Source: Nereocystis luetkeana (taxonomy: Eukaryota; Sar; Phaeophyceae; Laminariales; Laminariaceae). Taken from it: a stretch of DNA of 64,000 bases. The notes beneath the pieces were generated by a model. That model saw only the letters and a list, made by a program, of their open reading frames with translations, had not been told where the DNA came from and did no database searches. This document shows positions 1-64,000 of this stretch, piece by piece. The DNA lies in NCBI GenBank assembly GCA_031213475.1, contig JARUPZ010000019.1, positions 7,614,870 through 7,678,869 on the forward strand, given 5' to 3'. Numbering within the stretch: position 1 is the first letter of the stretch; each line of letters opens with the position of its first letter. The translations under genes were made by a program, and so were the position numbers.

Positions 1-2
1 GT

Positions 3-2640
3 CGCCACACGCGAGGGGTCAAAGTGGCAGCACGGATCCTTCTGGCAGGACCACATTCGGCAGGAAACGGGGAGATGTGGAATACGCTGATGGCCAAGTT
101 CTCCCCCGAAGACCACGTCGCGGTGTCCGCGGCGGCGACGACTGACTGCAGTTCTGGCGAGCACCACCGAGGGGGCTGATGGAAAAGCTCCCCCGTGGCG
201 CGCGGACTATGACTACACCTCTGAGACTATTTTCGACGTCATCATCTCCCGCATCTGGCCCCGGAAATGACGGCTAGCGGTGCGCGCAGCTGCAGTCCAT
301 CATCGACACCGAGATCGGGCGGGAGGACTTTGGCCTGGGCATGGCGGCCTTCTGGCGGAGAATCGTCGACGGACCGGACGCGTTCCCGCCAGAGTTTTGA
401 CGACTCTCCTTTCAGCCGAGCCTCGCCGCGTTGGGGGAAACGTTTAGGCCGCTTTAGAGGAGACTCGCCACCGCAGGGGTATGGGGCATTGGCGGCCGCG
501 GTTGGAGGAAGTCAACCGGGAGGTGAGGCATTTTGGCTTCGCTGTACCCGGAGGAGTGGAGGCTGCGAGGCTCAGGGCACAAAAACTACACGAGACGGAC
601 AACTGACTCGTTATCGCCGGTTGCTCTAACGCCTTTAACACCGTGAAAAGGACGGCGGTGCCTGCGGAGGTGGCCAACTGAGTACCAGCGCTCATGCCGT
701 TACGGGCCAAGTGCCATGGTACAAGACCAACTGGAGTATTGTTTTGGATGAACTACGGGGAGACCAAGACGATTGCTTCTAGCGGTGTCCTGCAGGGGGA
801 CCCCATGGGGCTGGTAACTTATGTCTGGAGTTGCGACCGGGGATTAAGCGTTTCAGAGATTAGTTCGAGGAGGAGGAGCGCAAGCCTTCGCGTGTATGGA
901 CGAGGTCTCTGCCGGGCTTTCGCGGGTCCAGGCCAACACGGCTAGAGCATTTGCCTTTCTCCAGCGAAAGCTAGACAACAACGGTATCGTAGTCAACCCC
1001 GCCAAGACCGTGGCGCTACCACCGGACGGTCACATCCCGACGGTGGAAGATATTCCCCCCCTGGAAAGCGTTCATGTCCGCACTGCAAAGGAAGCAGGGG
1101 TAACGGTGGTCGGTGTCCCGATTGGCACAGACAAACACGTGCTGGAACGAGCGATGGAGGTGGTGAAGGACGGAGGCGTGGACCGCCTTGCGTGCTGCCT
1201 CGCTAGCTTGCCGAACATGTTACCTCGAAAGGGTCTAGACACGAGGCCGCCCCTCGAAACATACAAAAGGGAAGACGACGGTGCACAGCAGGCGTACGAG
1301 AAAATCTTCGAGCTACCCAGCGCGGCCGAGGCACAGTCGTTTTTCCAGGTGAGGTGCCCGGACAATAAGCCACCAGTACAAATCTCACCAGCAAGCTCAA
1401 ACACGCCTCTCTACAGGGCGGGAAGGATAGGGCTGCCGTCGACAGAAACTAGGCGAATGTCTGTCTCTATTGGGAGCGGGGTCGAAATCCTGCGGGAGGT
1501 TCTGGCAGAGCTCACGGGCCCGTTAGGAGACCGAGCGAAGAGTAGGCTCCCTGAATCGAGCATCATTGCTCAGCTCGGAGGCAACTTGCTAGGTTCGAGA
1601 TACTTGGGGGGTACCGGATGAAGCAATGGCGGGCATCGTCCCTGAATTTTGGTTGGACTGAGGCCTAGGCACAGAGAGGTACCCGTCTCCAAGCCCCCCA
1701 GAGGTCGACTTGCTGGCTGTGCATGACTCGGACACCGCAATTTCACGGAAAGCCTGAGAGAAGTTGGGCAAGCTGGTCAACCAGGGCCGTCACCCTGCGC
1801 GCACAGCTTCTCTGCACCAGCTGCTGGAGACGGCACGCCCGCCGGGACTGGGCGATCTGCTGGGTGGGGAGCGAAACCTAGGCCTTCGTCAAGGCCCGCT
1901 ATAAGAGCATGGGACAGGAGCGACCTCATGCTTTTGGGGGGGGCAACGGACTTACTCCGCGTCATACCCGCAGCAAAGTTTGTGGGCATCGGAAGGCGCT
2001 TCATCGGGGTTGAGGAACACGTGGCAGTGAGGTGTGTCCTTGCTGAGATGTACAGTCGACGAGGACACCCGACACGCTCGCATCTGTCTTATAGTCGGTC
2101 GCAGGTGAGCCATTCACGGCAGGCAGGAACATGCGAATGGGCATAACCCTAAGAAGAGGAGGTCTTCGGGACGCTCCAAACCGGGAATGCAGGGATATAA
2201 ACCCATCCCGCTGGACGTTACACGTGCAGACCCACAAGCACAGGTATACCCGCGAGGAGGTGGTGCTGTCCACGATGGACCAACTGCCTCTACCTCCAGG
2301 CGCGCAAGCGTCAACACCACGACCATTCGGGACACGTGTCCCGAACGCAGCCACTAACTTGAGCGATGGAACGCTTCGGGCGCCTCCGGGTAGAGGGCAG
2401 CGAGTGTCGTCTGGGGGGGTGGGTGGCGAGGAGGGGGTGAAGGAACGCCTGCTACACATCGTCTCGGTGAACACACGGGTCGCGATTTCACGGTGGGCGT
2501 CGTGCTTCAAACTCCAGCTTAGGGATTATAAGGAAGCAACAAGGAGCTGGGCGGGGGGGGGCAGACCCACGCCGATGGCATGGGGATGGAGCCTGGACGC
2601 GGCTTTGGACTTGAGAGTAGAATTAGACGCGCATGTATGA
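3..2640 (+). pseudogene. Decayed reverse-transcriptase retroelement (element B), near full ORF
   Basis: Remnant of a long single-ORF retroelement protein, broken by many frameshifts and stops. Readable pieces in order are an N-terminal segment near 3-180 (ARILLAGPHSAGNGEMWNTL), a segment near 485-650 with EEVNREVRHFGFAVPGG and SNAFNTVKRTAV, the palm motif GVLQGDPMG near 780-810, the catalytic-motif-C region FACMDEV at 884-907, the following thumb-like stretch GIVVNPAKTVALPP near 985-1020, and a C-terminal block ending RPTPMAWGWSLDA near 2565-2600. In reverse transcriptases motif C normally reads Y/F-x-D-D; here the second Asp is Glu and the preceding Tyr is Cys, so the copy is dead even without its frameshifts. 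The longest intact piece is 896-1621. The family assignment rests on these motifs and on the 3' block recurring three more times in the window. The true 5' end lies outside the window. Confidence 0.8.
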
Positions 2641-3783
2641 CAAAAGGCAGGAGTGAAGACAACAAGTGAAGTAGGCAGAGCTCGTAGTAATACCGGTAAC
2701 TTGCCCCCTAGAAATACGAAAAATGTCCAAGTAATATCAACAAGGCAAACTCCTTGTACGACCTGGTTCCAGAAGAATGCATATAATTCCACCTTCGGCC
2801 AATAAAAACCCGCATGTTATACGGCATTTTTGCTAAACATTCAACACTAGAAAAGCCAGCCAGGCGTGTTTTTTCGTACTATATAAGCCATGCCGAAAAT
2901 CGTTTTCCAGCTCTACAGCAGTAAAAAAACAACGTGCAAAAGCGTGGAGTCGAAAAGTTCTGGCTGTCGCTGGATTCAGCTCGCTGGAAATAAAATTCCT
3001 CATTTTTTCGCCGGTCGCTGCGCGCAGCCGAGCAACCGCAAAAATCGAGAACAACGTCAAAGAAACATCGTCATACGAGTATTATCGTCATATTTTATCC
3101 CCACCCTTTCGTGTGCTGTGCTTCTGCTTCTTCACGTGTAACGCCGCTGTGTGCTGCATGACTTGTCATATGTGATACGTAGTCGGTACCCGCCGAGGTA
3201 GTCGAGGTAAAGCACTATTAATACTATTAATACTTTCGCGTAGTACGAGAGATCAGAAACCAGTACCAGGTATATACGTATATACCTGGTAGGAGCAAGG
3301 AGGCAACAGGCTAGCTAGGGCCATGTATGGGGGCACAATTCCGTCTCGCCGGAGAAATACGTAGAGTCCCTGGTATACGCGGGCAGCGCCCACGTATGAC
3401 ATGTATGCGTCAAAACTATGCACGCTTTTCGTACACGTATTGTTCTTATATTAGCGTATATCCATGCATGTCATTTCTTCATACATGCAAACTCCTATAA
3501 CCATAACAGCAAGCAGCAGCAGCCAAATATGTCAATAAGGAAGGCAAAAAAACGTGCGTTGTCAAGGGTGCAGACCCGAGTGTTCTATACTAAAGACAAT
3601 TAAATTGGTGTCAGCCAACAAAAGGCATGCCACGGCAAAGTTGTCATCTGTCGAGGTGTGAAGGTGCTCTCTCCTGTCCTCTTTGGCGGCAGCAGTGCGC
3701 GTCTATGTAGCAACACACCCTAACGATATACTTTGAATACTCTTCTCTTCGTATAGTGTACCATTAATAATACATAACAGGCA
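2641..3783. other. No gene recognised; palindromic TACCAGGTA/TACCTGGTA pair
   Basis: Short open frames here show no recognisable domain. The one structured item is an inverted pair near 3266-3292, TACCAGGTA followed by TACCTGGTA around a TATATACGTATATA centre, which can form a hairpin. Short TATTAATA motifs sit near 3216-3231. Confidence 0.5.
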
Positions 3784-3877
3784 CTTTAGACTGGACCGCA
3801 GTGCCGTTTTGGGGACAAACCAGTCAAATTTCAAGTAGTTTGTCCCCAAAACGGGACTGCGGTTCTAAAGGGGTTAA
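3784..3877. mobile_element. MITE-2 copy
   Basis: Near-palindrome of about 94 bp. The arms carry GACCGCAGTGCCGTTTTGGG and its complement CCCAAAACGGGACTGCGG, the centre has the AAATTTC-type core, and the right end is AAAGGGGTTAA. It belongs to the same family as about twenty other palindromes in the window. It has no coding capacity. Confidence 0.8.
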
Positions 3878-4051
3878 AGAGAGAGAGAAGAGGACCGACG
3901 AACACGACAGGGACGAAGAAGTCCATACGCACACAATCAAGATTACAGACAGGATGATAAAATGACAAAATGACAAGATAGACGGCCTCCTCGAAGTAGA
4001 AGGACGCCCATTCGCAGTTCGATAAGGTTGTCGCGTGCATAATAAATGACA

Positions 4052-5352
4052 CAAAAGCATCGTGTGTGTGTGTGTGTGTTCTTCACATTAAACCGTTCTT
4101 TCTACCCGTCGACATCCAGCACAACCAGTGTCCGTGCCGATTCTTCCATCCTAGAAGAGATACAAGTTCTGTGGTCACAAAGCTACGCCACAGAGATACT
4201 ACATTGCCACGTGTGCAGTGTGAACTGCAGTGGGCAATGCAAAGCCATGTCATCATACTAGATACGACAGGCACGACATACGCAATCTATGAAATAGTGA
4301 AACGAAAAGAAACAATCAAAGAGAAAACAAAAACAAGGTAGACAAGTCGAAAAAGAAGAAGAAGAAAAATGAAAGCAAAATCTAAGAGAAACAATCTGTC
4401 GTGCCCCCCCCCCCGCAGGCGAGGTGGCCTACACTTGAAAAAGAACGAGCTGGAAAAAAGAAGAAATAACAAAAAACACCACTGCTTGTGAACAGAGTAA
4501 GACAAAGAACCAAGGGGAAAGTAACAAGGAAAAATAACAAAGGGGAAATAACAGGCAGACCAAAGCCCAAAGCACCTTCTAGGTGGCGGCAGCAGCTTGT
4601 GGTACGAGTAGTATAGCCAGGTTCTCCCCGCTAATCCGCCTGGTACCTTGCTACCCAGACTGCCGTCTCCGCCCTGCGTTCGTCAACTATGCCCAGCCCC
4701 TTGGCGTCAGACAATACGAGCCGAGCAGAGCAGGTTCGTCTTCCAACCACGCCACACGGCTCCTTGAGTACGGCTTATCAATCAGAAAAGGAAGAGGAAG
4801 AGAAAAAATGAAATGAAAATCACGGAGAGTCAGCGCAAGAAAGAAAAAAAAACAAAACTAAAAGAGAAGACAAGGGAAGACCACGTTCGAGCCAGCTGCA
4901 CCAGTTGGTAGCACTAGTAGTATGGTCATATTCTACTTCCTAGTCGACTTGGTGCCTTGCTACCCTGTCTGCCATCTCCTTCCTACTTTCGTCTACCGCC
5001 GTTTCCCTTCTACCCCTCCTGTTCCCCCCCCTCTCCGCATTCACTCGGTCGGGCTTTATGCCACTTCTCCTGTTGCCCCCTCCCCCCCCGTTCCTTTGGG
5101 CACCATCCACGGCGGATGCGCGGCGCTGTCTACTCATCTCAGCCTCAGCCTCGTGCCACCTCACCATGAACCGTTCGGCTGCTTCAAGGATCCCCCGGTA
5201 CCACTTCCCCACCTTTTTGGCTGCAGTGGACCACAACGCGGTCTCAACTCCAAACACCAAGGGGGCAACTTCCGTTGACCCTTCGGTGGCTCGGAACTCC
5301 CTAAGGTCTTCGACTATGCATCTATGCCAAGTCTTACACTGTCCGCCGTAGA
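4052..5352 (-). mobile_element. LINE-A copy, 5'-truncated (3' ORF end plus 3' UTR)
   Basis: Minus-strand copy of the 3' part of a non-LTR retrotransposon. The upstream end (5352 down to about 4940) encodes the C-terminal region of the element protein with FGVETALWSTAAKKVGKWYR and LEAAERFMVRWHEAEAE, open for 169 aa. The rest, down to about 4062, is 3' UTR-like sequence ending in a (CA)n tail read as GT repeats at 4062-4079 on the plus strand. No RT domain is present, which fits the 5' truncation usual for target-primed reverse transcription. The last ~215 bp matches 25416-25628 with one visible mismatch. A C run (4406-4414) and A-rich stretches lie inside. Confidence 0.75.
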
Positions 5353-5965
5353 GTCGTCTAAATCGGTATACGAGTACCTGGTATACTATTATTAATAGAC
5401 GCCCACAGGCTGAGGCACGAGGCCAGACAATCGCTACAACAAACATCAAAACAAGTTAGTTGTTGTTGGGTGCAAATATGCAGCAGCTGAGTGTTGCATT
5501 ATTAGTATTGTAGTAAGTAGTCGTGGTTCACTTATCGCAGTATTGCAACAATGTCTGATGTATATATATACCTGGTATATACTATGCCTGGTGCCTGGTA
5601 AAATTAGCATTTTAGGTAGTCCCACTCGATGTCCCTAAATTTAAGAACCGTCTGTATAATTTATGAATTTATTAAGTGTCTTTACATTTCGGGACAAAGT
5701 GGTAGGTATAGGTGTAAGTTTGATGATGTACGCGTGAAGATGTCACGTCAAAGCTCGATCACCATCATCGTCATCTCACTACTGATTATACGAACAGTAT
5801 CTCCGCGAAGAACTTTGTTGTTGTTGTGCATCACGTCGTACGAACGAATGTTCTGTAACGACCCAGTAGTCTGAGAAATCAGGACGTCATGTCCCACTCG
5901 TCTCACTACGTATGTACTGGTACCTGGTATGTATGTACTGGTACCTGGTATGTATGTACTGGTGC
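5353..5965. other. No gene recognised; cluster of TACCTGGTA motifs
   Basis: There is no coding signal. TACCTGGTA or close variants occur near 5378, 5572, 5920, 5942 and 5963, the last three as part of a short tandem unit (TGTACTGGTACCTGGTATGTA) that leads directly into the TATG microsatellite. Confidence 0.5.
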
Positions 5966-6402
5966 CTGGTATGTATGTATGTATGTATGTATGTATGTAT
6001 GTATGTATGTATGTATGTATGTATGTATGTATGTATGTATGTATGTATGTATGTATGTATGTATGTATGTATGTATGTATGTATGTATGTATGTATGTAT
6101 GTATGTATGTATGTATGTATGTATGTATGTATGTATGTATGTATGTATGTATGTATGTATGTATGTATGTATGTATGTATGTATGTATGTATGTATGTAT
6201 GTATGTATGTATGTATGTATGTATGTATGTATGTATGTATGTATGTATGTATGTGTGTATGTATGTATGTATGTATGTATGTATGTATGTATGTATGTAT
6301 GTATGTATGTATGTATGTATGTATGTATGTATGTATGTATGTATGTATGTATGTATGTATGTATGTATGTATGTATGTATGTATGTATGTATGTATGTAT
6401 GG
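5966..6402. repeat. (TATG)n microsatellite, ~440 bp
   Basis: About 109 nearly pure tetranucleotide units with one visible interruption (GTGT near 6253). The array is open in several frames only because the 4-bp unit lacks stops, so those frames are not genes. It abuts family T copy 1 at 6403, and that family's own junctions carry short TATGTATG runs. Confidence 0.98.
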
Positions 6403-7292
6403 ACAAGGCGCTACGCTCCACGGGCGGCCTACGCCGCCCGCTACGCTCGCTCAGGAAGGAAAAAAGTAGACGAAATTATGCGAAGCGAACAGAGGTCCAC
6501 GATTGAGTTTAGTTTTTTCAAGGATCGTAATTGCAAACCGGCGACTTGATAATGCCAAGAGTCCCGCCGCCATGCTTCAGGAAAAAACAGCTCCGACATC
6601 AGCTTGGATGCCACATATTATACGCTTCGCGTCGCGGATGTCGTACGTACGTACATACACCCCAGGTAGGGTACTACTGTCTGTACCTATTTTCTTCTCT
6701 CGATATGCTTTACCTGGTATGTCTGTACTGTATGTACGAAGAAAGCGAAAGCACGACACAGCAGCAAAAACGATGAAAATGAAACCGAAAACTCGGAAAG
6801 GAAAAAAAATCCCCGTCCCTTCTCGTGAAATATTTTTCTGCCTGATTGGAACACACCTTACACCCGGTCGAAAAGAAGAAAAGAAACAAATCGCACAGAA
6901 GAGCTTCTCTCTCAGCCTCGTACGCCGCCCGCCCCTCTCGCGACCACCTCGCTACCGATTCGGTCCGGGTAAAGCTTTTATCACTCTCTGCCACAATCAG
7001 CCCCGTCGCCCGCCTCGCGTGAAGCCCAGTGCTCACCGTGGCCGTTGTTCGCCAGCTCGATAACGTTGGTGTTCAAACTGCACACCTCCCTCTTTCAACC
7101 TCAGCCTGGTCGCAAAAATAAGCACCGCTTGAATATTATCTTGCCCCCCCGAACGAACTTTATAACTCGTACATACTCTATCAACAATCATAAATCGAAG
7201 CCAGACAAAGCCCGTTCATGCATCCCTCGTGTCTCGAGGCACACGCGACGCCTAGGCACGAAAGCGGCGACCGCGCTCCTTGCAACCCCCCC
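6403..7292 (+). repeat. Family T repeat, copy 1 (3'-shortened)
   Basis: First of three direct tandem copies of a non-coding repeat. It starts ACAAGGCGCTACGCTCC, followed by a GC hairpin (GGGCGGC, loop CTAC, GCCGCCC). It then runs through AGAGGTCCACGATTGAGTTT, CCCCAGGTAGGGTACTACTG, CGATTCGGTCCGGGTAAAGC and the CTCGAGGCACACGCGACGCC block. It stops at a C run near 7290 and lacks the final ~250 bp found in copies 2-4. Open frames differ between copies because of indels, so I do not regard it as coding. Confidence 0.9.
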
Positions 7293-8412
7293 TCGCTCCG
7301 CGGGCGGCCTACGCCGCCCGCTACGCTCGCTCAGGAAGGAGAAAGTACATGAAATTATGCGAAGCGAACAGAGGTCCACGATTGAGTTTAGTGTTTTCAA
7401 GGATCGTAATTGCAAACCGGCGACTTGATAATGCCAAGAGTCCCGCCGTCATTCAGGAAAAAACAGCTCCGACGTCAGCTTGGATGCCACATATACGCTT
7501 CGCGTCGCGGATGTCGTACGTACGTACATACACCCCAGGTAGGGTACTACTGTCTGTACTTATTTTCTTCTCTCGATATGCTCTATGTCTGTACTGTATG
7601 TACGAAGAAAGCGAAAGCACAGCACGGCACAGCAGCAAAAACAATGAAAATGAAACCGCAAACTCGGAAAGGAAAAAAAATCCCCGCCCCTTCACGTGCA
7701 ATATTTTTCTGCCTGATTGGAACACCTTACACCCGGTCGAAAAGAAGAAAAGAAAAAGACGCATTCTCTCTCAGCCTCGTACGCCGCCGTACGCCGCCCG
7801 CCCCTCTCGCGACCACCTCGCTACCGATTCGGTCCGGGTGAAGCTTTTATCACTCTCTGCCACAATCAGCCCCGTCGCCCACCCCGCGTGAAGCCCGGTG
7901 CTCACCGTGGCCGTCGTTCGCCAGCTCGATAACGTTGGTGTTCAAACTGCACACCTCCCTCTTTCAACTTTAGCGTGGCCGCAAAAATAAGCACCACTTG
8001 AATATTATCTTGCCCTCCCGAACGACCTTTATAAAATCGTACATACTCTATCAACAATCATAAATCAAAGGCAGACAAAGCCCGTTCATGCATCCTCGTG
8101 TCTCGAGGCACACGCGACGCCTAGGTACGAAAGCAGCGACCGCGCTCATTGCAACCCCCCCTCTACCCGCCAGCACCCGCTGGCACCCGCGACGGTGCCG
8201 GGTCCTCCCGCGATGCCGTGCTCGGAGAACACGCACGCACACGGAACGAAAGAAGAAAAAAGGAAGAAATGACCGAGAAAACAAAGAACTGCTTGCTGGA
8301 AAGGTCCGGCAAGTAATGAAAGGAGGCGGTTTGGAAGTGGGAGCTCTGAGAGGCCAGGGATGCACCAACCGAGCACGCTCAGGGGTTGTGATCTAAGTAT
8401 GTAGTTCTATGT
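7293..8412 (+). repeat. Family T repeat, copy 2
   Basis: Full-length tandem copy joined to copy 1 at the GC hairpin (7299-7322). It carries the terminal block missing from copy 1: CACCCGCTGGCACCCGCGAC, CGGAGAACACGCACGCACAC, and the end CTCAGGGGTTGTGATCTAAG, followed by TATGTAGTTCTATGTATG. Small indels relative to copies 1 and 3 break all shared reading frames. Confidence 0.9.
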
Positions 8413-8420
8413 ATGCATGT

Positions 8421-9570
8421 ACAAGGCGCTTCGCTCCGCGGGCGGCCTACGCCGCCCGCTACGCTCGCTCAGTAAGGAAAAAAGTGCATCAAATTATGCG
8501 AAGCGAATAGAGGTCCACGATTGAGTTTAGTGTTTTCATGGATCGTAATAATTGTAAACCGGCGACTTGATAATGCCAAGAGTCCCGCCGCCATGCTTCA
8601 GGAAAAAACAGCTCCGACGTCACAGCTTGGATGCCACATATACGCTTCGCGTCGCGGATGTCGTACGTACGTACATACACCCCAGGTAGGGTACTACTGT
8701 CTGTACTTATTTTCTTCTCTCGATATGCTCTATGTCTGTACTGTATGTACGAAGAAAGCGAAAGCACAGCACGGCACAGCAGCAAAAACAATGAAAACGA
8801 AACCAAAAACTCGGAAAGGAAAAAAACCCCCGTCCCCTCTCGTGCAGTAATGTTCTGCCTGATTGGAACACCTTACACCCGATCGATAAGAAGAAAAGAA
8901 AAAAATCGCACAGAACAGCTTCTCTCTCAGCCTCGTACGCCGCCCGCCCCTCTCGCGACCACCTCGCTACCGATTCGGTCCGGGTAAAGCTTATATCACT
9001 CTCTGCCACAATCAGCCCCGTCGCCCGCCTCGCGTGAAGCCCGGTGCTCACCGTGGCCGTCGTTCGCCAGCTCGATAACGTTGGTGTTCAAACTGCACAC
9101 CTCCCTCTTTCAACTTCAGCGTGGCCGCAAAAATAAGCACCGCTTGAATATTATCTTGCCCTCCTGAACGACCTTTATAAAATCGTACATACTCTATCAA
9201 CAATCATAAATCGAAGCCAGACAAAGCCCGTTCATGCATCCCTCGTGTCTCGAGGCACACGCGACGCCTAGGCACGAAAGCGGCGACCGCGCTCCTTGCA
9301 GCCCCCCCTCTACCCGCCAGCACCCGCTGGCACCCGCGACGGTGCCGGGTCCTCCCGCGATGCCGTGCTCGGAGAACACGCACGCACACGAAACGAAAGA
9401 AGAAAAAAGGAAGAAATGACCGAGAAAACAAAGAACTGCTTGCTGGAAAGGTCCGGCAAGTAATGAAAGGAGGCGGTTTGGAAGTGGGAGCTCTGAGAGG
9501 CCAGGGATGCACCAACCGAGCACGCTCAGGGGTTGTGATCCAAGTATGTAGTTCTAATGTAGTTCTATGT
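8421..9570 (+). repeat. Family T repeat, copy 3
   Basis: Most complete direct copy, about 1.15 kb, from ACAAGGCGCTTCGCTCCGCG to GGGGTTGTGATCCAAGTATG and a duplicated TAGTTCTAATG. It is followed by a short (TATG)n run and the poly-T end of a SINE at 9594. The arrangement (hairpin start, TATG-rich end) is the same as in the other copies. Confidence 0.9.
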
Positions 9571-9593
9571 ATGTATGTATGTATGTATATATG

Positions 9594-9940
9594 TTTTTTT
9601 TTTTTTTTTTTTTTTTTCATCCCATTCATTATCTTCGCACATCTTCTCTCTCTCCTTCCAACTCGTAACTCAGATCCGGGGTCATATAGCAGGCTCTTCT
9701 CCCCCCTTCCCGCTACGGTACGTGCCTTCATTTTTTATCGCGAGAAGATTTCAGCATTTTCTTCCCTCGTCGACTCGCATCGAATTGTGCCTACCCACGC
9801 TGCAAGGCGCTCTCAACAATTGAATCCTTTTTTTTTATTTTTGCAAATAAAGTCAAAGTCCGACCCTCCTGGGGCTCGAACCCAGGACTCAAACAAGTAG
9901 AATTCGAGGTTAACCACTTGAACCACCGGGGCGACCGGCG
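9594..9940 (-). mobile_element. SINE-1 copy 1 (tRNA-derived)
   Basis: Minus-strand SINE. The head at 9940-9850 has a tRNA-like D-arm/A-box (GGTGGTTCAAGTGGTTAACC) and a T-arm/B-box (CTGGGTTCGAGCCCCAG, a 5-bp stem closing a 7-nt loop). The body runs through GTTGAGAGCGCCTTGCAGCG, GAGTCGACGAGGGAAG and AAGGCACGTACCGTAGCGGG. It ends in an A-tail read as 24 T at 9594-9617. The anticodon arm is degenerate, so no parent tRNA is assigned. Confidence 0.92.
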
Positions 9941-9947
9941 TCGTATG

Positions 9948-9969
9948 TATGTATGTATGTATGTATGTA
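9948..9969. repeat. Short (TATG)n microsatellite
   Basis: Five to six TATG units immediately beyond the head of SINE-1 copy 1. Together with the TATG run at 9566-9590, TATG repeats flank both sides of this SINE, consistent with insertion into a pre-existing TATG tract. Confidence 0.85.
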
Positions 9970-10579
9970 TACGCACTGCTTGTTTTTGCTGCCGATGCCG
10001 CTGCTGCTGTCTGTTGTTGCGGTTGTCATACGCACTGTGCTGTGTACAAAAGGAGTGGATACGAGCATATACACTGGAACTCTGCTACACCATGAAATAA
10101 TAATGTAATAATGTAATAATAATATCAAGGCAGAGGATTATTTCGCTGTGTGTGGTGAATACATTTGATTTCTATTAATACAACACCCGGAGGGGACGAG
10201 ACATAATATGTGCGGGCACGATATTGTGTTTATACTTATTTATCGTACAAATATACTGGTATGCTTTTAATATGATTGATGTGTATATATGTATGTACAG
10301 AGCCACCCGAGAGGCTGCATATGTATACACATACATATACTTCTTCTTTTCTTGTTGTGTTTGTTGGTGACACACAGGCCCTCTTGCTGCAAAACCGGTA
10401 CCTTATACCTCGTGCAGCAACAACAACACCCTGACTGCCTGCCTTGCTCCCCTCTCAAGTTCCTTCCTTTATTGCTATACAATCGCGAAAAAATAAATCA
10501 AAATGTCAACACAAAGATTATTATATTATTTATACTATAATACCTCCTACTATTAATACGTACTATTAATGTCAATACT

Positions 10580-10687
10580 TTACGGGGGACCATAGTTAAT
10601 AGGACCAAATATAGGTGGTAAAAATGGTTAAATATATAGATTATTATGCATACCATAGGTCCTGTTAACTATGGTCACCCGTAATAT
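10580..10687 (+). mobile_element. MITE-1 copy 1 (subfamily A)
   Basis: Terminal inverted repeats TACGGGGGACCATAGTTAAT and its complement ending GGTCACCCGTAATA. The asymmetric internal AAATAT...GGTAAAAATGG defines the orientation. Confidence 0.92.
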
Positions 10688-10689
10688 TA

Positions 10690-11085
10690 TTATACGTTCA
10701 CCAACACACCGTTGGTCCCTTCGTCTCAACGATGCACATGAAACCTCGGCAAGTAATTCTTGATGGGGAAAGCTATTTATTAACAGAAAAGTGTACACGT
10801 CAGTCACCGGATTCACTAATTATCTACCGACTGTAAAAGACAGGCCCAGATGTGCTTTCAACTGAATTTCTGCTTCTTTCACTAGAAAACATGACCAATT
10901 TTAACAGCGTCGGTGAAACAACCATGAAAAATGGTGTGTAAAACTGTGTAAACTAAACTACATGTAAACCGAAGGGCGAATCGCAAAGGGAGAAAAACCC
11001 TCTCATCAATGACAAGAGATACATACATACGAAGAAAAAAATTGTCTTTCGCTTTGCCTGGCCAGGAACATACCGGTAGCGGCAG
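10690..11085. other. No gene recognised
   Basis: Low-GC sequence without an interpretable frame or known repeat from this window. Confidence 0.4.
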
Positions 11086-11090
<5 letters not shown>

Positions 11091-11146
<56 letters not shown>

Positions 11147-11275
11147 TAGGAGTAGCAGCAGTAGCAACAGCAGGAGGAGCAGTAGCAGCAACAGCAGGAG
11201 CAGCAGCAGCAGCAGCATAGCGGCAGCAGCTGCAGCAGCAGCAGCGGGAGTAGCAGCAGCAGCAAGCAGCACGTG
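11091..11275. repeat. (CAG)n-type trinucleotide repeat, partly degenerate
   Basis: A pure CAG core at about 11093-11142 is followed by CAG/GAG/TAG variants to about 11275. The array is open in two minus-strand frames as poly-Leu and poly-Cys, but stops from TAG variants and the absence of any flanking domain argue against coding. Confidence 0.9.
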
Positions 11276-11279
11276 GATT

Positions 11280-12790
11280 AGACCGGAAGCCAAACTGGCA
11301 TCACCATGGAGAGCTACGGGGACAACAGCGTGCGGAGGTGAGGCAGGGAGGGAGGCAGGCAGGGACGGAGGGAGAGGCGCGAAACGGCCTGGAAATAAGC
11401 GTAGCACCGAGTGTGTGCGAAAAGAGCCCGAAAAAATGTGGGGGCGGTTCGGCGTTTTTGCGAATCAAAAGTCGAAAGTCTAACAGGGAGCGCGCGCAGG
11501 CAGCATATCGTCGTCTGTATCATGCGGTGTGTGTGCCTCGCGTGTTTGTGCTGGGACCTGTTTCATTGTTGTGTCGCTGAGGTATTCGTATCGCCAATAA
11601 ATACCTCTCGCGCAGCTTGGTTGGAGTATATAGCCCGGCAGGTCTAGATAGACAAGCGCTTGACAGAACTGCTGCTGTGTCCACGATTGCGGCGCTTTAT
11701 CGTCCACTTTTTTTGTCCTCTTGATGACTACCAGTATGTTATGGCCTATGCAGCGACGTGCATGATATGATGATGGTGTCCGGCGGCGTGGATGGTGGTA
11801 CGCTGGCGGTGTGGTCTCTTATTGTTTTTTGCGAGCAAGTTTTCAAGCGCTCACAGCACCGCCACCAAGCAACCACAGCAGCAATGCAGCGGTGCATGCT
11901 ATTCGGCGGTGGTTGTACAGCAAGCAGCCAGCAGCAGTAATATTAATAGTATGTACGATAGCCGCATGGGGGAACAACTTATTACTCTGTACTATGCCTG
12001 GCTGGCGCATTTTGTTCCCAATGCGATGTCAAGTATACGAAGTACAGAGAGAGACAATGAAATAATACGCGAGACCCCAAGGACTATCATCCTGCTACAC
12101 GAATTATTTTACCATCGATCATATGCGACAGAAGTCCGATCGCATGATGATAATATTACAACAGCGTAACTCGCACACCCAGTGGTAGTATAAATGAACG
12201 CGTGTATGCGTTCTTTCTATGCACCCGACTACATCATCATCAGTACCTGGTATATCAGTAACCCAGTGTGTCGATCAGTCCTGATTCCTTGCTCGCTCTG
12301 TGGTCACAGATTGTGAGACAGAGAAGGAAAACAAAACGAAAATGATCGCGAAGGAATGAGCAAAGCAAGTGAACAAATGCCAACGCACGGGGTATTGAAA
12401 AAATACATGAGTAAACAGTGTAAATAGGGGTGCACAACACACAGAAGACAGACCAGGAAACGAAAATAAAAGACAAAAAAAAATAAAACAAAAATACTTA
12501 TGAAATTAAGACAGAACACATAAAAATGCCGCAACGAGATCAGGCCATTTCTATGTACTATTAATAGTGCGAGTATTCGTAGAAGAAAAACGTACTTGCT
12601 CAAGAGGAATACATAACTTTTGCACGGACGAAGCAACACGAAGGAGAGGAAGATACCGGCATAAGGACGGCGGGGAGGGGAAGGGAGCAAAGAGAGAATC
12701 AAGGACAAAAACAAGAAATAAATGAGAAAAGAGAAAACCGTACCCAAGGCGTTGATATACGCGTGAACCACTGCTGTCATTATGGTTATT
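11280..12790. other. No gene recognised
   Basis: Several short frames overlap (for example 11792-12169) but none has a recognisable domain. TATTAATA near 11941 and 12560 and TACCTGGTA near 12243 are the only structured items. Confidence 0.4.
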
Positions 12791-12791
12791 A

Positions 12792-12899
12792 CAATGCTTG
12801 CCATCCGACAATGTGCAGGCAGCATGATGAGCTTTAACGTTGATCAACCCAAAACATTCCTGAAAGAAGAAATCCCCGGAAACAAAGGAAACCTACCTT
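12792..12899 (+). repeat. Family R3 copy
   Basis: Begins CTTGCCATCCGACAATGTGC, passes through GAGCTTTAACGTTGATCA and the small palindrome TTCCTGAAAGAA, and ends GGAAACAAAGGAAACC. About ten related copies are in the window. An ATTATGGTTATTAC run sits just upstream. Confidence 0.8.
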
Positions 12900-12994
12900 A
12901 TATACATTCCGCTATTGATATGAGAAAGGTATCTATGCACCTGTGTAACATGTACCTGGTATACTTTACCCAAGAGCATCCAAAGTACATTCGA

Positions 12995-13027
12995 CTGCTT
13001 TGTCCCCACAATGGGAGTGCGGTCTAG
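12995..13027. repeat. MITE-2 right-half fragment
   Basis: GCTTTGTCCCCACAATGGGA followed by GTGCGGTCTA matches only the right arm of MITE-2; the left arm is absent. Confidence 0.6.
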
Positions 13028-13359
13028 GTACACGGTTCTGTGGGCCTTCGATTCCTGATTCCAACGAACCCACGAACCCGCAGACAGGTGGGAATGACGA
13101 AATAGCGGTGGATTGTCAGCGAATGACACGCAGCGTACAGTAGTATTGCCTCGACGCCTCGACGAGAGCGGCTATATTGCGCTGAGTTACTCGCTACGTT
13201 ATGTTCCCCACCTCCGTCTCTATCGAGCTCAGCAAATAAACACACCACAAAAATACACACAACTTTTTTACCCGTCTACGCACTGTATGAAAACACCTGA
13301 TTTGAACTGCCGTGTATTACATGTCATGAAAATTCAGACTTGCGCACAGAACATACCGC

Positions 13360-13950
13360 AGGTACTTCGTTTACTCGCAGTATTCTGCGTTTGTGTACGC
13401 ATTAACACAGCAGTACTGTACTGACCGCGGGCACTCGCAGTATTTCTACTCGAGGTGCAGTACCTCGGATACTTCCGGACTCGCAGTGTTTGGGCGTTCG
13501 ATATAAAATTTTGTGGATACCCCCTGTATATACAGTACGATTATACTTCGAATTTTCCACGGTCCTGCATTGCGGGTATATGGCAAAAGCACTGTCAGTA
13601 TTTCAGGAGTACATACTTAGAGTACTCTCAGTATCCCCAGGTTCAACACTCCTACTACTCTGGATACTCTAGATACTGCTATTAATAGTATTTCGGATGT
13701 TCTATTGTACGGCGGGTACTGCTTGTACTCGGGGTTCTGTGCTGCATACACTCGGTGTACTCGCAGTATTTGGGTACTCGCGGTATTTAGGGCTTCAGTA
13801 CTGCTCAGAGAGAGAAAAGAAGGGCGAAGATAAGAAATGGGATGTGAGTGAAGCATTACATGCATACTCCCAGTATTAGGGTCTTCAGGACAGCTCGTAC
13901 TCCCAGTACTATAAATACTACGGTCATAACCCATACTGGTACCTGGTACC
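13360..13950. repeat. Degenerate GTACTCGCAGTATT minisatellite
   Basis: Loose repetition of TACTCGCAGTATT and related words (for example near 13371, 13434, 13480, 13755 and 13775), interspersed with TATTAATA (13679) and TACCTGGTA (13942). The style matches the more regular TACTCCGAGTA array at 41.5 kb. Confidence 0.6.
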
Positions 13951-13951
13951 A

Positions 13952-14538
13952 TAGGTCATAGCTCCTATGAAGGCGCTATTTGACGAAAGACGTTTTCGGC
14001 GCGAGAAAAAGCCCCTTTCCTCGGGATCCGAACTCAAGCCGTCGACCTTTATATTATTAATAATAGTAGTCACGAAATTTGAAGTCTCTCTACAATCTGA
14101 TATTACTCAACCCATACTCGATATGTGGGTACCGTACGTATCCACATATAGATACGAGTAGGTACAATAAGAGAGAGGTGAACTTTCGACGCGTGATGCG
14201 TATATATCTGGTACTAAAAAAGCACTATCGGTCTGTAAAAGTCTGTTGATATTATCAGATAATACCTGGTAGTCTGCACCTCGTATACAGCAGCAAGTCA
14301 CGAAGGCACCGGAGCATGATACTCAAGTTTACGGCTGGTACTGAAGGTACCCGGAGTATACTCAACATAGCAGAAGAACATCAGTTGGTGTATTAGAATT
14401 TCGCTGCCGAGCGTGCGATGTGCGGCCAATAATCTCTCTACGTCGCAGTCGTGAGTTTCGGAGAAAGGCTCACATTGGTTGACCGCCTTATTTCCTCGCC
14501 CGCGCTTCATGGTGTTGGGGTTGGGGTCGCTGTATTTA
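13952..14538. other. No gene recognised
   Basis: Short AT-rich frames only. A TACCTGGTA is visible near 14266. Confidence 0.4.
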
Positions 14539-14540
14539 TT

Positions 14541-14665
14541 TCTACCCGTCGTCATCGAGCACCCAACATCCGGCACACTCAGTGTCCGCTCTATTAATAG
14601 TTCTTCATCGTACACATACGTACAAGCTCTGTGGTCACACACTACGACACAGAGATAATACATCA
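14541..14665 (-). mobile_element. LINE-A 3' UTR fragment with TATTAATA insert
   Basis: Fragment matching TCTACCCGTCGTCATC..AGCAC..CAGTGTCCG..TCTGTGGTCACA..CTACGACACAGAGATA of the LINE-A 3' region. A TATTAATA motif at 14592-14599 lies where other copies have GCCGATTCTTCC. The AC tail is missing. Confidence 0.65.
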
Positions 14666-14669
14666 AGAC

Positions 14670-15040
14670 GACAAGTCACTCGCGTATATTCGTAATCGAA
14701 ATGTAATTTCGGACCCAGATATATACATTCCCAAATTCGGCGACCCAGAGAAAGTATCAAAAGAAGAAGCGTGGTATTATCAACCGTCTTGGAGTAGCGT
14801 AGCCCCGTGACCCGTGACCCCCACGCTGTATGTATGATACGGTGCTCAAGAGCAGGTGGTGTACAGGTTCTATTTGCAAACCCGCTTTGCAATTAGGGGT
14901 CTTCTTCCCAAGGGAACTCGCCCTACGTGCAAGACTGGTTGGCACAAAACTTCGAGCAGGATGCGGCGGTCTTACTGGTCCAGGCTGTGGCCTTTCGGCC
15001 GCCTGGATATGTTTTTTCAAAAACGCCACCGAAACACGCC
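14670..15040. other. No gene recognised
   Basis: GC-richer than its surroundings with several overlapping frames on both strands, none with a domain. Confidence 0.35.
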
Positions 15041-15240
15041 GCGGAGCCGCGTGACTGCCCCTGCCGACCTCGAGCGCCCCTAAAGGGTTCGGGTTCGGGT
15101 TAGGGTTAGGGCTAGGTCTGGGGTGGGGTTGACCAAGATCGACGTGCAAGGTTAAATTTGACCGCGCACGTCCTGCCGCGCACGTCCTGTACAGACCTTT
15201 GTGCCGACCTGTCCTGCGCATAGCGAAAGCCATTCAAGGG
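15041..15240. repeat. Interstitial telomere-like repeat and flanking tandem
   Basis: GGGTTCGGGTTCGGGTTAGG and GTTAGGGCTAGG at about 15086-15115 are TTAGGG-like units that degrade rightwards. They are followed by a short tandem of CCGCGCACGTCCTG at 15159-15190. Similar telomere-like tracts are at 18.98 and 19.62 kb. Confidence 0.7.
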
Positions 15241-15439
15241 GGGGGGGGGGGTCATGCAGCCTGGGAGGCGTTACATTGACGTTTAGTTGGCGTGTCATTG
15301 TGCTGCGCGCGTGTCGTGGGTCGTACATGACGGCTCGCCCTATATATATGTAGGACGGGGATGAAAACGAGTTTCGTGACGGACGCACGCCTGTAGTCAA
15401 TTTCAATCCCGCACGTCTCGGCACAGACCTACCCAATCC

Positions 15440-15615
15440 CAGCCCTACCCCCTACCGAACTCCAACTCCAACCCTCTCCACACTAGCTCCAACTGGGGGT
15501 CGCAAGGTTGATAGAGGAGGTCGCGCCGCTCCGCTGCTTGTAGTGGGGACGTTCTTCGATTACAGACTCGGAGACCCCGGAAGGCCAGCCTCGAGCAAAC
15601 AGACAGACATACATC
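15440..15615. repeat. Repeat shared with 19.8-20.03 kb
   Basis: CTCCAACTCCAACCCT, GAGGTCGCGCCGCTCCGC and GGAAGGCCAGCCTCGAGCAA have counterparts in the same order near 19865-20030. Together with the telomere-like tracts this suggests a subtelomere-derived repeat family. Confidence 0.55.
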
Positions 15616-15619
15616 CGTC

Positions 15620-16080
15620 ACGAAGTTCGTTGCATCTATCTCCCCGTCCGGCATTGAGGGCGAGTCGTATACATGACCATCACACTATGCACGTTGATGC
15701 ACTCGGCACGTGGAACACGCCCCCTGTCCCCTACCCCAGGGGCCCTGGCTGCTTCTGCGGAGTGTGCACGATGCTGCGTAATCCAACAGCCAAGGTGTAA
15801 TCTATTCGTCTACCAAACGTATCAATAGTCTGGCCGTCATTTATATGTTTTATCCCAAAGGCGTTCCATCTTGTAGACACCCTCAACCCTTACGTTATAC
15901 TTGCGACATACCAAGGGTAATATGCAATGCCAAGCACACATATTCTTGCGTAAAAAAAAATACTAGTGGGACGCCCGAGAGCTTGGGTCAGCAAGCTTTG
16001 ATGAAAATCGACGAACAGTAGTGGGAATGCTATTAATACTATAAATGCTAAACCCTATGCGCCATAAAAAATGAAGGCAC
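15620..16080. other. No gene recognised
   Basis: No interpretable frame. A TATTAATA-type motif lies near 16030 and a 19-G run follows at 16084-16102. Confidence 0.4.
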
Positions 16081-16177
16081 ATACGGGGGGGGGGGGGGGG
16101 GCAGAAGGGACGACAGGGACAACAACTGCTGTCACCCCGGCTTGTCCAGAAAATCGCTGGGGGTACGTATAATCTCC

Positions 16178-16268
16178 TTTTTCAGAACCGCAGTCCCGTT
16201 TTGGAGACAGACCAGTCAAATTAGAAGCAGTTTGTCCCCAAAACGGGGCTGCAGTGCTAAATGGGTTA
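16178..16268. mobile_element. MITE-2 copy
   Basis: Arms AGAACCGCAGTCCCGTTTTG and CCCCAAAACGGGGCTGCAG around the AAATTAGAAG core. The right end is AATGGGTTA. Confidence 0.8.
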
Positions 16269-16439
16269 CGTTGGGAAGGAAAAGTGGTGATATAACATTA
16301 ACACCAGGATGTACCTGATATTTTTTACCGCCATGACCGCAAATATAATGCCCGTTAGGACTGAATCTATGTGGATGTAGTACGTACCTTGTATTAGCGG
16401 CTGGAGCGGTGTAAAAGCTCAACAAATGAGAGCACGCGA

Positions 16440-17200
16440 AACTTGATCACGACTTGATCGACTGTTTTGTCTGCCGGTGTTCGACCTTCAACTCCTTCAA
16501 CAGCCCGCCCGCATTGACGTACTGCTTTCCAGCTCTGTCCACTCTACATGTATACACAAGAGCCTTGAAGCCGTTTTTGATGCGGGACATTTTTTGGAGG
16601 TTTGCGCACAGAGGTTCTTGACTTCAAGTTACGTAGTGTTTGCATCGTAAAGCGAGGACATCGAGCCGATTCTCCTCGGAATAGGCCATAACTGCTCTCG
16701 GAGAAGTACGTACACAGATAAGCTTCCCGCTCCTCGTCCGAGGCAGTTGCAAGAATCCCGAACTATGCTACGCTAGCTCGTTTTCCAGTTTCCTTGCTGC
16801 AAAAAAAAAAGTTGAATCAAACAGAGGCCACATTTTGTTCTACTGCCACTTTTCTGGCTACGAGACGATTGAAAAATGAACTACATAGCCCGGTTCTCGC
16901 TACTGCGACCCTCCGGAAGCGGGAAAAGTGGTCTGGTGACCTCTGCGAGAGTTGTCAGACTCACTTCGAGAAGAGCGGGCTCGATTTCCTCTCTCCACGG
17001 GACTAGAAATAACTTGGAAGGGAAAAAAAAAACTTTCCACGTAGTTACTGCCTCAAAAACAAACTCCCCGCATAAGAAGCGGCCTGAATGGTCTGTATTG
17101 ACCAGGTGGCCCGAGACCCCCCCCCCCCCTCTCCCCCCTGCATATTGTGGGCGAACAAGAAAGCCAGCGGAGACGCCGAATAATGTATGTTATATAGTAA
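16440..17200. other. No gene recognised; 47-codon minus-strand frame noted
   Basis: On the minus strand from about 16590 to 16450 there is a short frame starting MSRIKNGFKALVYTCRVDRA. It has ordinary amino-acid composition and is too short to place in a family. A plus-strand frame at 16876-17220 is also uncharacterised. Neither has an identifiable partner exon. Confidence 0.3.
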
Positions 17201-17202
17201 CA

Positions 17203-17312
17203 TATTACGGTGGGGCATAGTAAATAAGACCAAATATTGTTAACAAAAATTGGGAAATGGATAGGTTTTTGTCTACACGGTAGGTCCTGTTTACTATGGC
17301 CCCCCGTAATAG
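17203..17312 (+). mobile_element. MITE-1 copy 2 (subfamily B)
   Basis: Left TIR TATTACGGTGGGGCATAGTA, right TIR TTTACTATGGCCCCCCGTAA. The AGTAAAT form marks subfamily B. Confidence 0.9.
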
Positions 17313-18690
17313 CAAACCCCACAAGGTGTGGACAAGCTCCCAATTCGGTACCTCTTAACTAAAGGTTGTGCTATATATATACCTGGTATTGTTCAACATC
17401 TCCACAATGTGTTTCTTCATCCACAGGCAGTCAGTGTGTGTGTGGGGGGGCACCACCTGTGAGCTTGACCCCATGTTGCATACCAGGTACCGGGTATGCA
17501 CGTACGGTAGTACTCGTAATAGTGTTGTAGCATATGACAAGATGACACTGAAAGATAGCCGTTCGCGGTAAATCGATCGAAATATTAAGTATTCTGAAAC
17601 GCGACTAGATTGTCGGGCGCAACAATCGGTGTGTGTCTCCGTTTAGTTTTTTCGTTTTCCCCCTACCCCCCCCCCCCCCCCCCCCTCCCCCCCGGGAGAC
17701 GGATGAAGGGGAAAGTGGTGGTGGCGTGATGGCGTTGTTTTTACATAGCGGTTGTCACTTGGTTGGCTGGTGGCTCGGCATTCCGGCAGTTACATGTGGG
17801 CGGTATGTTTTGCAATTTTTGCGGAAATCCGCATCTCATGCGTACGAGTCTGGATGCCGCGCGCTTGTGGCTCCATTTTTTTTTTTTGGTGTTGATCGAG
17901 GCCACGTGGGGTCGTTGGTGTCGTTTGGCCTGTTCGCGTCCCCAAGCACTGACTGCCAGGTACCTTACTGTACAAGGGAAGTGCATGAGGGAGTAGGAGT
18001 TAACGGCTTCGAGCCTCGAATAAGCAAGTGAATCGGGCGTCGGTCTTATTGTGGATGGCAAGAATACCCGCTATGGAAGACAATGTCGATGTGATCAATG
18101 TGACCTATGTGATACATCAAATCACTCTGGTGGTGATTATTTGTAAGGAACGTTTGAGGTGTTGTGAGTAATGAAAAAGTCCCCTACATTTACTAGTAGA
18201 CTGGTGCCTGGTTTGATGGATGGCCTGAGCATGAACGGATGGCATGCTTGCGTTGAAAAATTACGAAGCAACAAGCAACATGTAAGAGATTGTTGTATGT
18301 CCCCACTCCCTCACATGCATGCACTGCCGTGTTGATCCAGCTATCGATAACCGGTACCAGACCAGCACAGCGCTATATACGAACACAGCGTGTTGTTTCT
18401 TGTCTTGTCATGCCTGGTACATTCGTGCGAAGAACTAATCCACCGACAAAAAACAGAAAATGAACATGATTGACTGTTTGTTTGGTGTGACAGCAGCTAC
18501 TGCTATTAATGTTAATAGTTATGTTGATCTCATTGCTGTTGGGAAAAAATCCGTCACCAACATGAAAATAATATGTGTTCATGAACTACATACAGCCCGG
18601 CGGATCCTTTCCTCCGGGCCCCCCGCCCACACCGCCACCGCCTTCTCTCGTTCTAAAACTATCATACTGTAAATCACTTCATTCATGCGT
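17313..18690. other. No gene recognised; C-rich tract
   Basis: A long C run (17666-17684, then more C from 17686) and a GGTGTTGAT region follow. The frame 17633-18031 crosses the C run as poly-Pro and has no domain. TACCAGGTACCGGGTA occurs near 17482. Confidence 0.4.
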
Positions 18691-18777
18691 TTGTTTCATG
18701 CGTACATCAGTGGGTGGGAGCGTGGGTGAGTTGGTGGGTGGATAGATGGTCGGCTGCATGAATTCATGCATTCATGA

Positions 18778-18805
18778 GGTAGGTGGGTGGGTGGGTGGGT
18801 AGGTC
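18778..18805. repeat. (GGGT)n microsatellite
   Basis: GGTAGGTGGGTGGGTGGGTG within a wider GGTG-rich patch from about 18708. Confidence 0.85.
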
Positions 18806-18982
18806 GGTTAGTCGGGGGAGGGACTGGCTTGCGTCGCAAGATTGGCGCTCGCCCGCCGCATTGCTTTGAGAGGAAGACTACGTGGTTTAGACACGAGCGA
18901 CTCTCTCGGAGAAATTTACAGATCGACGCTGTCACCGACCCTTCTGCCAATGCCCACTCGGCGACCTGACCCCACATCATAA

Positions 18983-19000
18983 ACAACCCTAAACCCTACC
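18983..19000. repeat. Interstitial telomere-like CCCTAAA tract
   Basis: AACCCTAAACCCTACCCC; two units of a TTTAGGG/TTAGGG-like repeat read on the opposite strand. Confidence 0.55.
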
Positions 19001-19604
19001 CCAAACTAATCCAGGGTATAGAATAGGCCGCCGGCAGGACCCACAAATACCCGGACCCCACGCGAGTGTATGCACCGATATTGGGGTTTCCATCGAAACG
19101 GCCACATCACAACGGGGAACACTACAGTAAAACTACTACTGGTACGTTTTGTGTGTCACCCGTGATTTTGCCCCACAGGCTCGCGTTTGCAAAAAAAACT
19201 GCGCCCCGATTTTTTTCTTCATGCTGAGATAGCAGCGGTCGGGTTGACGTGTGATGGCCCGTATTGCGCAAGTTGTCTGGTGTGTGGTGGTGTGCGAGAA
19301 GAGCGGTACACTGCAATCGGCGGTCGGCGGCAGGAAGAAACCGTTCAATCCCTGTCGGTTGGCAGGTACCGGCACTAGACCGTGTTCAGAGCCCCGAAAT
19401 CAACATCAACACCCAAAACGTTTAGCGATGATGCTCGAGCACCGGTGCAGCTCTTGTTATTCCAGAGGCAGACGTAGACGGGAGGGCAACAGACTAGACT
19501 TATGCCACAGGCGATACAGGGGATCATCAAGCGGTACCCCCATACGTCCAATACCACGTTGTGCATAGACTCGTCCAACACCTTATTTTTTTTTTTATCT
19601 CCCA

Positions 19605-20035
19605 CGTCGGCTCCAACCCAACCCGACCCCAACCCTGACTCTAACCCTAACCTTGTAACCTCTGAGGGCCTCTAGGTCGGCAGGAATGCTCACGCGCGCG
19701 GCTCCGCCGCGTGTGTAGGTTTCGGTGGAGTCACATGTACAACTGGCTGTTTTAAAAGCACACTCGTCGAACGCGTTTGGGTAATTTTCGGCCTTTGGCA
19801 CGTCGGCCCACACGCAACCCGACCCCGACCCTGACCCATACCTAAACTACTGTACGTGTAACCGCAGCTCCACTACTGTACGTGTAACCGCAGCTCCAAC
19901 CCTTTTGGAGGGGCTTGACATCGGCGGGGGCGGTCGCGCAGCTCCGCCACATGTTTCACTACTCTTGCTGTGATGCCGAGAAAAGAAAAAAAAAACGGGG
20001 CGACCCGAAAGGCCAGCCTCGAGTAAGCACACAGA
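19605..20035. repeat. Telomere-like tract plus repeat shared with 15.4 kb
   Basis: ACCCCAACCCTGACTCTAAC and CCTAACC (19619-19650) are degenerate CCCTAA units. A 24-bp direct duplication (CTACTGTACGTGTAACCGCA) is at 19849-19896. GACCCGAAAGGCCAGCCTCG near 20002 matches 15573-15592. Confidence 0.6.
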
Positions 20036-20104
20036 CAGTACATGCGGTACTGCACTACTGTACAGTAGTAAAAATCACACCAAGGTGGTTGTTGTATTTA
20101 TTAA

Positions 20105-20213
20105 TATTACGGGGGACCATAGTTAATAGGACCTGTGGTATACATAAAAACCTATATATTTAACAATTTCTACTAACAATATTTGGTCCTATTAACTATG
20201 GTCCCCCGTAATA
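20105..20213 (-). mobile_element. MITE-1 copy 3 (subfamily A)
   Basis: ATTACGGGGGACCATAGTTA to AACTATGGTCCCCCGTAATA; the internal segment is in the reverse orientation (ends AACAATATTTGGTCC). Confidence 0.95.
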
Positions 20214-20214
20214 G

Positions 20215-20955
20215 TGTTGGTTTAGGATCTTTCATCAACAGGACAGCACGGAAGCATGTCGAGCTATGCACGTCGCGATTCCACACTACCAACTAAGGGC
20301 TAATATGACGAAAAGGAAGGAAGAAATTAAGGAGAGCCCATGGATATAGATCCCACACGACCTCTATTCTGAAATGGCCCGAAAACCACGTCTCTACGGG
20401 TCCTGTCTCACGTTTTGCCGGTTTCATTGCACGTGTGCAGGACTGTCACCAAACACCGTCTTCCTTGGGAAACCTTTTGAGAGTCGATTAGCAAGTTACA
20501 GTTTCAGGAACTTCCCTTAATTTGGAAACACGCCGAAATTTTACAATTTTCTTTTGAAAAGTTCAAGACTTACGCTTGGGAACCTCCCTCGTTTTCAAGC
20601 ACGGCCGGAAATTCACAAAATGGTTTAAAAGCGTTGAACGGGGGGAAAAAAACCGTTTATTTCCTACCCGCTGCGGCCTTAACAAACGTTTTTGATGTTT
20701 TTTTTAAATATAGTGCAAAAACGATCCCTGACGAAAATTTCCGTGTATTTTTGTCCCGATAAACGTGAGTGGGGTCATTTTGCGTATATATGTTGAATAC
20801 AGGCTGCCTTGTACACGGTGAATGTGTTTATGTTCACAAATACAGGCAGTAGTACCAGGTCGTATGTACGTAAGGTACACGTTATTATTATAGTATTATT
20901 ATAATAGTAGACAACATTCTGTTGGCCGTCTGACAGAGTGCAGCATAAACGAGCT
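20215..20955. other. No gene recognised
   Basis: No frame of note and no repeat I can match elsewhere in the window. Confidence 0.4.
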
Positions 20956-20959
20956 TCAG

Positions 20960-21323
20960 CATTTTTTTTATTTTATTTTTTTTGCTCATCCCATTTATTA
21001 TCTTCGCACATCTTCTTCTCTCTCTCCTTCCAACTCGTAACTCAGATCCGGGGTCACATAGCAGGCTCTTCTCCCCCCTTCCCGCTACGGTACGTGCCTT
21101 CATTTTTATCGCGAGAAGATTTCAGCCTTTTCTTCCCTCGTCGACTCGCATCGAATTGTGCCTACCCACGCTGCAAGGCGCTCTCAACAATTGAATCCTT
21201 TTTATTTTTATTTTTGCAAATAACGTCAAATGTCCGACCCACCTGGGGCTCGAACCCAGGACTCAAAACACATACCTGGTATAGAATTCGAGGTTAACCA
21301 CTTGAACCACCGGGGCGACCGGC
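20960..21323 (-). mobile_element. SINE-1 copy 2, with TACCTGGTA insert in the tRNA-like head
   Basis: Same order of tRNA-like head, body and A-tail as copy 1, minus strand. In the anticodon-arm region other copies read CAAGTAGAATTCGAGG, whereas this one has TACCTGGTA at 21273-21281 followed by TAGAATTCGAGG. Confidence 0.92.
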
Positions 21324-21695
21324 ATCAACATTGGTCATCCTTGAACACCCATCCCAAGGAAGAAGACTTAGTACTAGTAATAGAGGGTATCGGAAAAGGA
21401 AACGAAGATGCACGTATCATGTACCAGGTAATATTCATAACCATGTACCAGGAAATAATATATTGACTGACATTTTATATTTACTACCTGGTACTACTTT
21501 GGGACTGGATGCAGAGGGAAAATTCGTCCAAAACAAAGGCACGATCGCATTGCGAACATAGACCGCACGAAGCAAGGAAGGCTGCTGAGGTGTATATATA
21601 TATGCGGATATATGCGGTGTACCCGACCTAGAAGTTGTACACCGGGCGCCTGTTGTTGTTTTCCGTGTGACTTTTTCTCTATCTCTCAGAGCGCT
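21324..21695. other. No gene recognised; TACCAGGTA cluster
   Basis: TACCAGGTA near 21422, the near-match TACCAGGAA near 21443, and TACCTGGTA near 21485, all within 70 bp. No coding signal. Confidence 0.45.
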
Positions 21696-21697
21696 CT

Positions 21698-21743
21698 TGA
21701 GTGATCAACATTGACGCTCATGCTACACATTGTTGGATGGGAA
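21698..21743 (-). repeat. Family R3 fragment at the edge of the AAT array
   Basis: GAGTGATCAACATTGACGCT and CATGCTACACATTGTTGGAT match the R3 5' end read on the minus strand. The AAT array starts exactly where R3 ends. Confidence 0.75.
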
Positions 21744-21771
21744 TAATAATAGTAATAATAATAATAATAAC

Positions 21772-21821
<50 letters not shown>

Positions 21822-21846
21822 TAACAATAATAATAATAATAATAAC

Positions 21847-21884
<38 letters not shown>

Positions 21885-21894
21885 TAACAATAAC

Positions 21895-21938
<44 letters not shown>

Positions 21939-22087
21939 TGATAATGATGATGATGATGATAATGACAATAATAATGATAATGATAACGATAATGATAATG
22001 AGATAAATAATGATAATGATAATGATAATAATGATAATGATAATGATAATGACAATGACCATGACAATGACAATGACAACGATAATG

Positions 22088-22165
<78 letters not shown>

Positions 22166-22176
22166 TGTTGAGAGCT
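21744..22176. repeat. (AAT)n / (AATGAT)n microsatellite, ~430 bp
   Basis: Mostly AAT units with AAC variants to about 21937, then AATGAT and GACAAT variants to about 22115, then AAT again. It is open in several frames as poly-Asn, poly-Ile or poly-Leu/Ser, purely because the unit lacks stops in those frames. Confidence 0.98.
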
Positions 22177-22329
22177 AAAGAGGGCTGATGAACACTGTCA
22201 CAGTTAGTAGTATGCACTGGCAGTAGCAATCTACTGATTGACATGGGCACTATATTGGCCAGTAGTTTTCATCGTACGCACGCCCAAGAAACCCGCTATA
22301 TAACATACCAGGTACCAGGTACAGCAGTA

Positions 22330-22697
22330 CGGAAATCCACTAAACGTGTTTCGGGGGGAGAGAGTAGAGAGCAGGGACAGCGTACGGCTGCAATCCAATA
22401 TGCTGGTCGAGTGGAAAGGTTTGGGCGTCTCGGGGTAGAGGGCACTAAGTTCACCGACCAGCTGGCTGCTAGTGCAGTGGGGGGGAGGGATGGTGGGTCG
22501 ATGGGAATGAAAGGATCAGTGAAGGAACGCCTACTCCAAATCGTCTCGGTGACTACACAGGTCGCCGTTCGGAGGAGGGTATCGCGATTTAGACTCCAGC
22601 TTAGGGGTCGTCAAGAATCGAGAAGGAGCAGAGGGGGGGGGGGAGATGACAGACCCACACCGATGGCGTGGGGGTGGAGCTTGGATGCGGGTTAGGA
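22330..22697 (+). mobile_element. Element B 3' end, copy 2 (5'-truncated)
   Basis: Encodes the C-terminal block of element B: GRLGVEGTKFTDQLAAS, VKERLLQIVSVTTQVAVRRR and RPTPMAWGWSLDAG, followed by a stop. It is open throughout, unlike the copy at 1-2640, and is joined on the left to sequence containing TACCAGGTACCAGGTA (22303-22319). Confidence 0.75.
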
Positions 22698-22699
22698 TT

Positions 22700-23200
22700 T
22701 AAGAAAATAAGTATCGAGTACATATACTGGTCGATTTTGATGACAGCCTAGTCGCTACTGACTGAATCAGCCAGTGCCTAGCCCTACAAGTTATATCACC
22801 CGTGTGGTAAGATAGCACACCCCCTCGGACTAACTTCAAGATGATTTTCCCGACAACTGGGAAAGCGCAAACGCTTACATACATACTGGTCCGTCTATAT
22901 GGGAATATATCTCGACGAGAGCTTTCCAAGCGGTCACCGGTTTCCGCGAGTTTGTTTTGAGGGAAATCGACTGTCAAATCCATCCCATAGAGTGTGTTTG
23001 TTTTGTCGCGTGTTGTGCGTAGTCGCCGTGAGAGACACAGAGCCTCGACACGCATCATCTTCTCACAATATACACTAGAAGGACATATCCAACACGCACG
23101 CCACAGGATGCCAGCGTATATATACGAGCACTGCTGCGGGTGGGTCCCTGCTATTGGCAACTGAGAGGGAAGTAGACAAACAAGGTAGACAGACCATGTG
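22700..23200. other. No gene recognised
   Basis: A 208-codon minus-strand frame (22699-23325) crosses this stretch but runs straight through the R3 repeat at its start and has no domain, so I treat it as accidental. Confidence 0.4.
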
Positions 23201-23205
23201 CATAG

Positions 23206-23305
23206 GTTTCTTTTATTTCCGGGGATTTCTTCTTTCAGGAAGTGTTTCGGGTGATCAACGTTGAAGCTCATGCTGCACATTGTCGGATGGCAAGACCAAT
23301 AATTG
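23206..23305 (-). repeat. Family R3 copy
   Basis: Reverse-complement of the R3 consensus: TTTCCGGGGATTTCTTCTTT, GTGATCAACGTTGAAGCTCA and CACATTGTCGGATGGCAAG. Confidence 0.85.
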
Positions 23306-23394
23306 GTGAAGACGACCTCTAGCAAAGGGTTGGTCTTTACACCTATTAATAGTATTAATAGTAGGCCATGCGAGGGTACTGCTGTACCACTGTA

Positions 23395-23734
23395 GGTCGC
23401 CCCGGTGGTTCAAGTGGTTAACCTCGAATTCTACTTGTTTGAGTCCTGGGTTCGAGCCCTAGGAGGGTCGGACTTTGACTTTGTTTGCAAAAATAAAAAA
23501 AGGGATCCAGTTGTTGAGAGCGCCTTGCAGCGTGGGTAGGCACAATTCGATGCGAGTCGACGAGGGAAGAAAAGGCTGAAATCTTCTCGCGATAAAAATG
23601 AAGGCACGTACCGTAGCGGGAAGGGGGAAGAAGAGCCTGCTATGTGACCCCGGATCTGAGTTACGAGTTGGAAGGAGAGAGAGAAGAAGATGTGCGAAGA
23701 TAATGAATGGGATGGAAAAAAAAAAAAAAAAAAA
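23395..23734 (+). mobile_element. SINE-1 copy 3
   Basis: Plus-strand copy from GTCGCCCCGGTGGTTCAAGT to a 19-A tail. The B-box region reads GGTTCGAGCCCTAGG, with one change from the other copies. Confidence 0.93.
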
Positions 23735-23816
23735 TGCCAGGTATATAGCCCAACTCTACTGTGTATACCTAAAAAAATTCACAATCACGTTCACTTTCCA
23801 CCTTAACTCGTAGAGG

Positions 23817-24110
23817 GTTTTAACTCTCAGCGATCTTCTGGACAAGCCGTGGTCACAGGTGTCTACCCCTCTCCCCCCCGGTACGTGCCTTCAGTTCCAT
23901 CGCGCATAGGGTTGATCCAGCATTCCCACCGCTCGTCGAGTCTTATCGAAAGTTGCTAACTCACGCTCTCTCGCTTTTCGGTGTTAATTTTTGATAGATA
24001 CAAGAAAGAGTCTTTACGAGCTCGTATGCACTCGGCGAGGCTTGCACCCACGAAATTGATCTCAGTAGGCACGCGGACCACCTACCAAGTATATACCTAC
24101 TGGTGTGCTT
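23817..24110 (-). mobile_element. Putative SINE-2 copy 1
   Basis: Matches 25890-26170 over about 280 bp (CTCAGCGATCTTCTGG, GGTACGTGCCTTCA, TTATCGAAAGTTGC, GCACGCGGACCACCTACC). Read on the minus strand, the end near 24090-24030 has a possible T-arm/B-box (GGGTGCAAGCC). Its middle resembles the SINE-1 body. The assignment as a second tRNA-SINE is inference from two copies. Confidence 0.5.
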
Positions 24111-24430
24111 CCGGCTTATCGTTGGTATACGATATTTTGCCTCATTCGCCTGCGTCACTCTTCCCTGCCTTGTCTCCCATCACACGCTCATCTACGGTTT
24201 CCCCTTAGCATGGTTTGGACTGGTACTTTTCATGCCTGTTTTTAAAAAATAAATAGTATTACCGCTTTTATCAGTTTTTTTTCAAAGTCCGCATCCATTC
24301 GCAAACTAGTTACAGTACCTCGTACACGTAGCATCAGGAATATTTTTGCATTTTCATATGTCAACATATTTACAGTTTTAACCAGGAATACATTTACCTG
24401 TTCATGTATCAACATATTTATATTTTTAAC

Positions 24431-24549
24431 TATTACGGGCGACCGTAGTAAATAGGACCAAAATATTATTAGTAAAAGTCGGTAATTTTATAGTTTTTGT
24501 GTGTGTGTGTGTGTACCGTAGGTCCTATTTACTATGGTCGCCCCTAATA
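24431..24549 (+). mobile_element. MITE-1 copy 4 (subfamily B) with internal GT run
   Basis: TIRs TATTACGGGCGACCGTAGTA and its complement. The usual internal TTTTTGTGTGTACC has expanded to about eight GT units (24500-24515). Confidence 0.9.
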
Positions 24550-24624
24550 ATAGTCATGTGTACGAGGTGTTTTCGGAGCACTATTATTATATACCAGGTA
24601 CCACTATTTTTCTCTTCTATTAAT

Positions 24625-24800
24625 TTGTAAGGAGCCCCTTTTCCAGGTCATATCGGTGACTACCCAGGTCGCGATCTCGCGCAGAGTGCACCGATATAAG
24701 CTCGCCCTGCGAGACCGCCAGGCCGCCAGGGGGAGAAGGGAGGAGGAGGGAGGACTACTTCCCATGGCGTGGGGGTGGAATGTAGATAGATGCGGAGTAG
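24625..24800 (+). mobile_element. Element B 3' end, copy 3 (short)
   Basis: Encodes VTTQVAISRRVHRYKLALRD and PMAWGWNVDR, the last ~50 codons of element B. It is flanked by TACCAGGTACC at 24593-24603 on the left and SINE-1 copy 4 on the right. Confidence 0.75.
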
Positions 24801-24862
24801 GAAGTGTGGCGTATAGATACAAAGTAGGTAAAATATCTCGGTAAATGGTGGGGGTGCAAGCC

Positions 24863-25184
24863 GGTCGCCCCGGTGGTTCAAGTGGTTAACCTCGAATTCT
24901 ACTTGTTTGAGTCCTGGGTTCGAGCCCCAGGAGGGTCGGACTTTGACTTTATTTGCAAAAATAAAAAAAAGGGATTCAATTGTTGAGAGCGCCTTGCAGC
25001 GTGGGTAGGCACGATTCGATGCGAGTCGACGAGGGAAGAAAAGGCTGAAATCTTCTCGCGATAAAAAATGAAGGCACGTACCGTAGCGGGAAGGGGGGAG
25101 AAGAGCCTGCTATGTGACCCCGGATCTGAGTTACGAGTTGGAAGGAGAGAGACAAGAAGATGTGCGAAGATAATGAATGGGATG

Positions 25185-25218
<34 letters not shown>
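24863..25218 (+). mobile_element. SINE-1 copy 4
   Basis: Complete plus-strand copy with a clean B-box (GGTTCGAGCCCCAGG) and a ~34-nt A-tail (25185-25218), the longest A-tail among the copies. Confidence 0.95.
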
Positions 25219-25220
<2 letters not shown>

Positions 25221-25394
25221 GAGTACACGCAGGGAGGGAGAATTGGTTCGATGAAGTTAGTCGTATTCGATGAATTATGTCAGCTTTTTCATTTTGAATG
25301 AATAACGCCCTGCACATTTTCAGAAGGCAAAAAAAATAAAAAAATAAAAAAATAGTTATCTGTCGTCGCCCTGCTACTCTCTCTCCTTTCCATT

Positions 25395-25628
25395 CGTGTG
25401 TGTGTGTGTGTGTGTTCTTCACATTAAACCGTTCTTTCTACCCGTCGACATCCAGCACAACCAGTGTCCGTGCCGATTCTTCCATCCTAGAAGAGATACA
25501 AGTTCTGTGGTCACAAAGCTACGCCACAGAGATACTACGTTGCCACGTGTGCAGTGTGAACTGCAGTGGGCAATGCAAAGCCATGTCATCATACTAGATA
25601 CGACAGGCACGACATACGCAATCTATGA
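25395..25628 (-). mobile_element. LINE-A 3' end copy, nearly identical to 4062-4288
   Basis: About 230 bp of LINE-A 3' UTR with a long (GT)n tail on the plus strand. Over the ~215 bp beyond the tail I see a single difference from the 4-kb copy (ACGTTGCC against ACATTGCC). It is cut off at GAATTC near 25628, so it is strongly 5'-truncated. Confidence 0.85.
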
Positions 25629-25810
25629 ATTCGTAGTCTTAAGTCAGACCCGGGGTTCACATAACAGGCTCCCCTCCCCCCTCCCCACCACGGCTTTCGC
25701 CTTCGCTGCTGCTATCTCGAGGAGAGATCAGCCTTTTCTCCCCTCGTTAAATCCATCGTCGATTACATCGTGGAACGTTGGCATCTCGCGCTCTCGAACT
25801 TTCGCCGATG
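25629..25810 (-). repeat. SINE-like body fragment sharing the SINE-1 central domain
   Basis: GTCAGACCCGGGGTTCACAT, AACAGGCTCCCCTCCCCCCT, CGAGGAGAGATCAGCCTTTT and CTCCCCTCG parallel the SINE-1 segment CAGATCCGGGGTCACATAGC...TTTCAGCCTTTTCTTCCCTCG, but the flanks differ. This suggests a third family sharing a core. Confidence 0.5.
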
Positions 25811-25889
25811 GCACAAAAGGTCCGGAAAAAACGTTTGTATTTTGTAATCATCACTTTTTTTCTAAGTTCAAGCTGATATTCTGTACGAG

Positions 25890-26172
25890 ATTTTACCCTC
25901 AGCGATCTTCTGGGCAAGCCGTGTGAGGTCACCGGTGTCGTCCCTTGTCCTCCCGGTAGTGCGTGCCTTCATTTGTATCGCGCATACCTGGTAGGGTTCT
26001 GCATTCCCACTCTTCGTCGACTTTCATCGAATCTTGCCAACTCACGCTCTCGCGCTTTCAGCTATTCAATGTGCTTGCGAGAAAAAGTCCTTACGAGTAT
26101 GCACTCGGTGAGACGAGAACCCACGAAGGAAGTTTATGTAGCCGGCACGCGGACAACCTGCCAAGCCGGCTC
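25890..26172 (-). mobile_element. Putative SINE-2 copy 2, with TACCTGGTA insert
   Basis: Sister of 23817-24110. Where that copy reads CGCATAGGGTT, this one reads CGCATACCTGGTAGGGTT, an insertion at 25985-25993. On the minus strand a possible T-arm (GTGGGTTCTCGTCTCAC, 5-bp stem and 7-nt loop) lies near 26120-26100. Confidence 0.5.
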
Positions 26173-26354
26173 ATAGAGGAACGAACAACACCATACATAC
26201 ATATGAAGTCGGGATTCGATGGTGGAAACCCAGCTTTAAAAAGGGCCCTGTGTGCGTTATAATAAACATCAGGCGAGGCTGGATAATCTAAACTCAGCTT
26301 GAAACAAGTGCCTCGTGTGTGGAAAATAATAACACCAGCCGAGATTGGGTAATC

Positions 26355-26453
26355 TTGACCCCTTTAGAACCGCAGTCCCGTTTTGGGGGACAAAGTACTT
26401 GAAATTTGACTGGTTTGTCCCCACAACGGGACTGCGGTTCTAAAAAGGGTTAA
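26355..26453. mobile_element. MITE-2 copy
   Basis: TTGACCCCTTTAGAACCGCA to CTGCGGTTCTAAAAAGGGTT, ending AA. Nearly perfect palindrome. Confidence 0.9.
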
Positions 26454-26454
26454 C

Positions 26455-27025
26455 CCAGCTTCACCGCCAGCAGGATGACAAGCGGTTACAGTTATTAATA
26501 GTGGTTTACTTTTGGTCTAGTGCCGTACACCTACACGTCTACGCCATTAGTCGTGCCCGTTAGCCTATGACAGACACGGCGGTCAACCATGGCAGTGAAA
26601 AAGACGTCACACCCATCCAACAAAAGTTGCCTCAGATGAAGTACCGCTGCAACTCACGCGCTCATCGACTGATGTACCACTCTGTTGGGAGATTTTAAGG
26701 GCCGTCCGATTTATTTATAAGAATACCACAACGGTGCTGATAGTGACGGGGATCAGCAACAACAATGGCATAATAAAATACGGTGAGACCTTAGCGATGG
26801 CCGCTGATAGCTGTGTGTGCATGGTTGCACCGCTGTCCTTCGCTGACACTGCCGTACGACACGATGTGACACTGCATGGCACCGCATGACACGACACATC
26901 AGAGAGCGTCTCTAAAAGAGCGACTGCAAATACGGTTTGTTACTTGCCGTAGGTTCGCTACAAGGCCCTAGCCCCAGAACAACGAAACAGAAGGTGTTAG
27001 TCATTCTGCTGCGCATTTCGTTGGC
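26455..27025. other. No gene recognised
   Basis: No structured element beyond one TATTAATA at 26503. Confidence 0.4.
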
Positions 27026-27026
27026 C

Positions 27027-27120
27027 TTAACCCTTTCAAGGCCGCAGCCCCGTTTTGGAGGCAATCTGCTCAAATTCTAAGAAGTCTGACCCCCAAAAAG
27101 CAGTCCCAAATGGGTTTCAA
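27027..27120. mobile_element. MITE-2 copy, degenerate
   Basis: Left arm TTAACCCTTTCAAGGCCGCA; the right arm has lost much of the palindrome (CCCCCAAAAAGCAGTCCCAA). Confidence 0.65.
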
Positions 27121-27178
27121 CTATTGCACTACGGCTGTGCATACAAATACCAGACTCTAAACTCCAAGTAGCTGTGCA

Positions 27179-27408
27179 GTGTGTGTGTTCTTCACGCCAA
27201 ACCGTTCTTTCTACCCGTTGACATCCAGCACAACCAGTGTCCAAGCCGATTCTTCAATCCTAGAAGAGATACAAGCTCTGTGGCCACAAAACCACGCCCG
27301 CAGAGGTGCTACAATGTCGTGCAGTAAGCAGAGTGGGCGATCCCAAGGTCATGTCATCGTACTGGAAAGGACAGGCGCGGTACACACGTTGTATAAAAAG
27401 AGAGAAAA
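27179..27408 (-). mobile_element. LINE-A 3' end copy, diverged
   Basis: GTGTGTGTTCTTCACGCCAA through TCTACCCGTTGACATCCAGC and CTCTGTGGCCACAAAACCAC. Clearly more diverged than the pair at 4.06 and 25.4 kb. Confidence 0.8.
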
Positions 27409-27420
27409 CGAAAGAAACAC

Positions 27421-27505
27421 AACCGCAGTCCCGTGTTCGGGGACAAACTACTCAAATTTCAAGTGGTTTGTCCCCAAAACGGGCCTGCGGTTCTAAAGGG
27501 GTTAA
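27421..27505. mobile_element. MITE-2 copy, left of a tandem pair
   Basis: AACCGCAGTCCCGTGTTCGG to GGGCCTGCGGTTCTAAAGGG ending GTTAA. It shares the TTAA at 27502-27505 with the next copy. Confidence 0.9.
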
Positions 27506-27603
27506 CCCCTTTCGAACGGCAGCCCCGTTTTGGGGACAAACCACTTGAAATTTGAGTGGTTTGTCCCCACTTATGGGGGTGCGGTGGGTGCTACAAGGGT
27601 TAA
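27502..27603. mobile_element. MITE-2 copy, right of a tandem pair
   Basis: TTAACCCCTTTCGAACGGCA to GTGCTACAAGGGTTAA; the right arm is partly scrambled (TTATGGGGGTGCGG). Confidence 0.85.
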
Positions 27604-27890
27604 GAAGATAACCGGTATATAACCTCTCCGAGACTCCCAATAGAAGGAAAGATTGTCGACACTAAAAGGCGACGCCCACAGCATCGAGCGTGTATCACTG
27701 ACTGCTGCTGCAATGCGTGTCATCTACGTTAGTTCGTAGCGGGTGCCAGGTAGGGGGGAGGTACGAAGGGAATAGGGGATGCTGTGACCAGTAACCGAGT
27801 TACGGGCGCAACGTGATCCCCTAGCACGCGCGCAAGACTGAAGCTGCCGCTAGACTGTCTACGAAGCAGTAGTGGTGTGTGCCCAGTACT

Positions 27891-27987
27891 ATTACGGGGG
27901 ACCATAGTTAATAGGACCAAATACTGTTAGTAAAAATGGTTAAATATATAGGTTTTCGTATGTACCATAGGTCCCCCCCCGTAATAG
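27891..27987 (+). mobile_element. MITE-1 copy 5 (subfamily A), right TIR shortened
   Basis: The left side is intact, but the right side reads CATAGGTCCCCCCCCGTAAT, missing the CTATTAACTATGG part. An internal deletion between two GGTCC words explains this. Confidence 0.9.
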
Positions 27988-27999
27988 ACCATCCGATTT

Positions 28000-28056
28000 C
28001 ACCCTTTTAGGACTGCAGTCTCGTTTTGGGGGATATGTTTTGCCCTAAAAGGGTCA
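28000..28056. mobile_element. MITE-2 short copy
   Basis: ACCCTTTTAGGACTGCAGTC to TGCCCTAAAAGGGTCA; the central ~40 bp is absent. Confidence 0.7.
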
Positions 28057-28064
28057 AGGTCCCG

Positions 28065-28180
28065 ATTGCGGGGGGGGGGCACAGTAAATAGGACCTATGG
28101 TGCACACAAAAACCTACATGTTTTAACATATTTTCACCGGCAATATTAGGTTCTATTTACTATGGTCCCCCGTAAATAGT
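28065..28180 (-). mobile_element. MITE-1 copy 6 (subfamily B)
   Basis: Left end degraded by a G run; AGTAAATAGGACC and the complement TTTACTATGGTCCCCCGTAA are clear. A second partial CCCCGTAAATAG follows at 28180-28192. Confidence 0.85.
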
Positions 28181-28442
28181 CCCCGTAAATAGTACAGATA
28201 AGTCCAGGTGAATCGGCTGGCTTGTCACGAGATAAAAGCCACTTGGAATAAGTATCGGCTCATTGTTCGAGCAGTACAAAGACAAGGCCGTAGTAGCGTC
28301 AAGACCACGCTTTTGCTTTGGCACGTCTCGGGGTGGTCTTCAGGTAAGGTGCACTAACTTCGTATACCGTTCGTGCAATAGGCAACAAAATACACCCCGA
28401 AAAACGAATTGTAGTAATAACTGATTTCCGGACAACGGGAAG

Positions 28443-28487
28443 GATGGAGGGTGGGAGGGAAGGAGGGAGGGAGGGAGGGAGGGAGGG
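28443..28487. repeat. (GGGA)n microsatellite
   Basis: GGAGGGTGGGAGGGAAGGAG then regular GGGA units. Confidence 0.9.
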
Positions 28488-28698
28488 TCGAGCGGCGCGT
28501 TTACGGAACGTTGTCGACAAAAGGTTTTCATGAGACAACGAGGCATCATGCCCTGGGGAAAATCGGCTAGGAAGTTCGTCCCAGGGTGTGTGTTATCTTT
28601 CGTGTTCTCCGGTACAGCCGTACTGCAGCCGCTGTGCACCCCTACCATTATGGGCGGTTGGCCAGACCTAGAGGGGCTATGCCTATTAATAGCTACTC

Positions 28699-28804
28699 TA
28701 ACGGGGGACCACAGTTAATAGGACCTACGGTATACACAAAACCTATATATATGCCTAGTTTTACGAATAATATTTGGTCCTATTTACTATGGCCCCCCGT
28801 AATA
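28699..28804 (-). mobile_element. MITE-1 copy 7 (A/B hybrid)
   Basis: The left TIR carries the subfamily A form (CAGTTAATAGG) but the right TIR carries the B form (TATTTACTATGG). Confidence 0.9.
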
Positions 28805-28826
28805 CTGTAAATACAATAGTAGCAAA

Positions 28827-28920
28827 ACCCTTTTAGGACTGCAGTCCCGTTCTGGGGGCAAACCACTCAAATTCCAGGAAGTTTGTCCCCAAAACGGGAC
28901 TGGAAGTCTACGAGGGTGAA
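28827..28920. mobile_element. MITE-2 copy
   Basis: ACCCTTTTAGGACTGCAGTC to AAAACGGGACTGGAAGTCTA. Right end diverged (CGAGGGTGAA). Confidence 0.85.
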
Positions 28921-28979
28921 ATAAGAGGGTTTAGGTAGAACGACGGTCTGCATGAACTGCATGGGGCATGACTGCATCT

Positions 28980-29075
28980 GTCATATACCTGGTATATATA
29001 TTATATGTATATATATTCCTATCATATACCTGGTATATATACCAGGTACATATATGTATATATATCGTGCGACTC
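28980..29075. repeat. AT-rich TACCTGGTA cluster
   Basis: TACCTGGTA near 28986 and 29030 and TACCAGGTA near 29040, embedded in TATATATA runs. The last two form an inverted pair separated by a few bases. Confidence 0.7.
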
Positions 29076-29709
29076 GGAGGTGTAAAACAATTTGTATCTC
29101 GTAGGGTTCTCTATTCTAACCCTTTCGATGCTACACTTTTTCTGTGTGTGTTCTTCGCATTAAAACCGCTTATCTATTCTAACCCTTTTGATGCTGCACT
29201 TTTTCTGTGTGTGTTCTTCGCATTAAAACCGCTTTCTCGACCCGTCGACATCCTGGAAAACCAGTGTCCGTGCCGATTCTTCAATCCCATAATGGAGAGA
29301 TACGAGCTCCGTGGTCACCAAACTACGCCACAGCAGAGTAGTCAGAGATACTTCCTGTACGTTTTCATGCAGCATGCAGAGTAGACAAATGAATGCGCCA
29401 TGTCATGCCATTGTACTGGATACATACGACACGCACGACATACACATTTTATGAAAGAGGGGGAAAAAATTGAAAGAAACAAAACAACCAAATCGCGAGA
29501 AAAAAGACGAAAAAAAAAGAAGAAAACGAGAAGAAAAAGACAAAGGTGAAAAAACATTAATGCCTCCACATATAAACAGAGATAAGACCAAGAACAAAAG
29601 CAATTGACGGGAAAACCGAAGCACAACAAAAACGGACGAAAAACACCCTCCAGGCGGCCGTAGCAGTTTGCGGTACTACTAATAGTAGCATGGATAGGTT
29701 CTACCTGCT

Positions 29710-29817
29710 ATGACGGGGAACCATAGTTAACAGGACCTATGGCATACATAAAAACCCACATATTTAACATTTTTTACTAACAATATTTGGTCCTATTAAC
29801 TATGGTCCTCCGTAATA
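29710..29817 (-). mobile_element. MITE-1 copy 8 (subfamily A) in LINE-A
   Basis: TGACGGGGAACCATAGTTAA to TTAACTATGGTCCTCCGTAA within the LINE-A 3' region. Confidence 0.92.
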
Positions 29818-30118
29818 TTTTTAGTCGGTCTGGTACCTTGCTACCCTGTCTGCCGTCTCCTTCCTGCTTTCGTGAACCGTGTCCCGCCCCCGGAGAAGAT
29901 CCGCCAGATAATACGAAACAAACAAGTCAGTCTCGTCGTCCATCCACGAAACAATACTTAATGGTAAGGACAAGTAAGGAAGACAAATAAAAAGTAACGA
30001 GGAGAAAATCACCGAGGATTAAAGCGCAAAAAAAGCCGAAGGAAGAAAACGAAGATCTCGTTCGAACCTGCTGCAGCAGTCGTCAGCACGAGTAGCATAG
30101 ACATGTTACACTTACTAC

Positions 30119-30228
30119 TATCACGGGGGACCATAGTTAACAGGACCAAATATTGTTAGTAAAAATGGATAAATATATAGGTTTTCATGTATACCATAGG
30201 TCCTATTAACTATGGTCCCCCGTAATAG
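30119..30228 (+). mobile_element. MITE-1 copy 9 (subfamily A) in LINE-A
   Basis: ATCACGGGGGACCATAGTTA to AACTATGGTCCCCCGTAATA; splits the LINE-A sequence that is continuous at 4920-4940. Confidence 0.95.
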
Positions 30229-30664
30229 TAGTCGGCCTGGTACCTTACTACCCTATCTGCCGTCTCCTTCCTACTTTCATCTACCGTGGTTTCCCTTCTA
30301 CTCTTACTGTTCCCCCCCCTGCCCCCATTCCCAGCATTAGTCGGGTTTCCTTCGACTCCTCCTGTTGCCCCCCTCCCCCCATTCCCTTGGGCACCACCCA
30401 CGGCGGATGCGCGGCGCTGCCTCCTCAGCTGTGCTCCATCTTCGTGCCGCTCCACCATGAACCGTTCGGCTGTTTCGAGGACCCCCCGGTACCACTTCCC
30501 CGCCTTTTGTGCTGCGGCGGACCACCGCGCGGTCTCAACTCCGAACTCCATGGGGGAGCACCTCCGTCGATCCCTCCTCGGTGGCTCGGAACCCCCAATA
30601 AGGTGTTCGGTCATGCATCTGTGCCAGGTCTTAACTTGTCCAGAAACATGTATCTGACTCTTGT

Positions 30665-31545
30665 TCCAGATATTTTGTCCCGATTTGACCCTCTAACGGG
30701 GGAATGAAGCCCGAGTGGGATTAAGAGCAGCCGGAGACAAAGCCAAACAAAAACGTGATATTTGTATCTCTAATACCTGGCGTGGTGGGGCTGGGCACTG
30801 CGCAGCGGACTCAGCCAATAGCGATTACACGGTCGACAGGAAGTGAAGAACTCGCCAGAACAAAATCATACGACAGATCAAAACCGATGTGACGCACATG
30901 AAGACTACCACCACCAATGTCCTTCCATCTCATCCACCAGAAAAACAACTCCGCTCCTTAAGAACCCCCTGAAAAGCATCTACCGAAAACCCGCTGTCCA
31001 TCAAAATGGTCGGTTTATAACTTCCACGCGCATGTTTCAACGCGTTTATTGTCTCTCCTCTAATATATAAGACATCAAGACATGAATATGTACGAAATAT
31101 ATGTATATAAACGTACATGAAAACATTCCCATTAATATTATCAAACCCCAAGTATTACAGTAGAGTATCTGCCCCGCACAAATTGAGTACTTTTCTGAAA
31201 AGGGCGAGAACCCGGTTACTTTCAAGCACGGACGCTGCCGTTTATAAACCTAAATCTGACTCTATTTCCAAGTGTTTTGTTCCGGCAACGAGGGGTGCAT
31301 CCAGTCCGACAGGGGTCCAAGCATGGTTGCGTTCCACATTTCAGTTTCAGTAGATCAACTCCGGTTTTATTTTTATTTTTTTCTACTTTTTACTGTGACT
31401 CTCACTCGGCCCAGCTTTCTTCCTGCTCGTTTTCTTACTGTAGTATTTGTCGGGTAGGTTACCGTGCCATGGGTGTTCTGCGCAGTACATATGCTCGATA
31501 AAAACAGGTACCAGTATCTGGTATGCAATGTATTATGATGTCTAT
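30665..31545. other. No gene recognised
   Basis: Short frames only (for example 30843-31070), with no domain and no matching repeat elsewhere in the window. Confidence 0.4.
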
Positions 31546-31549
31546 TTTC

Positions 31550-31620
31550 GGAGATGTTTTTGAGTGACCAACGTTGAAGGTCATGCTACACATTATCGGA
31601 TCGCAAATGCGATCATTATT
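31550..31620 (-). repeat. Family R3 copy, partial
   Basis: GTGACCAACGTTGAAGGTCA and CTACACATTATCGGATCGCA, minus orientation. Confidence 0.7.
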
Positions 31621-31639
31621 TTTTGTTCAGGCAGTTTTC

Positions 31640-31870
31640 GAGGGGGGGGGGGGGGCGCGGGGGGTGTACTCGATAGGAGAGATGTACTCAATCTCATGCA
31701 TGGCCGCAGTCGTATGACCATAGGCCCTCGCATCCCTACAATGTCGGGACGGAGCATGACGAGTTTTCACCGACCAGGCAGACATCGCTTGCACCAAGCG
31801 CGAAGCGCCGTGAGGTGTCTGGCGAGTCGCATGAAGGGTGAGCTGCATCCCACTAAGAATCGCTTGTGAG
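31640..31870. repeat. Family P2 repeat with G-run end
   Basis: A G run (31643-31656) leads into GTACTCGATAGGAGAGATGT, CATGCATGGCCGCAGTCGTA, TGACCATAGGCCCTCGCATC and CTTGCACCAAGCGCGAAGCG. The same series occurs, in reverse, at 34.47-34.73 and 55.8-55.96 kb, and in part at 45.8 kb. Confidence 0.75.
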
Positions 31871-31929
31871 GCGGACTTGCATATGGATGGCAGCTTCAAT
31901 GAGTTGATTCAATTTCCGGTGTAGGCATT

Positions 31930-32090
31930 TTCCAGAGAGATAAGAATGAAGGCACGTACCGTAGCGGGAAGGGGGGAGAAGAGCCTGCTATGTGAACCCG
32001 GATCCGAGTTACGAGTTGGAAGGAGAGAGAGAAGAAGATGGGCGAAGATAAGGAATGGGATGGGCAAAAAAAGAAAGAAAAAAAAAAAGA
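31930..32090 (+). mobile_element. SINE-1 3' fragment
   Basis: Only the distal body AGATAAGAATGAAGGCACGT to GGGATGGGCA plus an A-rich tail. The tRNA-like head is missing. Confidence 0.85.
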
Positions 32091-32204
32091 GACAGCAATG
32101 GGAGTACTATGTAGCCGCCTCTTGGGTGCCCTACCACAAACACTACGTGATACAATCATTCCCACTTGAGCGGAGTAAATGTTGTTCACCTCGCGCAAAC
32201 GATC

Positions 32205-32510
32205 TAACTCGAGGGGGGGGTGTACTCGATAGGAGATAGGTACTCGATCTCATGCATGGCCGTAGTCGGGGGGGGGGGGGGTACTCATTTTGTTGCTTGC
32301 CTTAGTCATTTGACCATTGACCACGCATCCCTTTCGAGACGGGGCGGGAGGGTGGGGGGGTGGGGGGGGGGGGGGGGGGGGCGGGCGTACTCATTTGTTG
32401 CTTGCCTTAGTCATTTGACCTTTGACCACGCATCCCTTTCGAGACGGAGCACCGTCCCTACTCCTAATAGAGACACCTCCAACAATTGGGTGCTCTTTAC
32501 GTTGTTTCCA
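32205..32510. repeat. Family P repeats (P2 fragment, then two P1 fragments) separated by G runs
   Basis: GTACTCGATAGGAGATAGGT (P2) is followed by 13 G, then GTACTCATTTTGTTGCTTGC..GACCATTGACCACGCATCCC (P1), a 20+ G tract at 32352-32381, and a second P1 copy that continues into CTAATAGAGACACCTCC. The second P1 and its continuation recur inverted at 55.56-55.70 kb. Confidence 0.75.
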
Positions 32511-32685
32511 TATATTACATAGAAACTTTTTGCTAATCTTATCCCCTTCGTGTTTGGCCGCCTGTGGCCACCATCTATCTCCTAGGATAGCGATCGTTTT
32601 CTCGTTGCTATCTATTGTGTCAAACTCCTCCATGCCACATTCTTCTATTTCCCTCGTCTCCTCTTCTAACACATCCCGTTCCTCC

Positions 32686-32750
32686 CGGGGGGAGGGGGGG
32701 GGGGGGCAGAAGGGGGGGGGGGGTGGGGGGGGGGGGGGGGGGGGGGGGGC
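32686..32750. repeat. Long interrupted G tract
   Basis: About 60 nt that are almost all G, broken by A, CAGAA and T, ending GCAGAAGGGACGAC. The same GGGGGGCAGAAGGGACGACA joint occurs at 16091-16115, so the tract belongs to a repeated unit. Confidence 0.85.
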
Positions 32751-32830
32751 AGAAGGGACGACACCCGTGACGATGACAATGGCTTGCCAACAATACCGGC
32801 ACTATATGGCTGCGAGTTATCTTACAGTAC

Positions 32831-32940
32831 TATTCCGGGGGACCATAGTTAACAGGACCTATGGTATACATGAAAAACTTTATATTTAACCATTTTTACT
32901 AACAAAATTTGGTCCTATTAACTATGGTCCCTCGTAATAT
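32831..32940 (-). mobile_element. MITE-1 copy 10 (subfamily A), first of a tandem pair
   Basis: TATTCCGGGGGACCATAGTT to ACTATGGTCCCTCGTAATAT. It shares its final TAT/TA with the next copy. Confidence 0.92.
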
Positions 32941-33047
32941 TACGGGGGGCCATAATAAATAGGACCTACGGTAGACACAACAATCTATATATTTCCCTAT
33001 TTTTAATTACAATAGTTGGCCCTATTTACTACGGTCCCCCGTAATAC
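32939..33047 (-). mobile_element. MITE-1 copy 11 (subfamily B), second of a tandem pair
   Basis: ATTACGGGGGGCCATAATAA to TTTACTACGGTCCCCCGTAA; directly abuts copy 10. Confidence 0.92.
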
Positions 33048-33330
33048 TACAGTAGTGGCCGGTCCCTTTGTAGTGCCCGCATGCACCAGGCGACGATTCC
33101 GGCACTAGAAGGCTGTGGAGTTAGCTTACAGTACCATTACAGGAGTGGTTGGTGCATCTATAATGCCTGTATGCGCCAGCCAACTATGCCGGCACGACAG
33201 TGACAGCCGACACTACTCAACAGTACTGCCGCATTAGTTTGTCCCGCCTGCGCCAAGCGACTTCTCAGGCGCTACCGGTAGAGCGGGTAGACGGCACCAC
33301 TCAATCGGCACTACGTATAGAGGGACCACT
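33048..33330. repeat. Degenerate GCCGGCACTA-type repeat (family R6)
   Basis: Recurring words GATTCCGGCACTA, ATGCCGGCACGA, GTGCCCGCATGCACCAGGCG and GCCTGTATGCGCCAGCCA in loose tandem. Related patches are at 32770-32830, 59400-59560 and 61095-61195. Confidence 0.55.
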
Positions 33331-33438
33331 ATTTACGGAGGGCCATGGTAAATAGGACTAAATATTGTTACTAAAAATAGCGAAATATATAGGTTTTTGT
33401 ATTACCGTAGGTTCTTTTTAATAGGGTCCCTCGTAATA
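33331..33438 (+). mobile_element. MITE-1 copy 12 (subfamily B)
   Basis: ATTTACGGAGGGCCATGGTA to a weak right TIR (TTTTTAATAGGGTCCCTCGT). Confidence 0.88.
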
Positions 33439-33439
33439 C

Positions 33440-34465
33440 TGTTGTAATGACTTCACGGTAGCTTGTGTAATCGTCAGTGGATTGGAGTGACGTCTAAAAA
33501 GCAGCGTTTTTTCTTGTTGCGCTCCACAGCACAGCAAACTCGTTGAGCTATTCGGCTAGGGCACAAGACACACGGCAAGCCCAACGCGCTTGGTGCAGCG
33601 GTGACATGAGTAGTACAAACACGACGTTGCTGCTGTTCAGTAGTCGTGCGGCCGGTAGCTGTTGTAGATGTGAGCGGATTGAGGTTGTGGTCTCTAAAAC
33701 AAGCAAGCCTATATTCCAGCCAACAGCACAAAATAATCACGAGATCGAATCGTATTTGCAGAACGACCTACTGTAGCTCGCTCGAGCACCACACACAACA
33801 CAATATCAGCCTAACCCGCTTTCTGCGGCGACGGCATGAGTTGTAGGGGCAACGTGCTGCTGTTTTTTAGCGGTTGGGGACATAGTACCTGCCGCATTCG
33901 CTTGCGTTGTCTGCTGCTGCTGTTGCTGGCTGCTGTGGCTCAACTCAAAAGTGTAAATAAAGACTGCAGGAACACCAATCGGGCTACTCGGCGCTCAACA
34001 CCCCACTGCAATTGTTTCGAAAGGAGAAAAAAACGCCGAGCCAATCGAAACTCCCGAACTGATCGGGATTTGGGAAATCGGTTTGGATTTTATTACAGCC
34101 GAAAACACGTCCTGCAGCCAACAAGGGGGAAAATGTCCATCGTAACAGACAGTACCGCTGCAAAAAACTGGACTGGGAAACCCCTTATTGTTTCCACCGT
34201 TTTTCCATGCCCTCGTTGACTTGAATATTAAGCATGTTTGGGACTTCGAAAACACGGGAAAAACTACACGCACAACTTTCAACAGCGTGAACATGTACCA
34301 ATATGTATACGCCCTCTAGCTCCATTAATTTCGGGTATTTCCGCTGCCGGGAAATACGCAGCATCCCTGTCTGGAAGTGACCACACCGGAAAATCAGTGA
34401 ACTGATCGACGCTGTCATCCATGTGCAAGATAACCCTCACAAGCGGTTCTTGTAGTGTTAGTAGT
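33440..34465. other. No gene recognised; two moderate plus-strand frames
   Basis: 33836-34219 (127 codons) has a hydrophobic stretch CLLLLLLAAVAQL near residues 23-35 and then a basic tail. A frame at 33543-33776 precedes it. Neither resembles a family I know, and splice or promoter support is lacking. Confidence 0.3.
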
Positions 34466-34469
34466 ATGC

Positions 34470-34735
34470 GGCTCACCCTTCATGTGCTACTCGCCGAATA
34501 CCTCAAGGCGCTTCGCGCTTGGTGCAAGCAAGGTCTCCCCGGTCGGTAAAACCCGACGTGCTCCGTCCCGGCGGTGTTGGGAGGATATGCGAGGGTCTAT
34601 GGCCACACGACTACGGCCATACATATGATGTAGGGAGGATATGCGAGGGTCTATGGCCACACGACTACGGCCATACATATGATATCGAGCCCCCCCCCCC
34701 CCCCCCCCCCACCCCCCCCCCCCCCATCACGGTAA
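34470..34735. repeat. Family P2 repeat, inverted, with internal duplication and C run
   Basis: GGCTCACCCTTCATGTGC, AAGGCGCTTCGCGCTTGGTG and GTGCTCCGTCCCGGCGGTGT. A ~58-bp unit beginning GGAGGATATGCGAGGGTCTA is then present twice (34571-34630 and 34636-34690). It ends in an almost pure C run at 34690-34725. Confidence 0.75.
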
Positions 34736-34945
34736 AAGGTGGGTAACAAAGTAGGCCAATTTATCCGTCTTTTATGTATCCAGTTGCCATCTGCCAATGG
34801 GTAGCGCTTATTCCATTCGTGGCATCCACGTACGAGAAGGTAGCAAGAATCCAATGACTTCGAACATGGAAGGCGCTTTCATTCAGACCTGAATACTGGA
34901 CGAAATTATGCCAATAGTGCGGTGCCTCTTTATGAATGACTCTAT

Positions 34946-35740
34946 CAAGGATAGCTACCGAGCTACCCGGCAGTAGCCAGTAGTCTATACCGAGTCGTTG
35001 ATCGGTATCATAGTCGTCTGTAGCGAGTAGGCCACAGCAGCAGTACAAAGTGCTACGGTAGTACAAGCATTGGGATAGTCCAATGGCCGAATCAGTAGTA
35101 TGCGGTGGAACTCCGTTGGATCAGTTATTACGAAAAAAACATAATAACGGCCGTCGGCACAAAGTCAACTAAATACAAATAACTGATGGTTTGTTTCCGG
35201 ATCGCCCGCAATAAAAACACAGACACCACCAATCAATCCTGGTATAGCGGGCAACTCCCCGGGATGTAGTCCAGGGTCAGCAGGAGAATATCTCGGGTTT
35301 GCATGCGGCAGAGCGCCGAAACCGTTTCGAGTTCAGCCGAGGTTTTTTGTTCGAGTTTTAGTTTTTACCGCGCGCTGGGGGTCTTGAAACACGAGAGCTC
35401 CGTGATCGATCGACCATGCGCACGCACACTTGTCCACTTCACGTCACTTCTCTTCTATTATCTTCTCTTTTCCTCCTCCTTATTCTGTTCTGTTGGACAA
35501 GACCGATACTCAACACAGGCTTTGAGCGCCATTTTATTTCGTGTGTCCTTGCAAGAAGAGCTGAAGCTTGAACAACAACCAATCGGTTCGACACCGGCTG
35601 ATGAAGTGCGTACCTCTGCGGCGGGCTGCCTGATCTAACTCAGGAGCCGCGCATCCACACCTATGCGGAGATTCCGCCAAGGGGTCATGAGCCTTTGGTT
35701 TACGTAGCACTGCAGAGCCGCGAGCCGTCAGCATCATCGA
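34946..35740 (+). repeat. Long direct repeat (LTR-like), upstream copy
   Basis: Aligned in order with 38393-38968. Shared words include AGTCCAATGGCCGAATCAGT, GTATGCGGTGGAACTCCGT, GAGCTCCGTGAT, CACACTTGTCCACTTCAC, CGGTTCGACACCGGCTGA and GATTCCGCCAAG. It contains about 170 bp near 35130-35300 that the downstream copy lacks. Position around gag debris supports an LTR; clean termini and target duplications were not established. Confidence 0.6.
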
Positions 35741-36389
35741 GAAACGACGACAACTGAGACCGGACCACTACAGCTACACTAAGCTTCTTGACACAGATCT
35801 ACGATGATCATCGCCATCTCGAGCTGCTGCACGAAGAACGACAACGGACAACAAGAAGAAAATCTACAAAGCCGCCACGATCATCGCTATCGGGAGCTGC
35901 TTGCTGATACAGAGGACTGCACACAGCTACCACGATCATCGCCATCTGGAAATATTGCCAAGAACCACGAGTGTACTACTGCTGCGCACGTGGGTGAACC
36001 CTTGATTGTTGAGTACGGGTATACCTGGTACTACGTAGGCACTGTAAAAATCTCGAAACGGTTGAAACGCTCATTTGAAGAGAGTTGCGGCGCGATCGCT
36101 TTTTCGAGTAGGAGGGGTACATCCCATCGAATGGGGTCCCCGTTACGATACTTCGTAACCGGTTGCTTTCATGTGTACGTGACGGACTGGCTCGGGACTA
36201 CCATCACTGCTGCTGCTGCTGCTGGTCGGGCAAGGCCGACTGCGCGTAATCAAAACCACGGGCGTCCTCATGATCGAGTGCGGATAATAAGTCGCTGCTG
36301 CTGTGTACGAGATAATTTACCGATCACTGCTGAAGCATGGGCGATTTTAACGCGAGTGGCAGCCTTTCAAGCGCGTTGAGGGTATAAAG

Positions 36390-36925
36390 CCATTCAGCTG
36401 TACGAATCTCACAGGAGTGCCGGGACGTCAAACTGGTGACCTGGGAGGAATCAGAGTTCGATCTCCCGAAAATTCAGTCAGTACTACGTCACCCCCATTT
36501 GGACGGGCTGTCGAGAGGAGCAAAACGAGAAGGATTGCTAGACGTGGCACGACCATGACAGCAGCATCAATGGCACCTGATTCCAGTGCCATAATCTGCC
36601 ACAACTGCGGCAAGGCAGGGGATTACAGGGGTGGCTGCACCGTGCCTGCCAAGGCCCACGGGAAAAGCGACAAGCCCGCCAGCCAGAAAAATAAATCTGG
36701 ATCAGGGGACAGGTCGCGCTGGGCAGAAGTGGTGCTCTGTGCACAAGACGGCCACGCACAACGACGCCGAGCGCTACGCGCAAGGAGCTCCGCGCCCGCA
36801 GGCGAGTAGTCTACACACGGCTGCTGCGATGGGAGCCTAAACCGGCCCATATGACACTGAAAATAAGCCGGTTGTTAGCTTTGACGACGACTTTGACATG
36901 GGCTTCGCATTTAACTCTTAACCCG
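36390..36925 (+). pseudogene. Broken gag of an LTR retrotransposon (Copia-like zinc knuckle)
   Basis: Nucleocapsid-like debris. Near 36590-36640 the frame encodes ICHNCGKAGDYRGGC, a CCHC zinc knuckle in which the usual His is Asp, so metal binding is probably lost. About 60 bp on and one frame away is GQKWCSVHKTATHNDAERYA, a sequence typical of Copia gag polyproteins downstream of the knuckle. A third frame then carries VVSFDDDFDMGFAFNS ending in a stop at 36919. No protease, integrase or RT is found before the downstream LTR-like repeat, so the element could move only with help from another source, if at all. Confidence 0.65.
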
Positions 36926-36929
36926 CGAA

Positions 36930-37310
36930 ATTACATACAGCAGGGACCACCAGCCATAACAGGAATCGCCTTACCCACGCGGGGTCACCGGAAAGACGAT
37001 TCACGGGATCGCTGCCGACAAAAGCGCATGGGATTGCCGGAAAGACAACTTTCGGAATCGCTGCAGCTTTGTTTGATGGGACTGCCGAAGATTCCGGAGT
37101 CGCCGCACGAACAGCAGAATCGTGGGGTCGCCGAAGCGTCTTTTCGGGATGGGGCCGCAGTATCATCTATCGATTCTAATTGTCGGGGGGAAACGTCTTC
37201 TGGAATCGCTGCATCATCATCGATCGTTGAGGGCTGCTGGGTCATCGCTTCTGGGGTTGCAGGACACCTTCCCTTTTTAGGGCTACAAGAACATATGTTC
37301 TGAGGTCGCT
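36930..37310. repeat. Degenerate GGAATCGC(T/C) minisatellite
   Basis: GGAATCGCCTTACC, GGGATCGCTGCCG, GGGATTGCCGGAAAGAC, CGGAATCGCTGCAG and TGGAATCGCTGCATC repeat at roughly 30-40-bp spacing inside the collapsed LTR element. A minus-strand frame through it (36985-37410) is probably incidental. Confidence 0.45.
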
Positions 37311-37362
37311 GGACATCATCTGGATCACTGGGAGGAACATCTGCATCACGGGGTCGCATCCA

Positions 37363-37459
37363 CTTAGCCCCTTTGGAACCGCAGTCCCGTTTTGGGGACA
37401 AATCACTCAAATTTCAAGTAGTTTTCCCCAAAACGGGACTGCGGTTCCAAAGGGGTTAA
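37363..37459. mobile_element. MITE-2 copy inside LTR element
   Basis: TTAGCCCCTTTGGAACCGCA to CTGCGGTTCCAAAGGGGTTA, ending A. Arms are almost perfect complements, including the GGAACC change on both sides. Confidence 0.92.
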
Positions 37460-38390
37460 TGGCAAGATTGTTGTACCGTAGTACGTACCATACGCTTTCT
37501 TTTGTATGGGACGGCGGCAGAAACGTGGCTCGACAACCACGAAGTCTATTTGTGCAATAGTTGTTTTGTAGTAGCACCACACGTCTTGTTTGCAAGAGGG
37601 GGCGGCAGAAACATGGTAGGCTGCTGCGGAGATATTTCGATGTTCTCGGTCAAGGAACTGATCACTGAAACATGGTGTACTCTTGAGATGCAGTTATGAG
37701 CTTTTTGCAGGAATTCGTCTTGTCTCTCTTCGACACAAACCTGTCTTCAACTGTTCTTTCGCCCTTTGCCGCAATACAGCACCATGGCAGTTTGGAATGT
37801 GTTTCAGAAGCAAAGTATGATAAGTGACATTGGTGTTCGACTGGATATCCTTTCAGAAATATACACCTACGGACAGTGGCGGCGTCGTAGTAGTTAGTTA
37901 GCCTACGAAGTAATGTCGTGCCGAATATGTTTGTCTGGTACATGTATAGTGAGATCCGCGCGGGTCCCAAGGTCTGCGTGATATTTTTTGCGGTCTACAT
38001 GTTCGTCCATGCTTCAAACCTGTAACAGCAGTAGTGTGCCTTCGTATGTTGCCAGGTTGTGCGGGTTGTTACATTCGCTGTTCTAGGGTTGTTCACCCAT
38101 CATAAGCGGAGCAGGAACGGTTGAACTTGCTGCGACGCCGCAAAGGAGTAATTAACTTTTGTTGCGACATAGCGACGGATGCACACGCAACATATGCAAG
38201 ACATACGTAGTACAGAGAAGTCCATCAACCAAGTAACGAGAGTTGAATCTTTCGAAAATATAGAACGGAGTAGGTTATGATACTTGCAGTAAGAATCAAG
38301 CAAGAGTACAGTATAACCTAGTCATTGGAAAATGCAAATCGATAGTTGAATGTAGCAAGTTTGACTATGTCACCTCCATCGAGGGGTCGA
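37460..38390. other. No gene recognised
   Basis: The interior end of the LTR-like element before its downstream repeat. Short frames only. Confidence 0.4.
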
Positions 38391-38392
38391 AT

Positions 38393-38968
38393 TAAGGATT
38401 GCTACCATGCTACCCAGCCGTAGCCAGTGGCCAAAACCGAGTCGCTGAACGTTATCATAGTCGCCTGTAGCGAGTGGGCCACATCAGCAATTCAAAGTGC
38501 TACGGCAGTACAAACAGTGCGATAGTCCAATGGCCGAATCAGTAGTATGCGGTGGAACTCCGTGGGATCAGTTATCTCAGTTTTACATGCGACGGAACCC
38601 AAAGTACCGTTTTGAGCTCAGCCGAGTTTTTCGTTCGAGTTTCGGTTTTCACCGCATGCTTCGGGTCTTGGGACTTAAGAGCTCCGTGATGGATCGACCC
38701 TCTACACGCACACTCGTCCACTTCACATCACTTCCCTTCTCTTCCTTTTTTATCTTCCTCCTCATCCTGTTGTGTTGGACACAAAACCGATACTCGACAC
38801 TGGATTTCAGCGCCGTATTATTTTGTACTGTTTTCTGAGAGCTAAGCATGAACAACAACCAGTCGGTTCGACACCGGCTGAAGTGCTTACCTCTGCGGCG
38901 CACTGCCTGATCTACAGTAGCTCAGGAGCCACGCACACCTCTGCGGGGATTCCGCCAAGAGACTATAC
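38393..38968 (+). repeat. Long direct repeat (LTR-like), downstream copy
   Basis: Counterpart of 34946-35740, shorter by one ~170-bp block. Both copies differ by many substitutions, so insertion is not recent. Confidence 0.6.
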
Positions 38969-39162
38969 CGACTCCTAACCGACGTTCCATCATTTATTTA
39001 TTTTCAAACAGAAAACAAAATAAAAAACGTTCAGTCATAATCGTGCCAAGTCAGATCGATATGTGCACGAATGCAGAACTCGGTAAATAACCGCACGACG
39101 CCCCGAACTCAAAATGTGCATACAGTCAACCTATATAACTACAGCAGTAAATCGGCGACATA

Positions 39163-40302
39163 GAACTACATACTTAGATCACAACCCCTGAGCGTGCTCG
39201 GTCGGTGCATCCCTGGCCTCTCAGAGCTCCCACTTCCAAACCGCCTCCTTTCATTACTTGCCGGACCTTTCCAGCAGTTCTTTGTTTTCTCCATTTCTCT
39301 TGGCACTCTCGGTCCTTTCTTCCTTTTTTCTTCTTTCGTTTCATGTGCGTGCGTGTACTCCGAGTACGGCACCGCGGGAGGACCCGGCACTGTCGCGGGT
39401 GTCAGTGGGTGCTGGTGGGTAGAGGGGGGGTTGCAAGGAGCGCGGTCGCCGCTTTCGTGCCTAGGCGTCGCGTGTGCCTCGAGACACGAGGGATGCATGA
39501 ACGGGCTTTGTCTGGCTTCCGTGTATGATTTTTGATAGAGTATGTACGAGTTATCAAGGTCGTTCGGGATGGCAAGATAATGTTCAAGCGGTGCTTATTT
39601 TTGCGACCACGCTGAAGTTGAAAGAAGGGGGTGTGCAGTTTGAACATCAACGTTATCGAGCTGGCGAACGGAGGCCACGGTGAGCACCGGACTTCACGCG
39701 AGGCGGGCGACGGGGCTGATTGTGGCAGAGAGTGATGAAAGCTTTACCCGGACGGAATCGGTGGCGAGGTGGTCGCGAGAGGGGCGGGCGGCGTACGAGG
39801 CTGAGAGAGACGCTCTTCTGTGCAATTTTCTTTTCTTCTTTTCGACCGGGTGTAAGGTGTTTCAATCAGGCAGAAAAGTATTGCACGAGAGGGGATGGGG
39901 ATGTTTTTTGTTTCCGAATTTTCGGCTTCATTTTCATTGTTTTTGCTGCTGTGCCGTGCTGTGCTTTCGCTTTCTTCGTACATACGAGTACAGACATGGA
40001 GCATATCAAAATAAGAAAATAAGTACAGCAGTAGTACCCTACCTGGGGTATGTACACACCTACGACATCCGCGACGCGAATCGTATGATGTGGCGTCCGA
40101 GCTGACGTCGGAGCTGTTTTTTCCTGAAGCATGGCGGCGGGACTCTTGGCATTATCAAGTCGCCGGTTTGCAATTACGATCCTGGAAAAAACCTAAATTC
40201 AATCGTGGACCTCTGTTCGCTTCGCGTAATTTGATGTGCTTTTTTCCTTTCTGAGCGAACGTAGCGAGCGGCGTAGGCCGCCCGCGGAGCGAAGCGCCTT
40301 GT
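39163..40302 (-). repeat. Family T repeat, copy 4 (inverted)
   Basis: Complete minus-strand copy running from AAGGCGCTTCGCTCCGCGGG (read from 40300 leftwards) to GTTGTGATCTAAGTATGTAG at 39163. It carries the terminal ~250-bp block missing in copy 1 and the same GC hairpin at 40265-40290. Confidence 0.9.
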
Positions 40303-40304
40303 AT

Positions 40305-41480
40305 ATACATATTAATTATATATAGACAGCGTGATGCCCAACTTATAACTTCATCGTAGTATTGCCTCTAATACCAACGTGTTTAAAATTTATATCCCTC
40401 ACGCACTTCAAAATCAACTTTTGTAAGCTCCCTTCGCGCAACGTAAAAAAAAATGTATCTCTCACATACTCCGAAAATACCTTTTGCAAGCTGCCTTCGT
40501 GAAACGTTCCAAGATCTTGTCCTTAGCGACGGCATCTTCGAAACACGCATGTGTTCCTGCCCTCCTGCGCTTTGAACATCCGGTCCTCGTCATCTACCGC
40601 CGCTTCACCCGAAGCCCCTCGAAATAAGAGTCTTTCGAGCTACCGAGGGGTTCACGCAATCCTCTCTGTCATCTTTTGTACACTACATACGCCGCGCTGT
40701 GGACTACTGCAGACATCAAAGCAGTACCTTCCTTTATGCAACAACACCCAATTTCTAAATCATCCTCTCCATCTCCTTCTACCGCAGCACACTGCTGTAC
40801 ACATACAATCATGCACGCTTGACACGAGAAGGTATCTGTTTGTCCCGACGCGTTGTTGGTCGAGATCGTACTTTGCCGTTCCGTATCGAAATCCCACCGC
40901 AATTTTTATTTTTTTACCAACCGACGTCACCTCCCGCATAGAGAGGATGAGGAGCGACGCTCGCTACACCACGTTATTGGTAACCCGTGGCGATAATGAT
41001 GAGTTTCGGCGCGAAGATCTTGTCCCGAGCAAAGACAGCTCAACTGCCTACAGCAGCGGAAGGAAGAAGTCTGCCTGCAGCACCTGTGGTGAGACAACAC
41101 AAACCGCCTACACGGTGTGAAAGACGTTGGCTCTCCTAGCTAGCAGGAGCGGATGTATGACGCGTATGCGCGGTTCGTTTATCATCCTCCGTCGGTTCAC
41201 GTTTGCTCGTGCCGGCTGTGTTTGATCCCCGTCGACTTTTACCACTCGGCTTGACACTGCTGCTGCTGCTGCTCCTCCTCCTTCTGTTGTTTCGCCATCG
41301 TATGCTGTTGTTGGCACCCTGCTCGAGCTCCACTACTACTTTAATAACAGTAATAATCACGATGATCCAAAACAGCTTTTCACGACGTCAAAACCCGCCC
41401 TATATCACCTGTGCAGCAGCCGGTTCGACGGCTTTTGGGGTTTGTACCGACATTGCACGCGGCTCGAAAGCGTTCGATTT
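40305..41480. other. Unassigned; 189-codon frame 40551-41120
   Basis: The plus-strand frame 40551-41120 is among the longest non-repeat frames in the window. It is Ser/Thr/Arg-rich, has no motif I recognise, and starts in sequence with no evident promoter. A second frame 41203-41523 has a Leu run from CTG repeats. It could be an exon or chance; I cannot decide. Confidence 0.3.
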
Positions 41481-41489
41481 CTCGGTATT

Positions 41490-42140
41490 ATACTCGATAC
41501 TCCGAGTGTATCCGGAGTATTGAGTAATTTTCGTACACAGAGGACTCCGAGTATTAGAGTACTGGTGGCCTAAATACTCGGTGTACTTGCAGTATGAGCA
41601 GTACTGAAGGGCCAAAACCTCCGAGTACTGGGAGTATGAGCAGTACCTATACTCGAGTACAAGCAGTACCCGGAGTACAAATATCTAAATTACTCGGGGT
41701 ACTCCGAGTATCGCGAGTATTGAACCCAGGAATGCTTCGTCATCCGAGTAAAATACTCCGAGTAATACTCTCACCCGGAGTACCTCGGAGTATAAACCCT
41801 GAAATACTCCGAGTATTACTCGTACCTCGGAATACGAAACCCTCCGAGCATTGTTTTTTTTTGCAGTACGAAATGCCCAAGTACTCCGAGTACTTAAAGT
41901 AGGAGCAGTACAAGATCCCCAGATGCTTTTAGTACAACGAGTATTCCAGAGTAATAAACCCCAAAATACTCGGAGTACAGCAGTATTTCAGAGTATTGAA
42001 CCCCAAAATACTCCGAGTACAAGCAGTATCGAGAGTGATCATACCCGAAATACTCCGAGTACGAGCAGTATCCCGGAGTATCGAGCCCTGAAATACTCCG
42101 AGTATACGAAGTACCTGAAGTACTTTATCTCCGATACTCG
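41490..42140. repeat. TACTCCGAGTA palindrome array
   Basis: Dense, roughly 40-50-bp-spaced repetition of AATACTCCGAGTA, with GAGCAGTATTCCAGAGTATT and ATTGAACCCCAAAATACTCC in between. More than a dozen TACTC(C/G)GAGTA or half-site words are visible. Overlapping frames are side products of the repeat. Confidence 0.85.
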
Positions 42141-42144
42141 TTAC

Positions 42145-42800
42145 TTTACTCCAAGGTACCTGAAGCATCTATCTGCACCTTCTCATACTGATACCTTACG
42201 AGCATCGTCTGGCCTTTGCTCAGGACGACCCAATCCGGCACACTCTTCTGTCGATGACCACCATAATTACAGCCGTTCTTCACGCAGATACTCGTACGTC
42301 TCGTGCGGCATCCACATTTTGCGTTGCCACTGCTGCTGCCGTCTCCATCATCCTCGTTCTTGTAATGAAGTAAGTTCGACATCGTTTTCATTTCATTATC
42401 CTACCAGCACGGTCGTCTGACCTCTGCTCTGACACCTCGATTTAACACACCTCATCCTCTCTGTTAAAGTTACAATATTGACGACCGTTCATTCGGATAT
42501 TTCGGCGTCCGATCCTGCGGGCACTCCTTGCACCCGTGGCATTTGTATATTTAATACTAATCACACTCGAACTTACTCGCAATATTCAGGCAGTATTTCG
42601 AGGTTTGAAGTCGAGCACTGCTCACACTCCTAGTCACTCGCAATGTTGAGGCCGCAGGCACCCTAATAGTCTCTGCATTCAGAGTGCGAAATTTTCTCGA
42701 TACGAAACAGTCGATACTCCGAGTGTGGTCCCTCTGCTGTGCGTTTATCGTATGACCCGCAGATTGTATTGCGTCGTAGTTCGGCAACCAACGACTATTA
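42145..42800. other. No gene recognised
   Basis: Tail of the array region. Isolated TACTCGCAATATT words near 42568 and TACTCCGAGTGTGG near 42715. No coding evidence. Confidence 0.4.
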
Positions 42801-42801
42801 T

Positions 42802-43152
42802 GGTCGCCCCGGTGGTTCAAGTGGTTAACCTCGAATTCTACTTGTTTGAGTCCTGGGTTCGAGCCCCAGGAGGGTCGGACTTTGACTTTATTTGCAAAAA
42901 TATAAAAAAGGGATTCAATTGTTGAGAGCGCCTTGCAGCGTGGGTAGGCACAATTCGATGCGAGTCGACGAGGGAAGAAAAGGCTGAAATCTTCTCGCGA
43001 TAAAAAATGAAGGCACGTACCGTAGCGGGAAGGGGGGAGAAGAGCCTGCTATGTGACCCCGGATCTGAGTTACGAGTTGGAAGGAGAGAGAGAAGAAGAT
43101 GTGCGAAGATAATAAATGGGATGGAAAAAAAAAAAAAAAAAATAAAAAAAAA
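42802..43152 (+). mobile_element. SINE-1 copy 6
   Basis: GGTCGCCCCGGTGGTTCAAG to an A-tail interrupted by T (43125-43154). Head with intact A- and B-box-like blocks. Confidence 0.94.
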
Positions 43153-43528
43153 TAATGAAGTTGCAGTGTGAGAGAGGGAACAAGCACATCAAATAAATAT
43201 TCCACAATTCATAATTTTATCGCTTATTGAGGTCCTACATAAAGTGACCTATACAGTGGTTTTCATTCATTTAAAGCACGGGGCCACAATTAATGTCCAT
43301 CCTATGTACGAATATGCTCACCTATTATAGCTCCTATGTTATCTACAGGAATCTGGCCCGACCGCCGTGGGGGCGGGGGAGGGCCTTTTATTCCCTATTA
43401 ATAGTATATATACATATAGTCACAGGCCAATCTGTTAGCTCCACGTATCGCTTACTGTAGGATGAAACCTCCTACGCGTTGTGAGCTGGAAAATTAAAGT
43501 TGGAATCGACAAAAAAAACACAGTGCTA

Positions 43529-43619
43529 CGTTTAGGACTGCAGTCCCATTTCGGGGACAAACTACTTAGATTTTGAGTGGTTTGTCCCCAGAACGGGACT
43601 GCAGTCCTAAAAGGGTCGA
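43529..43619. mobile_element. MITE-2 copy
   Basis: CGTTTAGGACTGCAGTCCCA to GGGACTGCAGTCCTAAAAGG. Confidence 0.85.
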
Positions 43620-43650
43620 CCTGGCATAACACGAGGTTGACTGCACAGCA

Positions 43651-43999
43651 GGCCGCCCCGGTGGTTCAAGTGGTTAACCTCGAATTCTACTTGTTTGAGT
43701 CCTGGGTTCGAGCCCCAGGAGGGTCGGACTTTGACTTTATTTGCAAAAATAAAAAAAAAAGGGATTCAATTGTTGAGAGCGCCTTGCAGCGTGGGTAGGC
43801 ACAATTCGATGCGAGTCGACGAGGGAAGAAAAGGCTGAAATCTTCTCGCGATAAAAAAAATGAAGGCACGTACCATAGCGGGAAGGGGGGAGAAGAGCCT
43901 GCTATGTGACCCCGGATCTGAGTTACGAGTTGGAAGGAGAGAGAGAAGCAGATGGGCGAAGATAATGAATGGGATGAAGAAAAAAAAAAAAAAAAAAAA
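43651..43999 (+). mobile_element. SINE-1 copy 7
   Basis: GGCCGCCCCGGTGGTTCAAG to a ~20-nt A-tail, about 500 bp downstream of copy 6 in the same orientation. Confidence 0.94.
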
Positions 44000-44004
44000 G
44001 TACA

Positions 44005-44755
44005 GGACACCTACACGAGAATATACAAGCACTAAGAAAACGAAGTGACCAGAAAGGCAGGCTGGTGTTTACAGAAAAATCGTGAATTCGGGGGTCATCC
44101 TGAATTTACTTCAAGTGTAGAACGGTCCCACATTCTCGAATAGGAAATCCAGCCTGAGGCCAGGTTTCCAGTTTCTTATCATTTCCAGGTGTCCTGCACT
44201 GCTGTACGAGCCTTACGGTAGAAGCAGAGTGACTGTCGCCCGTGCAGGCCGGCGATATAGTATCGGTGGTCGAACTTCGGCTGATGGTGTATATTCCAAC
44301 ACAGCGCATTATATTTTATTTTTTCCTTGTTCCGTTGCTGCCCGTGCGAAAACGCGTGTTTTGGTAAAATCCGGTGGCTAGGTGTCGACGAGCAGGGGGC
44401 AAGCTGAATGGACACTATGAATGACACAGCCTATACTTACAGTAGTACGTACCTGGTATGCACGATTTATTGCCCCCTTTGGTAGGCGACAACCACAAGG
44501 ATGCCTACCGTAGGAGTTATCAACCGTCTAAAAATATGCGTTAGGCATACAGAGGAGAGGTTTCCAAAAAGTGCGCAGAATAATCGTGTGAAAGCCGACT
44601 GAGCATCTTGCAGCCGCAAGCCGACTGAGAATCTTGCAGTCACCATCGACATCTCCTGTACACGAAGAGGCCGATATGTCGAAGCTCGGGGCGGTCTCAC
44701 GACCCCCTCGGCGTCCTCTCGTTCCCTAAATGATGAAGTGAGGGAGGCGTTGATT
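44005..44755. other. No gene recognised
   Basis: Only short frames; TACCTGGTA near 44451. Confidence 0.4.
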
Positions 44756-44842
44756 CAACCCTTGCATTCAGTCCCGTTTTGGGGACAACCCACTCACTTT
44801 CCAAGTACGTTTGTCCCCAAAACGGGACTGCAGACCTGAAAC
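44756..44842. mobile_element. MITE-2 copy
   Basis: CAACCCTTGCATTCAGTCCC to AAAACGGGACTGCAGACCTG; both ends diverged. Confidence 0.75.
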
Positions 44843-44849
44843 GCACGAG

Positions 44850-45812
44850 TAATGCCCCTGCCGGTGGGGTTGTACATTGCCACGTCACTTGGCAATGGTG
44901 GAACACTCTGTTGGAGCAGGAGCTCATATATACGAGGCATATACATGTATGTGCATATGTGCATATTTTGATACCAGTATACCTGGTATATGTTTACCAC
45001 ACACATGACAATGCGTGGCGTGAGTGTCTACAACCATTGCACGGCTAAAAACAAAAACAAAAAGCTGTGAGAGAGGTCAAGGATTTCGTCGAAACAGCAG
45101 CCAGTAGTAATACTTATATCGCGCGTAATACGGATTTTATATGACCTCATGCAGGATGTACATCCGCACACGAGGAAGAATCTGAAGCTGTACACAAGTT
45201 CGTAGGAGCATCGTGAGCGCCCAGCAGTACATGGGAGTATTAGGATCATGTCGAACCCGTTTTATGCGTCATATGACTCCTTATGCATTTGTAACTCGGG
45301 AAAACCGCGTACAAGCACCGCGGGTATAGGATAATGCCGCACCCATGCCATACGACTATTACTGGACTCTTCGCGTTGTTGTATCTCGAACACGAGGGTA
45401 TGTCTCATCTCCTAATCACGCCGAGGCTGTTTTTACTGCAGTCATCCCTTTTTATCGTCAAGTTTCTCTCCTCTGATGCCCCTCCTCAAAGGGTTGCAAA
45501 CGAAGGCGAGAGTGCCGGGGGGGAGCCTGCTGCTGATGCTCTGTGAAGAATAAACAACGGCTACGGTGTACGACTTTAGTGTGCCCGGAATAATCAAAAC
45601 ACCAGACGCTACCAAGCAACCTGCTCACAGGCGCCGCGAGAACCAACATCATCCAACGTACACATGGCGGCAGTCACCTTCTGCAGGAGTCCCAACTTTC
45701 CCGATTATAGACCTGACGATCTTCTCCCTGTAGTCAGCATCTGGTCTTATAGCTTCGACCCTTCCCATGAATCCAGGTGTTTTTGAAGCTGTTTCAGCCG
45801 GAGGTATACTCG
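44850..45812. other. No gene recognised
   Basis: No domain in any frame. TACCTGGTA near 44986. Confidence 0.4.
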
Positions 45813-45814
45813 TT

Positions 45815-45912
45815 GTCAAGCATGTGGGCGTAGTCGTACGACCATAGACCCTCGCATCCCTACAATGGCGGGACGGAGCACGTCGGGTTGGGGGGGGGGG
45901 GGGGGGGGGGGA
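45815..45912. repeat. Family P2 fragment with G run
   Basis: CAAGCATGTGGGCGTAGTCG, CGACCATAGACCCTCGCATC, CTACAATGGCGGGACGGAGC, then ~22 G (45889-45911). Confidence 0.8.
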
Positions 45913-45997
45913 GAGGGTAAGGGGAGACTCTCATGACGGTGTGCTGGTGAGCTGGAAAGTATAGCTGACGACCAAGCAAAAAATAAGAGAACGCAAT

Positions 45998-46107
45998 ATT
46001 TTTGGGGGGCCATAGTTAACAGGACCAAATATTGTTAGTAAAAATGGTTAAACATATAGGTTTTTATGTGTACCATAGGTCCTGTTAACTATGGTCCCCC
46101 GTAATAG
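45998..46107 (+). mobile_element. MITE-1 copy 13 (subfamily A)
   Basis: TTTGGGGGGCCATAGTTAAC to TTAACTATGGTCCCCCGTAA; sits exactly at the left edge of the longest LINE-A copy. Confidence 0.92.
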
Positions 46108-48470
46108 GAGGGAGAGAGAGTGCTTGATATGCTCGCGAGTTTCGATCGGGTTTACATGTTCTTCGCTCCTGCGATGCACGCAGTTCTACTGTAGTACGCT
46201 TCAGGGAGGACGAAGACATCGTGAGGGATCTGGTCCACCTCGAGAAGGATGTTGGTGGTCGGAAAAGAGGTGCCGTTAACATGCGTGCGAACAGAATAAG
46301 TGTGGGGCATGTTGTACGCCGATGACGCAGGAATTGTCTCGAAGCCGGCAGGGGGACTTCCTAACATGAAGACAGTGATCGTGACTGTCTTCGAAGCAGC
46401 AGGCCGTACGGTTTCGGAAAAGAAGACGCAGACGATGCTCCTACGAGCACGGGACCAGCCAACCACAGTTTCACCGCTCGCCATCGAAGCAGCTGGCCAG
46501 AGGTATATACACACAGACAACCCTGCTCTTCTACGACGTACCTCGGCGGAATTATCCTCGAAGACGCTGACCTCTCGCTCGAAATCGAACGACGCATTCG
46601 TTTCATGTGGGCATGCCTCAAACGGTTCGACCCGGAGCTGTACGATGTCAAGACGACCCCACGTAGTCTGAAAGTCCGCATTTTGAAGGCCGAGGTGGCC
46701 GAGGCACTGCAGTCTGCCGTACGGATGTGTGACGTGGACTCTGAGTGCGCAACACTTCACCAGACTCCCATTGGTGCACCACCAGGCCCTCATGGAATTC
46801 GTTGGCTTCCGGCGCCGACAGCGTGGCGACTACACGACCCTCTCGTACGCCGAGGCCCTCAAGAAGACACGATGCGAGGGCATCCACACGACCAACCGTA
46901 AACGGAGGCTCTTCTTTCCGGGGCCCTTGGTGCGGCAACACAAGGGGTGATTACCCAGTCGGGTTATGTTTGCGATGATAACCGCGGTGAGGAGGGCCGG
47001 AGACCGGGCGGGCAGCCAAAAACGTTCGGCATAGATGTCTTGTTGAAGACCTCAAGGAGTTTTGAGCCCCCGAGGGGTCGACGGTACATACCCCGTTCGT
47101 GTTTGAAGTAGAGACCGCGGTGTGAGCCGTTGATTGACAGAAGACGGGCAAGTGGTACCGGGGGGTGCTCAAAGCAGCCGAACGGGTCATGGTCAGGTGG
47201 CAAAAGGATGAGGCGCAGACAGCACCATACATCCGCCGTAGGTGATGCTCTTGGGAATGGGAAGGGGGTGGGGGCAACAGTCGTAAGGACACAGCGGTTG
47301 GCGAAAGCAGGAAGGAGACAGCCGGCAGGGTAGCAAGGTACCAGGCCGACTGGGGAGGAGAGCCTGTTTCGGCCACTCGTACGTACCGCAAACCTCTGGG
47401 GATGCTTCGAATGCGACGCTGTTGTGTTGCGTTGTGTTGTGTTTTTTCCCCACCCTTTCCTTCTTATTCCTGAAACCTGTTTTTCTTGTTGGTTGTGTGG
47501 TTCTGTTTTGCTTCCTGATTCCTTTGTTTAGTGTGTTGTCCGTAGCAGCTCCACCTGACGGGTAAAACAGCAAGATGCTACAGCGCCTCTCGTGTTAACT
47601 CTAGTTTTCTTTCGTTTTGTTGCGGTCGTTTCTTGCCTTTGATTTCCGTCCGGCTTTTTACGCGAATTTCTGTGTACTTCGTATTTTTTATTTGTTTTCT
47701 TCATCCTGCTGTACTAACTTTGATTGTTTCACCCGTTTTTCCTCCCTGTCCTTTTTACGGAAAGAAGTTCTTGTTTTTTGGTTTGATGACAAGCCTGGTT
47801 TTGTTTATTTTTTTATTGCCTGGCGCAGCCTCTCCGGGGGTTGGGGCACGTGTGACGAAAACAGGAAGAAGGGGACAGCCAGGATAACAAGGTACCAGAC
47901 CGACGAGTAGGTAGAACCTACCTGTCTATGCTGCAAGTACTCGTACCACAAACTGCTGCGGCTGCCAGGGGGGTGTTTTTCTTTTTTGTTTCGTTGTGCT
48001 TCGGCTTGCCTGTTGTCCGTTCTTGGGTTCGTAGCCGTACTCCGTCTCTTCGTATGTGGTGGTTTAGTTTTGTTTGCCTGTTTTTCTGTGTTGTCTGTCA
48101 CATCTCCTTCGGGGGGCACGACACTTAGTTTTTTTTGTTCCCGATTGCTTTTCCTTTGCTTCTTTCGATTTTCCTCTCTTTTATAGAATATGAACGTCGT
48201 GCCTGCTGTACCCAGTACGATGGCATTACACTACCAGGTATTATACTATTAATTCTATTAATATTAATAACTGTCTGCTCTCCTTACTGCATACTGGTAG
48301 CAATGTACTGTATTAATAGTATCTCTGACTACTCTGCTGTGTCGTAGTTTTGTGACCACGGAGCTTGTATCTCTCAAGGATTGAAGGATCGGCACGGACA
48401 CTGGTTGTGCTGCATGTCGACGGATAGAAAGAACGGTTTAATTTCATGATTCATTATGAACACACACACC
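46108..48470 (+). mobile_element. LINE-A copy with part of the RT domain, through to the AC tail
   Basis: Longest LINE-A copy. It contains RT palm sequence, the post-RT C-terminal region (GKWYRGVLKAAERVMVRW near 47140-47200), a long T-rich 3' UTR (47430-48200) and an (AC)n end at 48460-48469. Its left end abuts MITE-1 copy 13, so either the LINE was truncated there or the MITE marks the junction. Several frameshifts make it non-functional. Confidence 0.85.
46290..46945 (+). pseudogene. Non-LTR retrotransposon reverse transcriptase, frameshifted
   Basis: RNA-dependent DNA polymerase fragment of LINE-A. The frame at 46300 opens with GMLYADDAGIVSKPAGGLPN, the Y-A-D-D active-site motif C with both Asp residues present, followed by VTVFEAAGRTVSEKKTQTML. 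A frameshift near 46540-46600 moves homology to another frame (MWACLKRFDPELYDVKTTPR, LKVRILKAEVAEAL). A further shift near 46730 leads to FVGFRRRQRGDYTTLSYAEA and LKKTRCEGIHTTNRKRRLFF. The endonuclease and RT fingers expected upstream are absent or decayed. Confidence 0.85.
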
Positions 48471-48532
48471 GCCGCGCTTTTGTGGGGTTTGTAACGACCA
48501 GCACCCCTTCGCTTACTTTACGCGGCCACTCC

Positions 48533-48628
48533 TTTAACCCTGTTTAGGACCGCAGTCCCGTTTTGGGGACAAACTACGTAGAATTTGACTTGTTTGTCAC
48601 CAAAATGGGACTGCATTTCAAAAGGGGA
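48533..48628. mobile_element. MITE-2 copy
   Basis: TTTAACCCTGTTTAGGACCG to AAAATGGGACTGCATTTCAA. Confidence 0.85.
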
Positions 48629-48756
48629 AAAGACTTCTACTATTGATAGTCGTGCAGGAGATTCAATACCCTTTAGTCCTATTAAATGGTGTTGCAATAA
48701 AAGGGGGCTTACATTCCCAGAGTCTAGAGGCGCGCCATGAGGCTTCTTTTTGGGCC

Positions 48757-48854
48757 TTAACCCCTTTAGAACCGCAGTCCCGTTTTGTGGGCAAACTACT
48801 TGAAATTAGACTGGTTTGTCCCCACATATGGGACTGCGGTTCTAAAAGGGTTAA
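48757..48854. mobile_element. MITE-2 copy
   Basis: TTAACCCCTTTAGAACCGCA to CTGCGGTTCTAAAAGGGTTA, ending A; both TTAA ends preserved. Confidence 0.92.
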
Positions 48855-48947
48855 AATGTACCTGGTACGTGTTTTAGTGCCGGAGGCGGTTGGTCAAGAT
48901 GCGAGAAAAACCGTTATATCTCTTCCACTACTATTAATATTAATATG

Positions 48948-48999
48948 GCTAAGCCGTTGGGCGTTGCCCGCGTGAGTTCGAATCTCATCGTCGACGCCA
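48948..48999 (+). pseudogene. tRNA-Ser(GCU)-like 3' half ending in CCA
   Basis: The sequence begins at GCTAA, matching an anticodon GCT plus the following loop bases. It continues with a short class-II-type variable arm (GGGCGTTGCCC), a T-arm (GTGAG, loop TTCGAAT, CTCAT), the acceptor 3' strand CGTCGAC, a discriminator G, and CCA. The matching 5' acceptor strand (GTCGACG) is not found upstream; instead a TATTAATATTAATA stretch precedes the anticodon. Eukaryotic nuclear tRNA genes do not usually encode CCA, so a reverse-transcribed mature tRNA half, or the head of an unseen SINE, are the options. Confidence 0.55.
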
Positions 49000-49004
49000 A
49001 TATG

Positions 49005-49345
49005 GAGCCCCTACTTTCGTAGAGCAACAAAGGTCCCAAGTGATGTGGTAGCTTCGACCCGCTACCGAGGGCTGCACTTTTACTTTATATTTAGGGCAAG
49101 GAGAGAGCCCTCCACGTTGGGTTAGAAGCGTGGAGAAGAGAGAGATCGAGAGAGTAAAGTTTGGACGGGCAAACAAGGCCCGCCTCGACTTCAAGGAGGC
49201 TCGGGTTATTAAGCCGAGTTCTCCCGGTTCTCGGAAAGATTCTCAGATGTGATGTACACTTCTGGTGTATCTTCCATGGGTACATGTGCGACGATCATTC
49301 TACGAACCTTTCCCAAAACCTGTCCCCCACACTACTACTATCTTA
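49005..49345. other. Unassigned sequence after the tRNA half
   Basis: GC-moderate sequence without a domain; it might be the body of a tRNA-Ser-type SINE, but no second copy is visible in the window. Confidence 0.3.
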
Positions 49346-49348
49346 ATT

Positions 49349-49695
49349 TTTTTTTTTTATTTCGCTCATCCCATTTATTATCTTCGCCCATCTTTTCTCC
49401 TCTCTCTCCTTCCAACTCGTAACTCAGATCCGAGGTCACATAGCAGGCTCTTCTCCCCCCTTCCCGCTACAGTACGTGCCTTCATTTTTATCGCGAGAAG
49501 ATTTCAGCCTGTTCTTCCGTCGTCGACTCGCAACGAATTGTGCCTACCCACGCTGCAAGGCGCTCTCAACAATTGAATCCTTTTTTGTTTTTATTTTGCA
49601 AATAAAGTCAAATGTCCGACCCACCTGGGGCTCGAACCCAGGATTCAAACACAAGTAGAATTCGAGGTTAACCACTTGAACCACCGGGGCGACCG
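49349..49695 (-). mobile_element. SINE-1 copy 8
   Basis: Minus strand, tail at 49349-49358, head ending GGTCGCCCCGGTGG at 49693. Slightly diverged (TCGTTGCGAGTCGACGACGG). Confidence 0.93.
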
Positions 49696-49696
49696 G

Positions 49697-49712
49697 CTAC
49701 TGCTACTGCTAT

Positions 49713-49756
<44 letters not shown>
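49697..49756. repeat. (CTA)n microsatellite
   Basis: Regular ACT/CTA units directly after the SINE head; start of a larger CTA-rich domain up to 50.7 kb. Confidence 0.95.
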
Positions 49757-49776
49757 ATATTTAATACTACTTCTAG

Positions 49777-49902
49777 TAATACGGGGGACCATAGAAAATA
49801 GGACCTACGGTACACACAAACAACTATTAATACCTGGTATATATTTGCCTATTTTTACGATAATAACAGTATTTGTTCCTATGTACTATGCCCCCCGTAA
49901 TA
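49777..49902 (-). mobile_element. MITE-1 copy 14 (subfamily B) with TATTAATA and TACCTGGTA inserts
   Basis: TAATACGGGGGACCATAG to CTATGCCCCCCGTAATA. Internally, where other copies read ACCTATATATTT, this one reads CTATTAATACCTGGTATATA (49824-49843). TATTAATA and TACCTGGTA overlap by one TA. Confidence 0.92.
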
Positions 49903-49973
49903 CTACTACTATTAATACTACTATTAGTTACTAATAATACTACTACCACTGCTACTGCCACTACTACTACTAC

Positions 49974-50082
49974 TATTACGGAGGGCCATAGTTAACAGGA
50001 CCTATGGTATACATAAAAACCTATATGTTTAACAATTTTTACTAACAATATTTGGTCCTGTTAACTATGGCCCCCCGTAATA
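49974..50082 (-). mobile_element. MITE-1 copy 15 (subfamily A) in CTA array
   Basis: TATTACGGAGGGCCATAGTT to TAACTATGGCCCCCCGTAAT, bounded by CTACTACTA on both sides. Confidence 0.94.
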
Positions 50083-50160
50083 CTACTACTACCACTACTA
50101 TTAGTACAACTACTACTACTACCACTACTACCGCTACTGCTACGACGACGTATTAATACT

Positions 50161-50262
50161 ATTACGGGGGACCGGACAAAATTGTTACTTAATAGTAAAA
50201 ATAGTAAAAAATATAGGTTTTTATGTATACCACAGGTCCTACTAACTATGGCCCCCCGTAAC
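50161..50262 (+). mobile_element. MITE-1 copy 16 in CTA array, left arm deleted
   Basis: ATTACGGGGGACCGGACAAA loses the CATAGTTAATA part; the right TIR is TAACTATGGCCCCCCGTAAC. Confidence 0.85.
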
Positions 50263-50263
50263 A

Positions 50264-50299
50264 CTACTACTACTACTACTATTAATACTACTCCTACTC

Positions 50300-50332
<33 letters not shown>

Positions 50333-50340
50333 TTAATACA

Positions 50341-50404
<64 letters not shown>

Positions 50405-50433
50405 TTAATACTACTACCACTACTACTACTACG

Positions 50434-50473
<40 letters not shown>

Positions 50474-50494
50474 TTAATACTACTACCACTACTA

Positions 50495-50528
<34 letters not shown>

Positions 50529-50557
50529 CACTACTACCACTATTACTACTGCTACTG

Positions 50558-50604
<47 letters not shown>

Positions 50605-50611
50605 GCTACTA

Positions 50612-50689
<78 letters not shown>

Positions 50690-50716
50690 TTAATACCACT
50701 ATTAACACTACTATTA
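50264..50716. repeat. (CTA)n microsatellite, ~450 bp, with TATTAATA interruptions
   Basis: ACT units with occasional ACC, GCT and GAC changes; TATTAATA occurs within it at about 50280, 50332, 50403, 50472, 50688 and 50713. It is open in several frames as poly-Thr, poly-Val or similar, which is a property of the unit. Confidence 0.97.
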
Positions 50717-50879
50717 ATACTACTGCAACTACTACTTATACTAATACGACTGCTGCGACTACTATTGTACCTGGTAGTTTTTTCAGCGTATTTTGCCTCC
50801 AGTCTCGGTCGAAGCTAATACTACAAATAGTACAGACTAATACCACTATCGCTACTACAACAGTATGACGTACTGAAGT

Positions 50880-51120
50880 GCGGACAGTTTTAGTTTCTCG
50901 ACATGCGCGCGGCACTTTTCTCGTACCCACCCCCCTCCCCCAGAAATAAAAGTTCATATACACCGTACATATTATATACCAGGTATACGCAACCAGTATT
51001 TTTACACAATGTGTAGGCCTGTGAGGTGGCTTACTGTAAACAGGTCGCAGGACGCGTGCTGTGACAGAGATACTCGTAGCACTGCAGCTGTTTGCCCAAA
51101 TATCTTGCACTGCCGGATCT
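50880..51120. other. No gene recognised
   Basis: A TACCAGGTA near 50977; no frame of interest. Confidence 0.4.
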
Positions 51121-51122
51121 CC

Positions 51123-51216
51123 TAACAACTCTAGTCCCGTGTTGGGGGCAAACCACTCAATTTAGAAGTAATTTGTGCCCGAAACGGGACTGCAGTACTA
51201 TTAATAGAAGGGTTTA
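51123..51216. mobile_element. MITE-2 copy with TATTAATA insert, first of three in tandem
   Basis: AACTCTAGTCCCGTGTTGGG to AAACGGGACTGCAGTACTAT. At 51199-51206 TATTAATA replaces the TA of the usual CAGT(C/T)CTAAAAGGG end. Confidence 0.85.
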
Positions 51217-51316
51217 AAGCTGCAGTCTCGGTCTGGGGACAATTTGCTCAAATTCTATGAACAAGCATTTTTTTTTGTTCCCAAAACAGCACTGCAGTTT
51301 GCCCTAAAAGGGTAAT
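51213..51316. mobile_element. MITE-2 copy, second of three in tandem
   Basis: TTTAAAGCTGCAGTCTCGGT to GCAGTTTGCCCTAAAAGGGT; T run at 51271-51279. Confidence 0.8.
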
Positions 51317-51525
51317 AACCCTTTTAGGACCGCAGTCCCGTTTTGGTGACAAACTATTACGGGGGACCATAGTTAATGGAACCTATGGCATACGTAAAAA
51401 CCTACATATTTCGCTTTTTTTACTAACAATATTTGGTGTTATTAACTACCAGGTATGGTCCCCCGCAATACCTAAAATTGGACTGGTTTGTCCCGAAAAT
51501 ACGACTGCGGTCCTGAAAGGGTCAA
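51315..51525. mobile_element. MITE-2 copy, third in tandem, split by MITE-1
   Basis: Left arm AACCCTTTTAGGACCGCAGT to GGTGACAAAC; right arm CCTAAAATTGGACTGGTTTG to GCGGTCCTGAAAGGGTCAA. MITE-1 copy 17 sits between them with TA on both sides. Removing it restores the usual AAACTAC..AAATTTGACTGG order, so the target duplication is TA. Confidence 0.92.
51354..51471 (-). mobile_element. MITE-1 copy 17 (subfamily A), nested in MITE-2, with TACCAGGTA insert
   Basis: TATTACGGGGGACCATAGTT to CCCCCGCAATA. The right arm reads ATTAACTACCAGGTATGGTC at 51441-51460 where sisters have ATTAACTATGGTC, so TACCAGGTA at 51447-51455 is an insertion into this copy. Confidence 0.94.
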
Positions 51526-51589
51526 GGTCACCCGAGAACCACCCGGTACCGTATCCTATTTTTGTTGCACAACATTTTTCATTGGCACC

Positions 51590-51699
51590 TATTACGGGGG
51601 ACCATAGTTAATGGGACCTATGCTATACATCAAAACCTATGTATTTAACCATTTTTACTAACAATATTTGGTCCTATTAACTATGGACCCCCGTAATAG
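51590..51699 (-). mobile_element. MITE-1 copy 18 (subfamily A)
   Basis: TATTACGGGGGACCATAGTT to AACTATGGACCCCCGTAATA. Confidence 0.94.
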
Positions 51700-52000
51700 T
51701 GTTAATAAATGGTCACGGGATTTTTCATCGCGCTAAAAGCCAACGTATCTCCTCCGGTGAAAAAAGAGCCCGAGAAAAAGGTATGGTGCTACTTCGGCTC
51801 GTACGGTATTTATTCACAGAGTTTATTTGCTACTGCTGTCCCTGGTAGTTATCACGGGGGGGGGTGGTACCATTCAGAGCCCGTGACAGACAGAAAAAAA
51901 AAACGTATCTCCCCATGTCGACCACACAGCAGCAGTATTTTCGTTCTGTTTACTGTGGTGTTGAATGTAGGGCTCTGTGGGTTGGCTGACTATATTATTG

Positions 52001-52115
52001 TTTCCCTTGCCATCCGACAATGCGCGGCATGATCTTCAACATTGATCACTCGTAACTTTCCTGAAAGAAGAAAACCTCGGAAACAAAAGGAAACCCATAC
52101 ACCAAGTATACCTCC
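52001..52115 (+). repeat. Family R3 copy
   Basis: TTTCCCTTGCCATCCGACAA, CTTCAACATTGATCACTCGT and CTTTCCTGAAAGAAGAAAAC; preceded by ATATTATTG. Confidence 0.85.
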
Positions 52116-52189
52116 CTTCTGTGCCAACTTTCGGCTTGTCTGCTCCATTCTCTGTCCTTGCCCCTTCCTTCTCACTACGTTCTGTTCTT

Positions 52190-52300
52190 AAATTCTACGT
52201 GTCTAAGCTGCACCCAAGCTCCATCCCCACGCCATCGGTGTGGGTCTGTCGTCCCTCCCCCCCCTGTTCCTTCTTGGTTCTTGGCGGTCCCTAAGCTATA
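52190..52300 (-). mobile_element. Element B 3' end, copy 4
   Basis: The reverse-complement reads CTTAGGGACCGCCAAGAACC, GACCCACACCGATGGCGTGG and GGATGGAGCTTGG, the conserved 3' coding end of element B. On its 5' side it ends beside TACCTGGTA (52296-52305 region). Confidence 0.7.
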
Positions 52301-52430
52301 CCTGGTATTAACTTATGAACCCCTTAAGAACTGCAACCATTTTTTCTTTACATGCCACTTGGCAGTAGTGTTGCACACTGTTTTCAGTAGTGCGCGGGGT
52401 CGTGTCGCCGAATAGTTCTATAAATATCAC

Positions 52431-52540
52431 TATTACGGGGGACCATAGTTAATAGGACCAAATTTTGTTAGTAAAAATGTTTAAATATATAGGTTTTTAT
52501 GTATACCACAGGTCCTATTAACTATGGTCCCCCGTAATAC
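52431..52540 (+). mobile_element. MITE-1 copy 19 (subfamily A), first of a tandem pair
   Basis: TATTACGGGGGACCATAGTT to AACTATGGTCCCCCGTAATA. Separated from the next copy by CTGCTG between two TAs. Confidence 0.95.
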
Positions 52541-52545
52541 TGCTG

Positions 52546-52654
52546 TATTACGGAGGGGCTATATTAAATAGTACCTACGGTACGCACAAAAACCTGTATA
52601 TTAACGTATTTTTACCGACAATATTTGGTCTTATTTACTATGGTCCCCCGTCAT
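52546..52654 (-). mobile_element. MITE-1 copy 20 (subfamily B), second of a tandem pair
   Basis: TATTACGGAGGGGCTATATT to TTTACTATGGTCCCCCGTCA. Confidence 0.92.
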
Positions 52655-52783
52655 GGTCGGCTTTCGAAGGTACATGACGCACTTTACAGTTTGGTTCGCT
52701 ATACATACACAGTACCGGTAGGTATTACTATGTATAGTTAGTTGCGTGAGGTAGTGAGCGAAAGTCTGGGCCTGTGCGTGCGT

Positions 52784-52809
52784 TGATGATGATGATGATG
52801 ACGATGATG
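52784..52809. repeat. (GAT)n microsatellite
   Basis: TTGATGATGATGATGATGAC and a further GATGATG. Confidence 0.85.
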
Positions 52810-53405
52810 TTCTCACATTCGCTCACTTCCCTGACACCCTACCTGTGTTCACAGCAACAGGCTGTAGCTAAATAGTTTTTTTTCTGACTGGCACGTCTGT
52901 CTGTGCCTAGACTTGCGTGTTTCGTTCGATAAAACAAAAACACAAAAAATATACAGAAATCCCCCCCCCCCCAAAAACAGTTCGTTGGCTCATGTTATAC
53001 CTGACTGGTACGTGGTAGAACGCGTGTGATATGATAACATAACCCCTCGGGAGATTATCCAAAACTGATTTTCCCAACGGAGAAGGAAAGTGAAAAAAAA
53101 CGCCGAAGCGATGTGTCTACGCTATGCCGATATTCCGACTGTGGTCTTTCCAAAACCACTGCTGTCTGTTTTTTTGTTCGTTGTGGCTGCCACCCTTGGT
53201 TGTCGAGAAAATCGGCTCGGAAATACATCCCAGCGGAGGGGCGGGGGGGGATGTCATTATACCACCCGTGTTACCTACGGCGTGTTATCTAATCACCCGT
53301 GTTTTTCGGTGTGTTATCTTACCACACTCGTTGATACGGCGGTGTGTTACCTTGCGTGTCCATAAGGTGTTTCGCCACTCATTATAACCCTGTTACGATT
53401 GCATG
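52810..53405. other. No gene recognised; loose TTACC-ACCCGTGT repetition
   Basis: Between 53253 and 53362 the words ATTATACCACCCGTGTTACC, TATCTAATCACCCGTGTTTT and TATCTTACCACACTCGTTGA repeat at ~35 bp. TATATCACCCGTGTGGTAAG at 22792 is related. No gene is evident. Confidence 0.4.
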
Positions 53406-53409
53406 TCCG

Positions 53410-53757
53410 TTTTTTTTTCTTTTTTTTTGCTCATCCCATTTATTATCTTCGCCCATCTTCTTCTCTCTCTCCTTCCAACTCATTACTCAGACCCGGGGTC
53501 ACATATTAGCAGGCTCTTCTCCCCCCTTCCCGCTACGGTACGTGCCTTCATCTTTATTGCGAGAAGATTTCAGCCTTTTTTCCCCTCGTTGACTCGCATC
53601 GAATTGTGCCTACCCACGCTGCAAGGCGCTCTCAACAATTGAATCCTTTATGATTTTTATTTTTGCAAATAAAGTCAAAGTCCGACCCACCTGGAGCTCG
53701 AACCCAGGACTCAAACAAGTAGAATACGAGGTTAACCACTTGAACCACCGGGGCGAC
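53410..53757 (-). mobile_element. SINE-1 copy 9
   Basis: Minus strand, T-rich tail at 53410-53428, head ending GTCGCCCCGGTGGTTCAAGT (read from 53756 leftwards). B-box slightly changed (GGTTCGAGCTCCAGG). Confidence 0.93.
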
Positions 53758-53766
53758 ACCATGGTG

Positions 53767-53865
53767 TTTGCCAGTTTCTGGGACAAACTACTGCTGTACT
53801 CGTAACTTGAGTGGTTTCTCCCCCAAACGGAAGTGCAGTTTTTCCCTATTAATAAAAGAGTTCAA
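53767..53865. mobile_element. MITE-2 copy with TATTAATA and a TACTGCTGTA-type insert
   Basis: GACAAACTACTGCTGTACTC stands where sisters read GACAAACTACTTGAAATTT, and TTTCCCTATTAATAAAAGAG where a sister reads TTTGCCCTAAAAGGG (51299). Two separate small insertions in one copy. Confidence 0.8.
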
Positions 53866-53874
53866 GCAATAGCT

Positions 53875-53970
53875 TGACCGTTTTAGGACCGCAGTCCCGT
53901 TTTGGGGGCAAACTGCTTGAGATTTGAGCGGTTTGTCCCTCAAACAAGACTGCGGTTCTAACAGGGTCAA
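53875..53970. mobile_element. MITE-2 copy
   Basis: TTGACCGTTTTAGGACCGCA to ACTGCGGTTCTAACAGGGTC, ending AA. Confidence 0.9.
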
Positions 53971-54253
53971 GCGGTAACCACAATTGTAGTAGGCGTGACA
54001 GCAGAAGTACGTGACGTCCGTCAGCCTGAAAACTGCAGCCCTGTAGATTTTCCTTTTGAGGACTGCAGTCCTAAGCCAAAGGGTTTCAAGCTCATGCTGG
54101 CTCCGTCTGTAGTTGGTACGATCTGGTTTGATGTCCGCTTCCGCAGGAAAGCAGAGGCTTGATGGGCTCTGCTCATCGGTAGTTGGTCACTTTTTTTTCC
54201 TGCTGCTGTACAAAGCAGCATCATGTTTGTTCAACGCCAACGTTCTGCGTTTA

Positions 54254-54372
54254 GTATTACGGGGGACCATAGTTAATACCTGGTAGGACCAAATATTGTT
54301 AGTAAAAATGGTCAAATATATAGGTTTTTATCTATATACCATAGGTCGTATTAACTATGGTCCCCCGTAGTA
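54254..54372 (+). mobile_element. MITE-1 copy 21 (subfamily A) with TACCTGGTA insert
   Basis: CATAGTTAATACCTGGTAGG at 54269-54288 against CATAGTTAATAGG in sister copies. Removing CCTGGTA restores the consensus exactly. Confidence 0.95.
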
Positions 54373-54374
54373 GA

Positions 54375-54995
54375 ACACCGCAGCAGAACACCGCGGTCTA
54401 TCAAGACATGATTCGCTTCACCTCCAGGGTTAGCGGGTGCTGTCATGTGACCACCGGCTTATGCCATGGTGTGGGTCGGTCAAACCACGGGTTATTTTAC
54501 ACCAGATCCTGGTGGCACAGCAGCAGTAGATAGAGCAGCACCTGGTAAACCGTAAGTATAAATTTATACATATATACCAGGTTTATGCAGGAGATGTAAT
54601 TGATTTTACGCTCCACGCACGAACTACAAGGTAGTACTACGAGTATTACACCAGTGCTTACTTGTTTCTCTATACAATCAGTATTGGTATAAGCATGTGC
54701 TTCGTATGTCGCCTGTAGTATTTGTTACGTTGTAGCCCTCAAGTCGCACCTGCGGCGGCACTCTCGCAACGTACTTTCGCATACACCTGACACAAAACAC
54801 GACGGCAACATATAAACTGCACCGATGTCGTCCACAAGCCCGCAAGGGCCAGGCCCACAAACCCGCAAGCGCCACAGGCTTACATACTCGCGTCTCGACA
54901 CAAACGCTCGCGAAAATTCATGTCGAAGGTTATTTACCAGAGAGCGTTATCACGCGTCTTTCAGGCATGCTCGTCGTCCCCGATTCCGCAAATAG
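54375..54995. other. No gene recognised
   Basis: TACCTGGTA-like words near 54540 (CACCTGGTA) and 54576 (TACCAGGTT). Short frames only. Confidence 0.4.
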
Positions 54996-54998
54996 TTA

Positions 54999-55094
54999 TT
55001 AACCCTTTTGCAGCTGCAGTCCCGTTCTGGGGACAATCTGCTCTAATTCCAAGTAGTTTGTCGCCAAAACGGGACTGCAGTCCAGAAAGGTTCA
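54999..55094. mobile_element. MITE-2 copy
   Basis: TTAACCCTTTTGCAGCTGCA to AAAACGGGACTGCAGTCCAG, ending AAAGGTTCA. Confidence 0.88.
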
Positions 55095-55130
55095 TTCCCA
55101 ACTCACCTCCACAGATGAACAAAAAAAATC

Positions 55131-55163
55131 TACCCACCCACCCACCCACCCACCCACCCATCC
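55131..55163. repeat. (CCCA)n microsatellite
   Basis: ACCCACCCACCCACCCACCC, about eight units, just right of a MITE-2 copy. Confidence 0.92.
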
Positions 55164-55394
55164 CCAGCAACTAATTGATTAGTTCGCGCGAAGTATGATA
55201 TTGCCGCTGTTGGTACATGCGTTTGGACTGCGAGCAACACATGTAATAAAACACACAAGTTCATGCGCGATCCACGCGTAGGAAGCTTACAAAATATCAA
55301 TATGTTTTTTTTTTTTCACGCACAGGAGTACCACTCTATCGCACATCGTCAGTACCCATGATTAGTACGAACGGCCTTTCCATTTCGAGGCGTA

Positions 55395-56075
55395 ATGTGA
55401 GGGGGGGGTGTCGAGTGACCCGACCCCCCCCCCCCCCCCCCGTTCCCAGGTGGCGGAAAAACGATCGCTGCCGTCGGGGATGTATAGACTGGCCACGAAA
55501 GGCAAAACAGTAAGGGGATAGGGTTCGACGCGAAAAAGAAGCGTTTCACGATGTAATACATGGGGGAAAAACGCAATGAGCGCCCAGATGAAGAAGGTGT
55601 CTCTATTAGAAATATAGGGAACGGTGCTCCTGTCTCGAAAGGGATGCGTGGTCAATGGCCAAAGGATCGAGGCGAGCAACAAATGAGGACACACGCCCCC
55701 CCCCCTCACTCACACCCCGACCCGCGTGCGTGGTCAATGGTCAAATGACAAAGGCAAGCAACAAACAAGTGACCCCCCCCCCCCCCCCCGCCTTGGACTT
55801 TTCATGCAACTAGCCGAACACCTGACGGCGCTTCGCGCTTGGTGCAAGCAATGTTTGCCTGGAGGGTGAAAACCCCACGTGCTCCGCCCCCGTATTGTAG
55901 GGATGCGAGGTCTATGTTCATGTGGTCACACGACTACGGCCATGCATGATGACATGAGTACCCCCCGCCCCTCCCCCAACCCGTGCCCCGTCTCGAAAGG
56001 GATGCGTGGTCAATGGCATGGCCAAATGGCTGAGGCAAGCAACGAATGAAGACGCCCCCTCCCCCCCCCCCCCTT
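55395..56075. repeat. Family P cluster (P1, P2, P1) with C runs
   Basis: C runs at 55422-55441, 55697-55707, 55774-55789 and 56055-56073 separate P1 pieces (GAAAGGGATGCGTGGTCAAT at 55637 and 55999) and a P2 piece (GGCGCTTCGCGCTTGGTGCA at 55829, GTCACACGACTACGGCCATG at 55926). The orientation is opposite to the cluster at 32 kb. Confidence 0.75.
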
Positions 56076-56098
56076 CCCCCGGTCCCGTCCCGCTTCAG

Positions 56099-56312
56099 CC
56101 TGAGCCAGAGGTCGGCGTCTCGACAAAGGCCGGTAAAGGGTAGGTGGTCGAAGGACGAGCATGAGCATTTCCTGAAAGGGCTGGATCAGCACGGGAAGGA
56201 CTGGTTCGCCATCAAGGAGCTCTTCGTGCCATCCCGCACGGTAACCCAGATCAGGACGCACGCCCAGAAGTTCTTCAAGCGGAAGAGCAAGGGGCTGTCG
56301 TTCCCTCAGGAG
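56099..56312 (+). CDS. MYB-related (SHAQKYF-class) transcription factor, internal exon
   Basis: DNA-binding exon. The frame reads GRWSKDEHEHFLKGLDQHG, then DWFAIKELFVPSRTVTQIRT and HAQKFFKRKSKGLSFPQE. This is a single MYB repeat with tryptophans at W(S) and W(F) and THAQKFF in the third helix, matching the SHAQKYF motif of plant, algal and protist one-repeat MYB proteins. The exon is bounded by a pyrimidine-rich tract and CGCTTCAG at 56098 and by GAG|GTATGC at 56313. It starts and ends without splitting a codon at the 3' side. A 17-bp duplication (TCGTTCCCTCAGGAGGT at 56299 and 56333) creates a second possible donor. The first and last exons are not identified; the frame is open back to 56046 but upstream of 56098 it is C-run sequence. 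Function as a regulator is inferred from the family. Confidence 0.75.
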
Positions 56313-56429
56313 GTATGCCCTTATCTGTGGGTCGTTCCCTCAGGAGGTCTGCTGCTATCTCTGGCGCGAAACGTGGGCATGTGTTTGTACGGTAGAAGGG
56401 CAGCAGGGGGTGGAAACCCCTGACCGCGT

Positions 56430-57415
56430 GCCGAAAAAAAAGTGTCCCCACACTAACCCCAAGCATTGCGCCTAAAAAGTGGTGGCGAAGGTCTTGGAAG
56501 GCCTTTTATAACACCCGGGAGTAGGGCAGGAAATTAGGTTTCGTTACGAGTTTATTCGGTCCGAGGTAGACGCCCTAATTTATTTTTGTCAGCCAAAAGA
56601 ATGTCGCTTCTTGCATTGTCTACTCGAATGTCACGTATCTGATGTCGTACTGACCGCCGCCACGAACGGCGGGAGGGGGCGGCATGTGACGGCCGGCTTT
56701 TTGGTGGAGGTTCTATAGTAGGTTTGGCTGGCGTTTTTGAGGCGAAAATGTGTCCCGAACCACCGCGGGCCTTGCATGAAAACGGTTAGTAGCGGTCAGG
56801 CGAAGGGCAGGGAGTTTTTTTTTCTTGCTTCTTTCTGAACGAGCCGGTTCCAGGCACTCCATCCAGGGCATGATGATCCGTAAAAACGTTTCTCGCGCAA
56901 ATACACGAAGAATTGCCCTCATATATTGGACCCAATTTCAAGTCGTAGCTAACGCCAAGAAGTTGATGTACACTGAAACTAAGCAATTACGAGGCAACGC
57001 CGTACAGTTCGCACTTTTTCCCTCTTGAAAGGGCTAAATATCCCGGCCGGTTTTTAGAGATAAATCGTGAAATTGTGCACACGCGTTCTGTGAGCCTCTG
57101 TCAACGGAGCCTTTTTTTTTTTTAATCCGCCATAATTTGGGTTTCCTTAAGACCCAAAATACCGAGAACACAAAAATAAACCGCCAAACACGCCGGCGAA
57201 AATAAAAATAAAAGTGAACCGTTCGCTAACGGGCCGACGGGGACTCACAGAACACGTGTGTGTGCAAACGTTCAGGGTGTTGCCTCTGAAAAACGGCGTG
57301 GGCTTTCCGACCCGAGTTTCGTGTTTGATTCAGCTTGAACCAGCCTGTAATTGTATACTTCGAGTATACATACGTACGAGGGTCCCCTTTTTTGTTCTCT
57401 TTCGATTTTCTTGTC
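56430..57415. other. No gene recognised (probable intron of the MYB gene or intergenic)
   Basis: No known repeat except background. If the MYB exon is spliced to the exon proposed at 58.6 kb, this lies in a ~2.3-kb intron together with the R3 and MITE-1 copies that follow. Confidence 0.35.
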
Positions 57416-57417
57416 TT

Positions 57418-57476
57418 TTCGGGGGGATGTTTGCGAGTAGTCGACGTTGGAGCTCATGATGCATATGTCAGGCGAA
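57418..57476 (-). repeat. Family R3 fragment
   Basis: TTTTCGGGGGGATGTTTGCG, GTCGACGTTGGAGCTCATGA and TGCATATGTCAGG, diverged. Confidence 0.6.
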
Positions 57477-57481
57477 TGTAG

Positions 57482-57592
57482 TACTACGGGGGAACATAGT
57501 AAATCAGACCAAATATTGTTAGTAAAACTAGGTAAATATTTAGGTTTTTGGGTGTACCGTAGGTCCTATTTACTATGGTTCCCCGCAATAGT
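57482..57592 (+). mobile_element. MITE-1 copy 22 (subfamily B)
   Basis: TACTACGGGGGAACATAGTA to TTTACTATGGTTCCCCGCAA. Confidence 0.93.
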
Positions 57593-57599
57593 GATCCAT

Positions 57600-58570
57600 G
57601 GTACGGATGAATAACGCCGATTGATTTTGGCATCGCTTTATTATTATTGTTTCTGTCGTTTAAGCAGTCGAAAGAAAAATGTCACTACGCATGCACAGAC
57701 GAGAGTAGTTGGTTGCCATGTACCCCCTGTTTTTTTTTGTTTTTTTTTTTAATTATGCAAACCTTTTAATCGATGCCTTTAAGGTTTCCTGGCATGCCGA
57801 TACATATCCATACCATCCCGCTCGCAGACGTACTGTAGTTTGGCGTTGCATTGATAGCGCCGTTTCTCTAGGGGTCAATGAATCCTGCCATGTACCGCCG
57901 CTCCCTCGCTCGCGCGGTTTGGCGTGCATTGATTGCACCTGACTCGGGGCGGTACGCGCGTGGTCTTGGGGGCAAAGGGCCTTGGGAGCTATTATACTGC
58001 GGGATAAAAAAAAAAGGTTCTAGATTCGAAAAGGGCAAAATATGTCCGCATCAAGTGAAGCATTTCACGCCACAGCGTGCTACGAAAAAAAAAAAGCAAA
58101 CGAAAACGCCGGTAAACGTGAAATGTTCGCAGCAATGAAGCGCTTTTCATTCAGCTACAAGAACAAATACCAACCACCGTGCTTTTGTCCATTTGACGCA
58201 CTTGGGTGTAACCGTTGTGCCCCACAGCCATGGTTGGTCAGTAAATTGCAACCGAGTTGTGGTACGGGCGACTCTATTTGCCCCCGTGTCCCTCATATAT
58301 ACCAGGTATATATACATGCCGCCCGTGTATGAACAAAAAACCCGAAGCGAACACACCCACAATTATTCCTGTCTTTTTAAGGTATTTAGGCACGAGAACC
58401 GCGTGGACAAGATAAAGCAGCACCACAAGATAAAGCAGCACCGATACCACTTGAACACCCTCCCTCCCTCCCTCCCTCGCTCTCCTCTTGCCGCCCCCAC
58501 TCCGCCCCTCCTGCACTGTTCCACCCACTCCACCTACCTACCTCCGCACCCACCTCTCGCCCCCCCCCCC
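57600..58570. other. No gene recognised; C run and TACCAGGTA
   Basis: TACCAGGTA near 58301, (CCCT)n near 58459-58480, C run 58559-58577. Short frames such as 58042-58332 show no domain. Confidence 0.4.
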
Positions 58571-58622
58571 CCCCCCCTCCCTCCATCCCGACCTCCCCAC
58601 GTACGCCGCTGTTATCGCGTAG

Positions 58623-59080
58623 CCGTACGTAGACAGCCAGCACGAAGGTGGGAACGCCTTGGATCCGTCGCCCCCCCCTCCCCACCCGTCAAACCACGAA
58701 GCGAGCGCCCACGCTATCAATCACAACCACCACCTCAATCATCACAGCAACGACAACAACAACGATAACGACAGCAGCAACAGCAACAGCAACAGCAACA
58801 TCAACAACAACAACGACAACAGCAGCAGCAACGAGGCGATGGCGCAGCTAGAGTCCGCTCCGTTGCCTTTATCCGGAGGAGCTGCAAGCGGAGGAGGCCC
58901 ACAGCAGCCATTTTTCTTTGGTATGGGGTCCGGCTATGTGGGCGGCATGCCGCCGCAACCACCTACGCATGCGCAGATGCCGGGGGCAGCGGGGGCGGCG
59001 GCGGCGGCGGCGGCGCCGCCACCGCAAGTGGACGTCGGCGCCGCTTTCTCTTCGGCCTGTGCTGGGGGGGTTGGAGCTGG
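58623..59080 (+). CDS. Possible exon: His/Asn/Ser-rich, then Ala/Pro/Gly-rich protein segment
   Basis: The frame containing 58659 is open from before 58623. It carries an Asn/His/Ser-rich tract built on CAA/CAG/AAC repeats (58720-58830), EAMAQLESAPLPLSGGAASG, GGPQQPFFFGMGSGYVGGMP and PQPPTHAQMPG, followed by an Ala run and AFSSACAGG. Such compositions are common in transcription-factor activation regions. A candidate acceptor is TTATCGCGTAG at 58622 after a pyrimidine-rich tract. Its phase (0) agrees with the end of the MYB exon at 56312, so it may be the next exon of that gene. The end is uncertain; beyond 59080 the frame becomes Lys-rich and runs into repeats. Cross-frame translation of simple repeats is the alternative. 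Confidence 0.4.
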
Positions 59081-59284
59081 GGCTGCACAGAGCGGGTGCG
59101 TGCGCAGGCAGTATTTATACCTGAAGGAAAAAAAGGGAAAGAAAGGGAGACAGGAGAAGGAGAAGAAAAAACAAAAGTCAGCTGTGAGACTCGAAAGTTT
59201 CGTCGAAACTCATATTTGCCACGCTTGGCGTCATAACTGCGATGGCACGTACTACTATAGTGTTACGTCACATTTTTCTTCTTA

Positions 59285-59346
59285 TGTGTGTGTTCTTCAC
59301 ATTAAACCGTTCTGTCTACCCGTCGACATCCAGCACAACCAGTGTC
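59285..59346 (-). mobile_element. LINE-A extreme 3' fragment
   Basis: TGTGTGTGTTCTTCACATTA to ACATCCAGCACAACCAGTGT: only ~60 bp of the LINE-A 3' terminus with its AC tail, an extreme 5' truncation. Confidence 0.8.
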
Positions 59347-59399
59347 TTCTTACGTTGTTCGTTTTAGTTGTTTATTTCTAGTGGTATGTACATAGCAGT

Positions 59400-59560
59400 A
59401 AGTGGTCCTTCGGTAGCCGACACTATAGGCACTATCTATACCGGAAACCGACACTATTCCGCGCACTACGTCTTATATTCCCCGGTGAATCCCGCCCGTG
59501 CCAAGCGATTATGCAGGCACTAAAGCGGGCAACTATTAATAGCACTTTAGAGGGGCCGTA
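59400..59560. repeat. Family R6 patch
   Basis: GTAGCCGACACTATAGGCAC, CCCGCCCGTGCCAAGCGATT and ATGCAGGCACTAAAGCGGGC resemble 33190-33290; TATTAATA near 59533. Confidence 0.5.
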
Positions 59561-59571
59561 CTACTACTGCT

Positions 59572-59705
59572 GTATCAACGTTGAAGCTCACATGCTGCCT
59601 ATACTGCACAACACCTTCGTATACGGAGATTTCTTCTTTCAGGAATGTTTTGATTGATGCAACGTGAAAGCTCAAGCTGCACATTGTCGGATGGCAAGCC
59701 TAACA
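59572..59705 (-). repeat. Family R3, partial duplicate plus copy
   Basis: CAACGTTGAAGCTCACATGC near 59577, then GGAGATTTCTTCTTTCAGGA and CACATTGTCGGATGGCAAGC at 59620-59700, followed by AACAATAATAAAA. Confidence 0.75.
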
Positions 59706-59709
59706 ATAA

Positions 59710-60160
59710 TAAAATACACGTATATGCGTATATCGTAGATTGTCTCACTCGAGCTTGCCAAAGGAAGGTAGGTGCCTTTTTGTTATTGCAAAGATGACGG
59801 TGGCGGCGTGGCAGAGCAAAAGGAAACAGGTATTCATAAGAGATGCTCGCCCTGGCTCGGCTTATTTTTTCGTTGCGTCGATGCCGAGATCCTGCTGACG
59901 TTTCTGGAAGCAGGTGTGCACGTAGAGTTTCGAGGTATGTCGAGAGTTCATCGTCTCCTTTGGACGTGGAAATTTGTTGTCTGTTTCACCCCCTCCGTCG
60001 TACAAGGCATGGGAATTCAAGCCCTTGTGTAGGGTGCAACAGGTGTGTTACATACGACGTCTGTAAGTAGGACGGGCGGGGCGAAGTTAATAATTTTAGC
60101 CTGGAGTTGTTGAAAAATTATACCAGGTACCAGGTAAGTAGTTACTACGTATTGCGCTTG
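59710..60160. other. No gene recognised
   Basis: The frame 59772-60032 (86 codons) has no domain. TACCAGGTACCAGGTA at about 60120-60136 is a direct double of the micro-palindrome. Confidence 0.4.
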
Positions 60161-60162
60161 TT

Positions 60163-60285
60163 TGCCATCCCACAATGCGCACCAGGGAGGAGCGTCAACG
60201 TTGATCACTCACAAAACAAAATGATAAACAACAAAAAATCAAGAGAACAAAAGCAAAGCAAAAAGGAAACCTTCTTACCCACAGC
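60163..60285 (+). repeat. Family R3 copy, diverged
   Basis: GTTTGCCATCCCACAATGCG, GTCAACGTTGATCACTCACA and an A-rich end leading to AAAAAGGAAACC. Confidence 0.7.
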
Positions 60286-60292
60286 ACAGGTA

Positions 60293-60403
60293 GTATTACG
60301 GGGGGCCATAGTAAATAGGACCTACGGTACACACAAAAACCAATATATTTTCCTATTTTGACCAACAATATTTTATCCTATTTACTATGGTTCACCGTGA
60401 TAG
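60293..60403 (-). mobile_element. MITE-1 copy 23 (subfamily B)
   Basis: TATTACGGGGGGCCATAGTA to TTTACTATGGTTCACCGTGA. Confidence 0.93.
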
Positions 60404-60772
60404 TTGGTTTTCTTTGTTTCTTGTTGTTGATAGGGGGCGATACATTTTTTTTTTTCTTCTAATTATACTTTTTTAATGCTCCTCTGTTGGTTGCACGTAT
60501 CGTAGATGCATGCACGTGTAGGCTAGTGCCGCTGCCGCTGCCGCTGCCGACTCTCGTAATGGTGAAGTGCAGCCAGCCTACAAGAAGGTTGCCTCGCTCA
60601 CACGGCTATGTTTTGTTTGTATGTTTGTTGTTGTAAATAGAGACGGTGTAGATAGGGACGGACGGCGCTAGAGCAAGCTATTCATATTTACATATGGCGT
60701 GGTTTTGTGTGTGTTTCCCTCTCAGATGTTCTTCCACGCCATTGTTGTTGTTGTTGCTGCTGTTGTTTTTTG

Positions 60773-60884
60773 TTATTACGGGGGACCATAGTTAATAGGA
60801 CCAAATATTGTTAGTAAAAACGATTAAATACAAAGGTTTTTATGTGTACAATAGGTCATGCTAACTATGGTCCGCCCGTAAATA
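60773..60884 (+). mobile_element. MITE-1 copy 24 (subfamily A)
   Basis: TATTACGGGGGACCATAGTT to CTAACTATGGTCCGCCCGTA. Confidence 0.93.
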
Positions 60885-61094
60885 GTTTTGATACATTTGC
60901 TGTCCTACAAAGCCCGGCGCGAGCTTCAACTTCGTCGGAGCCTGCTGCGTGGCCACGGGCTAGACTATGTCGATGAGCTACTGAAATATTATACCGTTAG
61001 TTGTGGTCCCTCCATAGTGAGTGCTGGTTGTATAGTGTCGCCTTCCTTATACAACGCTGCTGAAATCGCTCGGCACATGTGGGAATAACCAGTG

Positions 61095-61195
61095 TGGTGG
61101 TGTGCGGAGCAGTTAGTGCCGGCTGCCGCTAATATAGTGCCGGTAATGTTGGCTGGCGCATCTACACGGGCACTATGCGAGAGGGGCTATTACTA
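61095..61195. repeat. Family R6 patch
   Basis: GTTAGTGCCGGCTGCCGCTA, TAGTGCCGGTAATGTTGGCT and CTACACGGGCACTATGCGAG; directly left of a MITE-1 copy, as at 33.3 kb. Confidence 0.5.
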
Positions 61196-61304
61196 AAACG
61201 GGGGACCATGATAAATAGGACCAAATGTTTCTTGGTAAAGATAGCGAAATATATAGTTTTTTGTGTGTACCGTAGGTCCTATTTAATATGGTCCCCCGTA
61301 AATA
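61196..61304 (+). mobile_element. MITE-1 copy 25 (subfamily B)
   Basis: AAACGGGGGACCATGATAAA to TTTAATATGGTCCCCCGTAA. Confidence 0.92.
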
Positions 61305-61317
61305 CCATTTTGGTGTG

Positions 61318-61322
61318 AGAGC

Positions 61323-61360
<38 letters not shown>

Positions 61361-61362
61361 AA
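61318..61362. repeat. (CAA)n microsatellite
   Basis: Fourteen or so CAA units just right of MITE-1 copy 25. Confidence 0.95.
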
Positions 61363-61664
61363 TAATGAGAGAGGAGAGATCAGAGACGCTGAACTGTTTC
61401 CCCTGCCGACATTTGGTGCTGAACTGTTTTCGGGATCAGACGTACGATACAGTTGTAATAATAATGCAGTAGTAGTTGTAACTCCGTTCTTCAGATGCGC
61501 CCCCTCTTGTGCTGCTCCGCCGAATCCCACACTGAGAAATATCACTCGGCGGCTTGCGTGCAGCGTAACGGACGGAATCAGAAATGCGACATATGATTCA
61601 GAGGTAATCTTGTTGTTGATCTGTGTTTCCCTGTTGGGGCGCCAGATATGTAGATGCTAAAACG

Positions 61665-61720
61665 CTAACCTCTTTAGGACTGTGCTCTCCCGTTTCGGAG
61701 GCTTAACTACTTCAAATAAT
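61665..61720. mobile_element. MITE-2 left-half remnant
   Basis: AACCTCTTTAGGACTGTGCT to GAGGCTTAACTACTTCAAAT; the right half is absent, and MITE-1 copy 26 starts immediately after. Confidence 0.7.
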
Positions 61721-61721
61721 G

Positions 61722-61828
61722 ATTACGGGGGACCATAGTAACTAGGACCTACGGTACACACAAAAATCTATAGTTACCTATTTTTACTTACGATATTTGG
61801 TCCTATTTACAATGGTCCCCCGTAATAG
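61722..61828 (-). mobile_element. MITE-1 copy 26 (subfamily B), at the break of a MITE-2
   Basis: ATTACGGGGGACCATAGTAA to ATTTACAATGGTCCCCCGTA, ending ATA. Confidence 0.93.
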
Positions 61829-61927
61829 TGTCGTATTTATGTATATACTTGGATGCATAGGTGACGAGGGTCACCACCCAATCCCACGGCGCGTGCAGCC
61901 GTGCGGACGAACTCGTGAAAAAACACG

Positions 61928-62032
61928 TTTAACCCTTTCAGTGCCGCAGTCCCGTTTTGGGGACAAACTACTTCAAATTTGACTGTTTGAAGTAGTTTGT
62001 CCCCAAAACGGGACCGCAGTCCTATTAATAAA
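61928..62032. mobile_element. MITE-2 copy with TATTAATA insert
   Basis: TTTAACCCTTTCAGTGCCGC to GGGACCGCAGTCCTATTAAT. TATTAATA at 62023-62030 replaces the TA of CAGTCCTAAAAGGG. The centre has a partly duplicated ACTGTTTGAAGTAGTTTG. Confidence 0.88.
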
Positions 62033-62084
62033 AACATCGTGTGCCTCGTGGATTCATCAGCGGGATTTTGTTGCTGTTGCAACT

Positions 62085-62225
62085 ATATATAGCATATATT
62101 GTACCTGGTATAATGTTATACAATACTATACCTGGTACCTGTAGTATTTATTGTATCATACCTGGTATATTTTGTACCAGGTTTATCGCATGCGTGGTAT
62201 TACGTACCTGGTGCAATGCAATCTG
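62085..62225. repeat. Dense TACCTGGTA cluster
   Basis: Motif or close variant near 62102, 62130, 62159, 62176 and 62204 in 120 bp. This is the densest cluster in the window. Confidence 0.8.
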
Positions 62226-62330
62226 ATAGATGAACAGCAGCAGTAGTACTGCTGCTGTCTGCTGCTGTGTTAATCGTACGAACGTGTAAGAAGTTTGTTC
62301 TTCCCCCCGAGCACGGGCATACACTATTAA

Positions 62331-62446
62331 TATTACGGGGGACCATAAGTAGTATATAGGACCAAATATTGTTGGTAAAAATAGCGAAATATATAGGTTT
62401 TTGGATGTACCGTAGGTCCTATTTAATATAGCCCCCCCGTAAATAG
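62331..62446 (+). mobile_element. MITE-1 copy 27 (subfamily B), left arm disturbed
   Basis: TATTACGGGGGACCATAAGT then AGTATATAGG instead of AGTAAATAGG; right TIR TTTAATATAGCCCCCCCGTA. Confidence 0.9.
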
Positions 62447-62715
62447 AGTACGGTATACCTGTGCGGGCACGGGACACACCTTGGAAAGAGAGAACACGTG
62501 CTGAACGAGGGGTGACGGGAAAGCTACTATTGATGCTCTGCAGTTGGTAGGCTGACGGTAAACACGACAGCCGGATGGATAGACAGGGAGGGAGAGCTTA
62601 GAGTTGCCTAGACACCGTACAATGGAGACAACAAAGGGAACTGAATCCGACCAAAAGGCCTTGGCCCTTTTAGGGCTCCAGCCCTCTCTCTCCCTGTCTT
62701 GGAGGGGCAAGTCAC

Positions 62716-62825
62716 TATTACGGGGGACCGTAGTTAACAGGACCTATGGTATACGTGAACACCTATATATTTAACCATTTTTACTAACAATATTTGGTCC
62801 TGTTAACTATGGCCCCCCGTAATAA
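62716..62825 (-). mobile_element. MITE-1 copy 28 (subfamily A)
   Basis: TATTACGGGGGACCGTAGTT to TTAACTATGGCCCCCCGTAA. It is followed by ATTATTATTATT and an R3 copy. Confidence 0.94.
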
Positions 62826-62839
62826 CATTATTATTATTA

Positions 62840-62945
62840 TTTCCCTTGCCATCCGACAATGTGCAGCGTGGTCTTCAACATTGGTCACTCATCACTTTCC
62901 TGAAAGAAGAAAACCCCGGAAACAAAAGGAAACCCATGCACTAAC
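62840..62945 (+). repeat. Family R3 copy preceded by (ATT)n
   Basis: TTTCCCTTGCCATCCGACAA, TCTTCAACATTGGTCACTCA and CTTTCCTGAAAGAAGAAAAC. A (ATT)4 run lies just upstream at 62827-62839. Confidence 0.88.
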
Positions 62946-62960
62946 ATTATTGAGTGCGTA

Positions 62961-63009
62961 GCTTGTCCTCGAAACGGGACTGACTGCAGCACTGAACACA
63001 AAGGGTCAA
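62961..63009. repeat. MITE-2 right-half fragment
   Basis: GCTTGTCCTCGAAACGGGAC to GAACACAAAGGGTCAA; only the right arm. Confidence 0.65.
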
Positions 63010-63092
63010 ACAATAAAAGTAAAAAAAACTACCAGGTATTATTGTAGTATCGCGACACCGTCTTTTGAGAAGAACTTGAGACAACAGACTAT

Positions 63093-63200
63093 TTAACCCT
63101 TTTAGAACTGCGGTCTCGTTTTGGGGACAATCGGGGAAAAATTACTTGGAGTTTGAGTGGATTGTCCCCCAAACGGGACTGGAGTTCTAAAGGGGTTAAT
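63093..63200. mobile_element. MITE-2 copy
   Basis: TTAACCCTTTTAGAACTGCG to GGACTGGAGTTCTAAAGGGG ending TTAA; the centre carries an extra CGGGGAAAAAT. Confidence 0.9.
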
Positions 63201-63340
63201 ACATACCAGGTACGTGTACAACTCTGCCCCTTGATGTGAGGACCGTTTGTACACTAACATTCAATCAAAACGTGCTTTCTGTCTAGAGACGGAGCGGATT
63301 TTTAGTGCAGCGCCCGCCATTCTGAGCACCATTTACGGCG

Positions 63341-63410
63341 AAAACTGCTGTGTCCCGTTCTGGGTACAAGTTTCCTGAGCGGGACTCAGTTTCCAGCAAA
63401 AGGGTTGATT
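63341..63410. repeat. MITE-2 degenerate copy
   Basis: AAAACTGCTGTGTCCCGTTC and GAGCGGGACTCAGTTTCCAG ending AAAGGGTTGA. Confidence 0.5.
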
Positions 63411-63577
63411 CAATTCTGTTCTATAGCGGTCCTCCGAAAAGAGAAGATCACGGTTTGAATATTTTTTGAACCAGGCATTTCTTATCCGGGGGCCTATAAT
63501 ACGGCTGTACTCGAAAGTTTACCCTTTTTATTTTATTTTTGTCTCTTTTTCCTCTTCCCTTGTTTTTTTTTTTCGTT

Positions 63578-63668
63578 TCGGGGGGACAAAGGTGTTTCGT
63601 GTGTGTGATTTATTTTGTAGCGATCGACGCTGAAGCTGACGCTGTGCATTTCTCGGATGGCATGCATA
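63578..63668 (-). repeat. Family R3 copy, diverged
   Basis: CGATCGACGCTGAAGCTGAC and TGTGCATTTCTCGGATGGCA. Confidence 0.65.
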
Positions 63669-63669
63669 A

Positions 63670-64000
63670 ACGTACTAAAGAATGTACGATAGAGTATACC
63701 TGTACTAAATGTACGTAATAATAGTATAATACCCGTCATGAGGCATCTAAAACCACCATATATGAAAAAAAATACTTATTTACGAGTAGTACGTGCGATC
63801 ATCCATATATCATAGGCAGGCTTGCCGATGTGGGTGAGTTCCCGACGAAATCTTCGATCTCATCACAGCTGATGTTTTTTTTGTTTCGTCTTTTTTTAAT
63901 GACAATTATGTGTTGAACCCGCTTTTTCCCGCACCTCTCGTCCCCGCTCGCACCCTCCGTTCACTCGCCCTGCTTGCACTCCTCACCCCCCCCCCCTCCC
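63670..64000. other. No gene recognised; ends in C run
   Basis: No frame or repeat of note; a C run at 63985-63996 closes the window. Confidence 0.4.

Follow-up and report, generated by a model that had tools for sequence, protein, structure and literature searches.

We have analysed a 64-kb stretch of the Nereocystis luetkeana genome (the window, taken over its whole length), which carries 42 sites of the nine-letter word TACCTGGTA or its complement TACCAGGTA on both strands. This word, written here as TACC(A/T)GGTA or TACCWGGTA, has a palindromic core with an A/T centre. One site (54277..54285, + strand) lies inside a copy of MITE-1 (54257..54370), of the 105-bp type with a TIR starting TTACGGGGGACCATAG and with a length of 114 bp in this copy. 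Removal of CCTGGTA from it gives GTTAATAGGACC, with 39 empty-TA matches (best 22/22); on both strands of the window, the single GTTAATACCTGGTAGGACC at 54272 stands against 12 plain GTTAATAGGACC. A second MITE-1 copy is filled at a different TA (51447..51455, − strand; 29 empty-TA matches, best 20/22), where AACTACCAGGTATGG at 51444 compares with 26 plain AACTATGG, again on both strands of the window. An insert in a SINE-like repeat (25985..25993, + strand; best 19/22), absent from the matches of the stricter TA-Nk-TA scan given below, appears as CGCATACCTGGTAGGGTT at 25981 against plain CGCATAGGGTT at 23903 and, on the opposite strand, at 16051. These three sister comparisons had been drawn in a first-pass annotation of the window and proved exact, the sister coordinate of the last being 23903 instead of 23901. 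A third repeat is filled at 6711..6719 (+ strand), with two empty-TA matches, the best of them at window position 7524 (21/22).

Some of the sites stand close together. Tandem doubles of TACCAGGTACCAGGTA occupy 22306..22321 (− strand), where either a second event at the edge TA or a tandem duplication may have acted, and 60121..60136 (− strand). Two inverted copies (TACCTGGTATATATACCAGGTA, 29027..29048) start 13 bp apart in a TA-rich tract, and three TACCTGGTA are clustered within 66 bp on the + strand (62102..62167). Among neighbouring copies there are 26 gaps of 101 bp or less, nine of which are tandem doubles. Tiny elements of the form TACCWGG-n-CCWGGTA were considered and rejected, as the non-tandem neighbour gaps have no constant length. 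The clustering exceeded that in a simulation with uniform use of TA, but not that in a target-weighted simulation, whose model is overfitted, and therefore no local hopping is claimed.

The window also contains a LINE-like ORF (848-1621) that matches proteins named from Laminaria digitata and Scytosiphon promiscuus, several of which carry the reverse-transcriptase domain PF00078. A Pfam search of nine window ORFs, including this one, returned no match.

Abundance and decay of the word

The first-pass annotation had estimated some forty copies of the motif in 64 kb against about 0.5 by chance; 42 copies were counted, whereas 100 dinucleotide-preserving shuffles of the window averaged 0.41 and never exceeded 4. 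Genome-wide (465,085,209 bases, 1,987 contigs), TACCTGGTA and its complement occur 182,395 times (91,155 + 91,240), whereas the control word, TACCTGGTA read backwards, occurs only 1,744 times (883 + 861). The density is thus about one per 2.5 kb and the enrichment about hundredfold, and it extends outside the window, which excludes the lack of enrichment there that the annotation had named as a possible refutation. In a 264-kb sample consisting of the window and twenty 10-kb stretches, the central letter of TACC-N-GGTA words was A or T in 107 of 110 cases; a larger set of 313 kb was used for the insertion and parent tests. Other enriched palindromes (GATCTAGATC, CTATCGATAG and TACTC(C/G)GAGTA) were dropped, being clustered at one or a few loci with many closely spaced, tandem-repeat-like copies. 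Literature searches returned no earlier report of a TACC(A/T)GGTA repeat among the matches listed, which is not proof of absence.

The word decays. Its one-mismatch neighbours number 121, where 58 permuted control words have 44 on average (sd 19), and they lean towards transitions: nine transition types account for 63 of them and 17 transversion types for 58. The excess of about 0.6 neighbour per exact site corresponds to several per cent per base, with a wide error. This decay counts against fresh somatic junctions, and also against a maintained short motif, such as a binding or methylation site, that would have originated by point mutation and been kept by selection. A very high copy number, a palindromic form and diverse flanks would all suit such a motif; CCWGG is a methylatable site, and HIP1, the highly iterated palindrome of cyanobacteria, is likewise a short palindrome iterated genome-wide. 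Unlike a maintained palindrome of the HIP1 type, however, the word described here is gained by insertion at TA, as a clean 7-bp insert in the testable cases (see below), and its abundant transition-rich mutated neighbours are those of unmaintained sequence, so that we give a maintained motif very little credence.

Gain of seven base pairs at TA

For the insertion test, which took in all sites with sufficient flanking sequence, the 7 bp were removed by script and the joined flanks matched against the rest of the 313 kb; a clean case required a relative reading plain TA, with a cut-off over 22 columns of at least 17 (nominal) or at least 19 (strict). A junction-spanning relative was found for 19 of the 124 TACCWGGTA sites tested, and 11 of these 19 have a plain-TA relative at 17/22 or better, eight of them at 19/22 or better. 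The strict cases are L016:831, L017:6298, L030:2269 and L035:2078 in the sampled loci, and 6711, 25985, 51447 and 54277 in the window. In all eight, both edges of the insert are formed by the duplicated target TA and the empty copies keep a single TA. Two pairs among them are related: L016:831 and L035:2078 occupy the same site of one repeat and may represent a single inherited event, and window 54277 and L030:2269 share the same MITE-1 position. A double insert of 14 bp faces an empty relative at L008:1501. The relatives of window site 21273 have AG where TA is expected, and the site was therefore dropped from the clean cases; L006:1501, L010:4504, L019:6738, L021:5762 and L028:4420 were left out as marginal.

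The same test was applied to all TA-N5-TA words (1,248 words, 339 with a spanning relative), yielding 41 nominal matches, those of CC(A/T)GG included. At the strict cut-off, words other than CC(A/T)GG gave five matches in 320 by our count, one of which overlaps the insert at 54277. In the testable cases, TACC(A/T)GGTA thus arises via insertion at TA and not by substitution. The proposal of the first-pass annotation that one TA has become TA-CC(A/T)GG-TA, and that removal of 7 bp restores the sister sequence, is borne out by the eight strict cases among 19 testable sites, and in the clean cases the inserts do sit at TA. Its description of the word as a tiny mobile or copied insertion stands as regards recurrent insertion at TA; self-mobility is not needed, and nothing shows the 7-mer moving itself. 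An identity as a MITE-like mobile element fails for the insert, which has only 7 bp and diverse flanks. Five contig stretches compared for polymorphism were uninformative, being 100% identical assembly duplicates; these stretches of 8-10 kb (on C2:7915664, C809, C872, C1099 and C1378) indicate that the assembly contains redundant small contigs.

Genome-wide, exact matches at the MITE-1 TA of site 54277 comprise 424 filled and 21,233 empty copies, so that about 2% are filled. Both centre forms occur at this one fixed TA; a hand tally of 100 listed filled matches, in fixed MITE orientation, gave 67 with T and 33 with A, a ratio that is not 50:50. Inserts were also found at several different TAs of MITE-1. 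The element itself is unevenly distributed on contig C1, where the 100 listed empty matches extend no further than 15.45 Mb (about 6 per Mb, compared with a genome mean of about 46 per Mb) and where 15 filled matches, the first at 16.6 Mb, are found among the matches listed.

These data bear on the question of whether the word was merely copied along with repeats already carrying it, or multiplied by tandem slippage. The site shared by L016:831 and L035:2078 within one repeat, the 424 matches at one MITE-1 site with their centre bias, and, for slippage, the direct orientation of six of the nine tandem doubles are what such copying would produce. A spanning relative was found at only 19 of 124 sites, though, so that most sites are not in a repeat shared within the sample, and the use of several MITE-1 TAs and of both centres at one of them also argues against it; as a general origin, hitch-hiking or slippage is very hard to credit. 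Descent from one old subfamily, which the annotation had named as a possible refutation, is excluded for the whole set by the several TAs and several repeats involved; this exclusion does not extend to the 424 copies filled at the one MITE-1 site.

The flanks show what kind of TA is used. In 107 sites oriented by their centre, position −1 is a purine in 87% and position +9 a pyrimidine in 79%, and further preferences are mirrored at −3/+11 (A.43, T.49), −6/+14 (A.56, T.58) and −7/+15 (T.53, A.49); the mirrored preferences at −1, −3, −6 and −7 are also supported by 250 strand-counted flanks. The target is roughly W-A-n-n-A-n-R-TA plus its mirror image. A symmetric transposase complex would be expected to produce such a palindromic preference around the duplicated TA.

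MITE-1 and the other short words between TAs

MITE-1 provides a control within the same genome. It is a TA-flanked inverted-repeat element of 105 bp with the TIR TTACGGGGGACC (TTACGG). We identified 37 paired copies in 282 kb, of which 24 have TA on both sides by our reading; examples in the window lie at 49976-50080, 51592-51696 and 52433-52537, with 34 more in the window and loci. The copy at 52433..52537 (105 bp, TA on both sides) belongs to the element type that predicts the footprint TATTAATA. An end-proximal 17-mer of MITE-1 occurs 21,233 times in the genome.

The word TATTAATA is 9.8-fold enriched over a third-order Markov expectation (164 vs 16.8, both strands) and is dispersed, with at least 75 sites listed, some of them in (CTA)n tracts; 36 sites are in the window (e.g., 51199, 48311 and 23344) and others at L016:898, L023:6204 and L035:156. 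It forms a clean 6-bp insert at TA: of 81 sites examined, 23 were testable, and 10 of these have an empty relative; seven of the 10 reach at least 19 of 22 columns by our count, some in simple repeats. Removal of the copy at 51199..51206, for instance, cleanly matches a relative at 19/22. Its flanks prefer T, A and C at −3, −2 and −1 (0.59, 0.57 and 0.55), matching those of MITE-1 insertions at the same positions (0.68, 0.70 and 0.57; 44 ends). One internal TA of MITE-1 holds a nested MITE-1 in L023:1797, with CA for the right TA, and TATTAATA in L023:6960. The word is therefore most likely a second footprint class, that of MITE-1, whose excision would leave the element tips behind as TATTAATA. 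Excision footprints as a process in this genome are thus well supported. A long (CTA)n tract at window 50061-50760 contains seven copies of TATTAATA.

TACC(A/T)GGTA and TATTAATA have in common the TA target, a clean short insert and the same host repeats. They differ in the core, CC(A/T)GG against TTAA, and in the target, WA..A.R-TA against TAC-TA-GTA; moreover, MITE-1 elements are abundant, whereas no convincing parent with CC(A/T)GG ends was found in 313 kb. As the flank preferences differ, the parent of TACC(A/T)GGTA is most likely a different element.

A strict scan of all TA-Nk-TA words with k from 2 to 10 places both words at the top of their lengths. For k = 5, TACC(A/T)GGTA accounts for five of seven matches. 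For k = 4, TATTAATA leads with five of 23, the remaining 18 belonging to other words; the frequent ones among these come from (CTA)n, from telomere-like repeats and from words overlapping TATTAATA. The top word for k = 2, TAAATA (4 of 10), is not a footprint by our reading, and neither is that for k = 7, TACAGATCATA (5 of 14), which resembles a piece of a GATC-rich repeat. For k = 3, the top word is TAC(A/T)GTA, with three of six matches and clean cases at window 38913..38919 (21/22) and 46187..46193 (19/22) and at L035:2097. It acts as a third footprint class of the Sleeping Beauty type, for which these few cases are a pointer and not proof, given the small counts.

Excision as the likely origin of TACC(A/T)GGTA

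In our view, TACC(A/T)GGTA is most likely the footprint left by excision of a cut-and-paste transposon of the Tc1/mariner type that inserts at TA and duplicates it. The element would insert at a preferred TA; on its later excision, staggered cuts a few bases inside the element ends would leave 3' overhangs of approximately CCAGG (or CCTGG) on the flanks. These may then self-anneal through CC and GG around a single A-A (or T-T) mismatch, and repair would fix the centre as A or T, converting TA into TA-CC(A/T)GG-TA with a net gain of 7 bp. What we infer from the scars is the former presence of a longer element, the ends of this parent, the length of the overhang (4 or 5 nt) and annealing with a mismatch.

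The scheme follows a published precedent. According to an excerpt of PMC7827188, the cuts that the Sleeping Beauty and mariner transposases make in the non-transferred strand lie three nucleotides within the transposon; 3-nt 3' overhangs result, which the footprints match exactly. An overhang CAG would self-pair except for a central A-A mismatch and so give C(A/T)G; by the same logic, CCAGG (or CCTGG) would give CC(A/T)GG. A 4-nt overhang, CCAG, could also lead to this product if it paired with a shift of one base, but a 3-nt overhang would share only a single, mismatched base; the predicted stagger is hence 4 or 5 nt. The overhangs described for Tc1/mariner in the excerpted parts of PMC7827188 and PMC3878927 are of 2-3 nt, a length that 5 nt would exceed.

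Published Tc1/mariner footprints are A/T-centred, i.e., C(A/T)GTA and T(T/A)A, the former being that of Sleeping Beauty and Frog Prince, as an excerpt of PMC3878927 gives them. The first-pass annotation was therefore too strong in stating that no described element is like this one, while its option of a footprint of a TA-specific transposon is well supported. In the Sleeping Beauty and Frog Prince footprint TA-C(A/T)G-TA, too, the two TAs enclose a small palindrome with A or T in the middle, put down to the repair of 3' overhangs that pair with themselves, as we propose here; its core, however, has 3 bp, whereas here it is CC(A/T)GG, 5 bp, in up to 182,395 copies and with no parent identified. 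Footprints of Stowaway/Osmar5 elements in Triticeae and grasses consist of TIR pieces of 1-4 bp (PMC1925063, from an excerpt). They resemble the present case as recurrent TIR-tip remnants between TAs, but they are heterogeneous, in contrast to the one uniform 5-bp core described here. In rice, 8 of 94 excisions across DNA-transposon superfamilies were perfect. TACC(A/T)GGTA is most likely a longer version of the published footprint, new in its length and extraordinary in its abundance.

Several observations count against an origin by excision, namely that no parent was found, that the core is longer than published and published footprints are often messy, that the TA-Nk-TA scan also has top words which we do not read as footprints, that the centre at the MITE-1 site is not 50:50 and that site 21273 does not fit. 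The search for a parent covered 313 kb, under 0.1% of the genome, and none of the inverted repeats there with flanking TA and CC(A/T)GG at the start made a convincing element. The listed pairs with CC(A/T)GG ends were parts of MITE-1 or other repeats, or pairs of the 9-mer itself; at L003:2208 and L026:1388, TACCTGG and CCAGGTA are separated by 15 and 17 bp, and we took these two short cases for neighbouring footprints, while L035 offered a weak 11/16 pair with no convincing element ends. Mos1-type mariner ends begin CCAGG. Genome-wide profile searches gave no match for PF13358, with the controls detected, and none for PF01359, where no control was detected, so that the latter result is uninformative. 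PF03184 gave 28 matches; six of these DDE_1 loci were examined and had no end beginning CC(A/T)GG and no convincing ends (a weak 12/16 pair in L030 does not begin with CC, and L031 has poly-T pairs). Elements of this kind do exist in brown algae, as Ectocarpus is reported to have 17 Mariner-Tc1 families with about 12,000 copies (PMC12477816, from an excerpt).

The failure to find a convincing parent in 313 kb and the lack of PF13358 and PF01359 matches would suit direct insertion of the tips, in which transposase or repair adds CC(A/T)GG and a TA copy at TAs that never held a full element, by aborted transposition or tip capture. So would the very uniform product and its extreme number. However, MITE-1 and TATTAATA demonstrate the ordinary route of insertion followed by excision in this same genome, a few footprints of the Sleeping Beauty type are present, and hopping by an element of low copy number would be enough to reach so many copies under the rates assumed below; we hold direct insertion of tips to be quite unlikely. 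In programmed elimination, IES-like elements present in the germline or another life stage would be cut from the sequenced tissue with an identical junction; the uniformity of the junctions, which number up to 182,395, is compatible with this as well, and so is the failure of the 313-kb sample to show a convincing element still in place. Paramecium IESs have TA boundaries, which those of the present word resemble. We know of no programmed elimination in brown algae, and the word decays like inherited DNA (121 vs 44 neighbours, with the lean towards transitions), which makes this route most improbable in our view. That the words are not relics of ordinary hopping is on the whole unlikely; they would then stem either from programmed excision, which in the sequenced life stage of this brown alga would clear away a TA-inserting element so thoroughly as to leave almost none intact, or from a transposase pasting only element tips into TAs.

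Excision of a transposon could also account for the number. Assuming a divergence of a few per cent and a mutation rate of about 1e-9 per generation, 182,395 fixed scars would call for a rate of the order of 0.01 excisions per genome in each generation, or even less. At these assumed rates, a low-copy hopping element could make all the scars, yet be missing from 313 kb.

Excision scars are usually few and messy, and the history of DNA transposons is therefore read from the copies that stayed. One uniform scar at about one per 2.5 kb lets past departures be counted; the set could map the target preference of an unseen element and date its activity by decay, and the two footprint classes are comparable within the same repeats. 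This would make the excision-to-persistence ratio and break repair directly measurable, and the footprint points to a stagger that exceeds the 2-3 nt given for Tc1/mariner. Repeat annotators should also be aware that mobile DNA can have a palindrome of nine letters as its signature.
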